DNA from: Ignavibacteria bacterium | GTDB lineage: Bacteria; Bacteroidota; Ignavibacteria; Tepidaquicellales; OLB5 | DNA: 64,000 nt | Assembly: GCA_030835085.1 (NCBI GenBank) | Contig: JAUQWQ010000158.1 | Location: 65,125 to 129,124 of the forward strand | Direction: 5' to 3' | Shown: positions 1-64,000 of the stretch, piece by piece | How positions within the stretch are numbered: position 1 is the stretch's first letter | How the letters are laid out: every line of letters starts with the position of its first letter | Made by a program: the position numbers and the translations under genes | The notes under the pieces: generated by a model | The model's input: only the letters and a program-made list of their open reading frames with translations | Told to the model about the DNA's origin: nothing | The model's database searches: none

Positions 1-2541
1 CTGTTCAACCCCACAAATGAGATGTACCTTTTTTCGGCATATGATGAAGGCTCAAATGCCTTCCGTTATAATCCCGCAGTGCTTGGACTCGGACACCGGC
101 TGAATTTTTCCATCAGCGCGCTGATGCATATAGCTAAATTCAATGGTTTAAATGAGCTTGATGTATCAATTAATGCAGGCTTCCTTGGGCTGGCTTACAG
201 GAAATACACCGGCTATACTGAATTCATAAGGAATTATGAAATAAACAATAATAGTGAACTTATTGAATATACCGGAACCGGATTTACACAGAATTATAAT
301 GTCAGTACGTTTTCTCTTGGCTTTGGTGCCGGCAATAAAACAATAACAGCCGGAATATTGTTTGAAATGCTGCAAAGAGATAACACACACTCACCGGCGA
401 ATCAATATTCCAACTTCCCGAGCTTCAGGATGGGACTCGGATTGTTATTCCGCCCACTTCAATTTGCTTCATTTTCATTTGTATATAAAAATGATGAGTC
501 AGCGAGCGTTGAATATTATGCAACGGATAAATTTACATTCGGCACAGCTATCAGACCTTTGAAAAGCGACAGGATCACATTGATGGCAGATTTTTCAATG
601 TTCCGGTATCATGATAACTTTTTTGATAATAACCAGTTCAAAGCCGGCGTTGATCTTAAGCTGTTAAACGGTCTTTACCTGAACGTTAATTATACACGAA
701 ATGAAGAACGAGACAAAAATGAATATATTGGAGCCGGTTTAAGGTTTGATATGCCCAATGGAAGCTTCAGGTATAATCATTTCTTCAATAACAGCAGGAC
801 CAGGCTTTACTTCAGCGACGGGTTCAACCGTGATTATGATGTTTACCGTAAAACAGGCGGGCATAATTACGGGTACATTGGTTCGCAATTTACACTCTCA
901 TACAATCTTGAGCGCCGAAAGAGCGTTATACCCGAAAGAAAAAAAGTGATCGAAATAACACTATCGGGCTCATTACAGGATTACAACACAGAGGACATTT
1001 TCTTCGGTCTGCTTGGTAAAGGCAAGCGCAGCATTCACGAGGTAATTTCTGATATCGACTACGCAGCCGCTGACCCTTCAGTTAGAGGCATGTTACTCAA
1101 GATCTATCCTATAGCATCAGGCAGATTTGAGGTCAACGCAGCCATAGAAGAACTCACTGCTTCTATGTCACGCTTCCGCGCTAAGAACAAGAACATTACG
1201 GTTTACTTTCCGCAGGATGTGGGTCCGGGAGGATATTATATTTCCACATTCGCAGATGACATAATTATGCCGCCAGAGGCAATATTTTTCTATGGACTCA
1301 GCATAAACGTTTTCAATTACAATTCACTGCTCGAAAAATACGGCATTGATCTTCAAACATTCTACGCAGGAAAATACAAACTCACATTCCAGGGTTTGCT
1401 TGACTCTACAACGGAAGAAGGCAAGGAAGTAATTAACCGCGTCCTTGATATTGTATATGAAAAAATGCTTTCGCGGATAGTCACAGGCAGAAACCTTACT
1501 CTTGATGATTACCTGAAAACAAAACTATCTCAGCCGCTTACGGGAACTGAGGCTTTAAGGCTTGGTCTTGTTGATAAATTGGGCTGGTATGAAGATGCTA
1601 AAGAAATATCCGGCAAAAACTCGAAGACATCGAACATTGTAAGGAATTTTAACCGCTCTCAGTGGGATAATGACTGGGGTGAGCCATCGCAAATAGCTAT
1701 AATTGGAGTGTATGCAAGCATTACCACAGGTGAGAGCGAAGCTCCGCCGCCTGTATCACTGCCGATACCGTTTGTTGGCGGCAGCCGCTCAACCGGCAGT
1801 GAGACTGTTGTAAGACAGCTTGAAGAGGCATTTGCTAACCCTAAAGTTAAGGCAATTGTGCTTAGGGTTGATTCCGGCGGCGGTTCTGCACTTGGCTCAG
1901 CCGAAATTAACTCCGCAATCATCAGGCTCAAGAAAAAATATAAAAAACCGTTTATCGTTTCAATGGGCGGAGCTGCTGCATCCGGCGGGTATTATGTTTC
2001 AACTAGTGCAGATAAAATCTTTTCAGATGAGCTCACCATAACAGGCAGCATTGGTGTATTTACTGCAAGACCCAACCTTGATAGCCTGCTGAAAGGTCAG
2101 AAGGTAAAAGTAGAAAATTTCAAGCGCGGCGATAATTCCGATATCGGTTCGTTTTATAAAGAGCTTGATGCAGCAGAAATTGAGATAATTCAGGGCATCA
2201 TAGATTATTATTATGACCGCTTTACATCTGCTGTTTCAGAAGGCAGAAATCTGACAAGAGATGAAGTTGAACAAATTGCGCAGGGCAGAGTTTGGCTTGG
2301 CTCTGATGCTTACAACAAAAAGCTGGTTGATGAAATTGGCGGACTATATGAAGCCTTAAAATATGCGAAAAAGAAATCAGGCTTAAGCGGCCGCTACAAG
2401 ATAGTTTACTATGCAGTTCCGGGCGGAAATAAAATGAATGAAATAATGACCTCCTCGGTTATTGGTTACTTCCAGTCGCATTTAATAGATATGCTCGGAA
2501 TTGATGAGACCAACAGTGACGGTCTTGAAATAAAATATTGA
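1..2541 (+). CDS. sppA: Signal peptide peptidase SppA (S49 family, tandem domains) with N-terminal beta-barrel-like region; 5' truncated by window edge
   Basis: ORF 22..2541; frame stays open to base 1 (LFNPTNE-MYLFSAYDEG). S49 motifs 'VLRVDSGGGSALGSAEI', 'SMGGAAASGGYYVSTSADKIFSDELTITGSIGVF'; first half has 'VRGMLLKIYP' and 'PGGYYISTFADDIIM'. N-terminal ~300 aa rich in alternating aromatic/polar strands. Confidence 0.88.
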   Translation: MFNPTNEMYLFSAYDEGSNAFRYNPAVLGLGHRLNFSISALMHIAKFNGLNELDVSINAGFLGLAYRKYTGYTEFIRNYEINNNSELIEYTGTGFTQNYNVSTFSLGFGAGNKTITAGILFEMLQRDNTHSPANQYSNFPSFRMGLGLLFRPLQFASFSFVYKNDESASVEYYATDKFTFGTAIRPLKSDRITLMADFSMFRYHDNFFDNNQFKAGVDLKLLNGLYLNVNYTRNEERDKNEYIGAGLRFDMPNGSFRYNHFFNNSRTRLYFSDGFNRDYDVYRKTGGHNYGYIGSQFTLSYNLERRKSVIPERKKVIEITLSGSLQDYNTEDIFFGLLGKGKRSIHEVISDIDYAAADPSVRGMLLKIYPIASGRFEVNAAIEELTASMSRFRAKNKNITVYFPQDVGPGGYYISTFADDIIMPPEAIFFYGLSINVFNYNSLLEKYGIDLQTFYAGKYKLTFQGLLDSTTEEGKEVINRVLDIVYEKMLSRIVTGRNLTLDDYLKTKLSQPLTGTEALRLGLVDKLGWYEDAKEISGKNSKTSNIVRNFNRSQWDNDWGEPSQIAIIGVYASITTGESEAPPPVSLPIPFVGGSRSTGSETVVRQLEEAFANPKVKAIVLRVDSGGGSALGSAEINSAIIRLKKKYKKPFIVSMGGAAASGGYYVSTSADKIFSDELTITGSIGVFTARPNLDSLLKGQKVKVENFKRGDNSDIGSFYKELDAAEIEIIQGIIDYYYDRFTSAVSEGRNLTRDEVEQIAQGRVWLGSDAYNKKLVDEIGGLYEALKYAKKKSGLSGRYKIVYYAVPGGNKMNEIMTSSVIGYFQSHLIDMLGIDETNSDGLEIKY

Positions 2542-2551
2542 TCTGGTTCAT

Positions 2552-2589
2552 TTTTCGCAGAGTCCCCTATTCGGAAGACTCTGCGAAAA
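2552..2589. repeat. 13-bp perfect inverted repeat downstream of sppA (hairpin/terminator or dispersed palindrome)
   Basis: TTTTCGCAGAGTC - CCCCTATTCGGAA region - GACTCTGCGAAAA. Confidence 0.7.
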
Positions 2590-2727
2590 CGTAAACTCTT
2601 TTGGCGAGGAGAATTGGCGGAGCAAATTCGACGCGGCAATCTTTTTAAACCGGCATCAAATCTTCACCGGAACTTTCCTTTATTAAATGCTGTATAAACC
2701 AATAATACATAAATCATTGCCGCAAAC

Positions 2728-4026
2728 ATGAAAAAACTTGCAATTTTAACAGCTCTATTATTCTGTGTGTCTGCTTTCACGCAATCACCATATAAAAATA
2801 TCAAAATAACAGATGAAAACACACCCAGCGAAGTTACAATTTCATTTAACCCTATAAATCCGCTTAACCTGGTTGCTGCAGCAAATATTGAAACATACTT
2901 CTACAGCTTTGATGGCGGATATACATGGTCTGCCAGAAAGCTCACATCAACATATGGTGTATATGGTGACCCCTGTATTGTTGCTGATCTGCGCGGAAAT
3001 TTTTATTACTTCCATCTATCCAATTCATATGAAGAAGGCGCAAGATGGCTGGACAGGATCGTATGCCAGAAATCAGATGATGGCGGTATTACATGGAGCA
3101 ACGGCTCGTATGCCGGAGCAAATCCTCCTCACCTGCAGGATAAGGAATGGGCGGCGGTAGATCACTCATTTTCTCCCTACAGAAATAATATCTATGTTGC
3201 ATGGACACAGTGCGGACAGAACAAATATTCCGAAGAGGGATCAGCTTTAAATCCAATGGACAGCGCATCTAATATTATTTTCAGCTTTTCAAGTAATGGC
3301 GGTGATACATGGTCAGATAGAAAACGCGTTAATGAACTTTCCGGTGCTGATTGTTCCGATGCCGGCTCAACCGTGCTTGGCGTCGTACCCTGTGTCGGCC
3401 TTAATGGTGAGGTTTACTTAACGTGGTGCTCCCCATTTGGCATAATGCTTGACCGCTCAACAGATGGCGGATTGACGTTTTTTGATAAAGATATAAAAGT
3501 AGCTGACCTGCCCGGAACATTTAAGATGACAGTACCGGGTGTTTACAGAACCTTCGGGTTTCCTTCAATGGCGTGTGATATGAGCAGCAGCAAATACAGA
3601 GGCACATTGTATATAAGCTGGGCTGACCAGAAGAATGGTTATAATAATACCGATATATGGATAAGCAATTCTACAAATGAAGGCATAACATGGAGCACTC
3701 CTTCACGTGTTAACGATGACAACGGGAGCAATCATCAGTTCTATAACTGGCTTACAGTTGACCAGGAAACAGGGATTATTTATGTTGTATTTTACGACAG
3801 AAGAAATTATGATGATGAACAGACTGATGTATATCTTGCTTCATCCACTGATGGCGGAAGAACTTTCTTTAATGAGCGTATAAGTGAAAAGCCCTTCTAC
3901 CCTCTTTCAGAAACATTCATGGGTGATTATACAAATATAGTAGCTGTAAACGGAATGATCAGACCTATCTGGACAAGGCTTGACAGTAATTCATTAAGCA
4001 TATGGAGCGCTATTATAGATAAGTGA
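2728..4026 (+). CDS. Secreted BNR/Asp-box repeat (sialidase-fold) protein
   Basis: Signal peptide; repeated Asp-box motifs 'SFDGGYTWS', 'SDDGGITWS', 'SSNGGDTWS', 'STDGGRTFF'. No T9SS C-terminal domain. Confidence 0.8.
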   Translation: MKKLAILTALLFCVSAFTQSPYKNIKITDENTPSEVTISFNPINPLNLVAAANIETYFYSFDGGYTWSARKLTSTYGVYGDPCIVADLRGNFYYFHLSNSYEEGARWLDRIVCQKSDDGGITWSNGSYAGANPPHLQDKEWAAVDHSFSPYRNNIYVAWTQCGQNKYSEEGSALNPMDSASNIIFSFSSNGGDTWSDRKRVNELSGADCSDAGSTVLGVVPCVGLNGEVYLTWCSPFGIMLDRSTDGGLTFFDKDIKVADLPGTFKMTVPGVYRTFGFPSMACDMSSSKYRGTLYISWADQKNGYNNTDIWISNSTNEGITWSTPSRVNDDNGSNHQFYNWLTVDQETGIIYVVFYDRRNYDDEQTDVYLASSTDGGRTFFNERISEKPFYPLSETFMGDYTNIVAVNGMIRPIWTRLDSNSLSIWSAIIDK

Positions 4027-4029
4027 TCG

Positions 4030-4083
4030 GGGCTAAAGCCCAATTTTCTTTATTCAATCCCCAGCTCTAAAGAGCGGAGCTAC
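4030..4083. repeat. Paired-hairpin dispersed element (GGGCTAAAGCCC + GCTCTAAAGAGC)
   Basis: Two short perfect palindromes about 22 bp apart; same layout as 53140..53200. Confidence 0.55.
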
Positions 4084-4207
4084 TCATTTCTTATAAGTGG
4101 AAAGACAACATTTTAAGGAAATGAATTTACAGAGTATTTCTCGAAAATTCTCCCTTTAAAATCACAACAAAATTAGGTATTTTACAGCCTAATCATAAAA
4201 AACACAA

Positions 4208-5791
4208 ATGAAAACTACAGTATTTACACTATTGTTAATCCTCACTTCATCCATATATTCACAATCATCCTATACAAATATTACAATCAGCGCATCCGGC
4301 GGTCCAAATGAACCTTCAATTTGTGTAAACCCCAAAAATACCAGCCAAATAGTAGCAGGCGCAAACACCGATAAAGTTTACCGCTCATCCGATGGCGGAC
4401 AAACCTGGATAAGCAGCATTTTAACCGGAACATACACAGTATGGGGTGACCCCTGTATAATTACTGATACACTTGGTAACTTCTATTATTTTCATCTTGT
4501 CAACGGCGCAAGCTTTATTGACAGAATGGGAGTAAATAAATCAACCAATGCAGGCGCAACATGGAATGCCGGAACATACTGGCAGTTCAATGGAAAGCAG
4601 CAGGATAAAGAGTGGGCTATTACAGATTTTACCCACGGTCCACGCGGAAACTGGATATATGTTGCCTGGACAGAGTTCGATGATTATGGGGTCCCAACTC
4701 CATCGGATAGCTCAAGAATATTATTCGCCCGTTCAACTGATATGGGTGCGACATTTACGGGCATTAAAAGATTAAGCAGGTACGGCGGGAACTGTGTTGA
4801 TGAAGATTATACTACTGAAGGCTCTGTTCCTGCAGTTGGACCCAACGGTGAAGTTTATGTAGCATGGTCAGGTCCGCTTGGAATAAATAATTTCAAACTA
4901 TTCTTTGATAAGTCCACCGATGGCGGTACTACATGGCTTGAAAACGACATAATTGCAGGTACGCAGCGCGGCGGATGGGATTATGTTATTTCAGGTATCA
5001 ATCGTTCGAATGGTTTACCGATCACACTCTGTGATATCAGTAATTCACCATACCGCGGTACGATATACATAAATTATACTGATAGCGCCGGTCCTTCAGA
5101 TCATGACGTAATGTTAATAAAATCAACCGATGGCGGAAATACATGGAGCGCTCCTATCAGAATTAACGACGACCCGGCAGGAAAAGAACAGTTCTTCACC
5201 TGGATGTCAATTGACCAGGTAACAGGATATCTTTATTGTGTATTCTATGACAGAAGAAATTACACCAATACGCAGACAGATGTATACATTGCCCGCTCAA
5301 CCAATGGCGGTACAACATGGATCAACGAAAGGATCAGTGCAGCGCCTTTCACTCCTCAATCAAATATCTTCTTTGGTGATTATACCAACATATCATCACA
5401 CAACGGAGTAGTAAGACCAATTTGGATAAGACTTGTTTCGGGTACGTTAAGTGTTCTGACCGCTATCATGAATTTCCCAGTTGGCATTGAACCTGTTTCT
5501 TCCGAAGTACCGGCATCATTCAGCCTGAAGCAGAATTATCCAAATCCGTTCAATCCAAACACTACATTTGAATTTGATATTCCGGCATTTACCGTCAGCG
5601 GCTCGCAGGATGTATCGATCAAGGTATATGATATTCTTGGTAATGAAACAGCAGTAATTGTGAACGGGAAACTCGCACCGGGCTCATACAAATATGAATG
5701 GGATGCCTCATTACAGCCAAGCGGTGTTTACTTCTATAAAATGCAGTCGGGCAGTTATTCAGAAACTAAAAAAATGATCCTGGCAAAGTAA
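4208..5791 (+). CDS. Secreted BNR/Asp-box repeat protein with T9SS C-terminal sorting domain
   Basis: Asp-boxes 'SSDGGQTWI', 'STDGGTTWL', 'STDGGNTWS'; C-terminus '[19 protein letters not shown]...PSGVYFYKMQSGSYSETKKMILAK'. Confidence 0.85.
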   Translation: MKTTVFTLLLILTSSIYSQSSYTNITISASGGPNEPSICVNPKNTSQIVAGANTDKVYRSSDGGQTWISSILTGTYTVWGDPCIITDTLGNFYYFHLVNGASFIDRMGVNKSTNAGATWNAGTYWQFNGKQQDKEWAITDFTHGPRGNWIYVAWTEFDDYGVPTPSDSSRILFARSTDMGATFTGIKRLSRYGGNCVDEDYTTEGSVPAVGPNGEVYVAWSGPLGINNFKLFFDKSTDGGTTWLENDIIAGTQRGGWDYVISGINRSNGLPITLCDISNSPYRGTIYINYTDSAGPSDHDVMLIKSTDGGNTWSAPIRINDDPAGKEQFFTWMSIDQVTGYLYCVFYDRRNYTNTQTDVYIARSTNGGTTWINERISAAPFTPQSNIFFGDYTNISSHNGVVRPIWIRLVSGTLSVLTAIMNFPVGIEPVSSEVPASFSLKQNYPNPFNPNTTFEFDIPAFTVSGSQDVSIKVYDILGNETAVIVNGKLAPGSYKYEWDASLQPSGVYFYKMQSGSYSETKKMILAK

Positions 5792-5834
5792 CATTTTTCA
5801 TTAAAAGAATACAAAATTTAATCAGGAAAAATAG

Positions 5835-7112
5835 ATGATAAAAAACTTAATTTTAGTATTACTAATATTGCCCTCAATAGCTGTATCGCAGTATAAAAAT
5901 ATTAAAGTTAACTCTATTAACAACAATCCTGAAGAAGTTTCTATTGCAATTAACCCCCGGCATCCCAATAACCTGGTTGCCGGGGCTAATATTAATAATT
6001 ACTACTATTCATTTGATGGCGGCATCACGTGGGTTAACAAAGAAATTTCAGACAGCAAAAACGGTGTATGGGGTGACCCGGTTCTGATCTTTGATAATAA
6101 CGGCGCAGCTTATTTCTTCCACCTTTCAAGACCATCTAACAGCCAGTGGATAGACAGAATTGTCTGCCAGAAATCAATCGATGGCGGAATGACTTACGGG
6201 GATCCCGGAACATATATGGGGCTAAATCCCCCGAAAAAACAGGATAAACCCTGGGCATGCGTTGATAACACTGAAAGCAAATGGCGGAATAACATTTATG
6301 TTACATGGACCCAGTTTGATGCATATGACAGCCACAGGCCGGAGGATCTTTCCAATATATTGTTTTCTTTCAGCTCAGATGCAGGCGGCTCCTGGAGTAA
6401 TGCATTAAGGATAAATAAAATATCCGGTGACTGCGTTGACTCATCAAACACCACAGAAGGCGCTGTTCCCTGTGTTGGTCCAAACGGTGAGATATTTGTA
6501 AGCTGGTCTGCTCATGATAAGCTGTATTTCGATAGATCACTTGATGGCGGCGCAACATGGCTTGATGATGATATTGTTGCAGGCTCACAATACGGAGGAT
6601 GGGTTTACGATATTGAAGGTATATTCAGGTGTAACGGTCTGCCGATTACACAGTGTGATATCAGCAATTCACCTCATAAAGGAACTATATATATCAATTA
6701 TTCCGATAAAACTAACGGCGAAAAGGATGTTGATATTTTTGTAATTAAATCTACAGATGCCGGAAATACATGGAGCAGTCCGATTCGTGTGAATGATGAC
6801 CCTGTTGGAAACGGCAAACACCAATTTATGAGCTGGATGACGGTTGATCCCATTACTGGTTCGGTTAACATAATCTATTATGATAGAAGAAATTACGATG
6901 ACTCTAGCACAGATGTTTACCTTGCAAGATCAACTGATGGCGGCACAACATTTGAGAACGTAAGGATTTCGGAATCACCTTTCACACCTGTGAAGAGTGT
7001 ATTCTTCGGTGACTATATCGGCGTTAATTCATACAATGATTTTACCGCCTGCATCTGGCAAAGGCTTGATAAAGGCAAACTGAGTGTTATATACGCCGGC
7101 AACAAATATTAA
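5835..7112 (+). CDS. Secreted BNR/Asp-box repeat protein (paralog, no T9SS tail)
   Basis: Asp-boxes 'SFDGGITWV', 'SLDGGATWL', 'STDAGNTWS', 'STDGGTTFE'; co-linear with the two upstream ORFs. Confidence 0.8.
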   Translation: MIKNLILVLLILPSIAVSQYKNIKVNSINNNPEEVSIAINPRHPNNLVAGANINNYYYSFDGGITWVNKEISDSKNGVWGDPVLIFDNNGAAYFFHLSRPSNSQWIDRIVCQKSIDGGMTYGDPGTYMGLNPPKKQDKPWACVDNTESKWRNNIYVTWTQFDAYDSHRPEDLSNILFSFSSDAGGSWSNALRINKISGDCVDSSNTTEGAVPCVGPNGEIFVSWSAHDKLYFDRSLDGGATWLDDDIVAGSQYGGWVYDIEGIFRCNGLPITQCDISNSPHKGTIYINYSDKTNGEKDVDIFVIKSTDAGNTWSSPIRVNDDPVGNGKHQFMSWMTVDPITGSVNIIYYDRRNYDDSSTDVYLARSTDGGTTFENVRISESPFTPVKSVFFGDYIGVNSYNDFTACIWQRLDKGKLSVIYAGNKY

Positions 7113-7147
7113 TTACATTTTACTCAATAAGTACTAAAACTTTATAA

Positions 7148-8929
7148 ATGGCAGAAGAACTTTTTCCTGAACATGATGGCTTCCTTGTAACAGCAAGAAA
7201 ATGGAGACCCGGACAGTTTGATGATGTAACTTCACAGGAATTCATCACCAAAACGCTGCGCAATGCGATAAAAAATAACAGGATATCGCATGCGTACCTG
7301 TTTTCAGGTCCAAGAGGCGTTGGTAAAACCACCGTTGCCAGGCTTCTGGCGAAATCACTGAACTGCACCGACCGCCAGCCCAACGGCGAGCCATGCAATA
7401 AGTGTGATAGCTGCAGGGAAATTACCAATGATAACCGCAATCACCCCGATGTATTCGAAATTGACGGCGCTTCTAACAGGAATATTGAAGACGTACGTGA
7501 GCTTAAGGAAAAAGTAAAATACGGACCGGTTCGGTCTAAGTACAAAATATTCATTATAGATGAAGTGCATATGTTAACCGGTGCCTCTTTTAACGCACTG
7601 TTAAAGACGCTTGAAGAACCGCCGCCGTATGTTGTGTTCATTTTCGCCACCACTTCACCTGAGAAAGTACCGCTTACAATTCTTGGCAGGTGTCAGAAAT
7701 TCGATTTCAAAAGGCTTACAATTGATGAAATTTCATCCAGGTTAAAATTCATCGCAGGTGAAGAGAAAATAAAAGTTGATAACGAATCACTTTTTTTCAT
7801 AGCAAAAAAAGGCGATGGCTCAATGCGCGACGCACAGGGATTATTTGATATGTCAGCCGCTTACTGCGATAATGATATATCATTTGAAAAACTAAAATCC
7901 TTCTTTAATCTCGCACAAAGCGACGTTTACTTTACTATCTCAGACCTGGTTAAAATTAAGGACGCTAAAGGGTTACTGAATTACTTCGACAGCCTTATGG
8001 ATAAAGGCTACGATATGCAGATATTCCTTGACGGTCTTACCGAACATTACAGGAATCTGCTTATAGTATGTTCAACAGGTTCCGCGGAGCTTATAATAGA
8101 ATCAGAATCCGTAAAGCAGAAGTACTCGGAAAATATCAGCAAGTTTACACAGCTTGAGATAATAAACTCATTGAAGCTTATTCTGCAAACTGAATACACC
8201 TTCAAGTATTCCTCCAATCAGCGTACACTGATAGAAGCCCTGCTTGTTGAGCTCATTAAATTCACGGATACCCGCGATATTTCGCAGATACTAGAAGAAC
8301 TTAAGGAACTTGGCTCAGGCAGTTATACCGGCGGCAGCAAAAATACAGGCACTATACAGTCCGCCAGCCGTGTAAGCACTCCGCTGAAGAATGAAACTAA
8401 GGTACAGGTAACTTATGAACAATCCGCCCCTAAACAGGCTGCCGGTAAAACCGAACCGGTGAGTATTTTGCAGGCAGTAAACGAAAACCCGGCCCCTGCA
8501 GTAAACTTTGAAAGTGCCGAAGGCGACCTGAACACGCACTGGCTGAGCATTAAGGACCAGATAAAGACAGAACGCAAATGGGTATACAGCATTATTAAGG
8601 ATACTACATTTGAACAGGATGAAAAACGGAACTTGCTTATACGCGTTGATGATACTTCCTTCGAGCTGATTGACGGTTACAGGGATTACCTTGCGGGAAA
8701 GATATCGAAATATTTCGGGCAATCACTGAGTGTAGGGCTTGTTAAAAGTTCCGAGTTCATATCAAGTCATTCCGGAACACATTATGAAGAAAGTGAAACA
8801 CATCAACCGGAAGAATTCGAAGCCGGAGAATCAAGGAAAGCTGCGCAACCGGATAATTTCGATAAGATCAGAAGCATATTAATCAAAGATTTCCACGGAA
8901 AAGAAATTAACACAAAAGATATCAACTGA
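7148..8929 (+). CDS. dnaX: DNA polymerase III subunit gamma/tau
   Basis: 'RKWRPGQFDDVTSQEFITKTLRNAIKNNRISHAYLFSGPRGVGKTTVARLLAKSLNC', zinc module 'CNKCDSCREI', 'DEVHMLTGASFNALLKTLEEPP', 'KGDGSMRDAQ'. Confidence 0.96.
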   Translation: MAEELFPEHDGFLVTARKWRPGQFDDVTSQEFITKTLRNAIKNNRISHAYLFSGPRGVGKTTVARLLAKSLNCTDRQPNGEPCNKCDSCREITNDNRNHPDVFEIDGASNRNIEDVRELKEKVKYGPVRSKYKIFIIDEVHMLTGASFNALLKTLEEPPPYVVFIFATTSPEKVPLTILGRCQKFDFKRLTIDEISSRLKFIAGEEKIKVDNESLFFIAKKGDGSMRDAQGLFDMSAAYCDNDISFEKLKSFFNLAQSDVYFTISDLVKIKDAKGLLNYFDSLMDKGYDMQIFLDGLTEHYRNLLIVCSTGSAELIIESESVKQKYSENISKFTQLEIINSLKLILQTEYTFKYSSNQRTLIEALLVELIKFTDTRDISQILEELKELGSGSYTGGSKNTGTIQSASRVSTPLKNETKVQVTYEQSAPKQAAGKTEPVSILQAVNENPAPAVNFESAEGDLNTHWLSIKDQIKTERKWVYSIIKDTTFEQDEKRNLLIRVDDTSFELIDGYRDYLAGKISKYFGQSLSVGLVKSSEFISSHSGTHYEESETHQPEEFEAGESRKAAQPDNFDKIRSILIKDFHGKEINTKDIN

Positions 8930-9825
8930 TGTCAAATAACCAACACAAAACTCTGCCTTTAAAAAAGAACTTTCTTGCAATTGAAAAGGAATTTTCATCT
9001 TATGATAACTCCAATGTAGTGATACTTTCTGCACCATATGAGAAAACCACATCATATGGTAAGGGTACCGCAAAAGGTCCCGGTGCGATACTTGAAGCAT
9101 CACACTACGTGGAATTTTTTGATGAGGAGACCGAAAAAGAGGTGTGTTTTGATATAGGCATTGCCGCTATAGAACCTATGAAATTCGGCAAACTAAGCGG
9201 AAAAAAGGCACTGGAGCTCATATACCACCATGTGAATAAACACATTAAGAACGGTAAATTTGTAATTACTCTTGGCGGCGAGCATTCCATAAGCACCGCG
9301 CCTATAAAAGCACATTTTGATAATTACCAGGAGTTGTCAATCCTCCATTTTGATGCGCATTCAGACTTACGCGAACAATACGAAGGCTCGAAGTACTCAC
9401 ATGCCTCATTTGCAGCCCGAGTCTCGGAATTCACAACCAATATTACACAGGTGGGTATTCGTGCACAGTGTAAAGAAGAATTTGAGTTCATTAAAGCAAA
9501 AGGCATAAACACATTTTACGCCTTCCAAATGCGAAATGAAGGGTTTGATCATAATCTTATTGAGAAAATCCTTGGGACACTTAAGAAAAATGTTTACATA
9601 ACATTTGATGTTGATTACTTTGATCCTTCAATAATGCCCTCAACCGGTACCCCCGAGCCCAACGGTTTTTATTGGGATGAGACAATGCGTCTGCTGAAGA
9701 AAGTCTGTGCTGAGAGAAATCTGGTAGGATTTGATGTAGTTGAATTAGCTCCCCAAAAGAATTATACATTCCCTGATTTCCTCACTGCAAAATTGATATA
9801 CAAGATATTAAATTATAAGTTTTAG
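8929..9825 (+). CDS. speB: Agmatinase / arginase-family ureohydrolase
   Basis: 'LGGEHSIS', 'LHFDAHSDLR', 'YITFDVDYFDPSIMPSTGTPEPNG', 'GFDVVELAP'; start overlaps dnaX stop. Confidence 0.92.
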   Translation: MSNNQHKTLPLKKNFLAIEKEFSSYDNSNVVILSAPYEKTTSYGKGTAKGPGAILEASHYVEFFDEETEKEVCFDIGIAAIEPMKFGKLSGKKALELIYHHVNKHIKNGKFVITLGGEHSISTAPIKAHFDNYQELSILHFDAHSDLREQYEGSKYSHASFAARVSEFTTNITQVGIRAQCKEEFEFIKAKGINTFYAFQMRNEGFDHNLIEKILGTLKKNVYITFDVDYFDPSIMPSTGTPEPNGFYWDETMRLLKKVCAERNLVGFDVVELAPQKNYTFPDFLTAKLIYKILNYKF

Positions 9826-9851
9826 AATTTATGTAAAACAGAGTTATAAAG

Positions 9852-9876
9852 AACAAGGGGCTTTGAGCCCCTTGTT
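9852..9876. terminator. Bidirectional hairpin terminator between convergent genes
   Basis: AACAAGGGGCT-TTG-AGCCCCTTGTT. Confidence 0.8.
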
Positions 9877-9909
9877 TTGCTGAAATACGTCCACTTCTTC
9901 AAACTTTCC

Positions 9910-11484
9910 TTACCAGCTATACCCATTTGATTTAAGCCACTCCTTAGCATCATTATCACCCAGTCTTGCAGCACTTTGGAAGCTCCCTGCTGCCTTTTCC
10001 TTGCTGCCTGAACCAACGAATGCTACACCCATATTATAGAACCCAAATGCAGAATTCGGATTTATCTCCACAGCCTTCTGGAAATCAATGATCGCTCGTG
10101 AGTAATCTTTCATTTCATTATAAATATATCCCCTGTTAACCAGCGCTTTTTCAAATGCGGGATTCAGCTCAATTGCTTTTGTGTATTCTTTTATAGCTGA
10201 CTTATACTCATTAATTTCAGTGTAAGCCCTCCCCCGCTGGTAATAAGCTTCCGCAGAAGATGGATCCAGTTCAACTGCCCTGTTAAATTGCTCCAGGGCT
10301 GCTGAAAAACTTTTATTATCATATTCAACGAGACCTTTATTAATAAAATCTTCCGCAGTTGGTTGATAGACCGGTTGTTTAATTTCTTCCGGTATCAGCT
10401 CTTCCTTTTTAATTTCCTGAACCGGCTCTTCTTTAATATCAACCGCAACAGTTTCTTCCGTTTTAGCCTCAGGCAGGGGTTCTTCAATTTTTGTTTCCGG
10501 TATGAACTCCTCTTTCTTTACTTGGGCAACCGGTTCTTCCGGCTGTACCTCTGTTATATTTACTTCACTCTTAACTTCAGTTGCCGTTTCTTCTGTTTTG
10601 AGCTCAGGAGTCTGTTCGTTTTTTGATACTTCCGGCATGGGTTCTTTTCGTATCTCTTTGCCGGGGACATCAAATTTAACATTTGCAATCGGCTCTTCAG
10701 TCTTTACTTCTGTTGCCTGCTCTTCCTTTTTAACTTCAATTATAGGTTCTTCTTTCTTAACTTCCGTTACCGGTGCTTCCGTCTTTACTTCGGTTACAGG
10801 TTCTTCCTTTTTGATTTCAGTTACAGGTACCTCAGTTACAGGTATTTCCGATTTAACTTCAGTAATTGGTTCTTCCTTCTTAACTTCTGTTACGGGTAAG
10901 TCAGATTTAATTTCAGTTACAGGTTCTTCTTTTTTGACTTCCTGTGATATTTCTAATTTGTTCTCACTTTTCAGCTTATCAAGTCTTTCAGTTGCATCGG
11001 CAAAATCGGGTTTTAGCTCAAGCGTCTTTTTATAATCATTTGCTGCATTAGTAAAATCATCTTTTGCCAGATAACCATTACCTCTCAGATAATAAGCTTC
11101 ATAGCCGGCAGGGTTCAGTTCAGTAACCTTTGTGAAATTCTCAATAGCCGCAGCATAATCTTTCAATTCATAATTCACCTGTCCAAGGTTCATATATGAG
11201 ACTTCACTTTTTGGATTAAGTTTAATAGTTTTTAAATAATCGTTTTTCGCCATGCCAAGATTATTCAGCTTCCTGTAAACATTCCCCCTTTTCAAATACG
11301 CGTCAGCATATTTTGCATCTACTCCTATTGCCAGAGTATAATATGTTATTGCCTCATCATAGCTGTTCGATTTCTCAGATTCCATGCCGGAATTGTAAAA
11401 CATAACCGCGTCTTTATCCTGAGAAAAAAGATAATTAAATGGAATAATACAAATAGCGAAAATAACCAGTATAGTCTTTTTCAT
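9910..11484 (-). CDS. TPR-repeat secreted protein with long EEPVTEVK-type repetitive linker
   Basis: TPR motifs at both ends ('AYYLRGNGYLAKDDFTNAANDYKKTLELKP', 'AEAYYQRGRAYTEINEYKSAIKEYTKAIELNP'); signal peptide; central low-complexity Lys/Glu/Pro/Val/Thr repeats. Confidence 0.85.
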   Translation of the reverse strand: MKKTILVIFAICIIPFNYLFSQDKDAVMFYNSGMESEKSNSYDEAITYYTLAIGVDAKYADAYLKRGNVYRKLNNLGMAKNDYLKTIKLNPKSEVSYMNLGQVNYELKDYAAAIENFTKVTELNPAGYEAYYLRGNGYLAKDDFTNAANDYKKTLELKPDFADATERLDKLKSENKLEISQEVKKEEPVTEIKSDLPVTEVKKEEPITEVKSEIPVTEVPVTEIKKEEPVTEVKTEAPVTEVKKEEPIIEVKKEEQATEVKTEEPIANVKFDVPGKEIRKEPMPEVSKNEQTPELKTEETATEVKSEVNITEVQPEEPVAQVKKEEFIPETKIEEPLPEAKTEETVAVDIKEEPVQEIKKEELIPEEIKQPVYQPTAEDFINKGLVEYDNKSFSAALEQFNRAVELDPSSAEAYYQRGRAYTEINEYKSAIKEYTKAIELNPAFEKALVNRGYIYNEMKDYSRAIIDFQKAVEINPNSAFGFYNMGVAFVGSGSKEKAAGSFQSAARLGDNDAKEWLKSNGYSW

Positions 11485-11610
11485 AGCCCCGTCAGTTTTT
11501 GATTTATACTAAATTAATATATAATTGCTAAAACTGCACTACCAGAAATAGGTTTACGGTTGGGATATCTTAGCTAAATAAAGGTCTGATTGTTAGAGCC
11601 GTATAAACAA

Positions 11611-11632
11611 ACAAGGGGCAACAGCCCCTTGT
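11611..11632. terminator. Hairpin CAAGGGGC...GCCCCTTG
   Basis: Perfect 8-bp stem. Confidence 0.6.
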
Positions 11633-11641
11633 TCTAACTTC

Positions 11642-11720
11642 TGCGGAGAGGGAGGGATTCCTCCGAAAGGAGTCCCTTTGGGAGAACCCTCGATAGAAGG
11701 TGACCTCCTATGAAGGTTTT
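11642..11720 (-). pseudogene. Partial, interrupted copy of the adjacent tRNA-Ser 3' half
   Basis: GCGGAGAGGGAGGGATTC and AACCCTCGATAGA.GGT match the intact tRNA-Ser at 11792..11881, split by CTCCGAAAGGAGTCCCTTTGGGAG. Confidence 0.65.
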
Positions 11721-11791
11721 GTCCCGATGTCCCGGGTTTGCTTTGGTCCAATAAAAAAGCAAGTATTTGCATACTTGCCTTAAAATGCTTG

Positions 11792-11881
11792 CGGAGAGGG
11801 AGGGATTCGAACCCTCGATAGAGGTTGACCCCCTATGACGGTTTAGCAAACCGTTGGTTTGAGCCACTCACCCACCTCTCC
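11792..11881 (-). tRNA. tRNA-Ser (anticodon GCT)
   Basis: Minus strand GGAGAGGTGGGTGAGTGGCTCAAACCAACGGTTTGCTAAACCGTCATAGGGGGTCAACCTCTATCGAGGGTTCGAATCCCTCCCTCTCCG; class II length with variable arm and anticodon stem-loop ACGGTTTGCTAAACCGT. Confidence 0.94.
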
Positions 11882-11970
11882 GAGTTTGTATTTGGCTCAA
11901 TAGACTGCAAATTTACAAATTATATTGATTTTAATAAAGGGTAAGATTTTTCCAAAATTCAGGGATAATA

Positions 11971-11995
11971 AGTGTCAGGTCAGAGACCTGACACT
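11971..11995. repeat. 11-bp perfect palindrome flanked by 10-bp direct repeat
   Basis: AGTGTCAGGTC-AGA-GACCTGACACT; flanking AGGGTAAGAT at 11938..11947 and 11998..12007. Confidence 0.7.
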
Positions 11996-12007
11996 ACAGG
12001 GTAAGAT

Positions 12008-13297
12008 CTACTTCTTAAAATCTACATACATATCCTCAAAATTGAGTATCATTTCCGAAAATTCGCCCATGTAATCCTGTCCAAGGTTGCCAAAATAGCC
12101 TTTATCGTGATCTTTAATATTCTCAGCTATAACCCGCACTTCGCTTAGCTTTAGTTTAGAGTTTCCGATCTTAAGCAGGAGTTCTTCGATCCTGAATCCC
12201 TTAACTTTTACTGTACCTCCGGCGCCGCCAAATTCAATATCCTCTGCTTCATATTTGCTTTCTATCTTCGCCTTGTTTCGCAGGTAATATGATGAGTAAA
12301 GCATGGTTGCCTTGGCGCCTGTATCAAAAGTAAATGCAAGTGAATCACTTCCGTCAATAACTTCAATCGAGGGAATGAATCCATCTATCAGCATGTTGAC
12401 AAGTGTTCCCGGTGTTTTTTGTTTGGGAATAAATATCTTTTCACTTCTAATATGAACTTCCTTCATTTCTTTTATCACCGGTAGTCCGATAATACCGTTT
12501 ATCACATATAGTCCGCCTGCAAAACTTAATGATTCATCCGGCATTACAAGGAACAGTACATTGCTTAATTTTACACTGCCAATTTCAAGCAGTTCCGCGT
12601 ACGCAAGCCGTGATTTTATCATTTTTCCGGTAACCGAACCCACCTCGATTTTTCCTTCAAGCATTTTTAGCTTCATCTTTTTCGCATAAGTATCGTTCAC
12701 CACCGAAAAATTCGCACCTGTATCAAAAATGAACTCCTCATTTACTCCCCCGCATTTAACGGGAATATTTATCAGCCCTGCCAGGTCTTTTTTAAAAGGG
12801 ATCTTTGAGTCCCCCTTAAATTCTGCACCCTGTTTTTGAATATTCTCAGCAGCCTTCCATATCACCATTGAATTCCTGGTATCAACATCTTCTGCGGAAT
12901 CAAGCAATGATGCGTAGTTCTGCAGTATATATTCCGTACAGAAAAGTGCATCTTTATAATCAAACATGTTGACTGAATTCTTTATTCTGGTTTCATAAAG
13001 CAGCAACTTCAGTGAATCCAAAATGCTCTCTGAATGTTTTTCAATCAGCTGGTTAATAACAGTATTTGATTCAGCATTTTTGTGTCTCAGATTCAGTATC
13101 AGAGCATTTAAATACAGTTTTTCCCACTCACTCAGCACCGGGTTATCATAATTATCAGCAAACCTGAACAGGTCCTTGTTCTCGTGCAGCATCAGTATTG
13201 TGTTGAACTCCCCGCCAGCAGAGTGTTTAGCTGAAAAAGCATTTTCGGAAAGAATGCTGCCCGTTAAAACTACCATCAATATAATTGTTAGTTTCAT
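12008..13297 (-). CDS. Secreted retropepsin-like aspartyl protease family protein (two DTGA motifs)
   Basis: 'EEFIFDTGANFSVVNDTYA' and 'LAFTFDTGAKATMLYSSYY'; ORF opens at 13396 but MKLTIILMVVLTGSILS at 13297 looks like the real signal peptide start. Confidence 0.8.
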   Translation of the reverse strand: MKLTIILMVVLTGSILSENAFSAKHSAGGEFNTILMLHENKDLFRFADNYDNPVLSEWEKLYLNALILNLRHKNAESNTVINQLIEKHSESILDSLKLLLYETRIKNSVNMFDYKDALFCTEYILQNYASLLDSAEDVDTRNSMVIWKAAENIQKQGAEFKGDSKIPFKKDLAGLINIPVKCGGVNEEFIFDTGANFSVVNDTYAKKMKLKMLEGKIEVGSVTGKMIKSRLAYAELLEIGSVKLSNVLFLVMPDESLSFAGGLYVINGIIGLPVIKEMKEVHIRSEKIFIPKQKTPGTLVNMLIDGFIPSIEVIDGSDSLAFTFDTGAKATMLYSSYYLRNKAKIESKYEAEDIEFGGAGGTVKVKGFRIEELLLKIGNSKLKLSEVRVIAENIKDHDKGYFGNLGQDYMGEFSEMILNFEDMYVDFKK

Positions 13298-13379
13298 AGT
13301 ATTATTATTTATATGTACAAAGTTAATTAATTGATAAGGGTAAGTATTGTAAAAAAACGACACTGCCTGAAAAAAACAT

Positions 13380-14192
13380 TCAGATAAGTTTTTCAAGATT
13401 AATTTTCTTCTGCCTGGTTACATACTTACAGGGAAGCATCCCTGTAAATTCTTTGAATTCGCGGTAATAATGCGACTGGTCGTAGTAGCCTGATTCAACC
13501 AGAACATCAAAATGACGAAAGTCGTTTTTCATCAGTTTCCTGGTTACGTTATGAAATCTCACAATTCTGCAGAATTCCTTCGGTGAAAGTCCTGTCCTCA
13601 TATGGAATTTTCGCTGGAACTGCCTGGGGCTGATATCCAGACACGGGTAAAAATCTTCAAGCTTGATATTACCTTTGCTCGATATCATTTTTCCTATCAT
13701 ATCAGAAATTTCATCTTCCGCAGGCGGGCATTTCGCTTCATACTTTGCTCTCAGGAATTCATTAATAATACTGATCCTATCCTTAATACTATTACTGTTT
13801 TTGGTTTCTGATCTTATTTTATTGAACAATGGAACTGGAAAAAGATCTCTCAGATTCACGCCCTTATTTATAGTCAATTCACAATCTATACCAAACAAGT
13901 GCTGTCCTGCAGCAGTAACAAATCTATATCCAATTACTGTGAGATGAGGAGATATTTTGAAAGGAACATTCTGCGTATTTGGGCCTGAAAGGAAAATTGC
14001 TGTATTTTTTAAATTGCGCGGGAAAATAAATATGAGGGTGGTTGTAAAATCAGTAGTTAAATGGAAGTGTTTATCATTACCTGAAATGGATGCTGTTCCA
14101 AAAATCCATATCTTATCAACAACATGCTTCAAATCAACGGGCGGCGTTAACTCTTTGTATCTATAGCTTGTTTTAGGATTGATATCTGTCAT
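13380..14192 (-). CDS. AraC-family transcriptional regulator
   Basis: C-terminal HTH 'ISPRQFQRKFHMRTGLSPKEFCRIVRFHNV...DVLVESGYYDQSHYYREFKEFTGMLP'. Confidence 0.87.
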   Translation of the reverse strand: MTDINPKTSYRYKELTPPVDLKHVVDKIWIFGTASISGNDKHFHLTTDFTTTLIFIFPRNLKNTAIFLSGPNTQNVPFKISPHLTVIGYRFVTAAGQHLFGIDCELTINKGVNLRDLFPVPLFNKIRSETKNSNSIKDRISIINEFLRAKYEAKCPPAEDEISDMIGKMISSKGNIKLEDFYPCLDISPRQFQRKFHMRTGLSPKEFCRIVRFHNVTRKLMKNDFRHFDVLVESGYYDQSHYYREFKEFTGMLPCKYVTRQKKINLEKLI

Positions 14193-14244
14193 TTGCCCAA
14201 ATTAGCAATAAGGGCAAACAAAAAAAATGTAAAGGTTATTACAG

Positions 14245-14511
14245 TTAATAATCCATGAACCGGAATCGTTTTTCAAGTAAAACAGGATCTGCAATTTCAG
14301 AAACAGGGTCATTATCCATTGCTGAATCAAAATTATGTATCATTTTCTCCATATGTAAGCTGTTATCCCTTGGTCTGCGAATCTTACTGATCTCTTTTTC
14401 AAGAGCATTTAATCTGTTTTCAAGTTCTTCAAGAAAAGATATTTCTTCCATTTTCGTAAAAGTATTATTTTTGAATAACATTAATTTTAAATTTCCGGGT
14501 AATAATATCAA
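14245..14511 (-). CDS. Small hypothetical protein with short coiled-coil stretch
   Basis: 88-aa ORF 'EEISFLEELENRLNALEKEISKIRRP' in the gap between two genes. Confidence 0.45.
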   Translation of the reverse strand: MILLPGNLKLMLFKNNTFTKMEEISFLEELENRLNALEKEISKIRRPRDNSLHMEKMIHNFDSAMDNDPVSEIADPVLLEKRFRFMDY

Positions 14512-14574
14512 ACCTATCTTCGCAAGAGCTGAACTGCTATAAATTACTGCTATATTAAATGTGGGGACAATTAA

Positions 14575-16122
14575 TCAGGAGTAAACAAACCTCGTTTGAT
14601 AATTACTTCCCCGGAAATTAATTTTATAATTAGTGCCGTTTGAGGGTAAAAGTTCAATAGTGCCTTCAAGCTGGTTTACCAGCATTTCGATAAGATGCAT
14701 CCCGAAACTTACGACATGTCCGTTTACAATATTCATCGGGATACCTATACCGTCATCAAAATAATTCAGCTCATATTCTTCGTTACCGGTGCTTTTTAAA
14801 TTGATCTCAATTTTACCATTTTTTCTTCCCCTGAATCCATGTTTCAGCGAATTTGTTGTTATCTCATTTACCAGCAGTCCGAATGGAACAGCAGTTTCTA
14901 TTGAAAAATTAATGTCCTTTGCGTTTACTGATATTTTAACATGATCTTTTTGTTCGCTGTAGCTTGAAAGCAGCTGACTTGAAAGCCCGAGTAGATAATC
15001 TTCCATATTTATTTTTGTAAGATCGGTAGACCTGTATAGGTGCTGGTGAATAAGCGCCATAGACCTTACCCTGTTTTGACTGATGGTTAACTGGTTTTTC
15101 AGTTTAACATCATCAACAGCTGTTGACTGTAGATTTAGCAGGCTGATAACCAGCTGAAGATTATTCTTAACCCTGTGGTGAATCTCTTTGAGCATAATTT
15201 CTTTTTCTTTCAGACTATGCTCCAGTCTTTCAGCTATATTCTTTTCAACGGTAATATCATCTTTTATAGCAATAAAATTCGTGATAAAATCATTATCATC
15301 TACAACTGGTGTTATTTTGATACGCTCCCAATAAAGCTCACCTGACTTTTTCCTGTTTTTAATTTCACCCTGCCAGACCTTTCCTGTCAATATTGTGGTC
15401 CAAAGGTCTTTGTATTGCTCACCTGAAGTAGCACCGGATTTTAACAGACTGGGGTCTCCGCCGATTGCTTCATCCCTGCTATACCCAGTAAGATCAGCAA
15501 ACTTTTTATTAACGTATTCAATCCTGCCGTTAATATCTGTTATAACTATTGTATTCGAAGACTGCTCAACAGCGGCTGTCAGACGTTTTAAATTTCTTTC
15601 AGATTCTATCCTGGAGGTCATATCCCTTGATATAATTACAAGGTTTTTTATGCCTTCATTTTTATATTTTGCTCCGGCTGATTCAAGATAAATATAACTG
15701 CCGTCTGCTTTCCTGAAACGATATGTACTGATAATTGATTTACCCGGAGATTTAAGACCGTTAATAAAATCGTTATAAACACGGTTCAGGTCATCTTTAT
15801 GAATAAATTCAAAAGCATTTTTCCCAACCAGTTCATCATTTGTATAACCCAATAAATCCACTATTGAATTGCTCTCATACAAAATTGTTCCGTCAGGAGT
15901 AAGCACCGTAATTATATCTGTTGAAAGATTAATAAGAGATTTCAGAACTTCATCGGTAACCGGATTAAAATTTCCATCGATGAACCGGGGATTTTCATTT
16001 GAATAATTTTCAACACTCTCAGCTGCATCTTTTAGAACAGAGCTTTCGTATGATGAGTTTTCATCAAGGTAAATTATTTTATTTAGCGCTTGCTGCATCA
16101 GCTTTTTCTTTTGATCTTTCAT
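14575..16122 (-). CDS. PAS-domain sensor histidine kinase (HisKA_2 type)
   Basis: PAS repeats; '[27 protein letters not shown]' H-box; 'GLLVNEITTNSLKHGF' N-box. Confidence 0.9.
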   Translation of the reverse strand: MKDQKKKLMQQALNKIIYLDENSSYESSVLKDAAESVENYSNENPRFIDGNFNPVTDEVLKSLINLSTDIITVLTPDGTILYESNSIVDLLGYTNDELVGKNAFEFIHKDDLNRVYNDFINGLKSPGKSIISTYRFRKADGSYIYLESAGAKYKNEGIKNLVIISRDMTSRIESERNLKRLTAAVEQSSNTIVITDINGRIEYVNKKFADLTGYSRDEAIGGDPSLLKSGATSGEQYKDLWTTILTGKVWQGEIKNRKKSGELYWERIKITPVVDDNDFITNFIAIKDDITVEKNIAERLEHSLKEKEIMLKEIHHRVKNNLQLVISLLNLQSTAVDDVKLKNQLTISQNRVRSMALIHQHLYRSTDLTKINMEDYLLGLSSQLLSSYSEQKDHVKISVNAKDINFSIETAVPFGLLVNEITTNSLKHGFRGRKNGKIEINLKSTGNEEYELNYFDDGIGIPMNIVNGHVVSFGMHLIEMLVNQLEGTIELLPSNGTNYKINFRGSNYQTRFVYS

Positions 16123-16471
16123 TTAATACGTCGTACACTTTCTCAAACTCCATTGCTTTATCGAAAAAATGCTTTGCACCCAGATTTTTGCATTTATCCC
16201 TGTAGTATTGGTAGTTTAGATTGGAAAGTACAATTACATAGGGCTTGAAATCAAATTGGGCAATTTCTTCAAGCACTTTGATACCGTGACCGTATTTAAG
16301 TGAAATATCCAGGATAACATAATCCGGATGCAGTTCCTTTATGAGCTTCACGGCTGTATATCCATCTGAAGCCCGGCCTTCTATCCTGATATTTTCAAGA
16401 GGTTCCAGCAATTTAGTCAGTTTTTGAACAACCAGATCAGAATCTTCGACAATTAGCATGTTGTAAGGCAT
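16079..16471 (-). CDS. Response regulator receiver protein
   Basis: 'MLIVEDSDLVVQKL', 'DYVILDISLKYGHGIKVLE', 'VIVLSNLN'. Confidence 0.87.
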   Translation of the reverse strand: MPYNMLIVEDSDLVVQKLTKLLEPLENIRIEGRASDGYTAVKLIKELHPDYVILDISLKYGHGIKVLEEIAQFDFKPYVIVLSNLNYQYYRDKCKNLGAKHFFDKAMEFEKVYDVLNERSKEKADAASAK

Positions 16472-16589
16472 TTAATTATAAATTTCTTACAACAAATATA
16501 TCTTAAAATGAGAGATATTAGTAAGAGCAGAAAAAATGAATTCAGTGTAGTTAATTATGTTACATTATACTATTTCAAATTACTGTGTT

Positions 16590-17234
16590 TTAGTCAATTA
16601 AGTTATTATGCATAGCATACTGTGTTAGTTCAACATTAGAGTTCATACTGAGTTTTTCAAGTATCCTTGCCCGGTAGGTGTTTACAGTATGTACACTTAT
16701 GGAAATTTCTGCGGCAATATCTGTGGCTTTTTTACCTGATGCGATCTTAATGAATACTTCGTATTCCCGGTCAGAAAGATGTTCATGAGGCAGTTTATCC
16801 ATATCATCTGAAAGTATATCAGCCAGCTTTTCGGCAAGGGCTTTGCTTACGTACTTTCTTCCTGTTAGTACCGTGCGTATTGCTTTTACAAGTTCATCCG
16901 GAGCGCTTTCTTTGGTTAAATAGCCTGATGCACCTGCTTTTAAAGCCCGTATAGCAAAGCGGTCTTCAGGATGCATACTTAAGATCAGTATCCGGTACTT
17001 CTTTTTCATTACCTTAAGGTCTTTCAGAACATCAAGCCCGCTTTTACCGGGCATAGAAATATCCATTATCACTACATCAGGATCAAGTTCCTTAATGATG
17101 TTTAAAGCTTCATTGGCATTCGAAGCTTCACCAACAATTTTCATGTCAATTTCATCCTGAATGGTTTTCTTGATCCCCTCCCGCAAAAATGCATGATCAT
17201 CAGCTATAATGATCCTGATTATTTTTTCGTCCAT
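16590..17234 (-). CDS. NarL/LuxR-type response regulator
   Basis: 'IIIADDHAFLREGIKKTI', 'DVVIMDISMPGKSGLDVL', LuxR HTH 'LSDREYEVFIKIASGKKATDIAAEISISVHTVNTYRARILEKLSM'. Confidence 0.94.
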   Translation of the reverse strand: MDEKIIRIIIADDHAFLREGIKKTIQDEIDMKIVGEASNANEALNIIKELDPDVVIMDISMPGKSGLDVLKDLKVMKKKYRILILSMHPEDRFAIRALKAGASGYLTKESAPDELVKAIRTVLTGRKYVSKALAEKLADILSDDMDKLPHEHLSDREYEVFIKIASGKKATDIAAEISISVHTVNTYRARILEKLSMNSNVELTQYAMHNNLID

Positions 17235-20200
17235 TATTGTTCTGCCGGAATAATTATTTTTAAAATTGTACCTTTATTTTTTTCACCTTCAATAGTCAGT
17301 TTACCTTTAACAGAATATACACGTTCCTTTATTCCAACCAAGCCTAAAGACTTTGCATGCTGAATTTCATCTTCTGTAATTCCACGCCCGTTATCTTCAA
17401 TAGTAAGATAGATATTATTTCCGATTACTGAAAGACCAACTTTTGACCTTGCTGCACCTGAATGCCGGGCAACGTTAGTTAACGATTCCTGTATAATTCT
17501 GAAAATAGTATTTTCAAGCTGGTGGTTAAAATTAAGCTCATTTTTTGAAATTGAAACAATGCAGTCAATTCCGGTTCTTTTGGTAAACTCCTCTGCCTGC
17601 CATTCAATAGCATCTTTTAGACCCAGCTTATCCAGAACATCGGGTCTTAATTCCCGTGCTATTCTTCTTACTGAATTGATCGTCTGGTCAGTAATATCAG
17701 ACATAGATTTAAGTCCGTTTTGAAGATCATTCCAGTCCGGTTTGCCGCTTAACTTGATTTTTTCTATCTGCCTTGAAAGAAATGCGATATCCATTTTTAA
17801 AGCAGTAAGCTCCTGTCCCAGCTGGTCATGTATTTCCCTTGAGATCATGGTTCTTTCTTCTTCCCTGATAGTCTGTAAATGGGCAGCAAGCGCATGCAAT
17901 CTTTGATTTGATTCCTTTAAACGCTCTTCAGCCATTATCTTATCAGTAATATCAGTTGCTATAACTGTAAGACCTTCAGAGGAATTATTTTTTAAATATG
18001 GTATTGCCTGTACAGAATAGAATTTACCCTGCTCTGATTCAGAGCTTCTGACCGTAAAACTTTCAGCCTGTTTATCTGTAAATACTCTCTCTAAAATTTC
18101 TACAACCCTGTTCTGTTCGTCATCATGTACCAGTTTCAAACAGCTTAAACCGATTATTTCAGTCCTATCGTAATTATTATTAAACGACCTGTTTATACCG
18201 GTTACCAGATAATTGTTATCAATTGTAAATATAATACTTGGACTGTTTTCAAAAAGTGACCGCCATTTTTCTTCGCTTTCTTTCAGTTCATTTTCCATTT
18301 TACGCCTGAAAGAAATATCTATCATACTGCCAACCATCCTGTAAGGCTTGCCTGCTGTATTTTTAAGAATATATGCCCTGTCAAAAACATAGGCATAAGT
18401 GCCGTCTTTTTTAAGAAATGAATATTCATCAAACCAGAATTCATGGCCGGAATTAACGGCATTTTTAAGACCTTCAACAATTCTTTCCTTATCATCTTTG
18501 TGAATACGATCCTCCCATGAACCGATCTTTTCACCGATTTCATTATCATTATATCCAAAAAGATCTTTAAAACCATCATTCCACCAAACATTATCTGTAA
18601 CCAGGTCCCAATCCCACAATGCGTCATTGGTAGCTTTTGTAATTAATTTGAAGCGTTCATTAGTTTCATTTATTTCGCGCTCAGCCTTTTTTTGTCCGGT
18701 AAGATCCCTGAAAAAAACCTGGGCTCCTTTTTTACCGTCCTGGAAATAAGGAATGGCAGATACCATAACTTCGACTTCTTCACCATTGGTTTTCAAAAAT
18801 TTTTCTTCCATTTCAGCGGCCGGTATACCAAGTGCTATTTGTTCCTGCCTTTTCTGTACAACCGTCTTATAATCAGGATGGATCAGCTCGTAAATATTCC
18901 TTCCGGTTATACCTTTATACGAATCAGCTCCCAGAATTTTAAAACCTTCTGGATTAATATATGTAATATTGTTATCCAGATGCACAAAGATCCCGATCGG
19001 GGCTTTTTCTACGATATTCTTATATCGCTTCTCAATAAGATGCCTTTCATTTTCAAGCTCGATATATTCCAAAGCAAATGATATGTCTTCTGATAATTCA
19101 AGCAATAATTCAGTTTCTGTTTTGCCGAAGAAGTTCTTTTTATCAGAATAAATATTATATACTGCAACAACATTGTTCCTTACTTCAATAGGGAAAGTTG
19201 CAAAAGATCTGAAACCTTTTAAAAGAGTTTCAGCTTTCCATTTCATCAGTAATGGGTCATTTTCCACATCATTGCTTACATAATATATATTCTCTTTAAA
19301 AGCCCTTACGATCGGTCCCCTTATATTATCCGGCTCATAAATAGAAATATCCAGCTTTTCAGTATAATTTTCAGAATTACCGAATTGGTACGCTGAATAA
19401 ATTTTACCGGTTTCTTTTTCCGCTAGTCCTATCCAAGCAAGACGGAACATTCCAAATTCTACGGCAAGGCGGCATGCATCTTTCAATATCTGTTCTTTAT
19501 TATTAGCTCTCAATATAAGCTGATTCATGTTTGTCATCAGCGAATAGATCCGGTTGTGATACTTTATTCTCTCACCAGATTCAAATCTTTCAGTTATATC
19601 AAGTGATGTCCCGAACATACCGGTTAATTTACCTGATGAATCTTTATTAATAATACAGTTTGTGAGAAGGTATTTTTCCTTTCCGGCAGAATCAGTTATC
19701 CTGCTTTCATATTGCAAAAATTCATTTCCCTGTTTAATTGCTTCCCTGATAGCTTTTACATCAATTTCAATTTGTTCATTTGTCGCAAAATCGGTAAATT
19801 TTTTCCCTATCATATCCTCGGGCGCTAAGCCGTATATTTCTCTGGAAGCATTGTTTACAAATGATATAATATTTTTTTCATCAGTAGCCCAGATAAGTTC
19901 ATGGGAAGCTTCGACTAAGGTCCGGTATTTGCTTTCGCTGCTGATAAGCTTCTTTTCAATAATCTTCCTTGAAGATAGATCGTGAATAATATGTATAAAT
20001 TCTACATTATTATTTCTGACTACAGCCCTTGTACTTATTTCAACCGGTATAATTTCACCGTTTTTCTTCCTGTGATTTATCTCAAATTCTGTCCCGGTAT
20101 TATTTATAACATCATTCATTTGCTTCCGTATAAAGTCAATATCATTATATTCATGAATATCTTTAATGGACAGTTTCATGAACTCACCCTGCGAATAACC

Positions 20201-20560
20201 ATATAATGCACATGCTTTGGTATTTGCTTCTATTATTCTGTAATCTTTATCCAGAATTAAAATAGGATCATTTGCGCTGTTAAATATATTTTTCCATTTA
20301 GCTTCAGATTCAGAAATATCCGTTTCAAGTTTTTCTCTCAGTCTTTCACGTCTTTTTATAACAAAATACAACAGCAAAGATGTTGAAAGAATAAAGAAGA
20401 TTCCTTTGTAAAATTCAAACCTGAGGCTTAATTCAGCACCTTTCGTAATATACCTGACAACTTCACCTGAAACCGTAATCCATAAAATACCGAACACAAG
20501 ATAGACTAAAGTAACAAAAAGAGCAGAAGATCTCATTTTATTTTGTTTTGCAGGATTCAA
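17234..20560 (-). CDS. Multi-PAS/GAF sensor histidine kinase (HisKA_3 type), partner of downstream NarL regulator
   Basis: Multiple PAS/PAC and GAF-like segments; 'REEERTMISREIHDQLGQELTALKMDI' H-box; 'LTNVARHSGA' and 'DNGRGITEDE'. Confidence 0.92.
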   Translation of the reverse strand: MNPAKQNKMRSSALFVTLVYLVFGILWITVSGEVVRYITKGAELSLRFEFYKGIFFILSTSLLLYFVIKRRERLREKLETDISESEAKWKNIFNSANDPILILDKDYRIIEANTKACALYGYSQGEFMKLSIKDIHEYNDIDFIRKQMNDVINNTGTEFEINHRKKNGEIIPVEISTRAVVRNNNVEFIHIIHDLSSRKIIEKKLISSESKYRTLVEASHELIWATDEKNIISFVNNASREIYGLAPEDMIGKKFTDFATNEQIEIDVKAIREAIKQGNEFLQYESRITDSAGKEKYLLTNCIINKDSSGKLTGMFGTSLDITERFESGERIKYHNRIYSLMTNMNQLILRANNKEQILKDACRLAVEFGMFRLAWIGLAEKETGKIYSAYQFGNSENYTEKLDISIYEPDNIRGPIVRAFKENIYYVSNDVENDPLLMKWKAETLLKGFRSFATFPIEVRNNVVAVYNIYSDKKNFFGKTETELLLELSEDISFALEYIELENERHLIEKRYKNIVEKAPIGIFVHLDNNITYINPEGFKILGADSYKGITGRNIYELIHPDYKTVVQKRQEQIALGIPAAEMEEKFLKTNGEEVEVMVSAIPYFQDGKKGAQVFFRDLTGQKKAEREINETNERFKLITKATNDALWDWDLVTDNVWWNDGFKDLFGYNDNEIGEKIGSWEDRIHKDDKERIVEGLKNAVNSGHEFWFDEYSFLKKDGTYAYVFDRAYILKNTAGKPYRMVGSMIDISFRRKMENELKESEEKWRSLFENSPSIIFTIDNNYLVTGINRSFNNNYDRTEIIGLSCLKLVHDDEQNRVVEILERVFTDKQAESFTVRSSESEQGKFYSVQAIPYLKNNSSEGLTVIATDITDKIMAEERLKESNQRLHALAAHLQTIREEERTMISREIHDQLGQELTALKMDIAFLSRQIEKIKLSGKPDWNDLQNGLKSMSDITDQTINSVRRIARELRPDVLDKLGLKDAIEWQAEEFTKRTGIDCIVSISKNELNFNHQLENTIFRIIQESLTNVARHSGAARSKVGLSVIGNNIYLTIEDNGRGITEDEIQHAKSLGLVGIKERVYSVKGKLTIEGEKNKGTILKIIIPAEQ

Positions 20561-20832
20561 ATAATTAGTTTAAAACAAAATTTAAAAAATCAGTTAGATA
20601 AATAAATTTAAAAAGTGGGGTAACATTAAAATTATACTTATTTGCAGGGAATATTGTAGTTTTTTTTGCCTGAGTTAAACAATCCTGCAAAATATTTAAT
20701 TATAATATAAATAATAATTTAATCATAAAATATGCTATACAGGGAAAGCGTGAGAATAATTACGGCAATAAAATCCTTTAAATTGTAAAAATTTCCTTAT
20801 TTCCTTAAATTATGACTATGCTATATAAAAAA

Positions 20833-22146
20833 TCAGGAATTCATTAAATCCTCTATTTCATCAGCTTCTGACGGAACACCGGCCATAAAATCAACATTTC
20901 CTTTTTTAGTTATCAGAATATCGTTTTCAATTCTGATACCAAGTTTTTCCTCCCTGATATAAATACCGGGCTCACAGGTTAAAACCATTCCCGGCTTAAC
21001 AGGTACATCAAACTCACCGACATCATGTACACCAAGACCAAGAAAATGTGAAACATCATGCGGGTAATATTTCTTAAATTCAGCAGATTTTATTTTAATA
21101 TCTTTAACATCACCCGTTTTTACAAGTTTAAGATCTAGCAGTTCTTTGGCTATCAGCTCTCTTGTGACCATAATAATATCTCTTACAGATTTACCGGGTT
21201 TCATTTCCTTTATAGTGCCTTTCATAGCACGAAGTACCCCGTTATATACTTCTTTTTGCCGTTTGGTAAATTTGCCGTTTACAGGGATAGATCTTGTCAT
21301 ATCTGCATTATAATTTGCCCACCCAGCTGCAACATCAAGAAGCAATACATCACCGGAATTACAGGGATCATCATTCTTTACATAATGCAAAAAGCAGGCA
21401 TTTTCTCCGGATGCAATAATAGGTTCATAATCGGCAAAGCTTGCTCCTTGTTTAATATATTCATGTGCGAGCTCAGCTTCAACTTCATACTCCATAACAC
21501 CGGGTTTCACAAATTTAAGCAGTCTTCTGAATCCATCGCCTGTAATATTGCAGGCATTTTGCAGCAATTCAATTTCCGTATCAGATTTTATTACCCTTAA
21601 ACTGTAAATCAGAGGTGATATCCTGTGATATGAATGAAGTGGGTAATATTTTTTACAATGATTAATGAACCTGATATCCCGGCTTTCTACAATATTTTTA
21701 GACCTGTCATGGTCATTGGTATTCATGTAAATATTATCAGTGCTGCACATCAGGTCATGCAATGCATCTTCAAATCTTGAAAGTTCAAATACAGTTTTAA
21801 TTCCGGAAATTTCAGAAGCATGCTGAACAGAAAGCTTTTTGCCTTCCCATACTTCAAGGTCAGGATTGTAATCTCTGATAAACAGAATTTCTTTGTGTTC
21901 TTTTGTTTTACTCCCGGGGTTAAGGATCAAAATTGTTTCTTCCTGCATTATACCGGTTAGATAGAACAGATCACTGTTTTGAATAAATTTAACGGTGCCA
22001 TCTGCATTAGAAGGCAGTATATCATTAGAATTAATAATTGCTGCAGAATCCTTCATCATTAATGAAGAAAGTTTTTTACGGTTTTCTGTGAAAAAAGAGC
22101 TATTTATTGATATTTTTTTCATAATTGCCTGCTTAGGGTCTCCCAA
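20833..22146 (-). CDS. pepP: Xaa-Pro aminopeptidase (M24)
   Basis: 'DVLLLDVAAGWANYNADMTRSIPVNGKFTKRQKEVYN', 'HDVSHFLGLGVHDVGEFD', 'PGMVLTCEPGIYI'; internal ATG at 22122 also plausible. Confidence 0.92.
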   Translation of the reverse strand: MGDPKQAIMKKISINSSFFTENRKKLSSLMMKDSAAIINSNDILPSNADGTVKFIQNSDLFYLTGIMQEETILILNPGSKTKEHKEILFIRDYNPDLEVWEGKKLSVQHASEISGIKTVFELSRFEDALHDLMCSTDNIYMNTNDHDRSKNIVESRDIRFINHCKKYYPLHSYHRISPLIYSLRVIKSDTEIELLQNACNITGDGFRRLLKFVKPGVMEYEVEAELAHEYIKQGASFADYEPIIASGENACFLHYVKNDDPCNSGDVLLLDVAAGWANYNADMTRSIPVNGKFTKRQKEVYNGVLRAMKGTIKEMKPGKSVRDIIMVTRELIAKELLDLKLVKTGDVKDIKIKSAEFKKYYPHDVSHFLGLGVHDVGEFDVPVKPGMVLTCEPGIYIREEKLGIRIENDILITKKGNVDFMAGVPSEADEIEDLMNS

Positions 22147-22214
22147 AAAATACTAAATTTATAAGTTAAATTATTAAATTTATGCAATATATTAAGAATA
22201 TACTTAAATATTAA

Positions 22215-25200
22215 TTAAGAATTTCGTTCTTTATAATCTGCGCTTCTGAAATGTATCCTGAATTCAGAACCACCTGAAGTTACTATTTCAATTATCCCGC
22301 CAAGCTGTTTTACAAGTGTATGTACCAGTTTAAGACCAAAAGAGCCGGAGTTTTCTATATCTGGTTTAACTTTCATCCCGATACCGTCATCTCTTATCAG
22401 CAGCCAGTATTCTTTGTTATATTCATCATATGCTGCGTTAATATATACATTTCCCTTTCTGCTCTCCGGAAAAGCATGTTTCAGAGAATTGGATACAAGT
22501 TCATTAACTATTAATCCGGCAGGAATTGCATTATCAATAGACATGATCATATTCCTGACATCGGTATGGATCTTTACCCTGTCTTCAAGTATTCCATATG
22601 AATGCTGAAGGTGTGTTGTTACAGTTTCAATATAATCTTTAAAATCGATATGAGCCAGGTCCCTTGTCTGATATAATTTCTGATGTATCAGAGACATTGA
22701 CTGTACTCTGTTCTGGCTTTCCCTGAAAAGCTGTTTGATCTTCTCGTCATGTACATATCCAGCCTGCAGCTTAAGAAGACTGGTAACGATCTGCAGATTA
22801 TTTTTTACCCTGTGATGAATTTCTTTGAGAAGTATATCTTTTTCGATCAATGAACGCTTAAGCGCTTCTTCAGACCTTTTCTTTTCTGTAATATCTCTCT
22901 GAACTCCCCAGATGTTAGTTAAAAAACCGCTTTCTACCACACCTGAAATATTTACAATAAAGAATTTTTCCCTGCCCGATTCATCATACTCAACAGTTTC
23001 ATCTTCTATAACACTGTATTCCTGCGTAACGAATTTTAGAATTCTGGAATTATAATCAGGGTTCTGAAATTTTAATTTCGTAACATTTTTGCCTATAATT
23101 TTTTCAGGTCTGTCTTCATCATACATTCTTGCAAATACATTATTGCATTCAGCAATATAAACGTTTTTCCGGATCAGCTGGACCTGCTCATCTGCAGCCA
23201 GATCAATTGATACTGGTTTCTTGAATTCCAGCCTGAAGATTCCTTCGGAACTGTGCTCAACAAAATTCCTGTACTTTTCTTCGCTTAACCTGATTTTCTC
23301 CTGGTTCCTTATACTTTCGGTAATATCAGTAGCTATTCCTAATACAGCTTTTTTACCATTATACTGAATGACCCTGGCGCTGTAATTAAGCCATTTAGTT
23401 TCTTTATTTTTTGTGATTATCTTCATTTCATAATTATCAGGTACATTTTCACCTTTTTGGCGTTTTTCACCCCGGGTTTTAACAGTATCCCTGAAATCTT
23501 CATGTAATAAATCCCAAAAATTCATCTTTAAGATCTCCTGAGTATTATATCCGGTAATAATTTCTGAATAAGGGTTAGCATAAACAAACTTGTCATCCTG
23601 AAATATTACTACCTGTGCCGGCATCGATTCTGCAACAGCCCGGAATTTCTCTTCACTTAGCTTTAAAATTTCTTCAGAATACTTACGGTCCGTCATATCA
23701 CGCTGAATGCCGATATAACCTGTAAAATTCTTTTTACTGTCATAAAGGCAGTAGTAATCACCTTCTATGAAAATACTGCTTCCATCTGCTTTTGTGAAAT
23801 ATTCCTTTACATGAGAAGAACCTTCATCAAGAAATGACTTCCATCTTTTCCTGCCGTCAGCTCCTTTTTTACTATAATAACCATAAACTTCTGCTTTCAT
23901 AACTTCATCAGCAGCAAAGCCAAACTGCATAGCAAAAGGTTCATTTGCCCTGATAATTTTTATATTCTTAATAATGCTTTCAAGCTGTTTATCATTACTT
24001 TTGCCTTTATCCCATTTAACCGGTACATCCAATTTGGCAATAAAAATACCGTCGGTTGACTGCATGAAGAAAGCATCGAGATATTGTTTCGATTCTATTA
24101 GAATCTCTTCATACTCTTTTTGTTTGTTAATATTCAGGTATATCTGGTTCACTGCTTCAATCGTACCGTCAGGCAAGTGATCAGCATAATGATAACTATC
24201 TAACCAGATCATCTCATTGTCCTTGTTCTTTATCCTGTACACAAGGTTTTTGATATCCTTACAGCCGTTTTTGATCCAGCCGGTATATTTTTTTATTACA
24301 TCAACCCTGTCTTCAGGATGTATCATATTGAAGTATTCTTCATTGGAAAGGGCATTGAATTCTTCAAGTGAGTAACCGGATTGACGTACAAATTCATCGT
24401 TGACAAATTCATACAGATTGGTTTTAATCAATAACCTGGTAATCGCAAACGGAGAGTTTTTGATCAGGTTCCTGTATTTATTCTCGCTACCCAGCAGAGC
24501 CCGCTGATAATCGGTACCAGAAGTAATGTTAATAAAAACTGCAAGAACTTCCGAGGCCGAATATTTGTAAAATTTGGTTTCATACCTGAATTTATTTTCA
24601 TTTACCTTAATAATATGCTCAAACGAATTTTCATTACCGGTATTAAGCGTATCTTCGATCAGAAGTGAAAACTTGTTCCCGGTTCTGCCGGGAAAAACCT
24701 TGCGAATATCTGAATTAACAAAATGAACAGCAGGAAATTTTTCATCAACAGCTATGCTGTTTACGGCTGAAATAATACCATTGCTGCTTATAATAAATGC
24801 GGTATTTTCAAGTGAGTTGAAAAGAACGTCATTATTTTTTTTGGATACTGATAATTGCTCCTCGATCTCTTTAAAGTTTTTTTCTGATTCATGCCTGTAT
24901 AAAGCCATCCTGATACATGAATTAAGATCACGATCATTGAGTGGCTTTAGTAAAAAGCCGTAAGGATTTGTAGTTTTGCTTCTTTCGATTGTTTCATCAT
25001 CATAATGTGCGGTTAAATATACCACAGGAATTTTATTCTGAATATTCAGAAGTCTTGCGGTTTCTATGCCGTCAAGCTCTCCTTTTAACGAAATATCCAT
25101 TAAGACAATATCCGGGTTTGCCTGATTAATGACCTTTAATGCTTCTTCTCCGCGGTCATTTATACCAACAATTTCATAGTTCAGCTTCTCAAGAGTTTTC

Positions 25201-25259
25201 TTGATATCCAGCGCTGTAATGGATTCATCTTCAATTATAAAAACTCTTGCTATAGGCAT
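22215..25259 (-). CDS. Hybrid: N-terminal receiver domain, multiple PAS domains, HisKA_2 histidine kinase
   Basis: '[18 protein letters not shown]...[17 protein letters not shown]' receiver; PAS repeats; '[28 protein letters not shown]'; '[17 protein letters not shown]'. Confidence 0.92.
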
Positions 25260-25436
25260 AGTTTAAAATAAACAGGAAAGTTTAAAAAGCCGGGAATTGA
25301 ATATAATTATAATAGTGCTTTTTAGTTCTATCTAATAAATACGTTTGGATAGCAAAATTAACTACATTTTTATTTAAAAAAAGCCGATTTATTTGTATTT
25401 TCAGCTATTGCAGTATAAAAATGCCATTTTTAATAC

Positions 25437-25464
25437 AAAAACCCGTCAAATTGACGGGTTTTTA
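25437..25464. terminator. Hairpin terminator downstream of tRNA-Thr
   Basis: ACCCGTCAA-A-TTGACGGGT flanked by A- and T-runs. Confidence 0.8.
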
Positions 25465-25469
25465 TTTGG

Positions 25470-25541
25470 AGCTGGCGAAGGGAGTTGAACCCCCGACCTG
25501 CGCATTACAAGTGCGCTGCTCTACCACTGAGCTACGCCAGC
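25470..25541 (-). tRNA. tRNA-Thr (anticodon TGT)
   Basis: Minus strand GCTGGCGTAGCTCAGTGGTAGAGCAGCGCACTTGTAATGCGCAGGTCGGGGGTTCAACTCCCTTCGCCAGC. Confidence 0.95.
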
Positions 25542-25609
25542 ATTTTAATACTATTCAAAACAGATTACAAACATAAAAATTTAATCAAACACCTTCAATA
25601 CTGAAAATA

Positions 25610-26206
25610 TTACATAGTATTTTCAAGTTCTAGGAACTTTACAAGGCTTTTAAGCGCTTTTCCACGGTGCGAAATTTCGTTTTTTATATCGTTGCCAAGT
25701 TCAGCAAAGGTCTTTGTATAACCAACCGGCATAAATAACGGGTCATATCCAAAACCCCGGTTCCCCCTAGGTTGAAAAATTATAATACCTTCACATTCAC
25801 CTTCAAATACTCTGTTATTCAATCCATCATGCATAACAATAACACATTTAAATCTTGCGGTTCTTTTATTTAATTCAGTTTCACCAAGTTCTGCAAGCAG
25901 CATTGTATTATTTTTTTCATCATTTGCACCAATACCGCTATACCTGGCTGAAAAAACGCCGGGTCTGCCTTCCAACAAGTCAACTTCCAGTCCGGAATCA
26001 TCTGCTAAAACCGGTATTTTAATAATATCAAATACAGCTTTCGCTTTGATCTTTGCATTTTCTTCAAAAGTTGTGCCGGTTTCTTCAATTTCTGGTATAC
26101 CCGGTGTATCAAGTAACGAAAATATTTCAAATCCCAATGGAGAAAGATAAGATTTTATCTCACTGATCTTTCCTTTATTTTTTGAAGCAACAAATATTTT
26201 TTTCAT
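25610..26206 (-). CDS. rdgB: XTP/dITP diphosphatase (HAM1/RdgB)
   Basis: 'VASKNKGKISEIKSYL', 'DDSGLEVDLLEGRPGVFSARYSG', 'GFGYDPLFMP', 'EISHRGKAL'. Confidence 0.95.
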   Translation of the reverse strand: MKKIFVASKNKGKISEIKSYLSPLGFEIFSLLDTPGIPEIEETGTTFEENAKIKAKAVFDIIKIPVLADDSGLEVDLLEGRPGVFSARYSGIGANDEKNNTMLLAELGETELNKRTARFKCVIVMHDGLNNRVFEGECEGIIIFQPRGNRGFGYDPLFMPVGYTKTFAELGNDIKNEISHRGKALKSLVKFLELENTM

Positions 26207-26215
26207 ATAGAAAAA

Positions 26216-28024
26216 TTAAACAAATGAATCTTTATACTGCAGCTGGTACAGCCTGGAATAGATTCCGCCAAGCTCAAGAAGCTGCTGATGGGTACCAGTT
26301 TCCCTGATTTCTCCTTTATGCATAACAATTATTTTGTCGCATTTCTGGATTGTTGAAAGTCTGTGTGCAATAATTATTGAAGTTCTGCCATCCATAAGCT
26401 TGTCAATTGCGTTCTGTATCAATATTTCACTGTGTGTATCTACGCTTGAGGTAGCTTCATCAAGTATAAGAATTTTGGGATCATATGCCAGTGCCCTTGC
26501 GAAAGTTATTAGCTGCCGCTCACCCTGTGAGAGCGTCACACCCCGTTCTTTCACATTCTGACCATAACCGAGGGGAAGCTTGCTTATAAAATGATCAATA
26601 CCGATAACTAATGCTGCTTCTTTTATCCTGCTTTCAGGAATTGAATTATTATTGAGGCTTATATTATTTGAGATCGAATCAGAAAAAAGGAATATATCCT
26701 GTACAACAAGTCCTATATTTTTTCTGAGCTCGCTTTGTTTAATATCTTTTATGTTTATACCGTCAACGGTAATTTCACCAGCTTGTGCATCATAAAACCG
26801 GCACAGCAGGTTCATTATAGATGACTTCCCTGCTCCTGTTGCTCCTACGAATGCAACTTTTTCTCCCTGTTTGATATTAAATGAAATGTCTTTAAGGACA
26901 TAATCTTGTTTTATATATGCGAAAGAAACGTTTTTAAACTCAATGTTTCCTTTGCAATTATTCAGCGGAATTGGTTTTTCGGAGTCTTTGATAACAGCCT
27001 GGCGGTCAAGAAGTTTAAATATCCTTTCAGATGAAGCCATTGCTGTCTGCATGATATTATATTTTTCTGAAAGGTCCCTGATTGGCCTGAAAAACATTTC
27101 GGAATATTGAATGAACGATATAAGTATTCCGATAGTTAAAGCCCCTTTGATTGCTTCACCTCCGCCATACCAGATAATAAGGGCACCTGATACAGCGCCG
27201 ATAAGCTCTACAACAGGGAAAAATATTGAATAATAGAAAACAGATTTTTTATTGGCTTTGGTATGATCGTAATTAATTTTTTTAAAATCTTCAAGAGTTC
27301 TTTTTTCTTTGCTGAAAATTTTTACAACAAGTATACCGCTGATATGTTCCTGCAGGAATGAATTCATCTTAGCAAGGTAGAATCTGACATCCCGGAAAGC
27401 TGTACGCACTTTGCGCCTGAATATTACAGTTGCGTAAATAAGGGGAAATACTACCGATAAAGCAATCAGGGTTAATTGCCAGCTTAAACTGAACATAAAA
27501 AATAAGATCCCGCCGATTATGAATACATCAGCAAAGACCATTACAATACCGCTTGAAAACATTTCATTCAGAACTTCTATATCATTTGTAAGCCTGGTAA
27601 CAAGCCTTCCAACCGGATTTTTATCAAAAAAACTCATGGATAGTTTCTGGATATGCTCAAAAAGCTCCATTCTCAGGTCATATATGGTTTTTTGCCCTAT
27701 CCATTGGGTTAGATAAGTCATTGTATACTGAAGCAGTCCCTGGAAAATCAATGTAGCTAGTAATATAAGAATTATTTTTGTAAGTCCGGCAGAATCTTTA
27801 TTAACAATATAATTATCAATAGCAATTTTTGTTAAATATGGTCTGATAGTACTTAACATTGCAACGCCAATTGTGAGAATTATGGCAATAATTACCCACT
27901 TAGTATAAGGTTTAAGGTACCTTATAAGCCGTTTCATTAAACGGGCATCATAAGCTTTACCAAGAACTTCTTCCTGCTCGTTATCTTCGTGTTCAACGGT
28001 ATTTTTTTTCTTTTCTTCTGCCAA
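26216..28024 (-). CDS. ABC transporter, fused permease/ATPase (MsbA-like), degenerate signature LSQGE
   Basis: Walker A 'GATGAGKSS', 'TLSQGERQLITFARAL', Walker B 'ILILDEATSSVDT'. Confidence 0.93.
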   Translation of the reverse strand: MAEEKKKNTVEHEDNEQEEVLGKAYDARLMKRLIRYLKPYTKWVIIAIILTIGVAMLSTIRPYLTKIAIDNYIVNKDSAGLTKIILILLATLIFQGLLQYTMTYLTQWIGQKTIYDLRMELFEHIQKLSMSFFDKNPVGRLVTRLTNDIEVLNEMFSSGIVMVFADVFIIGGILFFMFSLSWQLTLIALSVVFPLIYATVIFRRKVRTAFRDVRFYLAKMNSFLQEHISGILVVKIFSKEKRTLEDFKKINYDHTKANKKSVFYYSIFFPVVELIGAVSGALIIWYGGGEAIKGALTIGILISFIQYSEMFFRPIRDLSEKYNIMQTAMASSERIFKLLDRQAVIKDSEKPIPLNNCKGNIEFKNVSFAYIKQDYVLKDISFNIKQGEKVAFVGATGAGKSSIMNLLCRFYDAQAGEITVDGINIKDIKQSELRKNIGLVVQDIFLFSDSISNNISLNNNSIPESRIKEAALVIGIDHFISKLPLGYGQNVKERGVTLSQGERQLITFARALAYDPKILILDEATSSVDTHSEILIQNAIDKLMDGRTSIIIAHRLSTIQKCDKIIVMHKGEIRETGTHQQLLELGGIYSRLYQLQYKDSFV

Positions 28025-28048
28025 GCTAATAATTATTCCGGGAAATTT

Positions 28049-29818
28049 TCATTCAAGTTCTTTAAGTTCATCTTCAAGCAGCTGCTTCAGGTAAATATCA
28101 GCATATATTCCTTCTTTCTGAACCAATTCCTCATGGGTACCTTCTTCAGCAACAGTGCCTTCTTTAAGTACAATTATCCTGTCCGCGTTCTTAAGAGTGG
28201 AAATTCTATGGCTGATAAGTATTGTTGTTCTGCCCCGCATAACATCTTTCAAGCCTTTCAGGATCTCTTCTTCCGTATATGTATCCACCGCGGAAAATGC
28301 GTCATCCAGAATCAGGATTTCAGGGTCAGCGGTTATTGCCCGGGCAATTGAAGTTCTTTGTTTCTGCCCTCCGGATAGATTTATACCGCGCTCACCAAGC
28401 ATTGTATCAAATCTTTTGGGGAAATTATCAACATCTTTATATATCTGCGATATTTTTGCCGCTGAAATAATTTTTTCTTTATCAAAAATATTTTCGGCAT
28501 AAGCTATATTATTTTCTATAGTATCACTGAAAAGAAAAGTTTCCTGGGGCACAGCCCCTATGGAGGTTCTTAATTCATTTAAGCCGTATGACTTTACATT
28601 TCTGCCATCTATTAACAGTTCACCGTCTTCTATATCAAATAATCTTGAAATAAGATTAGCAAAAGTCGTTTTGCCTGAACCTGTGTGCCCTATTATACCG
28701 ATAGTTTCACCGGCTTTTATTTTAACATTTACATTTTTCAAAACATAAGGAAAGTTATGGTGATACCTGAAATTAACGTTCCGGAACTCAATTTCACCTT
28801 TAATTTTTCTCAGTTCACCGGGTTTCCCGTTTGTATTCTCACCGGCTTCAAGCGGACTTTCAATACCCGGTTTACTGTCAAAAACTTCACAAAGCCGTTT
28901 CATGGATGCTTCGGCACGTTGCGTGAGGTTTATTATCCATCCAAGAGAAATGATGGGCCATGTAAGCAGGCCGAGATAAATAATAAAGGCAGTAAGCTCT
29001 CCAATAGTGAGCTCTCCGTCAATTATTTTATTTCCTCCTGCATATAACACTACTATAATTGAAAAGCCTGTTAAAAGGAACATTATCGGATATGAAAACG
29101 ACTGAACTTTAGCAAGTTCCAGGTTCTTTTTCATATATTCAGCTGACATTTTTTTAAACCCGTCGGTTTCGCTGCTTTCCCGCACATATGCTTTTACTAC
29201 TTTTATACCTGAAAGATTTTCCTGAACTTTTGTAGTAAGATCAGAAAACTGTTCCTGAACTTTTTCAAATTTATAATTTATACTCTTGCCTATTCTGTAT
29301 ACTACATATGAAATGAGAGGTATTGGTACAATAGCAATTAGTGTAAGTTCTGCATTGAACGAGAACATAAGCGATATTGCCATAGAAAAGTTTATAAAGG
29401 TTTCAGCGGTATACATAATACCGGGTCCCAGGAAATTCCTGACAGCTGAAATATCGTTAGTAGCTAATGCCATTATATCACCTGTCGGGTGGAAATGAAA
29501 ATACTGCTGATCCTGCTGAAGGATATGCGCGAAAAAATCATTCCTGAGGTCATTTTCAATTTCCCGGGAAACTACTATAATCATTTGACGGGTAAGATAA
29601 AGGAAAACACCGCTTATTATTGCAAATCCGACAGTAAGCAAAGCATAATTCAGAAGGGATGTTCCTTCAGTATGATCTTTGATCCTGTCAATAGCTTTGG
29701 AAATAACAAACGGGATAAGATTTGTGAAAACCGCGCTCAGGGTAATTACAACAAACCCTATAATGAGCATTTTCCTGTATCTTTTCAGATATGGTAAAAG
29801 ACGCCTGAGATAAATCAT
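28049..29818 (-). CDS. ABC transporter, fused permease/ATPase, probable heterodimer partner
   Basis: Walker A 'GHTGSGKTT', signature 'LSGGQKQRTSIARAI', Walker B 'ILILDDAFSAVDT'. Confidence 0.93.
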   Translation of the reverse strand: MIYLRRLLPYLKRYRKMLIIGFVVITLSAVFTNLIPFVISKAIDRIKDHTEGTSLLNYALLTVGFAIISGVFLYLTRQMIIVVSREIENDLRNDFFAHILQQDQQYFHFHPTGDIMALATNDISAVRNFLGPGIMYTAETFINFSMAISLMFSFNAELTLIAIVPIPLISYVVYRIGKSINYKFEKVQEQFSDLTTKVQENLSGIKVVKAYVRESSETDGFKKMSAEYMKKNLELAKVQSFSYPIMFLLTGFSIIVVLYAGGNKIIDGELTIGELTAFIIYLGLLTWPIISLGWIINLTQRAEASMKRLCEVFDSKPGIESPLEAGENTNGKPGELRKIKGEIEFRNVNFRYHHNFPYVLKNVNVKIKAGETIGIIGHTGSGKTTFANLISRLFDIEDGELLIDGRNVKSYGLNELRTSIGAVPQETFLFSDTIENNIAYAENIFDKEKIISAAKISQIYKDVDNFPKRFDTMLGERGINLSGGQKQRTSIARAITADPEILILDDAFSAVDTYTEEEILKGLKDVMRGRTTILISHRISTLKNADRIIVLKEGTVAEEGTHEELVQKEGIYADIYLKQLLEDELKELE

Positions 29819-29866
29819 TGGTACAAAATTAGGGTAAATGTAAAATTGTTGCTATACTAAAAAACA

Positions 29867-29898
29867 AGCCCTGCCGGTGTTAAATCCCGGGCAGGGCT
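29867..29898. terminator. Hairpin downstream of the T9SS cargo run
   Basis: AGCCCTGCC...GGCAGGGCT, 9-bp stem. Confidence 0.65.
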
Positions 29899-29978
29899 GC
29901 TCAATTAACGGGAAACCTAACAGTGGTACCCTGATGAAACAAAAAATCATAATTCAGATAATTATATTCGTGAAAATG

Positions 29979-31838
29979 TTATTTAACCAGGATCATTTTT
30001 TTCATCTCAGTAAAATCACCGGCGGTTAATTTATAAAAATAAATACCGCTGGAAAGACCATCTGCCTGAAAATCCGTTTCATAACTGCCCGGTTTTAACT
30101 GACCTGATAGCAGTATTTTGACTTCTTTACCCAGCACGTCATATACTGTAAGCATAGTTGAAACCAAACCTGTGCTGTTTCCTTGTGCCGGTATGCTGAA
30201 CCTGATATTTGTTACAGGGTTAAACGGGTTAGGATAGTTTTGGTGTAATATAAAACCAGCGGGTATTTCATTATTGACTGGCTGAATTCCTGTAACATTG
30301 CTGCCGAAATTGTATTTAAATACTCTGTATGAAAATACACCAGTTGAAAATGATATTTCCAGGGCTTTGGAACCGTCAGGTTTCACCTCAGTAAAAGTTG
30401 GATTGGTTGAGCCCCAGCTGATCAAGGTATTACCGTTTTCCAGTCTTTGGGCAAATCCCATTGCATTACCATAAATAAAAGGGGTATTTTTGTACTCCCA
30501 TACTTTTGTTGCTATTTTATTTGATTCATCAAGGATATACTCAACTGCACGTGAATTCTGCGGTATATGATAATTGCCATTATCAAATAATATAATGTTC
30601 CCGTTCATTAATCTTCGTATACCGTGCTGGTGTGAGAACCTAAATGGATCATTGGGGAACTGAAACTCATTTTTTTTACCGCCTAATCTCCAAATAATTT
30701 CTCCGGTGCTCCTGCTGATTTTTGTAATTTCATCAAGATGCCTGGAGGAAAGGAGTATATTTCCGTCATTATCCATTTCCAATGCATTGCCGTGAATGTA
30801 ATCTATCTCTTCAGCAGTAAAATCTTCGTGTGTTGCATCAAGTATGGGTATATGATCCCAGCTTCTCCACTGAAAAACAACATTTTTATTTTCGTCAATT
30901 TCCTGAATGATAAGGCCGGTTACCAGCGCATTTGGGTTGCCCCCGGGATACAGCAGTGACATATCGATAACCTGTTTATCATAGCTTATAAGCAAAGCAT
31001 GCCTGTTTGGAAGGACCCTGAGCTCATGAATATCTGTTAAATACCCGTTACCGGTATAAAAACTGTCTGTTATAATATAGCTGGTATCCATTTCAAAATA
31101 TTTTCCTCTTACCCGGCTGAAATAAGTGAACCTTCCGTTAGGCTGCTGGTTAAAATCGAAGATCTGTCCTCCCATCTGCCTTGAAAAAACAACAGATGCG
31201 TCATTATTCATAATAATCAGATGCGGTGTATTGGGTATTTGAACATTAAATACAATATTACTAAATAAAATTTTACCGGGAGCGGGGTTATCTGAATAAT
31301 TTACGGTTATTACAGGAAATGCTTCTGATTCATTTATTGAATTATCATTTAACTTTTTAAGCTGCTCAGAAGGTATTTCATTAACAAAACCCGAAAGCGG
31401 ATCCTGGGGTAAGGATTCCTTTTGAATACGAAATGTATGTTTGAATGGTTTTATACTGCTGCCGTTGTTATATTTTATACCGCTTAGAAAATGTATAGTA
31501 ATTACTTCATCATTTTTAAAATTTTCTGTTGGTTTAATTACAAATAAATTTTCTTTATTTATATAAATATGTTCGTATTGATATTTACCGCTGAAGCTTC
31601 CTGTAATTTCAATTGCTGAGTTTTTTATAAGTGAAGTGATATCAATATTTCCATCTACTTTAAACGATATAGTAGAATTATTTTTTACAAATTGTGCATT
31701 TGATTTTGGCTCAATGTAAGAAAAAATTCCATTTTGAGAATAGTTATCAGTTGCAAGGGTTAAAAAAACAATGCTGAAAAAAATTGCAGAAAATTTTAAA
31801 ATATTTTTCATAGATAAATTAATGTTAATAAAAGGCAT
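29979..31838 (-). CDS. Arylsulfotransferase (ASST)-family secreted protein with T9SS C-terminal domain
   Basis: 'GNALEMDNDGNILLSSRHLDEITKISRSTGEIIWRLGGKKNEF...FSHQHGIRRLMNGNIILFDNG'; tail '[20 protein letters not shown]...GIYFYKLTAGDFTEMKKMILVK'. Confidence 0.82.
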   Translation of the reverse strand: MPFININLSMKNILKFSAIFFSIVFLTLATDNYSQNGIFSYIEPKSNAQFVKNNSTISFKVDGNIDITSLIKNSAIEITGSFSGKYQYEHIYINKENLFVIKPTENFKNDEVITIHFLSGIKYNNGSSIKPFKHTFRIQKESLPQDPLSGFVNEIPSEQLKKLNDNSINESEAFPVITVNYSDNPAPGKILFSNIVFNVQIPNTPHLIIMNNDASVVFSRQMGGQIFDFNQQPNGRFTYFSRVRGKYFEMDTSYIITDSFYTGNGYLTDIHELRVLPNRHALLISYDKQVIDMSLLYPGGNPNALVTGLIIQEIDENKNVVFQWRSWDHIPILDATHEDFTAEEIDYIHGNALEMDNDGNILLSSRHLDEITKISRSTGEIIWRLGGKKNEFQFPNDPFRFSHQHGIRRLMNGNIILFDNGNYHIPQNSRAVEYILDESNKIATKVWEYKNTPFIYGNAMGFAQRLENGNTLISWGSTNPTFTEVKPDGSKALEISFSTGVFSYRVFKYNFGSNVTGIQPVNNEIPAGFILHQNYPNPFNPVTNIRFSIPAQGNSTGLVSTMLTVYDVLGKEVKILLSGQLKPGSYETDFQADGLSSGIYFYKLTAGDFTEMKKMILVK

Positions 31839-32148
31839 AAAGCAATCTACGTTTTTATTGCGATTCTAACAATATATAATATTTCAGAAAAGTTAATTAA
31901 AAAGGTTAATGCTATTTTGATAAAAATACTAAAATGTATTGAAAGATAGTAGAAGAAAAAGTTAGACTATGCAGTATTATTTACCTTTTTAAAATGTTAT
32001 AAGAATATTTGTAGGAAAATGCTTACATGATATTATGTTTTCAGAGAAAAAAACCGGAATTAAATCAGGTACTAAAAAAATATTCAAGCAAGCAGTAAGT
32101 GATTTAAGCTGTAACTGATTGATATTATCAAATAGATACAATAAAACT

Positions 32149-33948
32149 TTATTTCACAAGTATCATTTTTTTTGTATCACTAAAATTTCCCATTTTTACC
32201 GTATAGAAATAAATACCGCTTGCTAAATTACTTCCATCAAATTTTACACTGTATGTTCCGGTTGAATAATTATCATTTAAAAGGTTCTTAACATATGAGC
32301 CTTTAACATCATAAATATCAATAATAACATTTTGAACTGCGCTTTCATTAGCAAGGGCCGGTATTGTAAATTTTATGGTAGTTACAGGGTTAAACGGATT
32401 AGGATAATTCTGGATCAGACTGTATGCAGAAGGAAGTATTTCGCTGTTTGGAAGTTCCTTCCATGGGTATTTAAAAGCCCTGTAACTGAAGACGCCCTGC
32501 GGCATTGTCATCTCAAGAACCTTTGTGCCGTCATAACGTACCTCGCACAGAGTTGGATTGGTTAAGCCCCAGCAGATCAGGGTATTATTATTTTCAAGTC
32601 TCTGAACAAAACCTGTAGCAGGCGCATAAATATCCGGATCATTCCTGTATTGCCATACCAGGGTTGCGGTTTTATTTACTTCATCCAGTTTATATTCAAC
32701 AGCCCGTGAATAGGGCGGATTATGAAAATTTCCGTTGTCAAATAAAGTAATGTTTCCGTTTTTGATCCTTCGGATAGCATGCTGATGGCTGAAACCGTCG
32801 GGATCGTTAATGAAAGTAAATTGATTATTTTCGCCTCCAAATCTCCATATAATCCTGCCGGTTTTCCGGTCAATTTTTGTTATCTCATCCATATTACGGG
32901 AGGAAATAAGCAAGTTTCCGTCATTATCAAGCTCAATAGCATTTGAATGGCAATAATCAATATTTGATAATGCTAAATTTTCATGTGTCGCATCTGTAAT
33001 TAAAAAATGGTCCCAGCTTCTGAACTGGAAAACAACATCTTTGTTTTCATCAAGTTCCTGGATAATTATTCCGATCACGTTGACATTCATAGGAAATTCA
33101 CCGCCAATATTAGCAATTGCCCTGTTATCATAGCTCATAAGCAAAAAATGACCATTATCCAGAATTCTTAACTCATGAAGATCTGTTGAGTAACCGTTGC
33201 CGCAATAAAAACTGTCAATAATTTCATAATTACCGTTCATAGCATAATACTTGCCCCTGGAATCGTCATAGTATGTTAACATACCATTTGGCTGAATATT
33301 CAGATCAAAACATTCTTCAGGCATTTCCTTTGCAAAAACCAAATTTCCGTCATTATCCGCAATTAACAAACACGGCGTATTACCAGGATCCGGCATCCTG
33401 GTGAGATTATTAAAAAATATTTTACCGGGTGAAGGATTATCTGAGTATGTTACCGTTAAAACCGGAATACCTGATGTTGAAGATGAAGACTGGTTTATTA
33501 ACGAACGTGATTCTTCATTGATTATTGACCTGTAATAATCAGAAAAAATATCTTTATTAATGGAGTTTCCTGTAACATAAAATTTATAAAAAAAGGGTTC
33601 AATTGAAGTACCATCGGTTTTTTTTACCAGGTTTGTAAAATACACATAAATACTATCAGGTGCTCTGAAATTGTTAATGGTTTTCAGAATAACCACCCTG
33701 CCGCCATCGCTTATTTTATATGAAAATGAATTTTCAATAATATTATTTGTCAGAATTTTTATTGCACCTGTTTGAGATAAAGAAGAGATATTAATATCCG
33801 GTTTTGGTCTGATAATGATTGTTGTTTCTTCATTAATATATTTAGAACCGGGTAAAGGATCCAGATAATCAAAATTGCGATAAGGGTCCTGGGCAAAAAC
33901 AACTGAAAATTGTAAAGATAACAGAATAATACAATAAAATAATTTCAT
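32149..33948 (-). CDS. Arylsulfotransferase (ASST)-family secreted protein with T9SS C-terminal domain (paralog)
   Basis: 'SNAIELDNDGNLLISSRNMDEITKIDRKTGRIIWRFGGENNQF...FSHQHAIRRIKNGNITLFDNG'; tail '[16 protein letters not shown]...GIYFYTVKMGNFSDTKKMILVK'. Confidence 0.82.
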   Translation of the reverse strand: MKLFYCIILLSLQFSVVFAQDPYRNFDYLDPLPGSKYINEETTIIIRPKPDINISSLSQTGAIKILTNNIIENSFSYKISDGGRVVILKTINNFRAPDSIYVYFTNLVKKTDGTSIEPFFYKFYVTGNSINKDIFSDYYRSIINEESRSLINQSSSSTSGIPVLTVTYSDNPSPGKIFFNNLTRMPDPGNTPCLLIADNDGNLVFAKEMPEECFDLNIQPNGMLTYYDDSRGKYYAMNGNYEIIDSFYCGNGYSTDLHELRILDNGHFLLMSYDNRAIANIGGEFPMNVNVIGIIIQELDENKDVVFQFRSWDHFLITDATHENLALSNIDYCHSNAIELDNDGNLLISSRNMDEITKIDRKTGRIIWRFGGENNQFTFINDPDGFSHQHAIRRIKNGNITLFDNGNFHNPPYSRAVEYKLDEVNKTATLVWQYRNDPDIYAPATGFVQRLENNNTLICWGLTNPTLCEVRYDGTKVLEMTMPQGVFSYRAFKYPWKELPNSEILPSAYSLIQNYPNPFNPVTTIKFTIPALANESAVQNVIIDIYDVKGSYVKNLLNDNYSTGTYSVKFDGSNLASGIYFYTVKMGNFSDTKKMILVK

Positions 33949-34170
33949 TTAAAAGTAGTATAATATAGAAATAATTAAACCAAAGTAGTAAAATTTAAAT
34001 CATCATTCAACAGTGAAACTAATAATACATGCAGAATTTTAGATTAATCAAAAATCACTATCCATTATTAAAATAACAATAGATTATACTACCTGATTTA
34101 GTTAAAATAAGAATTTTTTTTTGACCTGAATATAAGGTTTTTTAAACATTACTGTTAAATATCAGTTTTA

Positions 34171-35493
34171 TTATTTAATCAAAACCATTTTCCTTGTATC
34201 TGCGTAACTGCCGCTTTCAAGCCTGTAATAATACACGCCGCTTGGGTATGCAGATGCATTCCAATCCGCTTCATAAGTGCCCGGCGGCAATTGCTTATTG
34301 ACAAGTACAGATACTTCCCGCCCCAGTATATCGTACACAGAAAGGATCGTCTGTGCAGCCGGATTTCCGTTAATTGCAAATTTTATTTTTGTTACAGGGT
34401 TGAACGGATTCGGGTAATTCTGAGAAAGAGAAAATCTTTCAGACACAGTATTTATATTATTTACACGTATTGGATCAAGGGTATTAAGCACATAAAATCC
34501 GTCATAAATATCAGATGCTATAATTTTGCCGGAAGGGAAAAAATATACCTGCCAGCAGGCAGTAGTTTTAAATGAGGCAATTTCCACAGGATGAACAGGG
34601 TCCCTGATATCCAGAACAATAGCTCCTTCACCATAATACGAAAGGAAAGCATAGTTGCCAAAAATTTCCACGTTATGAACTGATTCAGAAGTACCGTTTA
34701 CTTTCCATTCACTCGCAAAAATAATGTCATTTTTATCGGTAATATTCCAGATTTTTAATTTACCCGGAACATTAAAATTTTCATCACAAACAAAAAGATA
34801 TTTATGGTCTTCAGTAAGAGCACAATTGTGCGGAACAGGGTACAAACCATTTACCCATGATGTAATTGTTCGCAGGCTGCTTTTATCAACAGCATCTATC
34901 ACACTAATTTTACCTGTTAAAGGATTGCAGGCCCAAATAGTATCATTTACAACCCTGCAGTCATGTACATAATCTTCCTGCCACTCACCAAGTTTTAAAG
35001 GTCTCTCAGGATCAGCTCCGGCATCCAGTACAACAATTCCGCCTTCCCTGTAATTTCCGCCGTTGATATAAAGATACCTTCCGTTTTGTGAAATTGTATG
35101 CGCCCTTCTGAAACCGTTAAAAAAATATGTATTGACCGGATCAACAGTATTGGGAAGTCCTGAAAGATCAACCACCTGCATTCCGCTGCTGTCTGCTTCT
35201 GATACTATATAAAGGTAATTTTTGTAGATCTTCATTTCCCGCCAGCCGCTCAAGCGGCCAGGAAGAAATACCACTTCTTCGATGTTATTTTCATCGGTTA
35301 TATCAACTATTGAAGTACCTTCATACCATCCGTATATTGCATACTCTCTTCCGCCTGCTTCATATCCCCAGCAGGATGAATGATATGTATTATGATTAAA
35401 ATGCGCAAGCACTCTTATGTTATGACTTTGCTGAGCAGTAACATTACATTCCCAAAGTAATAATACAGCAATTATTTTTAACAAACTTCTCAC
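34171..35493 (-). CDS. LVIVD-repeat / choice-of-anchor-type secreted protein with T9SS C-terminal domain
   Basis: 'YGWYEGTSIVDITDENNIEEV', 'GAIVLDIRDPVHPVEIASFKT'; tail '[20 protein letters not shown]...SYADTRKMVLIK'. Confidence 0.78.
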   Translation of the reverse strand: MRSLLKIIAVLLLWECNVTAQQSHNIRVLAHFNHNTYHSSCWGYEAGGREYAIYGWYEGTSIVDITDENNIEEVVFLPGRLSGWREMKIYKNYLYIVSEADSSGMQVVDLSGLPNTVDPVNTYFFNGFRRAHTISQNGRYLYINGGNYREGGIVVLDAGADPERPLKLGEWQEDYVHDCRVVNDTIWACNPLTGKISVIDAVDKSSLRTITSWVNGLYPVPHNCALTEDHKYLFVCDENFNVPGKLKIWNITDKNDIIFASEWKVNGTSESVHNVEIFGNYAFLSYYGEGAIVLDIRDPVHPVEIASFKTTACWQVYFFPSGKIIASDIYDGFYVLNTLDPIRVNNINTVSERFSLSQNYPNPFNPVTKIKFAINGNPAAQTILSVYDILGREVSVLVNKQLPPGTYEADWNASAYPSGVYYYRLESGSYADTRKMVLIK

Positions 35494-36434
35494 TTTAGGT
35501 AAATCATTTTCCTGGTTTCACTGAAAATTCCGCTTTCCAGCCTGTAATAATACACTCCGCTTGGGCATGTTGATGCGTCCCAATCAGCTTCATAACTGCC
35601 GGGCTGGAGCTGCTCATTCACAAGCACTTGTACTTCTTTGCCAAGTGCATCATACACTGTAAGTTTTACCAATCCGTATTCGGCAACCCGAAATCCGAAA
35701 TGAGTAACAGGGTTAAACGGGTTAGGATAATTTTGTGACAATGAAAAATTTTCCGGGATTTCAGTGCTAAGCTGGTTAATACCAACAAGTATGCTTGTAT
35801 CACCGTAAGTAACACCATTTATGATACAGCCCCGCAGCGTATCATATGATTGATTCATTTGGTAACCATAACTGCTGAAAACAATTCCGATCCCCTTTAC
35901 ATAAATTGTACCATACCCGGGTCCAAAGAATTCAGCATAATTTTTTGAAGGGTACGATGTTCCAAATAAAGTATAATTTGAAGTATCAGCGCATACGCTG
36001 TTTGCTGTGTAGAATTCAAACGGACATATTTTTAATGTATCATTTTTTTTGGCTTTTAAGCTGTCGATCACCCATTCATTCCGGCTGCAATATGACTGTA
36101 GCTTATATATATTCATTGATGATGAATCAATCCTGATGTATCGGTCAAACTGCATTACACCCGATGACAATGTGCCGCTTATCATATGTAAACTTACCGA
36201 TACTTCATAATATCTGTGTCCAAGTGTATCTTTAGTACCAGTAATAGTATATACCTGATAAGACCTGCCGTATGCTGTATACCCTGAAGCTGTGCCCCTG
36301 TATACCCATTTATTCCCCACCTGCAATGGAAAATATTTTGCTGTTTCCCCATCCCAGGCAGATCTTACCACATTGCTCTGAAAGAGGAAACAAGCTGCAC
36401 TAATTATTAATAATATTATATAAATTCTTTTCAT
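35490..36434 (-). CDS. Secreted 'FPLQVGNKWVY' family protein with T9SS C-terminal domain
   Basis: Signal peptide; 'YFPLQVGNKWVYRGT'; tail '[19 protein letters not shown]...GIFSETRKMIYLK'. Confidence 0.75.
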   Translation of the reverse strand: MKRIYIILLIISAACFLFQSNVVRSAWDGETAKYFPLQVGNKWVYRGTASGYTAYGRSYQVYTITGTKDTLGHRYYEVSVSLHMISGTLSSGVMQFDRYIRIDSSSMNIYKLQSYCSRNEWVIDSLKAKKNDTLKICPFEFYTANSVCADTSNYTLFGTSYPSKNYAEFFGPGYGTIYVKGIGIVFSSYGYQMNQSYDTLRGCIINGVTYGDTSILVGINQLSTEIPENFSLSQNYPNPFNPVTHFGFRVAEYGLVKLTVYDALGKEVQVLVNEQLQPGSYEADWDASTCPSGVYYYRLESGIFSETRKMIYLK

Positions 36435-37741
36435 TTAATTAACACCATTTTTTTAGTTTCCTTGAAATCACCGCTTTCAAGTTTGTAATAATACACACCG
36501 CTTGGGTATGCTGATGCATCCCAGTCAGCTTCGTAGGTTCCCGGCTGCAATTGCTGATTAACAAGTTTGGTTATTTCCCTACCTACTGCGTCGTACACAG
36601 TAAGGAATGTCTGTACTGCTGATGTACCGCTTACAGAAAATTTTATTATTGTAAACGGATTGAATGGGTTAGGGTAATTTTGTGATAAGCTGAATTTTTC
36701 AGGAGTATTAGAGCCTGTCTGCGTTATTCCGGAGAAGAAATAATTGCAGCGTGTTATACCTCCGTTTGACCTGACACCAAAGCAAACTGTACCATTCCTT
36801 ACATTGGTAAAGTGCCTGTAGTTACCAGCAGGCGCTGTATATTCAATTGCCCAATTCGCCCCGCCTGAGCCTTTATATATGCTGGTTGTATTCCTTGTAT
36901 ACCAGCTGTAACCATAATCTACCGGAGCCGGGAACAAAACGAATCCCGAAAAATTTCCTGTACCAACTGAGGTCTGTGAAGTCCAGTTCATTCCGTAATT
37001 CGACGTTTTCATTAATGATGTACCCCCTGCCAAACCATTTCCTTCCCCATAATACAAAAAACCCAGGGCATATGTATTAACTTCAGGAGCTGTTGATTGA
37101 GCTGTCCAGGTTGTGCCGAAATTTGTTGAGTGATAAACCCTTGTATTGTTTGTACCGAACCATAACAGTGAATCCGATTCTGTAAAAAGTGACTGTGAAG
37201 CTATAAAAATAGAATTATTCCATCCTGCTTCAGCACCCGCCTGGGGAAGGTACATTCCGGTTGAATCCCAGTTTATTCCCCCGTTTAATGTTTTCCAAAG
37301 TGACCATCTGCCGCCAACAGGATCACCCTGAATAAATCCATGCAAAGGCTGATTCTTTTTCATTACAATACCGTTTATGAATCCGCCCGGCTGTGAAAAA
37401 ACCTGTACCCAGTTCGCACCGGCATTAGAAGTACGCCATACCCAGGTATCTGTACCTACATAACCGGCTGTTAGGGCAGTGACTGCATCTATTCCCCAAA
37501 TGCTCACCAGTGAAACTGTATTTGGAATGCCGCCGCCGCTGACATTCAGCCAGTTAGTTCCGCCATTTGTTGTCCTCAGGACAGTTCCGCTGTAACCGCA
37601 TACCCATACGTTTTGAGGTGAAATGGGCGAAACCGAGGTCAATTGAACTGTAACACCTGAAGTCTGTTCAACCCAATATTGGGAATCTGCTGAAGAACTT
37701 ATGAATAAAATTAAAAATGAAATGTAAATTAATTTTTTCAT
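36431..37741 (-). CDS. YCF48/BNR-like secreted protein with T9SS C-terminal domain
   Basis: 'LTSVSPISPQNVWVCGYSGTVLRTTNGGTNW', 'TSNAGANW', 'STNFGTTW'; tail '[22 protein letters not shown]...[10 protein letters not shown]'. Confidence 0.8.
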   Translation of the reverse strand: MKKLIYISFLILFISSSADSQYWVEQTSGVTVQLTSVSPISPQNVWVCGYSGTVLRTTNGGTNWLNVSGGGIPNTVSLVSIWGIDAVTALTAGYVGTDTWVWRTSNAGANWVQVFSQPGGFINGIVMKKNQPLHGFIQGDPVGGRWSLWKTLNGGINWDSTGMYLPQAGAEAGWNNSIFIASQSLFTESDSLLWFGTNNTRVYHSTNFGTTWTAQSTAPEVNTYALGFLYYGEGNGLAGGTSLMKTSNYGMNWTSQTSVGTGNFSGFVLFPAPVDYGYSWYTRNTTSIYKGSGGANWAIEYTAPAGNYRHFTNVRNGTVCFGVRSNGGITRCNYFFSGITQTGSNTPEKFSLSQNYPNPFNPFTIIKFSVSGTSAVQTFLTVYDAVGREITKLVNQQLQPGTYEADWDASAYPSGVYYYKLESGDFKETKKMVLIK

Positions 37742-37748
37742 AGTATAT

Positions 37749-38606
37749 TTATTTAATTAATATCATTTTTTTAGTTTCAGTGAAGTTTATTGTTTCAAGT
37801 TTATAATAATATACACCGCTTGGATAAGCGGATGCATCCCAATCTGCTTCGTAAGTACCGGGCTGAAGCTGCTTATTAACAAGCAAAACCACTTCTTCAC
37901 CAAGCGCATTGTAAACCGTTAATTTCACCAATCCGAAATATGCGATCTGAAATCCGAAATGCGTAAGCGGGTTGAACGGGTTTGGATAATTTTGGAAGAG
38001 TTCAAACTCCTCCGGGATTTGAGTGCTGATTTGGTTAATACCGGTTAGCATGGAAGTATCACCATAAACCACACCATTCAGGACGCACCCGAGCAACGTT
38101 TCAGAAAATAGATTTATGCCGCTGCCGCCATAAGTTTCATATAATCCTATATCTTTTACATAAAGTTTACCGCCACCCATATATACAAAATGTTTAGAAC
38201 TCCTGTTAACACCGAAAATATTCCTTATATTCGTATCTAAACATCTTCTAACTGAATTGCCGCAGTCATTTCTTACGGTATCATTAAGTCTTGCACTTAA
38301 ACTATCTATCATCCTTTCGTTTGCAGACCACGGGCATCCGCCGGAAGAGTAATACTGGTATACGTTTGCATTCGATGAATCAGTTCTAATATAAACTTCG
38401 CCAATTTTGTAATATTTATGCCCGTTCACTATCTGTGTTGCACTTACTGTTTTTCTTACTTTTGCAGTAGTTCCCCATTGTGTATTATATAAGGAATAAA
38501 CCCAGACATTTCCTTCCTTAAGCGGATAGAAATAATACTCATTAACCTGGGCTTTCAGATCACAGAAATAAACTGATAGGATCAAAACAAAAATAATTTT
38601 TTTCAT
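37749..38606 (-). CDS. Secreted 'YPLKEGNVWVY' family protein with T9SS C-terminal domain
   Basis: 'FYPLKEGNVWVYSLY'; tail '[17 protein letters not shown]...FTETKKMILIK'. Confidence 0.75.
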   Translation of the reverse strand: MKKIIFVLILSVYFCDLKAQVNEYYFYPLKEGNVWVYSLYNTQWGTTAKVRKTVSATQIVNGHKYYKIGEVYIRTDSSNANVYQYYSSGGCPWSANERMIDSLSARLNDTVRNDCGNSVRRCLDTNIRNIFGVNRSSKHFVYMGGGKLYVKDIGLYETYGGSGINLFSETLLGCVLNGVVYGDTSMLTGINQISTQIPEEFELFQNYPNPFNPLTHFGFQIAYFGLVKLTVYNALGEEVVLLVNKQLQPGTYEADWDASAYPSGVYYYKLETINFTETKKMILIK

Positions 38607-38613
38607 ATGCGTT

Positions 38614-39507
38614 TTATTTTATTAAAACCATTTTTTTAGTTTGTGTAAAATTACCTGATTCAAGTTTATAATAATATACCCCGCTGGGTAAATTACTGCC
38701 GTCAAAATCAACTTCATACGTTCCGGGCTGCAATTGGTGATTTACAAGTACCGTGACTTCACGCCCGTTTAAATCATACACATAGAGGAATGTCTGTACT
38801 ACTGATTTGCCGCTTATTGCAAACTTTATCTTTGTTTCCGGATTGAATGGGTTTGGATAGTTTTGGGATAAAGAAAAATTTTCAGGTAAGATCGTTCCCG
38901 TGTTTACAATACCTGAAATTGCACCATACTGCACTCCATTTATAATACAACCTAAAAGTACATCTTTGTGGCCATACTGAAAACATCTGAACATAGAAGT
39001 AACACCGATACCGTTCAAAAGATAGTACTCATTTGTTCCGTTACCGGAGACCGTAATTTTTCTGGCACTTCCTGAGTGACCTGCAAAATTTCCCTGAAAA
39101 GTATCTGCTACTGTACAATATATATCAAAAAAATCCAGCCTTATGCCGTAATAATGATCATTTTTCTTTGCATACAAACTATCCAGCATTTGATCAAAAG
39201 CACCATTATACCTGTATACATTCATAGTTAATGAATCTATTCTTTCTTTATATCCATTTGAAAACACAAAATATTTTTTGTTGTTTATTATGGTCTCTCC
39301 CGTTATTGTAATAGTATATTCAGTAGGATTTGGAAGCTGAAGGCACATACTGTTACCATATTGTATAGTTTGATAGCGCCAGGAATTCCCAATCTGTAAC
39401 GGGTAATATTTTGCAATTATTGAATCCCAAGCTGCTTCATTCTCATTTATTCCAAAAAGAACGAAAGCAGACACCAATATTAGAAATATTTTAAAAATTT
39501 TATTCAT
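38614..39507 (-). CDS. Secreted 'YPLQIGNSWRY' family protein with T9SS C-terminal domain
   Basis: 'KYYPLQIGNSWRYQ'; tail '[21 protein letters not shown]...[11 protein letters not shown]'. Confidence 0.75.
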   Translation of the reverse strand: MNKIFKIFLILVSAFVLFGINENEAAWDSIIAKYYPLQIGNSWRYQTIQYGNSMCLQLPNPTEYTITITGETIINNKKYFVFSNGYKERIDSLTMNVYRYNGAFDQMLDSLYAKKNDHYYGIRLDFFDIYCTVADTFQGNFAGHSGSARKITVSGNGTNEYYLLNGIGVTSMFRCFQYGHKDVLLGCIINGVQYGAISGIVNTGTILPENFSLSQNYPNPFNPETKIKFAISGKSVVQTFLYVYDLNGREVTVLVNHQLQPGTYEVDFDGSNLPSGVYYYKLESGNFTQTKKMVLIK

Positions 39508-39547
39508 ATAATTGATCAGTTAAAACCTGATTTCAAAAGTGAATACA

Positions 39548-40471
39548 TCACTTTATCAAAACCATTTTTTTGGTATCTGTAAAACTTCCGCTTTCAAGTT
39601 TATAATAATATACTCCGCTGGGTAAATTACTGCCGTCAAAATCAACCTCATATGTTCCGGGTTTGAGGTGTTGGTTCACTAGCACAGTGATTTCACGACC
39701 TAGTAAATCAAACACAGACAGGAATGTCTGTGCTGCCGATGAACCACTTATAGCAAATTTTATCTTTGTAACCGGGTTAAAAGGATTCGGATAGTTCTGA
39801 GTGAGTTCAGACCTTTCCGCGATTTCAGCGCTGATTTGGTTAATACCGACTGTTATAGATGTATCACCATAAACATTTCCGCTAATTACACAGCCGGTCA
39901 AATTTGTAAAACACCAGTTTCCCGCTTCACCCCAGAAAACATTTGAGGGACCAATTGATTTAATATACCTAATTGATGAATTACCTCTTTCATTTGTAAA
40001 CAGCTTTGAAGCAAACAAGCTTCCAAAAATATTATATGAAGTGGTATCGACGCATATTTTGAATGTATTCAAACACTTTATTGCTGTATCGTTTTTTTGT
40101 GAATTTAAACTGTCTATAATAAATTCATTTGAATAACATGTGAATCCGGGACTGCATAAGTTCATTGTCAAAGAATCAATTCTTATCAAAAGCGGCAACA
40201 AACCACAACCTCCCCCATTACCCGTAATAATAGAATTAACCTGAGTCAACCGGTAATACTGTTTTTCAAGAGTATCCAGAACCCCAACTACTTTTAATCT
40301 GATTTTTGAACTTCCTGTATAAAATTGCTGATGAGACTCTCCGTAATAAACCCATACATTCCCTACCTGCAAAGGCATAAACTTTGCAGCGGTTGAATCC
40401 CAGGCAAAGGACCTTACTGAACTGAATAAGATCAAACATCCTGTAAACAATATTAATAATAAGAACTTCAT
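39548..40471 (-). CDS. Secreted '[13 protein letters not shown]' family protein with T9SS C-terminal domain
   Basis: '[16 protein letters not shown]'; tail '[19 protein letters not shown]...[11 protein letters not shown]'. Confidence 0.75.
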
Positions 40472-41430
40472 CTAATCAAAACCATTTTTTTAGTTTCTGT
40501 GAATGAACCTGATTCCAGCTTATAATAATAAACACCGCTTGGATATGCTGATGCGTCCCATTCTGTTTCATATGTGCCGGGCTGCAATTGCTGATCTACA
40601 AGCACAGCGATCTCATGACCAAGTAAATCATACACAGACAGGAATGTCTGTGCTACCGAAATACCGCCTATATCAAATTTAATTTTTGTTGTTGGGTTGA
40701 ATGGGTTTGGATAGTTTTGTGAAAGCGAAAATTCAGCAGGTATCTCAGAAGATATCTGGTTCAAACCAACAACAAAACCGGTATCACCATAAACAACGCC
40801 ATTAATAACACAGCCTTGCAATTCCGTAAAACCGTTACAGCTAACAGCATAACAATTGTTTCTGATCAATCCTATTCCTTTAAGATAAGTTCTGGTCCAT
40901 CCTCCTTCAAATCCCAGAACACTGAAAATTCGTGCCTGCCTGCTTGAACCAAAGAAAGTAATATTATTGGTATCAGAACAAACATAAGTTAGATACCAGA
41001 TTGGCGGCTGGCAGTACACCCTTATTGTATCATTTTTCCGTGACTTTAAGCTATCCAGCATTAATTCATTTGCGGTTAAACAACCAGCGCCGGGAGCATA
41101 CCTTAGAACTTTGCCGGAAGCAGTATCAACTCTTATCAGTGAATCATACGGCAAAAATCCCGTGATGCATGAACGGGGACATGAAATGATCTGGTAAGAT
41201 AGCTGGTTTTGGAAATATGTCTTACCATTATAAACAGTTGTGCCCGTTACCTTTACCCTTATCTTTTGACTGCAATAACATGGCGGAGAGCCGTAAGTGG
41301 AATGCTGGTAAACCCAAACATTTCCAACCTGCAAAGGCAAATAATCAGCAATGTTCCCGCTTTGTGAAAAAATATTAGAAACTAAATATAACAAAGCTGA
41401 AAAAACAAATTTAAATTTATTTTGTTTCAT
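40468..41430 (-). CDS. Secreted '[12 protein letters not shown]' family protein with T9SS C-terminal domain
   Basis: '[15 protein letters not shown]'; tail '[21 protein letters not shown]...[12 protein letters not shown]'. Confidence 0.75.
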
Positions 41431-41485
41431 TTTTAAATTTCTGCTTATTAAGAATATGTCAATAAAACAATGATCAACTACCTGG

Positions 41486-42448
41486 TTATTTAATCAAAAC
41501 CATTTTTTTAGTTTCTGTGAATGAACCTGATTCCAGTTTATAATAATATACACCACTGGGATATGCCGATGCGTCCCAATCAGCTTCGTAAGTGCCAGGC
41601 TGCAATTGCTGATCTACAAGCACAGCGACTTCATGTCCCAAAACATCATACACGGAAAGGATTGTCTCTGTTGATGCTGTACCGCCTATATCGAATTTAA
41701 TTTTTGTTGTTGGGTTGAATGGATTAGGATAGTTTTGTGAAAGCGAAAAGTTTTCGGGAATTTCTGAGCTGACTTCTTTTACACCTAGAATAAAATTTGT
41801 ATCTCCGTACAGAGTATTGTTTATGAAGCAGCCTCTTAGAGTAATTTCCGTATAACTCATCATACCCTGTCCTCTTGAATAGACTTTTCCTAAGTTAACT
41901 GCGTATCTGTGAATACTCCATGCTTCAAAATAGTTTGTCCAGCCAAAATCTTCCGATAAAAAGCTCTGATTAAAAATATTATATGTACTCCTTGTATGAT
42001 GGATCCACTGACCATTACCGCTTTCGCAGTATATATATGCTGAATCGTTCAATGGAGTGTTCAAACTATCAATTATACATTCATTAGTATCATTACCGGA
42101 TATATTCAGACTATATAAATTACCAGTTGTTGAATCTATTCTGAGATAACTAAAACCAGAAGAATATTGATTCGTATAGATTGTATATGTATCCCATCTG
42201 GTCTTGTAATACTTATGATTCCGGATAACGTGTGATGATGTTATCAAAGCAGATTCATATCCCAATCCCGGATTGAAATTTCGATATACATTCCATGTCC
42301 ACTTATTACCAACACTTAATGGAAAGCACTTGAATATGTTACTGTCAAGCATATTCAAACTACTTGGTCCATTTTTTTCTGTTGCATACGTATCCGATGT
42401 ATTACCATAAAGGGCAATGCCAAGTAAAATGATAACAAGGAATTTCAT
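41486..42448 (-). CDS. Secreted 'FPLSVGNKWTW' family protein with T9SS C-terminal domain
   Basis: 'KCFPLSVGNKWTWNVY'; tail '[21 protein letters not shown]...[12 protein letters not shown]'. Confidence 0.75.
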   Translation of the reverse strand: MKFLVIILLGIALYGNTSDTYATEKNGPSSLNMLDSNIFKCFPLSVGNKWTWNVYRNFNPGLGYESALITSSHVIRNHKYYKTRWDTYTIYTNQYSSGFSYLRIDSTTGNLYSLNISGNDTNECIIDSLNTPLNDSAYIYCESGNGQWIHHTRSTYNIFNQSFLSEDFGWTNYFEAWSIHRYAVNLGKVYSRGQGMMSYTEITLRGCFINNTLYGDTNFILGVKEVSSEIPENFSLSQNYPNPFNPTTKIKFDIGGTASTETILSVYDVLGHEVAVLVDQQLQPGTYEADWDASAYPSGVYYYKLESGSFTETKKMVLIK

Positions 42449-42561
42449 CTCACCTCCTTACTTTGGTGTGATTAAGTAAATATAATCATTAATTTAAAAA
42501 ATTATCATTCTATATTAGGGCACTCTGGGAACCATTGACTTACAAAAGTTATTATATTATT

Positions 42562-42588
42562 TTAGCACTCACAGTTAGCGAGTGCTAA
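42562..42588. promoter_or_regulatory. CIRCE operator (HrcA binding site) upstream of groES
   Basis: TTAGCACTC-ACAGTTAGC-GAGTGCTAA, perfect match to consensus TTAGCACTC-N9-GAGTGCTAA. Confidence 0.97.
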
Positions 42589-42644
42589 CTAATACCTGAC
42601 AATCACAATTTTATAAATAACAATAATTTAGGAGGATTCTAAAA

Positions 42645-42932
42645 ATGAATTTAAAGCCACTTGGAGACAGGGTAATTGTAAAACCTAAAGCTCCCGCAGA
42701 AGTTACAAAAGGCGGTATTATTTTACCTGATACAGCACAGGAAAAACCAATGGAAGGTGAAGTAGTAGCAGTTGGTAACGGCAAATCAGATGATAACGGC
42801 AAAAAAGTCGCTATGGATCTGAAAGTAGGAGATAAAGTTTTATACGGCAAATACAGCGGCACCGAAGTAAAAGTTAACGATGAAGAATATTTGATAATGC
42901 GTGAAAGCGATGTTTATGCTGTTATCGGGTAA
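42645..42932 (+). CDS. groES: Co-chaperonin GroES
   Basis: '[44 protein letters not shown]'. Confidence 0.98.
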
Positions 42933-42956
42933 CACTAAAACAAACAAAAAATTTAG

Positions 42957-44621
<1,665 letters not shown>

Positions 44622-44650
44622 TTCAGTTAGGAATTACGGATTACGAAAAA

Positions 44651-44676
44651 GCCTCAACAAAAGTTGGGGCTTTTTA
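44651..44676 (+). terminator. Rho-independent terminator after groEL
   Basis: GCCTCAAC-AAAA-GTTGGGGC followed by TTTTT. Confidence 0.85.
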
Positions 44677-44695
44677 TTTATTAACTTTGATCATG

Positions 44696-44750
44696 TATGT
44701 CGAATCGCTGATTCGACATATATACGCGAAACAGGCGTTTCGCGTTACAA
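44696..44750. repeat. Dispersed paired-hairpin element, family A copy 1
   Basis: TATGTCGAATC-GCT-GATTCGACATA then CGCGAAAC-AGGC-GTTTCGCG-TTAC. Confidence 0.7.
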
Positions 44751-44770
44751 AATATCATACTTAAATCAGG

Positions 44771-46009
44771 CTAATCATGGTTCCGTTTCCTTGGTAAATA
44801 CTCTCCGGTTGATTCAATCGGGTGAGCATATTCGCTATTCCAGCTTTTATAAAAGATATCACGTACTCTCTGCGTAAACTTTTCACTTTCCACAACCAAT
44901 CCAACATTACGTGATTCATAAAAATAATCATAGCTCATGTTGCTTGTGCCTATCCATGTAACTGAATCAGCCGTAATGAATTTACAATGCTCAACCCGTG
45001 CAAATGGAATAAAACCGCCGGAATGATCAGGAATTTCAGTATATCTCACTTCAAAATTGGGGTATTGGATAAGCTCTTTAAAATGTTCGACGGCAGTTTT
45101 ACCAAGATTCCAGTCAGATACAATTAATTTAACCTTTACTCCCCTTTTTGAAGCACTGATAAGTGCTGCATCCACTTCATCCCAGTAGCCATCTTTTGTA
45201 ACCGGATTGTATGAAAGAAACTGCAGAGTGATTTCTGTGGTGGAATATTTTATCATAAACATGATCTCATCAAGATCTTTATCACCGTTGATATGGTAAA
45301 ACTCTTTGGGACTGATTGTTGGTTTTACGTGAATTGAATCTCCATAAATACTTTTGTATATCATGAAGTCAGGTCCGCTTATAGTGTAAATCGGCAGGCT
45401 CCATGTCTTACCGTCATTTATCTCTGAATATTTCCAATCCTCATTAAATATATCTGAATATATCCGGATTAGATCCCAATCTCCTGAGATCCTCACTCCT
45501 AGCTCATGGATATGCTTCAAAGCACGCCAGTCAAAATTCTGCGAACCAAAAAATAATTCTTTACCATCAACAATAAAGAATTTTGCATGCTGAATCCCCC
45601 CGGCAAGTGATTTAAAATCGATTACATGTTTGGAGATATTTGAACTCTGCAGTTCCATCCATGTTACATCATCAGGGTATGTTCTGTACATTTCTCCATC
45701 AACAATGATGCGGACTATCACTCCCCTTTTTGCCGCTGCAACAATTGCATTTAAGACTGTATCAAGCGGTTCACCCTTCTCATTGGATATGTAGAACTGT
45801 TCTATTTCAAGGGTTTTTTGTGCGGAGTTAATCATCTCAAGCCAAACTCCCAGGGTGTTGCGAATATCGGGATTATCAAGGGTAGTTTCAACGGGAATAC
45901 TTTCAACAAGCTCAACGTTTTGAGAGTAAGAAAAAACAGGAATTAATAAAAAAACTACAAATGTTTTCAAAAAAAACAGTTTCCAATTTATAACTTTTTT
46001 GAGCTTCAT
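44771..46009 (-). CDS. Secreted phospholipase D-like (HKD) protein
   Basis: Signal peptide; 'HAKFFIVDGKELFFGSQNFDWRA' and 'HCKFITADSVTWIGTSNMSYD'. Confidence 0.88.
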   Translation of the reverse strand: MKLKKVINWKLFFLKTFVVFLLIPVFSYSQNVELVESIPVETTLDNPDIRNTLGVWLEMINSAQKTLEIEQFYISNEKGEPLDTVLNAIVAAAKRGVIVRIIVDGEMYRTYPDDVTWMELQSSNISKHVIDFKSLAGGIQHAKFFIVDGKELFFGSQNFDWRALKHIHELGVRISGDWDLIRIYSDIFNEDWKYSEINDGKTWSLPIYTISGPDFMIYKSIYGDSIHVKPTISPKEFYHINGDKDLDEIMFMIKYSTTEITLQFLSYNPVTKDGYWDEVDAALISASKRGVKVKLIVSDWNLGKTAVEHFKELIQYPNFEVRYTEIPDHSGGFIPFARVEHCKFITADSVTWIGTSNMSYDYFYESRNVGLVVESEKFTQRVRDIFYKSWNSEYAHPIESTGEYLPRKRNHD

Positions 46010-47067
46010 TATTTCTTATTCCAGAGATCGTTTACCAATGCTCTTCTGATCATAAATTCAATATTTTCATTTGCATTGATAAATTCAATTAATTTATCCG
46101 GTTGAGCTCTTTTATATATTCTAAATATTTCATCCGAAAATGCCTGCCCGATTTCATCAATATCTTTAAAATCAATAATTATGGTCTTAAATTTTTCAAG
46201 TCCTGCAAGAATTCTTCTTGCCTGCGACCTCGATAGAAATTCTGACCCATATTTATATAACTTTACGTGAACTTTAGTCTTACTGAAACGGAAATCTTCA
46301 TCCGTATATTCGTCAAATATATCCTTTAGCACCTTTTTTGATCTGGAGGAAATTGTAAAAGTAATCTTTGTTCCTTTTTTTATTCTTGAATTTCCCAGTG
46401 AAACATCATTTATCAGGTTATTTACAAATAGTTTTTTTTCTGAACTTTGGATTATGAATGTATCGCCTGACTTTGAAGTGAAAAAGATCCCTTCTCCTGA
46501 ATGAGCCTCCGGCATTGTAGTTTTTTTTCCCTTTAATAGCTCTTGTACTGCTTCAAGGATATTATTTAGGTGAAATTTTCTTATCAGATTATTAAATAAT
46601 CCGATACCTGTATCCGTAATATCAAATCTTACAATTCCATTACTGTTTTCGGCATCAATAATAATATTTTTACTCTGAGAATGTTCAATAGCATTATTCA
46701 GCATTTCCGTAAACGCATAATCAACAATACTTTTCACATTTTCTTTGATCCCCTTAAATACACCAGACTGGTTATTTATATCATTCAGAATGTCAGATTC
46801 ACTAAGACCTTTATTAGTGAGTCTGATCTTAATTTTTTTTATACTTTTAAATATGCTGCTTCCAGGTCTGCTGTATACTGTACTTCTGCCTTTACCTGAC
46901 TTTACAATCAAACCGGTTTCAATCAATCCTGTTATTATTTTATGAATATAAGGCTGTGATAAATTGGTTAAAGCAATAACATCTTTCACTGTAAAACTAT
47001 CCTTTTTTTTCAAAAGGTCACTAATTAATCGGCTTACGACCATTCGCTTATCGGTTATACTTTGCAT
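46009..47067 (-). CDS. Regulator: N-terminal HTH + GHKL ATPase-like + STAS-like (DUF4325) domain
   Basis: 'DVIALTNLSQPYIHKIITGLIETGLIVKSGKGRSTVYS' winged HTH; 'FTEMLNNAIEHSQSKNIII' N-box; 'GLEKFKTIIIDFKDIDEIGQAFSDEIFRI' STAS-like. Confidence 0.8.
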   Translation of the reverse strand: MQSITDKRMVVSRLISDLLKKKDSFTVKDVIALTNLSQPYIHKIITGLIETGLIVKSGKGRSTVYSRPGSSIFKSIKKIKIRLTNKGLSESDILNDINNQSGVFKGIKENVKSIVDYAFTEMLNNAIEHSQSKNIIIDAENSNGIVRFDITDTGIGLFNNLIRKFHLNNILEAVQELLKGKKTTMPEAHSGEGIFFTSKSGDTFIIQSSEKKLFVNNLINDVSLGNSRIKKGTKITFTISSRSKKVLKDIFDEYTDEDFRFSKTKVHVKLYKYGSEFLSRSQARRILAGLEKFKTIIIDFKDIDEIGQAFSDEIFRIYKRAQPDKLIEFINANENIEFMIRRALVNDLWNKK

Positions 47068-47183
47068 AATTATATATTTTCAATTTATCTATAACCAATA
47101 TACATCAATTTGTTATAGATTGCAATAGATATTTATCCCGGATTTTCTATAACTATTCTATTACTTTACCTGTTTAAAACTGT

Positions 47184-47909
47184 TTATTTCCTAGGATTTG
47201 TAGGTCTTATCTCAATTTCACCAATCATTGCGTTACCGGGCAGCGAAGCTGCCAGCAGAATGGTTTCGGCAATTTCCTCTGCCTGCAGCACGGATTCTTT
47301 GCTTGATGAAAGCGTAGTTTGTGAATCTGCCCTGAAAAAATCAGTAGCAACACTTCCCGGGCATATTGCGCAAACTCTTATGTTATACTGCCTCACTTCA
47401 AGCATCAATGCGCGGCTTAGCCCCATAACAGCATGTTTGGATGCGCAGTAAATTGAGCCGGTCGCGAATCCCTGTTTACCTGCGACAGATGCAATGTTTA
47501 TTATAGTGCCTGATTGTTCTTTTATCATATGCGGCAGAAATCCTTTAGTAATAAGGTATAATGAACGGACGTTTGTATTGAATACTGCGTCAAAATCATC
47601 TAGTTTTGAATCAACCATATTATCAAATATACCAAACCCAGCATTGTTAATTAAAATATCTATCTTACCATATTTTCCAATAGTTTCATCAATTACTCTT
47701 TTTATGGTTTCTTCTTTGGAAATATCCCCGGCTAATATAGTAATGTTATCTTTTTCGCTTTCATTTTCAGCAATGATCTTTTCAAGGTCACTCTTATTCC
47801 TTGATGTAAGCACAACTTTAGCGCCTTCTTTAAGGAACAGCTCAGCGGTAGCTTTGCCAATACCTTTACCCGCTCCTGTGATTACTGCTATTTTGTTGAT
47901 TAGTTTCAT
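47184..47909 (-). CDS. Short-chain dehydrogenase/reductase
   Basis: 'AVITGAGKGIGKATAELF', 'LINNAGFG', 'YCASKHAV'. ORF opens at 47966, but its first ~19 codons read through a dispersed repeat; MKLINKIAVITGAG at 47909 is the likely start. Confidence 0.9.
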   Translation of the reverse strand: MKLINKIAVITGAGKGIGKATAELFLKEGAKVVLTSRNKSDLEKIIAENESEKDNITILAGDISKEETIKRVIDETIGKYGKIDILINNAGFGIFDNMVDSKLDDFDAVFNTNVRSLYLITKGFLPHMIKEQSGTIINIASVAGKQGFATGSIYCASKHAVMGLSRALMLEVRQYNIRVCAICPGSVATDFFRADSQTTLSSSKESVLQAEEIAETILLAASLPGNAMIGEIEIRPTNPRK

Positions 47910-47927
47910 TAAGTATGTTAGATTACT

Positions 47928-47964
47928 GTTTCCCAATCCGCCCTGGCGTACCAGTTTGGGAAAC
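47928..47964. repeat. Dispersed palindrome, family B copy 1
   Basis: GTTTCCCAA-TCCGCCCTGGCGTACCAGT-TTGGGAAAC. Confidence 0.6.
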
Positions 47965-48045
47965 ACTGGATATGATCTGAATTATGAATTTATTTTTACG
48001 AATTCTAAAATGCCTTTAAGGAATCAGTTACCAGCATAAAAAGAG

Positions 48046-48065
48046 ATCCCCGCTTTCGCGGGGAT
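48046..48065. terminator. Hairpin between SDR genes
   Basis: ATCCCCGC-TTTC-GCGGGGAT. Confidence 0.6.
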
Positions 48066-48073
48066 AAGAATCA

Positions 48074-48781
48074 TCACAAATCCCCTTTTATAGGCTTGAT
48101 GACAACATCCTCGATCACAACCTTTTTCGGCTGGTTGGCAATTTGTATGGTAATTTCAGAAACTTCCCTGGGAGTCATCATTCTTGAAGAATATTTCTGC
48201 CTGGTCGCCGGACTCCACATTGGCGTATCAGTTGCTCCCGGCATAATATTAGAAATTTTGATATTAAACTTCCTTACCTCTGCCCTTAAGCCGTTGAACA
48301 TTGCGAGCATCCCCGCTTTTGATGCCGCATATGCCGAGCTGTTTGTAAATACAGTATGCGCTGCAACTGAAAGAATATTGATAATATGCCCGCGTTTTTT
48401 CTTCATCATAATCGGCAGCACAGTGCGCGCCATCAAATAACTTCCTCTAAGGTTGGTTTCTATAATATCATCAAATTCGGGCGGCTTGGTATCAATAAAG
48501 GATTTAAATGCTGTAATTGAAGCATTATTGATAAGTATATCAATAGTTCCGCATTTTTCGAGAATTTTCTTCTTGGTGCTGATAATACTCCGTTCTGAGC
48601 GGACATCACATACAAAGGCGTATGCTTCATGTCCCGCAAAACGTATTTCATTTACAAGACTAACAAGTCTTGATTTTCTTCTGGCAGTAGCAATAATAGT
48701 ATAACCTGATTTCGCAAATACTTTGGCAAGCTCAAACCCTATTCCGGTCGAAGCTCCGGTGATCCATACTACCCGGTTCAT
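48074..48781 (-). CDS. Short-chain dehydrogenase/reductase
   Basis: 'VVWITGASTGIGFELAKVFAKSGY', 'LINNASI', 'YAASKAGM'. Confidence 0.9.
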   Translation of the reverse strand: MNRVVWITGASTGIGFELAKVFAKSGYTIIATARRKSRLVSLVNEIRFAGHEAYAFVCDVRSERSIISTKKKILEKCGTIDILINNASITAFKSFIDTKPPEFDDIIETNLRGSYLMARTVLPIMMKKKRGHIINILSVAAHTVFTNSSAYAASKAGMLAMFNGLRAEVRKFNIKISNIMPGATDTPMWSPATRQKYSSRMMTPREVSEITIQIANQPKKVVIEDVVIKPIKGDL

Positions 48782-48827
48782 AAATTATAATTTAGTTCGA
48801 CTTATTGCTTTTTGCTGATATTTTATT

Positions 48828-50408
48828 CTAATACTCGCCCCATACACCTCGAAGCGTGTTGGATATTTCGCCAATAGAACAATAACTTTCAACACATTTC
48901 AGAATATACGGCAGCAAGTTATCTGTTCCTTCAGCAGCATTTTTAAGCGCTTCAAGATCACGTTTCACTTCCTCGTTATTTCTTTCAGCTTTAACTTTTT
49001 TCAGTTTTTCAATCTGCTGTCTGCCTATCGCTTCATCAATATGCATCAGGTCAAGCTTTTCGGGGTGATCTTCATCAACAAACTTATTTACACCAACAAT
49101 TACACGCTCACCTGATTCAATTTCCTTCTCAAATTCATACGCACTTACTGCAATTTCATCCTGCTGATAATTAAGTTCAATGCATTTAACTGCCCCGCCC
49201 AGTTCATCAATTTTGTTCAGGTATGCCCATGCGCCTTTTTCTATCTGGTCTGTAAGATACTCAATGTAATATGAACCTGCAAATGCATCGACAGTATCCG
49301 CTATTCCGCTTTCATATGCAATTACCTGCTGGGTCCTTAAAGCTGTTGTTACTGAATCCTCAGTTGGAAGCGCAAGCGCTTCATCCTTTGAATTTGTGTG
49401 CAGTGACTGGCATCCGCCCATTACAGCACCCATTGCTTCTATGGTTGTACGGATAACGTTATTTTCAACCTGCTGAGCTGTGAGCGATGAACCCGCTGTC
49501 TGGCAGTGGAAACGAAGCATCATGCTTTTTTCACTCTTTGCATTAAAGCGTTCCTTCATTATCTTGGCATAAATTCTTCTTGCAGCGCGGTATTTTGCAA
49601 TTTCCTCAAGGAAGTTTATCTGCCCGTTGAAGAAGAATGAAAGCCGTGATGCGAATTTATCTACGTCAAGTCCCGCTTTTTGTGCTGATTCGATATAAGC
49701 GATAGCATCAGCCAAAGTGAATGCAACTTCCTGGATTGCATTACTGCCGGCTTCGCGGATATGGTACCCACTGATAGAAATAGTATTCCAGCTCGGAAGG
49801 TTCTGGTTACACCATGCGAATATATCGGTGATAAGTCTCATCGAATGTTTTGGCGGATAAATATATGTTCCCCTGGCGATGTATTCTTTAAGTACGTCAT
49901 TCTGTATTGTACCGCTTATTTTTTTCAGGTCAGCACCCTGTTTTTTGGCAATAGCAACATACATACAAAGCAGCACTGCTGCCGTTGCGTTGATCGTCAT
50001 GGAAGTAGTAATTTTATCCAGTGTGATACCGTCAAATAGTATTTCCATATCTTTGAGAGTATCTATGGCCACACCTACTTTTCCAATTTCGCCTTCGGCG
50101 ATTGGTTCATCACTATCATAGCCGATTTGCGTCGGCAGGTCAAAAGCAATACTTAGACCAGTTGTTCCCTGCTCCAGAAGAAATTTATACCGCTTGTTTG
50201 ATTCTTCTGCTGAGCCGAATCCGGCATACTGCCTCATTGTCCAGAACCTGCTGCGGTACATTTGCTCATGCACACCGCGGGTGAAGGGATATGAACCGGG
50301 ATCGCCTAACTTGGTCTTATATTCTTCAGTATTCTGGTTTATAAAAGCCGGGATCTCGATGCCTGAATCTGTAACGAATTTTGCTTTTCTATTCTTGAAT
50401 TCTTTCAT
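48828..50408 (-). CDS. Methylmalonyl-CoA mutase family, large (catalytic) subunit
   Basis: '[61 protein letters not shown]', '[48 protein letters not shown]'; no B12-binding domain. Confidence 0.95.
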
Positions 50409-50535
50409 AATGATTCCAAATTTCCTTACGGGTATAATTCATAAATTTACATGACAAAAATAGGTAAAATAGCCCTAAAATAATATGATTAAGATTAGGT
50501 TTTAACTGTACTTATGAAATTGGTTTTTTGCAACT

Positions 50536-50567
50536 GTTGTTTAAACAACAAAAAATCTCTATCTTTG
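50536..50567 (+). promoter_or_regulatory. Candidate Bacteroidota-type promoter with overlapping 16-bp palindrome
   Basis: TGTTGTTTAAACAACA (50536..50551) overlapping a -33 TTG, and TATCTTTG (50560..50567) matching the TAnnTTTG -7 box. Confidence 0.5.
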
Positions 50568-50605
50568 CCTTAATTATCCATAACATAAACCTAAAATTTA
50601 AAGCT

Positions 50606-51178
50606 ATGAACAAAAAATTTCTCGGAGCAGCGGCAATTGTTGTAATTTTTGCTTTCGGTTTTCTGTATCTTAACCAGTCTTATTTAATAGCTAATGATAA
50701 AGACGGCAAAGATTGCAGCAAAGAGTGCACTCAAAATGCAGGCAAAACAGGCTGCGATAAAACAGCGGCTACAGAAACATCCGGCGATAAATCAGGTTGT
50801 GATAAATCAAGCTGCGATAAATCAAAATGCGGCGATAATAATGTAAAAGCAGGCGGCGAGTATTCAAGCTACCAGTTTGTTACAGATAAGGTTACCTGCG
50901 AAGATTCAAAAGCTGACCTGCAGAAAAATATTTTAAGTATAGCAGGTGTAAAAGAAGTTAATTTCGGTTCAACCTGCAATGTTTCAAAAATGACAAGCGT
51001 TACAATAATGTATTCAGCAGGCGAAACCAGCGAAGAGAACATAGCTGCATCATTAAAAGAAAAGAACATGGATTGCTCAGGCAAATCAGGCTGCGATAAA
51101 GACGGTAAAAATTCCGGTGATGTAAATAAGGAATGCCCAGGCAAGAACAAAAAATCAAACTATTCAAAACAGCTGTAA
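50606..51178 (+). CDS. Secreted Cys-rich protein with HMA-like fold segment
   Basis: ORF opens at 50528; ATG at 50606 begins signal peptide MNKKFLGAAAIVVIFAFGFLYLNQSYL; repeated 'CDKS(S/K)CDKS' and 'NILSIAGVKEVNFGSTCNVSKMTSVTIMYSAGETSEENIAASLKEKNMDC'. Confidence 0.6.
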   Translation: MNKKFLGAAAIVVIFAFGFLYLNQSYLIANDKDGKDCSKECTQNAGKTGCDKTAATETSGDKSGCDKSSCDKSKCGDNNVKAGGEYSSYQFVTDKVTCEDSKADLQKNILSIAGVKEVNFGSTCNVSKMTSVTIMYSAGETSEENIAASLKEKNMDCSGKSGCDKDGKNSGDVNKECPGKNKKSNYSKQL

Positions 51179-51201
51179 TTCTTAAGCTTCGTAGATTTTT
51201 A

Positions 51202-51231
51202 AAAGGAGATTGGAAACAATCTCCTTTTTTT
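51202..51231 (+). terminator. Rho-independent terminator
   Basis: AAAGGAGATT-GGAAAC-AATCTCCTTTTTTT. Confidence 0.85.
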
Positions 51232-51361
51232 ATATGCTGATTTAAACACAGATAACACTCATTGAGGAATGTACCTTTGTAGGCGTCGTGGCTTGCCCGA
51301 CGCCCTTTTTAATTCTCCCTGTTCAAGTGGGCTTATTCATTTTTCTACCACCACCTATTGT

Positions 51362-51421
51362 ATATCGAATAGCCGATTCGACTTTTGTTCAATTACCTGA
51401 ACTCGAACGGCGTTTCGAGTT
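51362..51421. repeat. Dispersed paired-hairpin element, family A copy 2
   Basis: TCGAAT-AGCCG-ATTCGA then AACTCGAA-CGGCGT-TTCGAGTT-AC. Confidence 0.65.
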
Positions 51422-51471
51422 ACAATTGTGGCTCATACTTTTCTCTTTTAACCCTATCATAATTTACCCCT

Positions 51472-51508
51472 GTTTCCTAATCCGCCGAGGCGGACTGGTT
51501 TGAAAAAC
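51472..51508. repeat. Dispersed palindrome, family B copy 2
   Basis: GTTTCCTAA-TCCGCCGAGGCGGACTG-GTTTGAAAAAC. Confidence 0.6.
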
Positions 51509-51540
51509 TTTTTTAACCAATGAACCACCGATAGGGTCCT

Positions 51541-51645
51541 GTGTCCCAAACTCAAGTTTGGGACACATTGCAGCATTTTTCATTTTAACCCTCTTCATAT
51601 TTCATTAACTTTGTATATTGATTCCCAAACTGGAGTTTGGGAATC
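51541..51645. repeat. Two related 12-bp-stem palindromes
   Basis: GTGTCCCAAACT-CA-AGTTTGGGACAC (51541..51566) and GATTCCCAAACT-GG-AGTTTGGGAATC (51620..51645). Confidence 0.75.
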
Positions 51646-51672
51646 AGAGTATTTATATAAAAAAATTAAATT

Positions 51673-53094
51673 ATGCCAGAAAAAATATTAATAGGCAGTG
51701 AATTCATCTCCACTGCTGAAGTAAGACCCGTAATAAATCCCTATACAAATAAAACCGTTGGAGAAGTTTACATTGCAGGTGATGCGGAGTTCAACGCCTC
51801 TGCGGATTACCTCACTTTGATTGCAAAGGAATATGCAAACCTGCCAACTTATAAAAAACAGGAACTGCTTTATAACATATCGGTCAGAGTTAAAGCTCAG
51901 AAAAACGAGCTTGCTAAACTCATTACCGATGAGACGGGCAAACCCATAAAATTTTCAACGATAGAAGTTGACCGAGCAATTTTTACTTTCAGACTTGGCG
52001 CCGAAGAATGCTCGCGCATTTATGGTGAAGTATTGCCACTCGATCTGCTTCCCGGTTCAGAAAATAAAACCGGAATAGTACGCAGATTCCCTGTAGGATT
52101 AATACTCGGTATAACTCCATGGAACTTCCCGATAAACCTTGTTGCTCATAAAATTTCACCCGCACTCGCAAGTGGAAATGTAATACTAATAAAACCGGCA
52201 TCAAGCTCAATGTTATCCGCCATAGCTTTGGGTAAAATAGTTTACGATGCATGCAAAGAGCTTGGTTTCAATTCAATTCCATTGAATATTTTACCAATTT
52301 CCGGCAGTAAGATGGATGAACACATAGCCGACAGCAGGATAAAGCTTATCAGCTTTACAGGCTCAGGTGATGTTGGCTGGGGAATTAAGAAAAAATCCGA
52401 TAGACAGAAAGTATCGCTAGAGCTTGGCGGCAATGCGGGAGTAATTGTAAATTATGATGCTGATATTGATTCCGCAGTTGCCAAAATTACAGTTGGGGGA
52501 TTCTCACAAGCCGGGCAAAGCTGTATATCCGTGCAGCGGGTTTACATTCACAGAAATATTTATGAGGAGTTCAAAAAAAGATTAATTGCAGCGGCTAAAA
52601 AAATTGAATATGGCGACCCGTATGAACCTGATACAATAACCGGACCAATGATAAATGAAGATGAAGCTTTAAGAGCTGAGAAATGGATAAATGAAGCTAA
52701 ACAAAGCGGAGCTTTGATACTTACAGGAGGCTCCAGAAATGGCGCCGTAGTTGAGCCGACAGTGATAGAAAACGCTCCGGATACCGCAAATGTTAAGTGC
52801 GCTGAAGTATTCGCTCCGATAATAACAATTGAGCAGTTCACTGATTTTAGAGACGCTGTAAACAAGGTTAATGATTCACGTTTTGGGCTGCAGGCTGGAT
52901 TATTTACTGATAATATGACCGATATTATGTATGCATACAATAATATTCACACTGGTGGTGTGATTATCAACGAAGCTTCAGCCTACAGAATGGATGCAAT
53001 GCCTTACGGCGGTGTTAAAGATTCAGGTAACACCCGCGAGGGTGTGCGATATTCGATTAATGAGATGACTGAAGAAAAGATATTGGTGATGTAG
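51673..53094 (+). CDS. Aldehyde dehydrogenase family protein
   Basis: 'GITPWNFPINLVAHKISPALASGNVILIKPA', 'SFTGSGDVGW', 'LELGGNAGVIV', 'GGFSQAGQSCISVQRVYI'. Confidence 0.93.
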   Translation: MPEKILIGSEFISTAEVRPVINPYTNKTVGEVYIAGDAEFNASADYLTLIAKEYANLPTYKKQELLYNISVRVKAQKNELAKLITDETGKPIKFSTIEVDRAIFTFRLGAEECSRIYGEVLPLDLLPGSENKTGIVRRFPVGLILGITPWNFPINLVAHKISPALASGNVILIKPASSSMLSAIALGKIVYDACKELGFNSIPLNILPISGSKMDEHIADSRIKLISFTGSGDVGWGIKKKSDRQKVSLELGGNAGVIVNYDADIDSAVAKITVGGFSQAGQSCISVQRVYIHRNIYEEFKKRLIAAAKKIEYGDPYEPDTITGPMINEDEALRAEKWINEAKQSGALILTGGSRNGAVVEPTVIENAPDTANVKCAEVFAPIITIEQFTDFRDAVNKVNDSRFGLQAGLFTDNMTDIMYAYNNIHTGGVIINEASAYRMDAMPYGGVKDSGNTREGVRYSINEMTEEKILVM

Positions 53095-53139
53095 GTTTCC
53101 TATTCGTCCGATGAATCAAAGTCAATTAATGAATGTTAA

Positions 53140-53200
53140 GGGCTAAAGCCCGGATTTCCCTAAAATTGTATACCACGACCTGAAGGTCGTGGCTATTTTT
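53140..53200. repeat. Paired-hairpin dispersed element (GGGCTAAAGCCC + CCACGACCTGAAGGTCGTGG)
   Basis: GGGCT-AA-AGCCC at 53140..53151; CCACGACCT-GA-AGGTCGTGG at 53173..53192, followed by CTA as in 4030..4083. Confidence 0.6.
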
Positions 53201-53216
53201 ATAAAAATCAAAATTT

Positions 53217-53252
53217 TTTCCATTCCGGCGAGGCGGACCATTTTGGGAAACC
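53217..53252. repeat. Dispersed palindrome, family B copy 3
   Basis: TTTCCATTCCGGCGAGGCGGACCATTTTGGGAAACC. Confidence 0.55.
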
Positions 53253-53327
53253 ATTTATTGAATTGTATTACAAAAATGCGAAGTTTATTTTTATATTATT
53301 CTAAGTAATAATTCCAGATGATCTGTC

Positions 53328-53981
53328 ATGAAACTCCCTTTTACAGCAGAGCAATTTCTTCAGGTATTTACAAACTATAACCAATCCATATGGCCGTTGC
53401 AGATTTTTTTTATTCTGCTTGCTGTGATTTGTGTGATTTTAATCTTTCGCAATTCAGTTTACACAAATGTAATAGTACCCGCTATTCTTGCCTTCTTTTG
53501 GTTGTGGATGGGTGTAATTTATCACATTATTTACTTTTCGAAAATAAATCCGGCTGCATATCTTTTTGGAGCATTATTCATATTAGAATCAATACTCTTG
53601 CTCCACTATGGTAACATAAGAAAAGAAATCAAGCTTTTTTACAATAAGGACATCTATTCTTATTCAGGAATCGTAATTATCATCTTTGCATTAGCAATTT
53701 ACCCGCTAATCGGTTATTTCTTCGGGCATATTTATCCGGCTTCGCCAACATTTGGTTTACCGTGCCCCACGACAATTTTTACTTTAGGAATACTCTTGTT
53801 CAATAAAGGGAAACTTCCTGTTGGATTAATCATAATACCACTGATCTGGTCATTAATTGGCTTTACGGCAGCATTAAAGCTGGGAATCTATGAAGATACG
53901 GGCTTGCTGATTGCAGGGATAGTAACTGTAATTCTGGCTTTTTACAGAAGGAAGAATTTTCAATCTATGAACTTATCGTAG
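53328..53981 (+). CDS. Multipass membrane protein (DUF6064-like)
   Basis: Several hydrophobic helices; 'SPTFGLPCPTTIFTLGILL' motif. Confidence 0.6.
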   Translation: MKLPFTAEQFLQVFTNYNQSIWPLQIFFILLAVICVILIFRNSVYTNVIVPAILAFFWLWMGVIYHIIYFSKINPAAYLFGALFILESILLLHYGNIRKEIKLFYNKDIYSYSGIVIIIFALAIYPLIGYFFGHIYPASPTFGLPCPTTIFTLGILLFNKGKLPVGLIIIPLIWSLIGFTAALKLGIYEDTGLLIAGIVTVILAFYRRKNFQSMNLS

Positions 53982-54028
53982 ATCCATTCGCTGTTTCTAT
54001 AATTTTTCCCGAAACGGCGTTTCGGGTT
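53974..54028. repeat. Dispersed paired-hairpin element, family A copy 3 (first hairpin degenerate)
   Basis: CCCGAAAC-GGC-GTTTCGGG-TTA at 54008..54028. Confidence 0.55.
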
Positions 54029-54152
54029 ATCCGAATTCTTAAACTTTACGACTTTGCGCCTTTGCGTGAAATAGATTCTGCCCCACTTCAATTTATTCTT
54101 CCTCTCCGAATGAGATCCTTCACCCCGCTTAAGCGGTGCTCAGGATTGATGG

Positions 54153-55073
54153 TCAACCAAACAATCTCTGTATCAGCCTGTTTTCAACACCGCAGAATTC
54201 GCAGTCAATTGGCTTTGCCGGGAATTCAGGTACTTTATTATCTGCACCGCAGGACATGCACTTAAACTGCTGCTGAACCTTGGTATTCTTGTGGCAGCTT
54301 TCGCAATGCACTTTGTATGAGCCTTCAGGGATATAAATTTCCGCTTTGCAGTGCTCGCACTCACCTGTTCTGCCTGCGGGTCTTTCAATATCAACATACT
54401 GCATACTGAATCCTGTCATTTTAAGAAATCTCTCCTGGTCAGCATCAGTTAAGTACGGAATCCACACCTGTACAAACATTGACATCTTCATTTTCATATG
54501 CACCTGCTCAGGGATAAGGTCGTGCATTATTGCATACTTCGGATTTTCATAGAAAACACGCATACCGTCCTTTGTCATTCCAATAAAGAATTCCGCCAGC
54601 CGGAAAAATCCGGTGCTTTCAACTTTATTGCCTGTGCCGTCATTGTAATACGTCAATGAATGCTGAAGCTGCTGCTGCTTCACACCGTATTCCTGCCACT
54701 TGGGGTCAAATCCATACTCAGCACTTGATTCTGCGCACACTTCAAGGTAATCTCTGTATTTATACCCGTCATCAATTGATGGCGGCAGGTATGCCGGGAA
54801 TGTACGGTAATAATAATCCCAGAAATCTTTTTGCAGGCTGAAATACTGCTCCTTATCTCCGCGCTGCAGGGCAGCCTGTATTTTATTCATAAGCGCAATT
54901 TTGGTTGCCTGGTAATTCAGGGTTTTCACTGTTGATTCATTCCACTTATCGAGCCCCAAAGTATAATCAATATCAGTAAAAGAACCGCAGTAATCACACA
55001 TAATGTAAGGTGATTTGTACTCATTCACTTTCGGCGCACCGCAGTTAACACAGGTAAATTTCTTAATTTTCAT
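54153..55073 (-). CDS. Multi-zinc-ribbon hypothetical protein
   Basis: CxxC pairs at both ends: 'CVNCGAPKVNEYKSPYIMCDYCG', 'CEHCKAEIYIPEGSYKVHCESCHKN', 'CMSCGADNKVPEFPAKPIDCEFCG'. Confidence 0.65.
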   Translation of the reverse strand: MKIKKFTCVNCGAPKVNEYKSPYIMCDYCGSFTDIDYTLGLDKWNESTVKTLNYQATKIALMNKIQAALQRGDKEQYFSLQKDFWDYYYRTFPAYLPPSIDDGYKYRDYLEVCAESSAEYGFDPKWQEYGVKQQQLQHSLTYYNDGTGNKVESTGFFRLAEFFIGMTKDGMRVFYENPKYAIMHDLIPEQVHMKMKMSMFVQVWIPYLTDADQERFLKMTGFSMQYVDIERPAGRTGECEHCKAEIYIPEGSYKVHCESCHKNTKVQQQFKCMSCGADNKVPEFPAKPIDCEFCGVENRLIQRLFG

Positions 55074-55254
55074 AAAATTCCTTAATAATTAAGCATTCTA
55101 AAAGTTATGTTTAAACAATTTAAACACAATTTCTGTGATTTACAAAGAAAACAAATCTCATTTGTTTGTGAATTATGACTAATATCATTGTTTAAAGTTG
55201 TAAAAAAACGGTATTTTTGTATATGAAAACAGGGAATTTTTTCAAATATCCTGA

Positions 55255-56661
<1,407 letters not shown>

Positions 56662-56697
56662 TACAATGTGCAATTAACAATGAGCTATGAACAATAG

Positions 56698-56718
56698 GGC
56701 GCTTAAGCGCCTTTTTTA
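56698..56718. terminator. Rho-independent terminator after gdhA
   Basis: GGCGCTTAAGCGCC followed by TTTTTT. Confidence 0.8.
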
Positions 56719-56724
56719 TTGCTT

Positions 56725-57147
56725 TTACATGTTCTCAAAGCCAAATTTTACTGCCGCTTCAAGAATATCAATGTTTATATCCTTAAGATTTTTGAACTTA
56801 ATGCAATATCCGGTTACGCTTGCCTTGCCGAGTTTTTTTCCAAATGTTTTGGCTAAGTATTTTTTATCTTTAATACCCATTATATAAACTGAGATACCTG
56901 CAGTATTTGCACTCAGACCAATTTGATAGAACTCCCTTGTTTTTCCGTCAGCATATTCTATGTTTTGCAGTCCATATCCGATATTTGGATTAGAAACTAC
57001 TTTTCCATTACTATCTTTACCATCCAGGAACCATAATTTACATTTTGGTTTCAACTTCAGAAATCTTTTGTGCAGTTCCTGCATATCGCCCTGTTTTGAT
57101 TCAGGCTGGCTTGAAATATACTCTTTTATCTGTTCTTTAATATTCAT
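56725..57147 (-). CDS. DUF1801-like small protein
   Basis: 140 aa, 'QPESKQGDMQELHKRFLKLKPKCKLWFLDGKD', 'NPNIGYG', 'GLSANTAGISVYIMG', 'LGKASVTGYCIKFKNLKDINI'. Confidence 0.55.
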   Translation of the reverse strand: MNIKEQIKEYISSQPESKQGDMQELHKRFLKLKPKCKLWFLDGKDSNGKVVSNPNIGYGLQNIEYADGKTREFYQIGLSANTAGISVYIMGIKDKKYLAKTFGKKLGKASVTGYCIKFKNLKDINIDILEAAVKFGFENM

Positions 57148-57152
57148 ATATA

Positions 57153-57602
57153 TTATTTTTTAAGTTCCTCTGCAAGACCTATCAGCAGCCCGTCCGCTGA
57201 ACGAATGTAACAAAGCCGGTATGAGTTCTCATACTGAACGACCTCCCCCTCCAGTTTAGCGCCAAGTTTGGTTAATCTTGTTACCATTTCATCAATATCT
57301 TCCACTGCGAACATGACCCGAAGATAACCAAGGGAGTTTACTGGCGCATTCCGGTGGTCTGATACTACAGGAGGAGTGAAAAATTTCGAAAGTTCGATCC
57401 TGCTGTGTCCATCGGGCGTAACCATCATGGCAATTTCTACATTCTGGTTACCAAGTCCGGTTACACGTCCTGCCCACTCTCCTTCAATTTTCGCTCTGCC
57501 TTCAAGCTTCAGACCAATTTCTGTAAAAAAAGAAACTGCATCATCAAGTGATTCCACCACAATGCTGATATTGTCCATTCGAAGTAATTTATTTTTTGTC
57601 AT
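57153..57602 (-). CDS. VOC (glyoxalase/bleomycin resistance) family protein
   Basis: 'MDNISIVVESLDDAVSFFTEIGLKLEGRA', 'RIELSKFFTPP', 'DIDEMVTRLTKLGAKLEGEV', 'CYIRSADGLLIGLAEEL'. Confidence 0.88.
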   Translation of the reverse strand: MTKNKLLRMDNISIVVESLDDAVSFFTEIGLKLEGRAKIEGEWAGRVTGLGNQNVEIAMMVTPDGHSRIELSKFFTPPVVSDHRNAPVNSLGYLRVMFAVEDIDEMVTRLTKLGAKLEGEVVQYENSYRLCYIRSADGLLIGLAEELKK

Positions 57603-57730
57603 TGGTATTATCCCTATGAAATTAATTTCAATTGCGTATTCAATTGGCCGGAAACCGCTTGTAAATGACAGGGTGAAGTCAAATCACGGCCGAAAAGTTT
57701 TGCGGGTATATGAAGTACTTTATCGGCAGT

Positions 57731-58717
57731 TCACCGCAATTTCTTCATTTGAGCCATGAAAAATTTTATAACCTCTAAATTCACTTCTGCTGTAGTCCAA
57801 TGTCCCACTTTTTCATATGTTTTGAAGACTGCATTAATATTTTTCTTCGTGTAGATCTTCTGACATTCCAGATATCTCGCCTGCACATTACTTCCAAGAT
57901 TTTCATTGATTATTTTGCGTTCCTCTTCGGTATAAGCATCATCAAACTGAACTGCGTCATTATCATCCAAAGCCCCCATATATATGAATTGAGGAATTTC
58001 TTTATATGAATCCAGATCAAATTTATCACCGAAAATCTCTTTGAAATCGTTGATACCGATAGGGTAGTCAATTGCAATTCCGTTTAAGTTGTTTTGGGGC
58101 AGCATAAGTTTTCCGTTAAATCCGCCTATTGCCAATGCCTGTATTTTATCAGGATGAATAAAGCTAAAACGATTGGTAAACGTACCGGAAGCCGAAAATC
58201 CATTCATAAAAAATTTAGGTTCAACCTGAATATCCATAGACTTCAAAAGAATTCCGGCATCACTAATCATTTCCAATAATTGGAGGTCAAGCCTCCTCAA
58301 GGCTTGTGTTTTTTCTAAAATTATATCTCTATCCAACGCATGGATATACATCAAAGGCTGAGATTCAGGCCGTGGAAAAACGGGAACGAGCAAGGGTATT
58401 TTTAATTCAGTAGAAATATTATTGCCAACTGATCTTACTGCGGCCAAATTAACTGCATATTTTTTGTGAACTTCTATGCTATCAGTTATTTTCCCTGTGT
58501 TGTTGGGTTCTACAAGCAGGAATAACTTCTTATTCAAGGGAGTCCCTTTAGGAATAAACAAAATGTAATTATGATAAAATCCCTTTTCGGGATCCATATT
58601 AACAATAATCAGACTATCGCTTTTGATAGTGGTCGTTTCTGAATTTTGAGCAAATGAAGCAATATGAGTGAATACAAGAAACAAAAAAAGGATGCAACTT
58701 ATAACTAGTGATCTCAT
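57731..58717 (-). CDS. Secreted alpha/beta-hydrolase-like protein
   Basis: Signal peptide; 'PKFFMNGFSASGTFTNRFSFIHPDKIQALAIGG' (GFSASG elbow); 'YEKVGHWTTAEV'. Confidence 0.7.
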   Translation of the reverse strand: MRSLVISCILFLFLVFTHIASFAQNSETTTIKSDSLIIVNMDPEKGFYHNYILFIPKGTPLNKKLFLLVEPNNTGKITDSIEVHKKYAVNLAAVRSVGNNISTELKIPLLVPVFPRPESQPLMYIHALDRDIILEKTQALRRLDLQLLEMISDAGILLKSMDIQVEPKFFMNGFSASGTFTNRFSFIHPDKIQALAIGGFNGKLMLPQNNLNGIAIDYPIGINDFKEIFGDKFDLDSYKEIPQFIYMGALDDNDAVQFDDAYTEEERKIINENLGSNVQARYLECQKIYTKKNINAVFKTYEKVGHWTTAEVNLEVIKFFMAQMKKLR

Positions 58718-58731
58718 ATAATTTTACAAAG

Positions 58732-59223
58732 TTAAAATTTTAGATTAACCAATAACGCGAATAAATATAATCCAGCGCCAAATGCGGCGTGATTCATAAG
58801 GCTGCGGAGCCTTGCCTGGTTGGGGTTAGGAGTCTTTGATGCCGCAAATCCAAATCCAAATGCCGGCTGCATAATGAACAATGGAGCAATTACTGATGCA
58901 ATCCCGAAAACAACCGCCGGAAGAATTGTCGGATCAAGAAGCCAGCTCTTACCCATTATTAGAATGAAAATGGCAGCAAGCGAAATACCAATCATATAAT
59001 GAGTAATCCAGCCAGCAATACACTCTCCTCTTTTGGGAGTTACTTTAGTGATATTTGCATGTTTGAAGATCCCCTGAGACATATAAAGTACCCATCGCCC
59101 TACTATGCATATATTTGACGGGGTTATCCTGAAGGTAAGCTTCAGAAGCTGAGCCCAAAGATCAAAAGTGAGTGTTGCTCCAACGCCAATTATAGCAATC
59201 TTTACAATTAATAAGTTAATCAT
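58732..59223 (-). CDS. DUF2938-like membrane protein
   Basis: 'GVGATLTFDLWAQLLK', 'GRWVLYMSQGIF', 'GWITHYMIGISLAAIFI', 'PAFGFGFAASKTPNPNQARLRSLMNHAAFGAGLYL'. Confidence 0.65.
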   Translation of the reverse strand: MINLLIVKIAIIGVGATLTFDLWAQLLKLTFRITPSNICIVGRWVLYMSQGIFKHANITKVTPKRGECIAGWITHYMIGISLAAIFILIMGKSWLLDPTILPAVVFGIASVIAPLFIMQPAFGFGFAASKTPNPNQARLRSLMNHAAFGAGLYLFALLVNLKF

Positions 59224-59584
59224 TGCTTCGAATTATCTTCTCCATTTTCCTGCCTTTGGCAAGTTCATCTACAAGTTTATCCAGGTAACGGGCTTTCTGA
59301 GTCAAAGGATTTTCGATATCCTCTACACGGTAACCGCAAATTGTTCCGGTGATGAGGTGCGCATTCTTATTCAGTTTTGCCCTTTTGAAAAATTCCTCAA
59401 AAGTGACTTTATCTTTTATCAACTCCTGCAGCTTTTTATTATCAAAGCCTGTGAGCCATTGTATGACCTCGTGCAGTTCTTTTTTTGTTCTACCCTTGCT
59501 TTCAACCTTTGTAACATAGTGGGGATACACGGAGGCAAAGCTCATTTTTGCGATACGCTCATCATGATTTGCAGTTGTCTTCAT
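59216..59584 (-). CDS. DUF2200-like small protein
   Basis: 'FASVYPHYVTKVESKGRTKKELHEVIQWLTGFDNKKL', 'ITGTICGYRVEDIENPLTQKARYLDKLVDELAKG'. Confidence 0.65.
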   Translation of the reverse strand: MKTTANHDERIAKMSFASVYPHYVTKVESKGRTKKELHEVIQWLTGFDNKKLQELIKDKVTFEEFFKRAKLNKNAHLITGTICGYRVEDIENPLTQKARYLDKLVDELAKGRKMEKIIRSND

Positions 59585-59793
59585 GCTTTATTTGGTGTTT
59601 AAATTATAATTTTTCAAAATTTACTCAATGCGCAAGTTTTTTTCAATGTATCAAAAATTAACCTGAGAGTATTTAGAAACATATAGGGTAATATAGATAT
59701 ATATTGAAGTTAATTTTACCGGAAATTTGCCTGATTATTAAGCCATTTTACTCTTATACTTGCATTAATAATTTAAATATTAAGGAGTTTTAT

Positions 59794-60498
59794 ATGGATC
59801 TTAAAAACGCAAAAGTGCTTGTCACAGGTGGAAGTATGGGAATAGGCTATGCAGCTGCAAAAACATTGATTGATGCCGGCGCGAAAGTTGTAATTTGCGG
59901 CAGAGATACAAAAAGACTGGAAGCCTCAGCTAAAGAACTTGGAGCAATTCCGGTTTTAGCCGACGTTGCAATAGAAAGCGATGTAATTTCGCTTATAGCA
60001 AAAACCATTGAAGCGATGGATGGATACAATGTGCTGATAAATAACGCAGCTTACGGATATTTCAGCCCGCTAACAGGTATTGATACAGCAAAGTTTAACG
60101 ATGTATTAATGACAAATATTACAGGTGCTATGATGTGCGGAAGAGAATCAGCCAAATATTTCACAGAAAAAAGCTATGGCAATATAGTAAATATCGCATC
60201 AAGTGCAGGTACGGGCGGATTCGCAAACGGCTCACCTTACTGCGCAACTAAATTCGCTCTAAGGGGCATGAACGAATGCTGGCGCGCGGAACTAAGAAAA
60301 CATAACATAAGGGTGATGCTGGTTAATCCAAGTGAAGTACAGACTAACTTCGGCATAAATGCCGGCGGCAAGCCTCGTGATTTCAATCCGACCAAGCTCG
60401 AAGGCGCACAGATCGCGCATTTAATTAAATCTATGCTTGAAATGGATGATAAGGGTTTTATTCCCGAAGCCGGTGTTTGGGCAACAAACCCGCAATAG
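59794..60498 (+). CDS. Short-chain dehydrogenase/reductase
   Basis: 'VLVTGGSMGIGYAAAKTLIDAGAKV', 'LINNAAYG', 'SPYCATKFALRG'. ORF opens at 59704, but MDLKNAKV at 59794 follows AAGGAG. Confidence 0.9.
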   Translation: MDLKNAKVLVTGGSMGIGYAAAKTLIDAGAKVVICGRDTKRLEASAKELGAIPVLADVAIESDVISLIAKTIEAMDGYNVLINNAAYGYFSPLTGIDTAKFNDVLMTNITGAMMCGRESAKYFTEKSYGNIVNIASSAGTGGFANGSPYCATKFALRGMNECWRAELRKHNIRVMLVNPSEVQTNFGINAGGKPRDFNPTKLEGAQIAHLIKSMLEMDDKGFIPEAGVWATNPQ

Positions 60499-60560
60499 CA
60501 AGGTAAATTCTTAAAATTTAAGAATTATTTTTTGATGGATAACTAATAAACAACAAATAT

Positions 60561-62033
60561 CTATTTTCCTAAACATGATGTAACTTTAGATAACAACCAA
60601 TCTTTATAAGAGATTTGATTTTCTGATTCAATTCTACGTCTCAAATATTCAATTTCATTTTTATTATTTTCAATTTTTAAGATTATGAATTTCTCGAAAT
60701 ATTTTAAATAATTACCGATACGGATTTTCCTATGTTCTGATACCAGGGTATTGTTCCTTAAAAATTCCTTAAAACTTTTAATTTCACAAATAGCTTCTTC
60801 ATAGTAATTTAGTTCATAATACATTTTTATAACTATATTTTTAATATCGTATTTATATACAAAATTATTCATGATGATCTTATTGTAATGATGAAGCGCT
60901 TTCGGGTAGTTACCAGTGTGACTATAGAAGTATGTATAGCTAAAATTCAGTAAATTTTCCTTGTTTGTTGGATTTACATCTTTAATATGTTTATTAATAA
61001 AATTTAGAGTCCAGTCATATTCTTTCAGAAAAAGGCCGTGAATCATTATATCTCTATACAAATCATCCGACAAGTATTTATTTTTTCTGTCTTTATAATA
61101 TTTATTGTTCAATAAAACAGTGTATAGTCTGAACAACTCATAATTAATACTTTTGGGAGTGTTAGCCGACCTTTTTCTTAAGATACAATAATTGATCATC
61201 CAGTTATAATGGAATGCTATTTCATCTGGACTAAATGATTTTACATTTTTCTCAAAAAATTCCTTATATCGGAAATAATAATCTTCTTTTTCTAAAAAAT
61301 TAAATGTTTGAATAAGAAATTTGTATAAGGTGATAATTATTGACCCATGTTCGCTTTTATAAACTTTCAATAAATTATCAAGATCCAGGTTTTTAATTAA
61401 GGTATTAATAGGGTTGAATGAACTGGTTATATTATATTTTTCAGCAAAAATTCTGGAATTGAGATATAGGGAAATTATTTCAGAAATATAGAAATTTAAT
61501 AGATCAAAACTAATTGATTTTATTTGATTTAATCTATCAATCGCATCTTTAGAATGTAAAATATTCTTTTGTTTATGTGCAAAATTAAAGAGTAACGTAT
61601 TATGCCAATACTTATTATAAAGGTTTCTTGCATCTATAGTTGAATCTGTTATTAAATTCTTTCTTACTCTATTACGGATTAATTTATCTGACTTTCGATG
61701 GAGCAAATCATCTAAAAGAAAATTTTCTACTTCAAACTCATTTTTTTCAAAATTACTAATTGATAGAAACCTTAATGCTAATTTTAGCAGTTCAGAAAGA
61801 GCATCTCTAAAAGTAGAATCATTATACCTACCACTTTGAGTGCTTCTGGTTGCTATAATTTTTTTATTGAAATCCTTATGGTCAAATTCAGGATAATAAG
61901 CAACAATTTCGCTAAAAAGTTTCAGCATTTTTTCGCTGTTATTAAAATAGGGAGATTTAAGAAATCGTTCAAATTTCTTTATTTCATCATTTGAAAATGA
62001 TTTGAATAAGTCAATAAGGTTGTGGTTCAGCAT
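60561..62033 (-). CDS. Hypothetical ~490-aa helical (TPR-like) protein next to RiPP locus
   Basis: Long intact ORF; 'NLLNFSYTYFYSHTGNYPKALHHYNKIIMNN' TPR-like helices; no catalytic motif seen. Confidence 0.6.
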   Translation of the reverse strand: MLNHNLIDLFKSFSNDEIKKFERFLKSPYFNNSEKMLKLFSEIVAYYPEFDHKDFNKKIIATRSTQSGRYNDSTFRDALSELLKLALRFLSISNFEKNEFEVENFLLDDLLHRKSDKLIRNRVRKNLITDSTIDARNLYNKYWHNTLLFNFAHKQKNILHSKDAIDRLNQIKSISFDLLNFYISEIISLYLNSRIFAEKYNITSSFNPINTLIKNLDLDNLLKVYKSEHGSIIITLYKFLIQTFNFLEKEDYYFRYKEFFEKNVKSFSPDEIAFHYNWMINYCILRKRSANTPKSINYELFRLYTVLLNNKYYKDRKNKYLSDDLYRDIMIHGLFLKEYDWTLNFINKHIKDVNPTNKENLLNFSYTYFYSHTGNYPKALHHYNKIIMNNFVYKYDIKNIVIKMYYELNYYEEAICEIKSFKEFLRNNTLVSEHRKIRIGNYLKYFEKFIILKIENNKNEIEYLRRRIESENQISYKDWLLSKVTSCLGK

Positions 62034-62232
62034 ACAATATTTTCAATTCTCCGTCAAATTTATCAGCAATTAATGTCAAATATATAGATTATAGTACAAA
62101 AAAGCAAAATATTACAGTAGTAATTTCAGTTACTATTTAGTAATAACCGTCAATCAGAAAAAACTTTGTTTTACTTTTTTTACAATAGCAATTATGTTAT
62201 AATTAACAAACCTAAGGAGAAATAATCTTAAT

Positions 62233-62442
62233 ATGAAAAGAATACTAATTTATTCATTTGTAGCTGCTATTTTCTTTTTGATCAGCCCTTTTGGAGTATT
62301 TTCAAATACTCAATTAAAATCACAATATTCTTCAACTTTTTCAACTGATTATACAGTACGAGTTAATATCGATGGGAAATGGTATTTAGTAACGTATAAC
62401 AGTGATGGTTACATCATAAACATGATAGAAGATGACGAATAA
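62233..62442 (+). CDS. Small secreted peptide (69 aa) upstream of the RiPP precursors
   Basis: AAGGAG RBS upstream; N-terminal signal peptide MKRILIYSFVAAIFFLISPFGVFS; mature part 'TVRVNIDGKWYLVTYNSDGYIINMIEDDE'. Confidence 0.6.
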   Translation: MKRILIYSFVAAIFFLISPFGVFSNTQLKSQYSSTFSTDYTVRVNIDGKWYLVTYNSDGYIINMIEDDE

Positions 62443-62504
62443 TATCATATCTGCAGATATGCAAACAAATTAATTCATAAACTAAACAAACAAGGAGCAG
62501 AGTT

Positions 62505-62699
62505 ATGCCAAAAAAACTGAAATTAAAACTCGAGGACCTGAAAATCCAAAGTTTTGTTACTCTTTTAACAGAAGACGAAAAAAAGAAATTTAAAGGCGGG
62601 GGTTCTGTGGATTGCGACTCAACTCACTATCCATGTTGCCATACTACTTTTGAACCAACTTGTCGGCCATCATATTGTTCAGGGGAAGTTTGTTGTTAA
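62505..62699 (+). CDS. RiPP precursor peptide, lanthipeptide/pinensin-like leader, 7-Cys core
   Basis: 'MPKKLKLKLEDLKIQSFVTLLTEDEKKKFKGGG|SVDCDSTHYPCCHTTFEPTCRPSYCSGEVCC'; AAGGAG RBS. Confidence 0.82.
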   Translation: MPKKLKLKLEDLKIQSFVTLLTEDEKKKFKGGGSVDCDSTHYPCCHTTFEPTCRPSYCSGEVCC

Positions 62700-62708
62700 A
62701 ATTACAAA

Positions 62709-62744
62709 GAATGTACCTTGAATTGCAGAATTCAGGGTACATTC
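62709..62744. terminator. Hairpin after precursor 1
   Basis: GAATGTACCTTGAATT-GCAG-AATTCAGGGTACATTC, one mismatch in a 16-bp stem, followed by AATTTT. Confidence 0.75.
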
Positions 62745-62782
62745 AATTTTAATTCAAATAGTATTCTAAAAGGAACTTAGTT

Positions 62783-62980
62783 ATGCCAAAAAAACTGAAA
62801 CTAAAACTCGAGGATCTGAAGATCCAAAGTTTTGTAACTCTTTTAACAGAAGACGAAAAAAAGCAATTTAAAGGCGGTGGTACTGTGGATTGTGCTCCAA
62901 CATACCAACTACCTTGTCACTCAGCAACATGTCAAATGACATGTCCAAATTCTTATTGTTCAGGTTTTGAATGCTGTTGA
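62783..62980 (+). CDS. RiPP precursor peptide, tandem paralog with divergent 7-Cys core
   Basis: 'MPKKLKLKLEDLKIQSFVTLLTEDEKKQFKGGG|TVDCAPTYQLPCHSATCQMTCPNSYCSGFECC'. Confidence 0.82.
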   Translation: MPKKLKLKLEDLKIQSFVTLLTEDEKKQFKGGGTVDCAPTYQLPCHSATCQMTCPNSYCSGFECC

Positions 62981-62992
62981 TTAATAATTTAA

Positions 62993-63019
62993 TCCCTTGA
63001 ATTGCAGAAATTCAAGGGA
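62993..63019. terminator. Hairpin after precursor 2
   Basis: TCCCTTGAATT-GCAGA-AATTCAAGGGA, perfect 11-bp stem. Confidence 0.7.
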
Positions 63020-63080
63020 CTAAAATTAAAATGCCATCCAAGCAAATAATTATGGATATTAAATTTAATAAAATCAAATT

Positions 63081-64000
63081 TCACACTAAGTAACAAGAAC
63101 CTGCTAATTCCTTTATTTGAATTAATAATATTTTTTCTGCTTCCTCTTTTTCCTTTATTGAATTTACATCAAAACAAATTAACAATTCTTTTATTACTTT
63201 ATTAACTGTTTTTTCTGTCTGAAAACTATTCAATATTATATTTACAAGTTGGGATATTTTTTTTATGATTGTCTTATTAGCATTTTGTTTCAATACAAAA
63301 TAAATTTCTCCGGCAGGGGTATTCATCATGTTAAATAATGTTTCGTTATTATTGCTCCAATCCCACTTTGAATTAAGTATATAAATAGAATTATTTAACT
63401 TCAAACTTTGCTTTAAAAATACAGGATCATCAAATTTTAAAAACTTTTTGGCATTTTCGTTTTCAATGATCCTTTTTATATCAAGATATGCAAAACTCAT
63501 TATAGAATGATCAAACTGAATATACTTTGTTTCATATTTAAACAGATCCGATAATCTTTCCGAAATATCCTTATTTTGAATACACTTCTTATATTTTGAA
63601 TAAAAAACGTTAAAGTTTTTTGTATAATCGGGACTTACTCCAAATTCATCAAATTTAATCGGTTTTTGGAATGTTTGGAATAGATAGGAAATTGTTTTTG
63701 GATAAAGTTTTTTGTAAAGTATTTCAGAAATTTCATTAATATTAATGTTTATATGTTTATATTTTTTTGAAAGAGTTTCACGTTTTGTTTTACTATCCAG
63801 CTTTGGCATTAACATTGAAGAAATTTTTTTTGGGGAAAGCAGCCTTGTAAAAAAATGACCAATTCCGCTCATTCCCATTAGCATACTTTTATCATCCACA
63901 TTCTGATCGATGAACACCCCATACCCTGATTTATAATATCCTATTTGTTGCTTCTGAATTAACACCTTTTCACCAACAATTTCTGCATACTTTAAATATT
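63081..64000 (-). CDS. 3' part of a probable LanC/LanM-type cyclase with C-terminal extension; 5' end beyond window
   Basis: Frame open to window edge (...YLKYAEIVGEKVLIQKQQIGYYKSGYGVFIDQNVDDKSMLMGMSGIGHFFTRLLSPKKISSMLMPKL...); 'G(M/L)SGIGHFFTRLLSPKKISSML' resembles the C-terminal LanC-fold signature. The listed start at 63965 is only an internal GTG. Confidence 0.6.
   Translation of the reverse strand, partial: YLKYAEIVGEKVLIQKQQIGYYKSGYGVFIDQNVDDKSMLMGMSGIGHFFTRLLSPKKISSMLMPKLDSKTKRETLSKKYKHINININEISEILYKKLYPKTISYLFQTFQKPIKFDEFGVSPDYTKNFNVFYSKYKKCIQNKDISERLSDLFKYETKYIQFDHSIMSFAYLDIKRIIENENAKKFLKFDDPVFLKQSLKLNNSIYILNSKWDWSNNNETLFNMMNTPAGEIYFVLKQNANKTIIKKISQLVNIILNSFQTEKTVNKVIKELLICFDVNSIKEKEEAEKILLIQIKELAGSCYLV

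Follow-up and report, generated by a model that had tools for sequence, protein, structure and literature searches.

At the right-hand end of a 64,000-nucleotide stretch of DNA (the window, bases 65125-129124 of a 139-kb contig) lie two small tandem genes with almost the same leader. The question that this locus raises is whether they are the precursors of a lanthipeptide and, if so, which enzymes would modify the peptides and by which route the product would leave a cell with two membranes. The initial annotation had placed the modification enzymes and the exporter beyond base 64000. When the contig was followed past this point, a LanC, an elimination protein, a LanB, and a C39 peptidase/ABC exporter were all found within 9 kb of the window edge, which is the opposite of finding about 15 kb with no such genes next to an open reading frame that is not LanC-like.

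Precursor peptides

The features at the precursor end of the locus are the following.

62233..62442, + strand, 69-aa ORF immediately before A1; its start is signal-peptide-like and its ribosome-binding site is good
62505..62699, + strand, precursor A1, 64 aa (NF038180, E 5.6e-9), leader MPKKLKLKLEDLKIQSFVTLLTEDEKKKFKGGG, core SVDCDSTHYPCCHTTFEPTCRPSYCSGEVCC
62709..62744, + strand, terminator-like hairpin after A1, 16 pairs and then T-rich, from a hairpin search
62783..62980, + strand, precursor A2, 65 aa (NF038180, E 3.6e-9), A1-type leader, core TVDCAPTYQLPCHSATCQMTCPNSYCSGFECC
62988..63024, - strand, terminator-like hairpin separating A2 from the convergent LanC gene, with a sequence related to that of the hairpin after A1

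A1 and A2 had been described as two tandem ORFs of 64-65 aa with a shared leader, and their positions and the near-identity of the leaders were confirmed; each stands behind a ribosome-binding site (AAGGAG/AAGGAA). The two 33-aa leaders differ in one residue, and 93 of their 99 nucleotides are identical with five of the six changes being silent, whereas the cores, which are the divergent Cys/Ser/Thr-rich C-termini noticed earlier, are identical in 59 of 99 nucleotides. There are 7 Cys and 7-8 Ser/Thr in each core and, since seven is an odd number, at least one Cys in each must lie outside any simple ring. Three terminator-like hairpins were found in the region when 0.3 were expected from shuffles. 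Near-identical leaders, diverged cores, and a related hairpin behind each gene are what is expected when a gene is duplicated in tandem and the recognition part is kept while the product diversifies. The proposal that the leader is of the pinensin type was borne out, as both peptides were matched by the NCBIfam model NF038180 (leader_pinensin) with 35.8 bits for A1 and 36.4 bits for A2 (cut-off 24). These two are the only NF038180-type leaders in the genome, and pinensin-type leaders were found in 4 of the 396 genomes of the phylum sample. In both peptides KGGG stands directly before the core, and the C39-type peptidase/exporter that had been predicted from this Gly-Gly is indeed encoded in the extended region. 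The 69-aa ORF before A1 has no relative in the related clusters; it may encode an immunity peptide or have nothing to do with the cluster.

Modification and export genes

In the list below, extended coordinates are the window numbering continued past 64000 (L003 + 59875).

63081-65078 (63081..64000 inside the window), - strand, LanC gene, 665 aa (LANC_like match)
65111-66142, extended coordinates, - strand, elimination protein, 343 aa (Lant_dehydr_C 2.3e-38)
66124-68997, extended coordinates, - strand, LanB (LanB N-terminal match 6.1e-19)
68997-69527, extended coordinates, - strand, reduced adaptor of the HlyD type, 176 aa (anchor motif and beta-barrel similarity)
69517-71697, extended coordinates, - strand, C39 peptidase/ABC exporter (Peptidase_C39 2.1e-30, ABC_tran 6e-32)

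The enzymes and the exporter are grouped in one operon which is convergent to the precursors, so that A1 and A2 face the LanC end, and the reading frames are intact throughout the cluster. The same gene order, with a pinensin-type precursor at the LanC end, was found in L013 from the same order, in L014 from the same genus, and in L043 from the Bacteroidia sample. Since the gene set and the gene order are common to related genomes, we consider it very probable that this is a pinensin-type class I lanthipeptide cluster with its full set of genes, carried on a genomic segment that is bounded by a repeat. The dehydratase and the exporter that had been placed past 64000 are thus there, the dehydratase in split form, but the second cyclase expected with them is not. 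The LanB, which matches the solved lantibiotic dehydratase 6ec7 and for which a back-translation scan returned one named relative only, has no elimination domain of its own, and this domain is supplied as the stand-alone Lant_dehydr_C protein.

When the LanC was examined, residues 50-424 matched Pfam LANC_like at 2.3e-51, the best match among solved structures was LicM2, and the LanM model TIGR03897 gave 248 bits, which is below the cut-off of that whole-LanM model. The protein is therefore similar to the cyclase half of LanM, the class II enzyme. It is not a one-protein dehydratase and cyclase of class II, because residues 6-415 correspond to the C-terminal half of LanM only and dehydration would be carried out by the split LanB. 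The zinc-site residues H209, C290-H291, and C339-H340 (motifs WCHG and CHG) are invariant in an alignment of six LanC. The convergent ORF had been read as the end of a LanC fold; it does belong to a LanC, but only about 65 aa of the part inside the window lie in the fold and the remaining ~240 aa are an extension.

The C-terminal extension of the LanC

This extension (residues 425-665, ~240 aa) is common to ten related LanC, whose sources are Bacteroidia and the class to which the window belongs. It is missing from two shorter LanC (L046 and L047) that have no pinensin-type leader nearby. When it was searched against PDB and Pfam, with single sequences and with profiles, nothing credible was returned. 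A plasmid search gave LanM and short LanC relatives only, none of them spanning the extension, and for the middle part (residues ~425-580) no known counterpart emerged. When the 253-aa extension was modelled whole with AlphaFold, the pLDDT was 40 and the model was set aside as unusable. The last part, however, gave a signal.

63084..63338, - strand, PqqD/RRE-like domain, the C-terminal 85 aa of LanC (residues 581-665) (hhalign, AlphaFold model)

When the tail was aligned by hhalign to a PqqD profile, for which 22 sequences from related genomes were used, the score was 30.0 with a probability of 72%, while 200 column shuffles reached at most 15.0 and the reversed alignment 9.7. Other stretches of the LanC scored no more than 16.4 against the same profile, except for one window overlapping most of the tail (26.4), and residues 257-340 of LanB gave a weaker PqqD/RRE signal. 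A PqqD-like winged helix has three strands and three helices; the AlphaFold model of the tail, made from two input sequences only and weak (pLDDT 65), has two short strands followed by three helices. Foldseek with this model returned no significant match (best E 1.3), with the leader-bound RRE of TbiB1 (5v1u) ranking second. The tail thus matches PqqD/RRE profiles far above the shuffled and internal controls, and it is probably a RiPP recognition element with which the cyclase itself would bind the leader. In a limited literature check, the parts of two RRE surveys that were consulted make no mention of an RRE on a LanC cyclase.

The export adaptor

The N-terminus of the 176-aa adaptor carries the membrane anchor motif IIRWG, as do the 335-aa adaptor of L013 and the 444-aa adaptor of L006. 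When its second part was compared with the beta-barrel of the L006 adaptor the score was 64 against a maximum of 58 in 500 shuffles, whereas against the beta part of the L013 adaptor the score was not above shuffles. The anchor and the beta-barrel are therefore recognisable, and what is missing are the hairpin and lipoyl parts which reach towards the outer-membrane channel TolC. Across the related clusters the size of the adaptor falls from 444 aa (L006) to 335 aa (L013) and 176 aa (here) and then to 0 aa (L014 and L043), with no adaptor gene between the exporter and LanB in the last two. From this domain content we infer that the reduced adaptor would release the product into the periplasm and not through TolC.

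The genomic segment and its borders

The cluster lies in a segment of the genome with the following features.

60477..60491, + strand, 15-bp direct repeat TTGGGCAACAAACCC, left copy, within the SDR gene 59704-60498 at its 3' end; it forms the left border of the segment missing from G005
60561..62033, - strand, 490-aa gene inside the repeat-bounded segment, a member of a ~480-aa family, with nothing that ties it to the function of the cluster
72071-72085, extended coordinates, 15-bp direct repeat TTGGGCAACAAACCC, right copy

The 15-bp repeat occurs at both junctions and nowhere else in the genome, and its 14-bp core is present exactly twice here and once in each of five relatives. In G005, a genome of the same genus, the SDR gene (93% aa identity) and a 475-aa gene (75%) are 31 bp apart. 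Here, the same two genes are separated by ~11.6 kb that holds the cluster, and this segment is absent from G005. The GC content is 30% in the segment compared to 37% in the window, and seemingly the cluster genes were inserted as one block. The LanC of two other cluster-bearing genomes in the genus are only 33-39% identical to the one here, which makes it unlikely that the clusters go back to one vertical inheritance. Either this genome may have gained the segment or G005 may have lost it. The region after the SDR gene differs in every relative that was examined, and sequence may often be gained and lost at this place. A reading of the SDR 3' end as a proven integration site was dropped, as the flanks differ between relatives, the order of events could not be fixed, and no integrase was seen.

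The ~480-aa family, which has the motif SPYFN and no Pfam or NCBIfam match, has members at 60561-62033 and at 72126-73553 (extended coordinates). It has 55 copies here, and the 12 other genomes of the genus that were searched have 10-48 each. With 55 copies in the genome, an insertion driven by duplication through two homologous flanking genes was also dropped. This genome also encodes C-termini of the NYPNPFNPS type, which we take to be those of Type IX secretion; together with the way the phylum sample is grouped, they point to an Ignavibacteria-like member of the Bacteroidota group.

Related loci

L006 (Bacteroidetes MAG RYN_274) has the same genes as the cluster described here, including a 672-aa LanC with the extension and pinensin-type precursors, and its LanB is 36% identical. 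It differs in that it has four precursors, placed between the elimination protein and LanC, and a full-size 444-aa HlyD adaptor. The most unusual observation of this analysis is found in L013, where HINT domains are fused to the precursors.

G025:C3:98500-117500, 11905-12669, 12719-13489, and 13539-14264, - strand, three tandem HINT-bearing precursors of 241-256 aa

One reading frame in each of these encodes a leader of the pinensin type (NF038180, E about 1e-10), then a Cys-rich core and, fused to it, a PT-HINT domain (E 7.7e-17 to 9.8e-21). The HINT domain, which is intein-like, has the first Cys, the TxxH, and the C-terminal HN, but it has Lys at +1, and a conserved tail follows. These are the only PT-HINT domains that were found in that genome, and no pinensin-leader precursor bearing HINT was found in other genomes among the 44 of the order that were searched. 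In the searchable open literature we found no published precedent for a lanthipeptide joined to a Hint domain. It is conceivable that these precursors cleave themselves to give a C-terminal thioester of the lanthipeptide.

The LanC of L043 (G835:C1:162500-181500, 9514-11388) lacks the zinc-site residues, having WAHG for WCHG and VSG for CHG, and the sole precursor of this locus has two Cys. Possibly the peptide made here is dehydrated but has few rings or none, and the cyclase is kept for another role. In L016 (G069:C12) and L044 (G457:C34) the leaders have no Gly-Gly, the ABC exporter is shorter than the C39 type, and the adaptor is full-size; a subtilisin-like protease is present in L016. 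By their gene content these two are a second export and processing variant with the same LanC family.

Proposed pathway and alternative explanations

By analogy with characterised enzymes we infer that the LanB would glutamylate Ser/Thr of both core peptides, and that the separate elimination protein would remove the glutamate to leave dehydroamino acids. The zinc-dependent LanC is predicted to add Cys thiols to these to form (methyl)lanthionine rings. The C39/ABC protein would then cut off the leader behind its final Gly-Gly and export the peptide, and with the reduced adaptor the product would be delivered to the periplasm. If the tail of LanC is an RRE, then LanC and LanB could each hold the leader. 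What we tentatively propose is that in this group of clusters steering by an RRE is not confined to the dehydratase but extends to the cyclase, which has one of its own fused to it, and that the exporter here works without an adaptor reaching the outer membrane and delivers a lanthipeptide to the periplasm; taken as a whole this is possible but doubtful.

The extension of LanC could instead be a structural domain or one that makes contact with another protein, for example LanB or the exporter. The lack of any Pfam or PDB sequence match and the weakness of the structure model would agree with this. We find it rather unlikely, as the PqqD/RRE score is about twice that of the controls apart from the tail-overlapping stretch, it is confined to the last ~85 residues, and the extension is absent from two LanC, those of L046 and L047, that are without pinensin-type leaders nearby. 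The cutting down of the adaptor to 176 aa leads to another question, namely whether the cluster is decaying or silent, having lost a working export adaptor and with it a secreted product, and the presence or absence of the whole segment within the genus could be read in the same way. This is very unlikely considering that every reading frame is intact and that the leaders have stayed nearly the same while the cores diverged; moreover, loss of the adaptor appears to be tolerated because the related clusters L014 and L043 are intact without one.

The stand-alone Lant_dehydr_C protein might also be a thiopeptide-type [4+2] cycloaddition enzyme, in which case the product would be a pyridine-containing macrocycle. 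Its family is named thiopep_ocin in NCBIfam, it has a weak match to the TbtD/PbtD pyridine synthases, and extra elimination-like proteins could, according to PMC7268733, carry out other chemistry. This match, however, is 31 bits where the cut-off is 325, the elimination domain is needed here because the LanB is without its own, there is a LanC whose zinc site is intact, and the operon showed no YcaO-type gene. Cycloaddition is thus the least probable of these explanations and we regard it as highly improbable.

The locus is a further intact pinensin-type cluster, in a lineage where few have been known so far. The 240 residues by which these class I cyclases exceed the usual length would have a testable explanation in the fused leader-binding domain. 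If the cyclase has an RRE of its own, this would matter for how LanC finds its substrate, and such an enzyme would be of use when enzymes are to be combined. The stepwise loss of the adaptor across the related clusters likewise makes the route by which the peptide exits testable.

Comparison with known systems

The split of the LanB is like that of thiopeptide systems of the TbtB/TbtC type, in which glutamylation and elimination are also on separate polypeptides. Those systems differ in having a YcaO cyclodehydratase and a pyridine synthase, neither of which is found here, whereas a LanC is present here. Among the Bacteroidetes, LxLxKx5L leaders that end in Gly-Gly and occur with C39 peptidases have been described, as has the resemblance of the pinensin-family LanC to the LanC part of LanM (Walker 2020, PMC7268733). 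The class I family I_17 in the same source shares with this cluster the LxLxKx5L leader ending in GG, the C39 peptidase, and the LanM-related LanC; the RRE-like tail of LanC is not mentioned in what that source says of the family. Another comparison is with the pinensin cluster of Chitinophaga pinensis (pinA-C, pinB1/pinB2, pinT), where the dehydratase is split into pinB1 and pinB2 (Mohr 2015, described in PMC10112250). Homologues of its perception and import genes (Cpin5321-5324) were not recognised within the segment or next to the cluster, as judged without the Cpin sequences. The two clusters have in common the leader family, the split dehydratase, the separate LanC, and the ABC transporter, and they differ in the core sequences and in the adaptor, which is tiny here. 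The type of cluster is thus already known, and what this locus adds to it is a cyclase with a probable RRE, an adaptor of reduced size, and a segment bounded by repeats.
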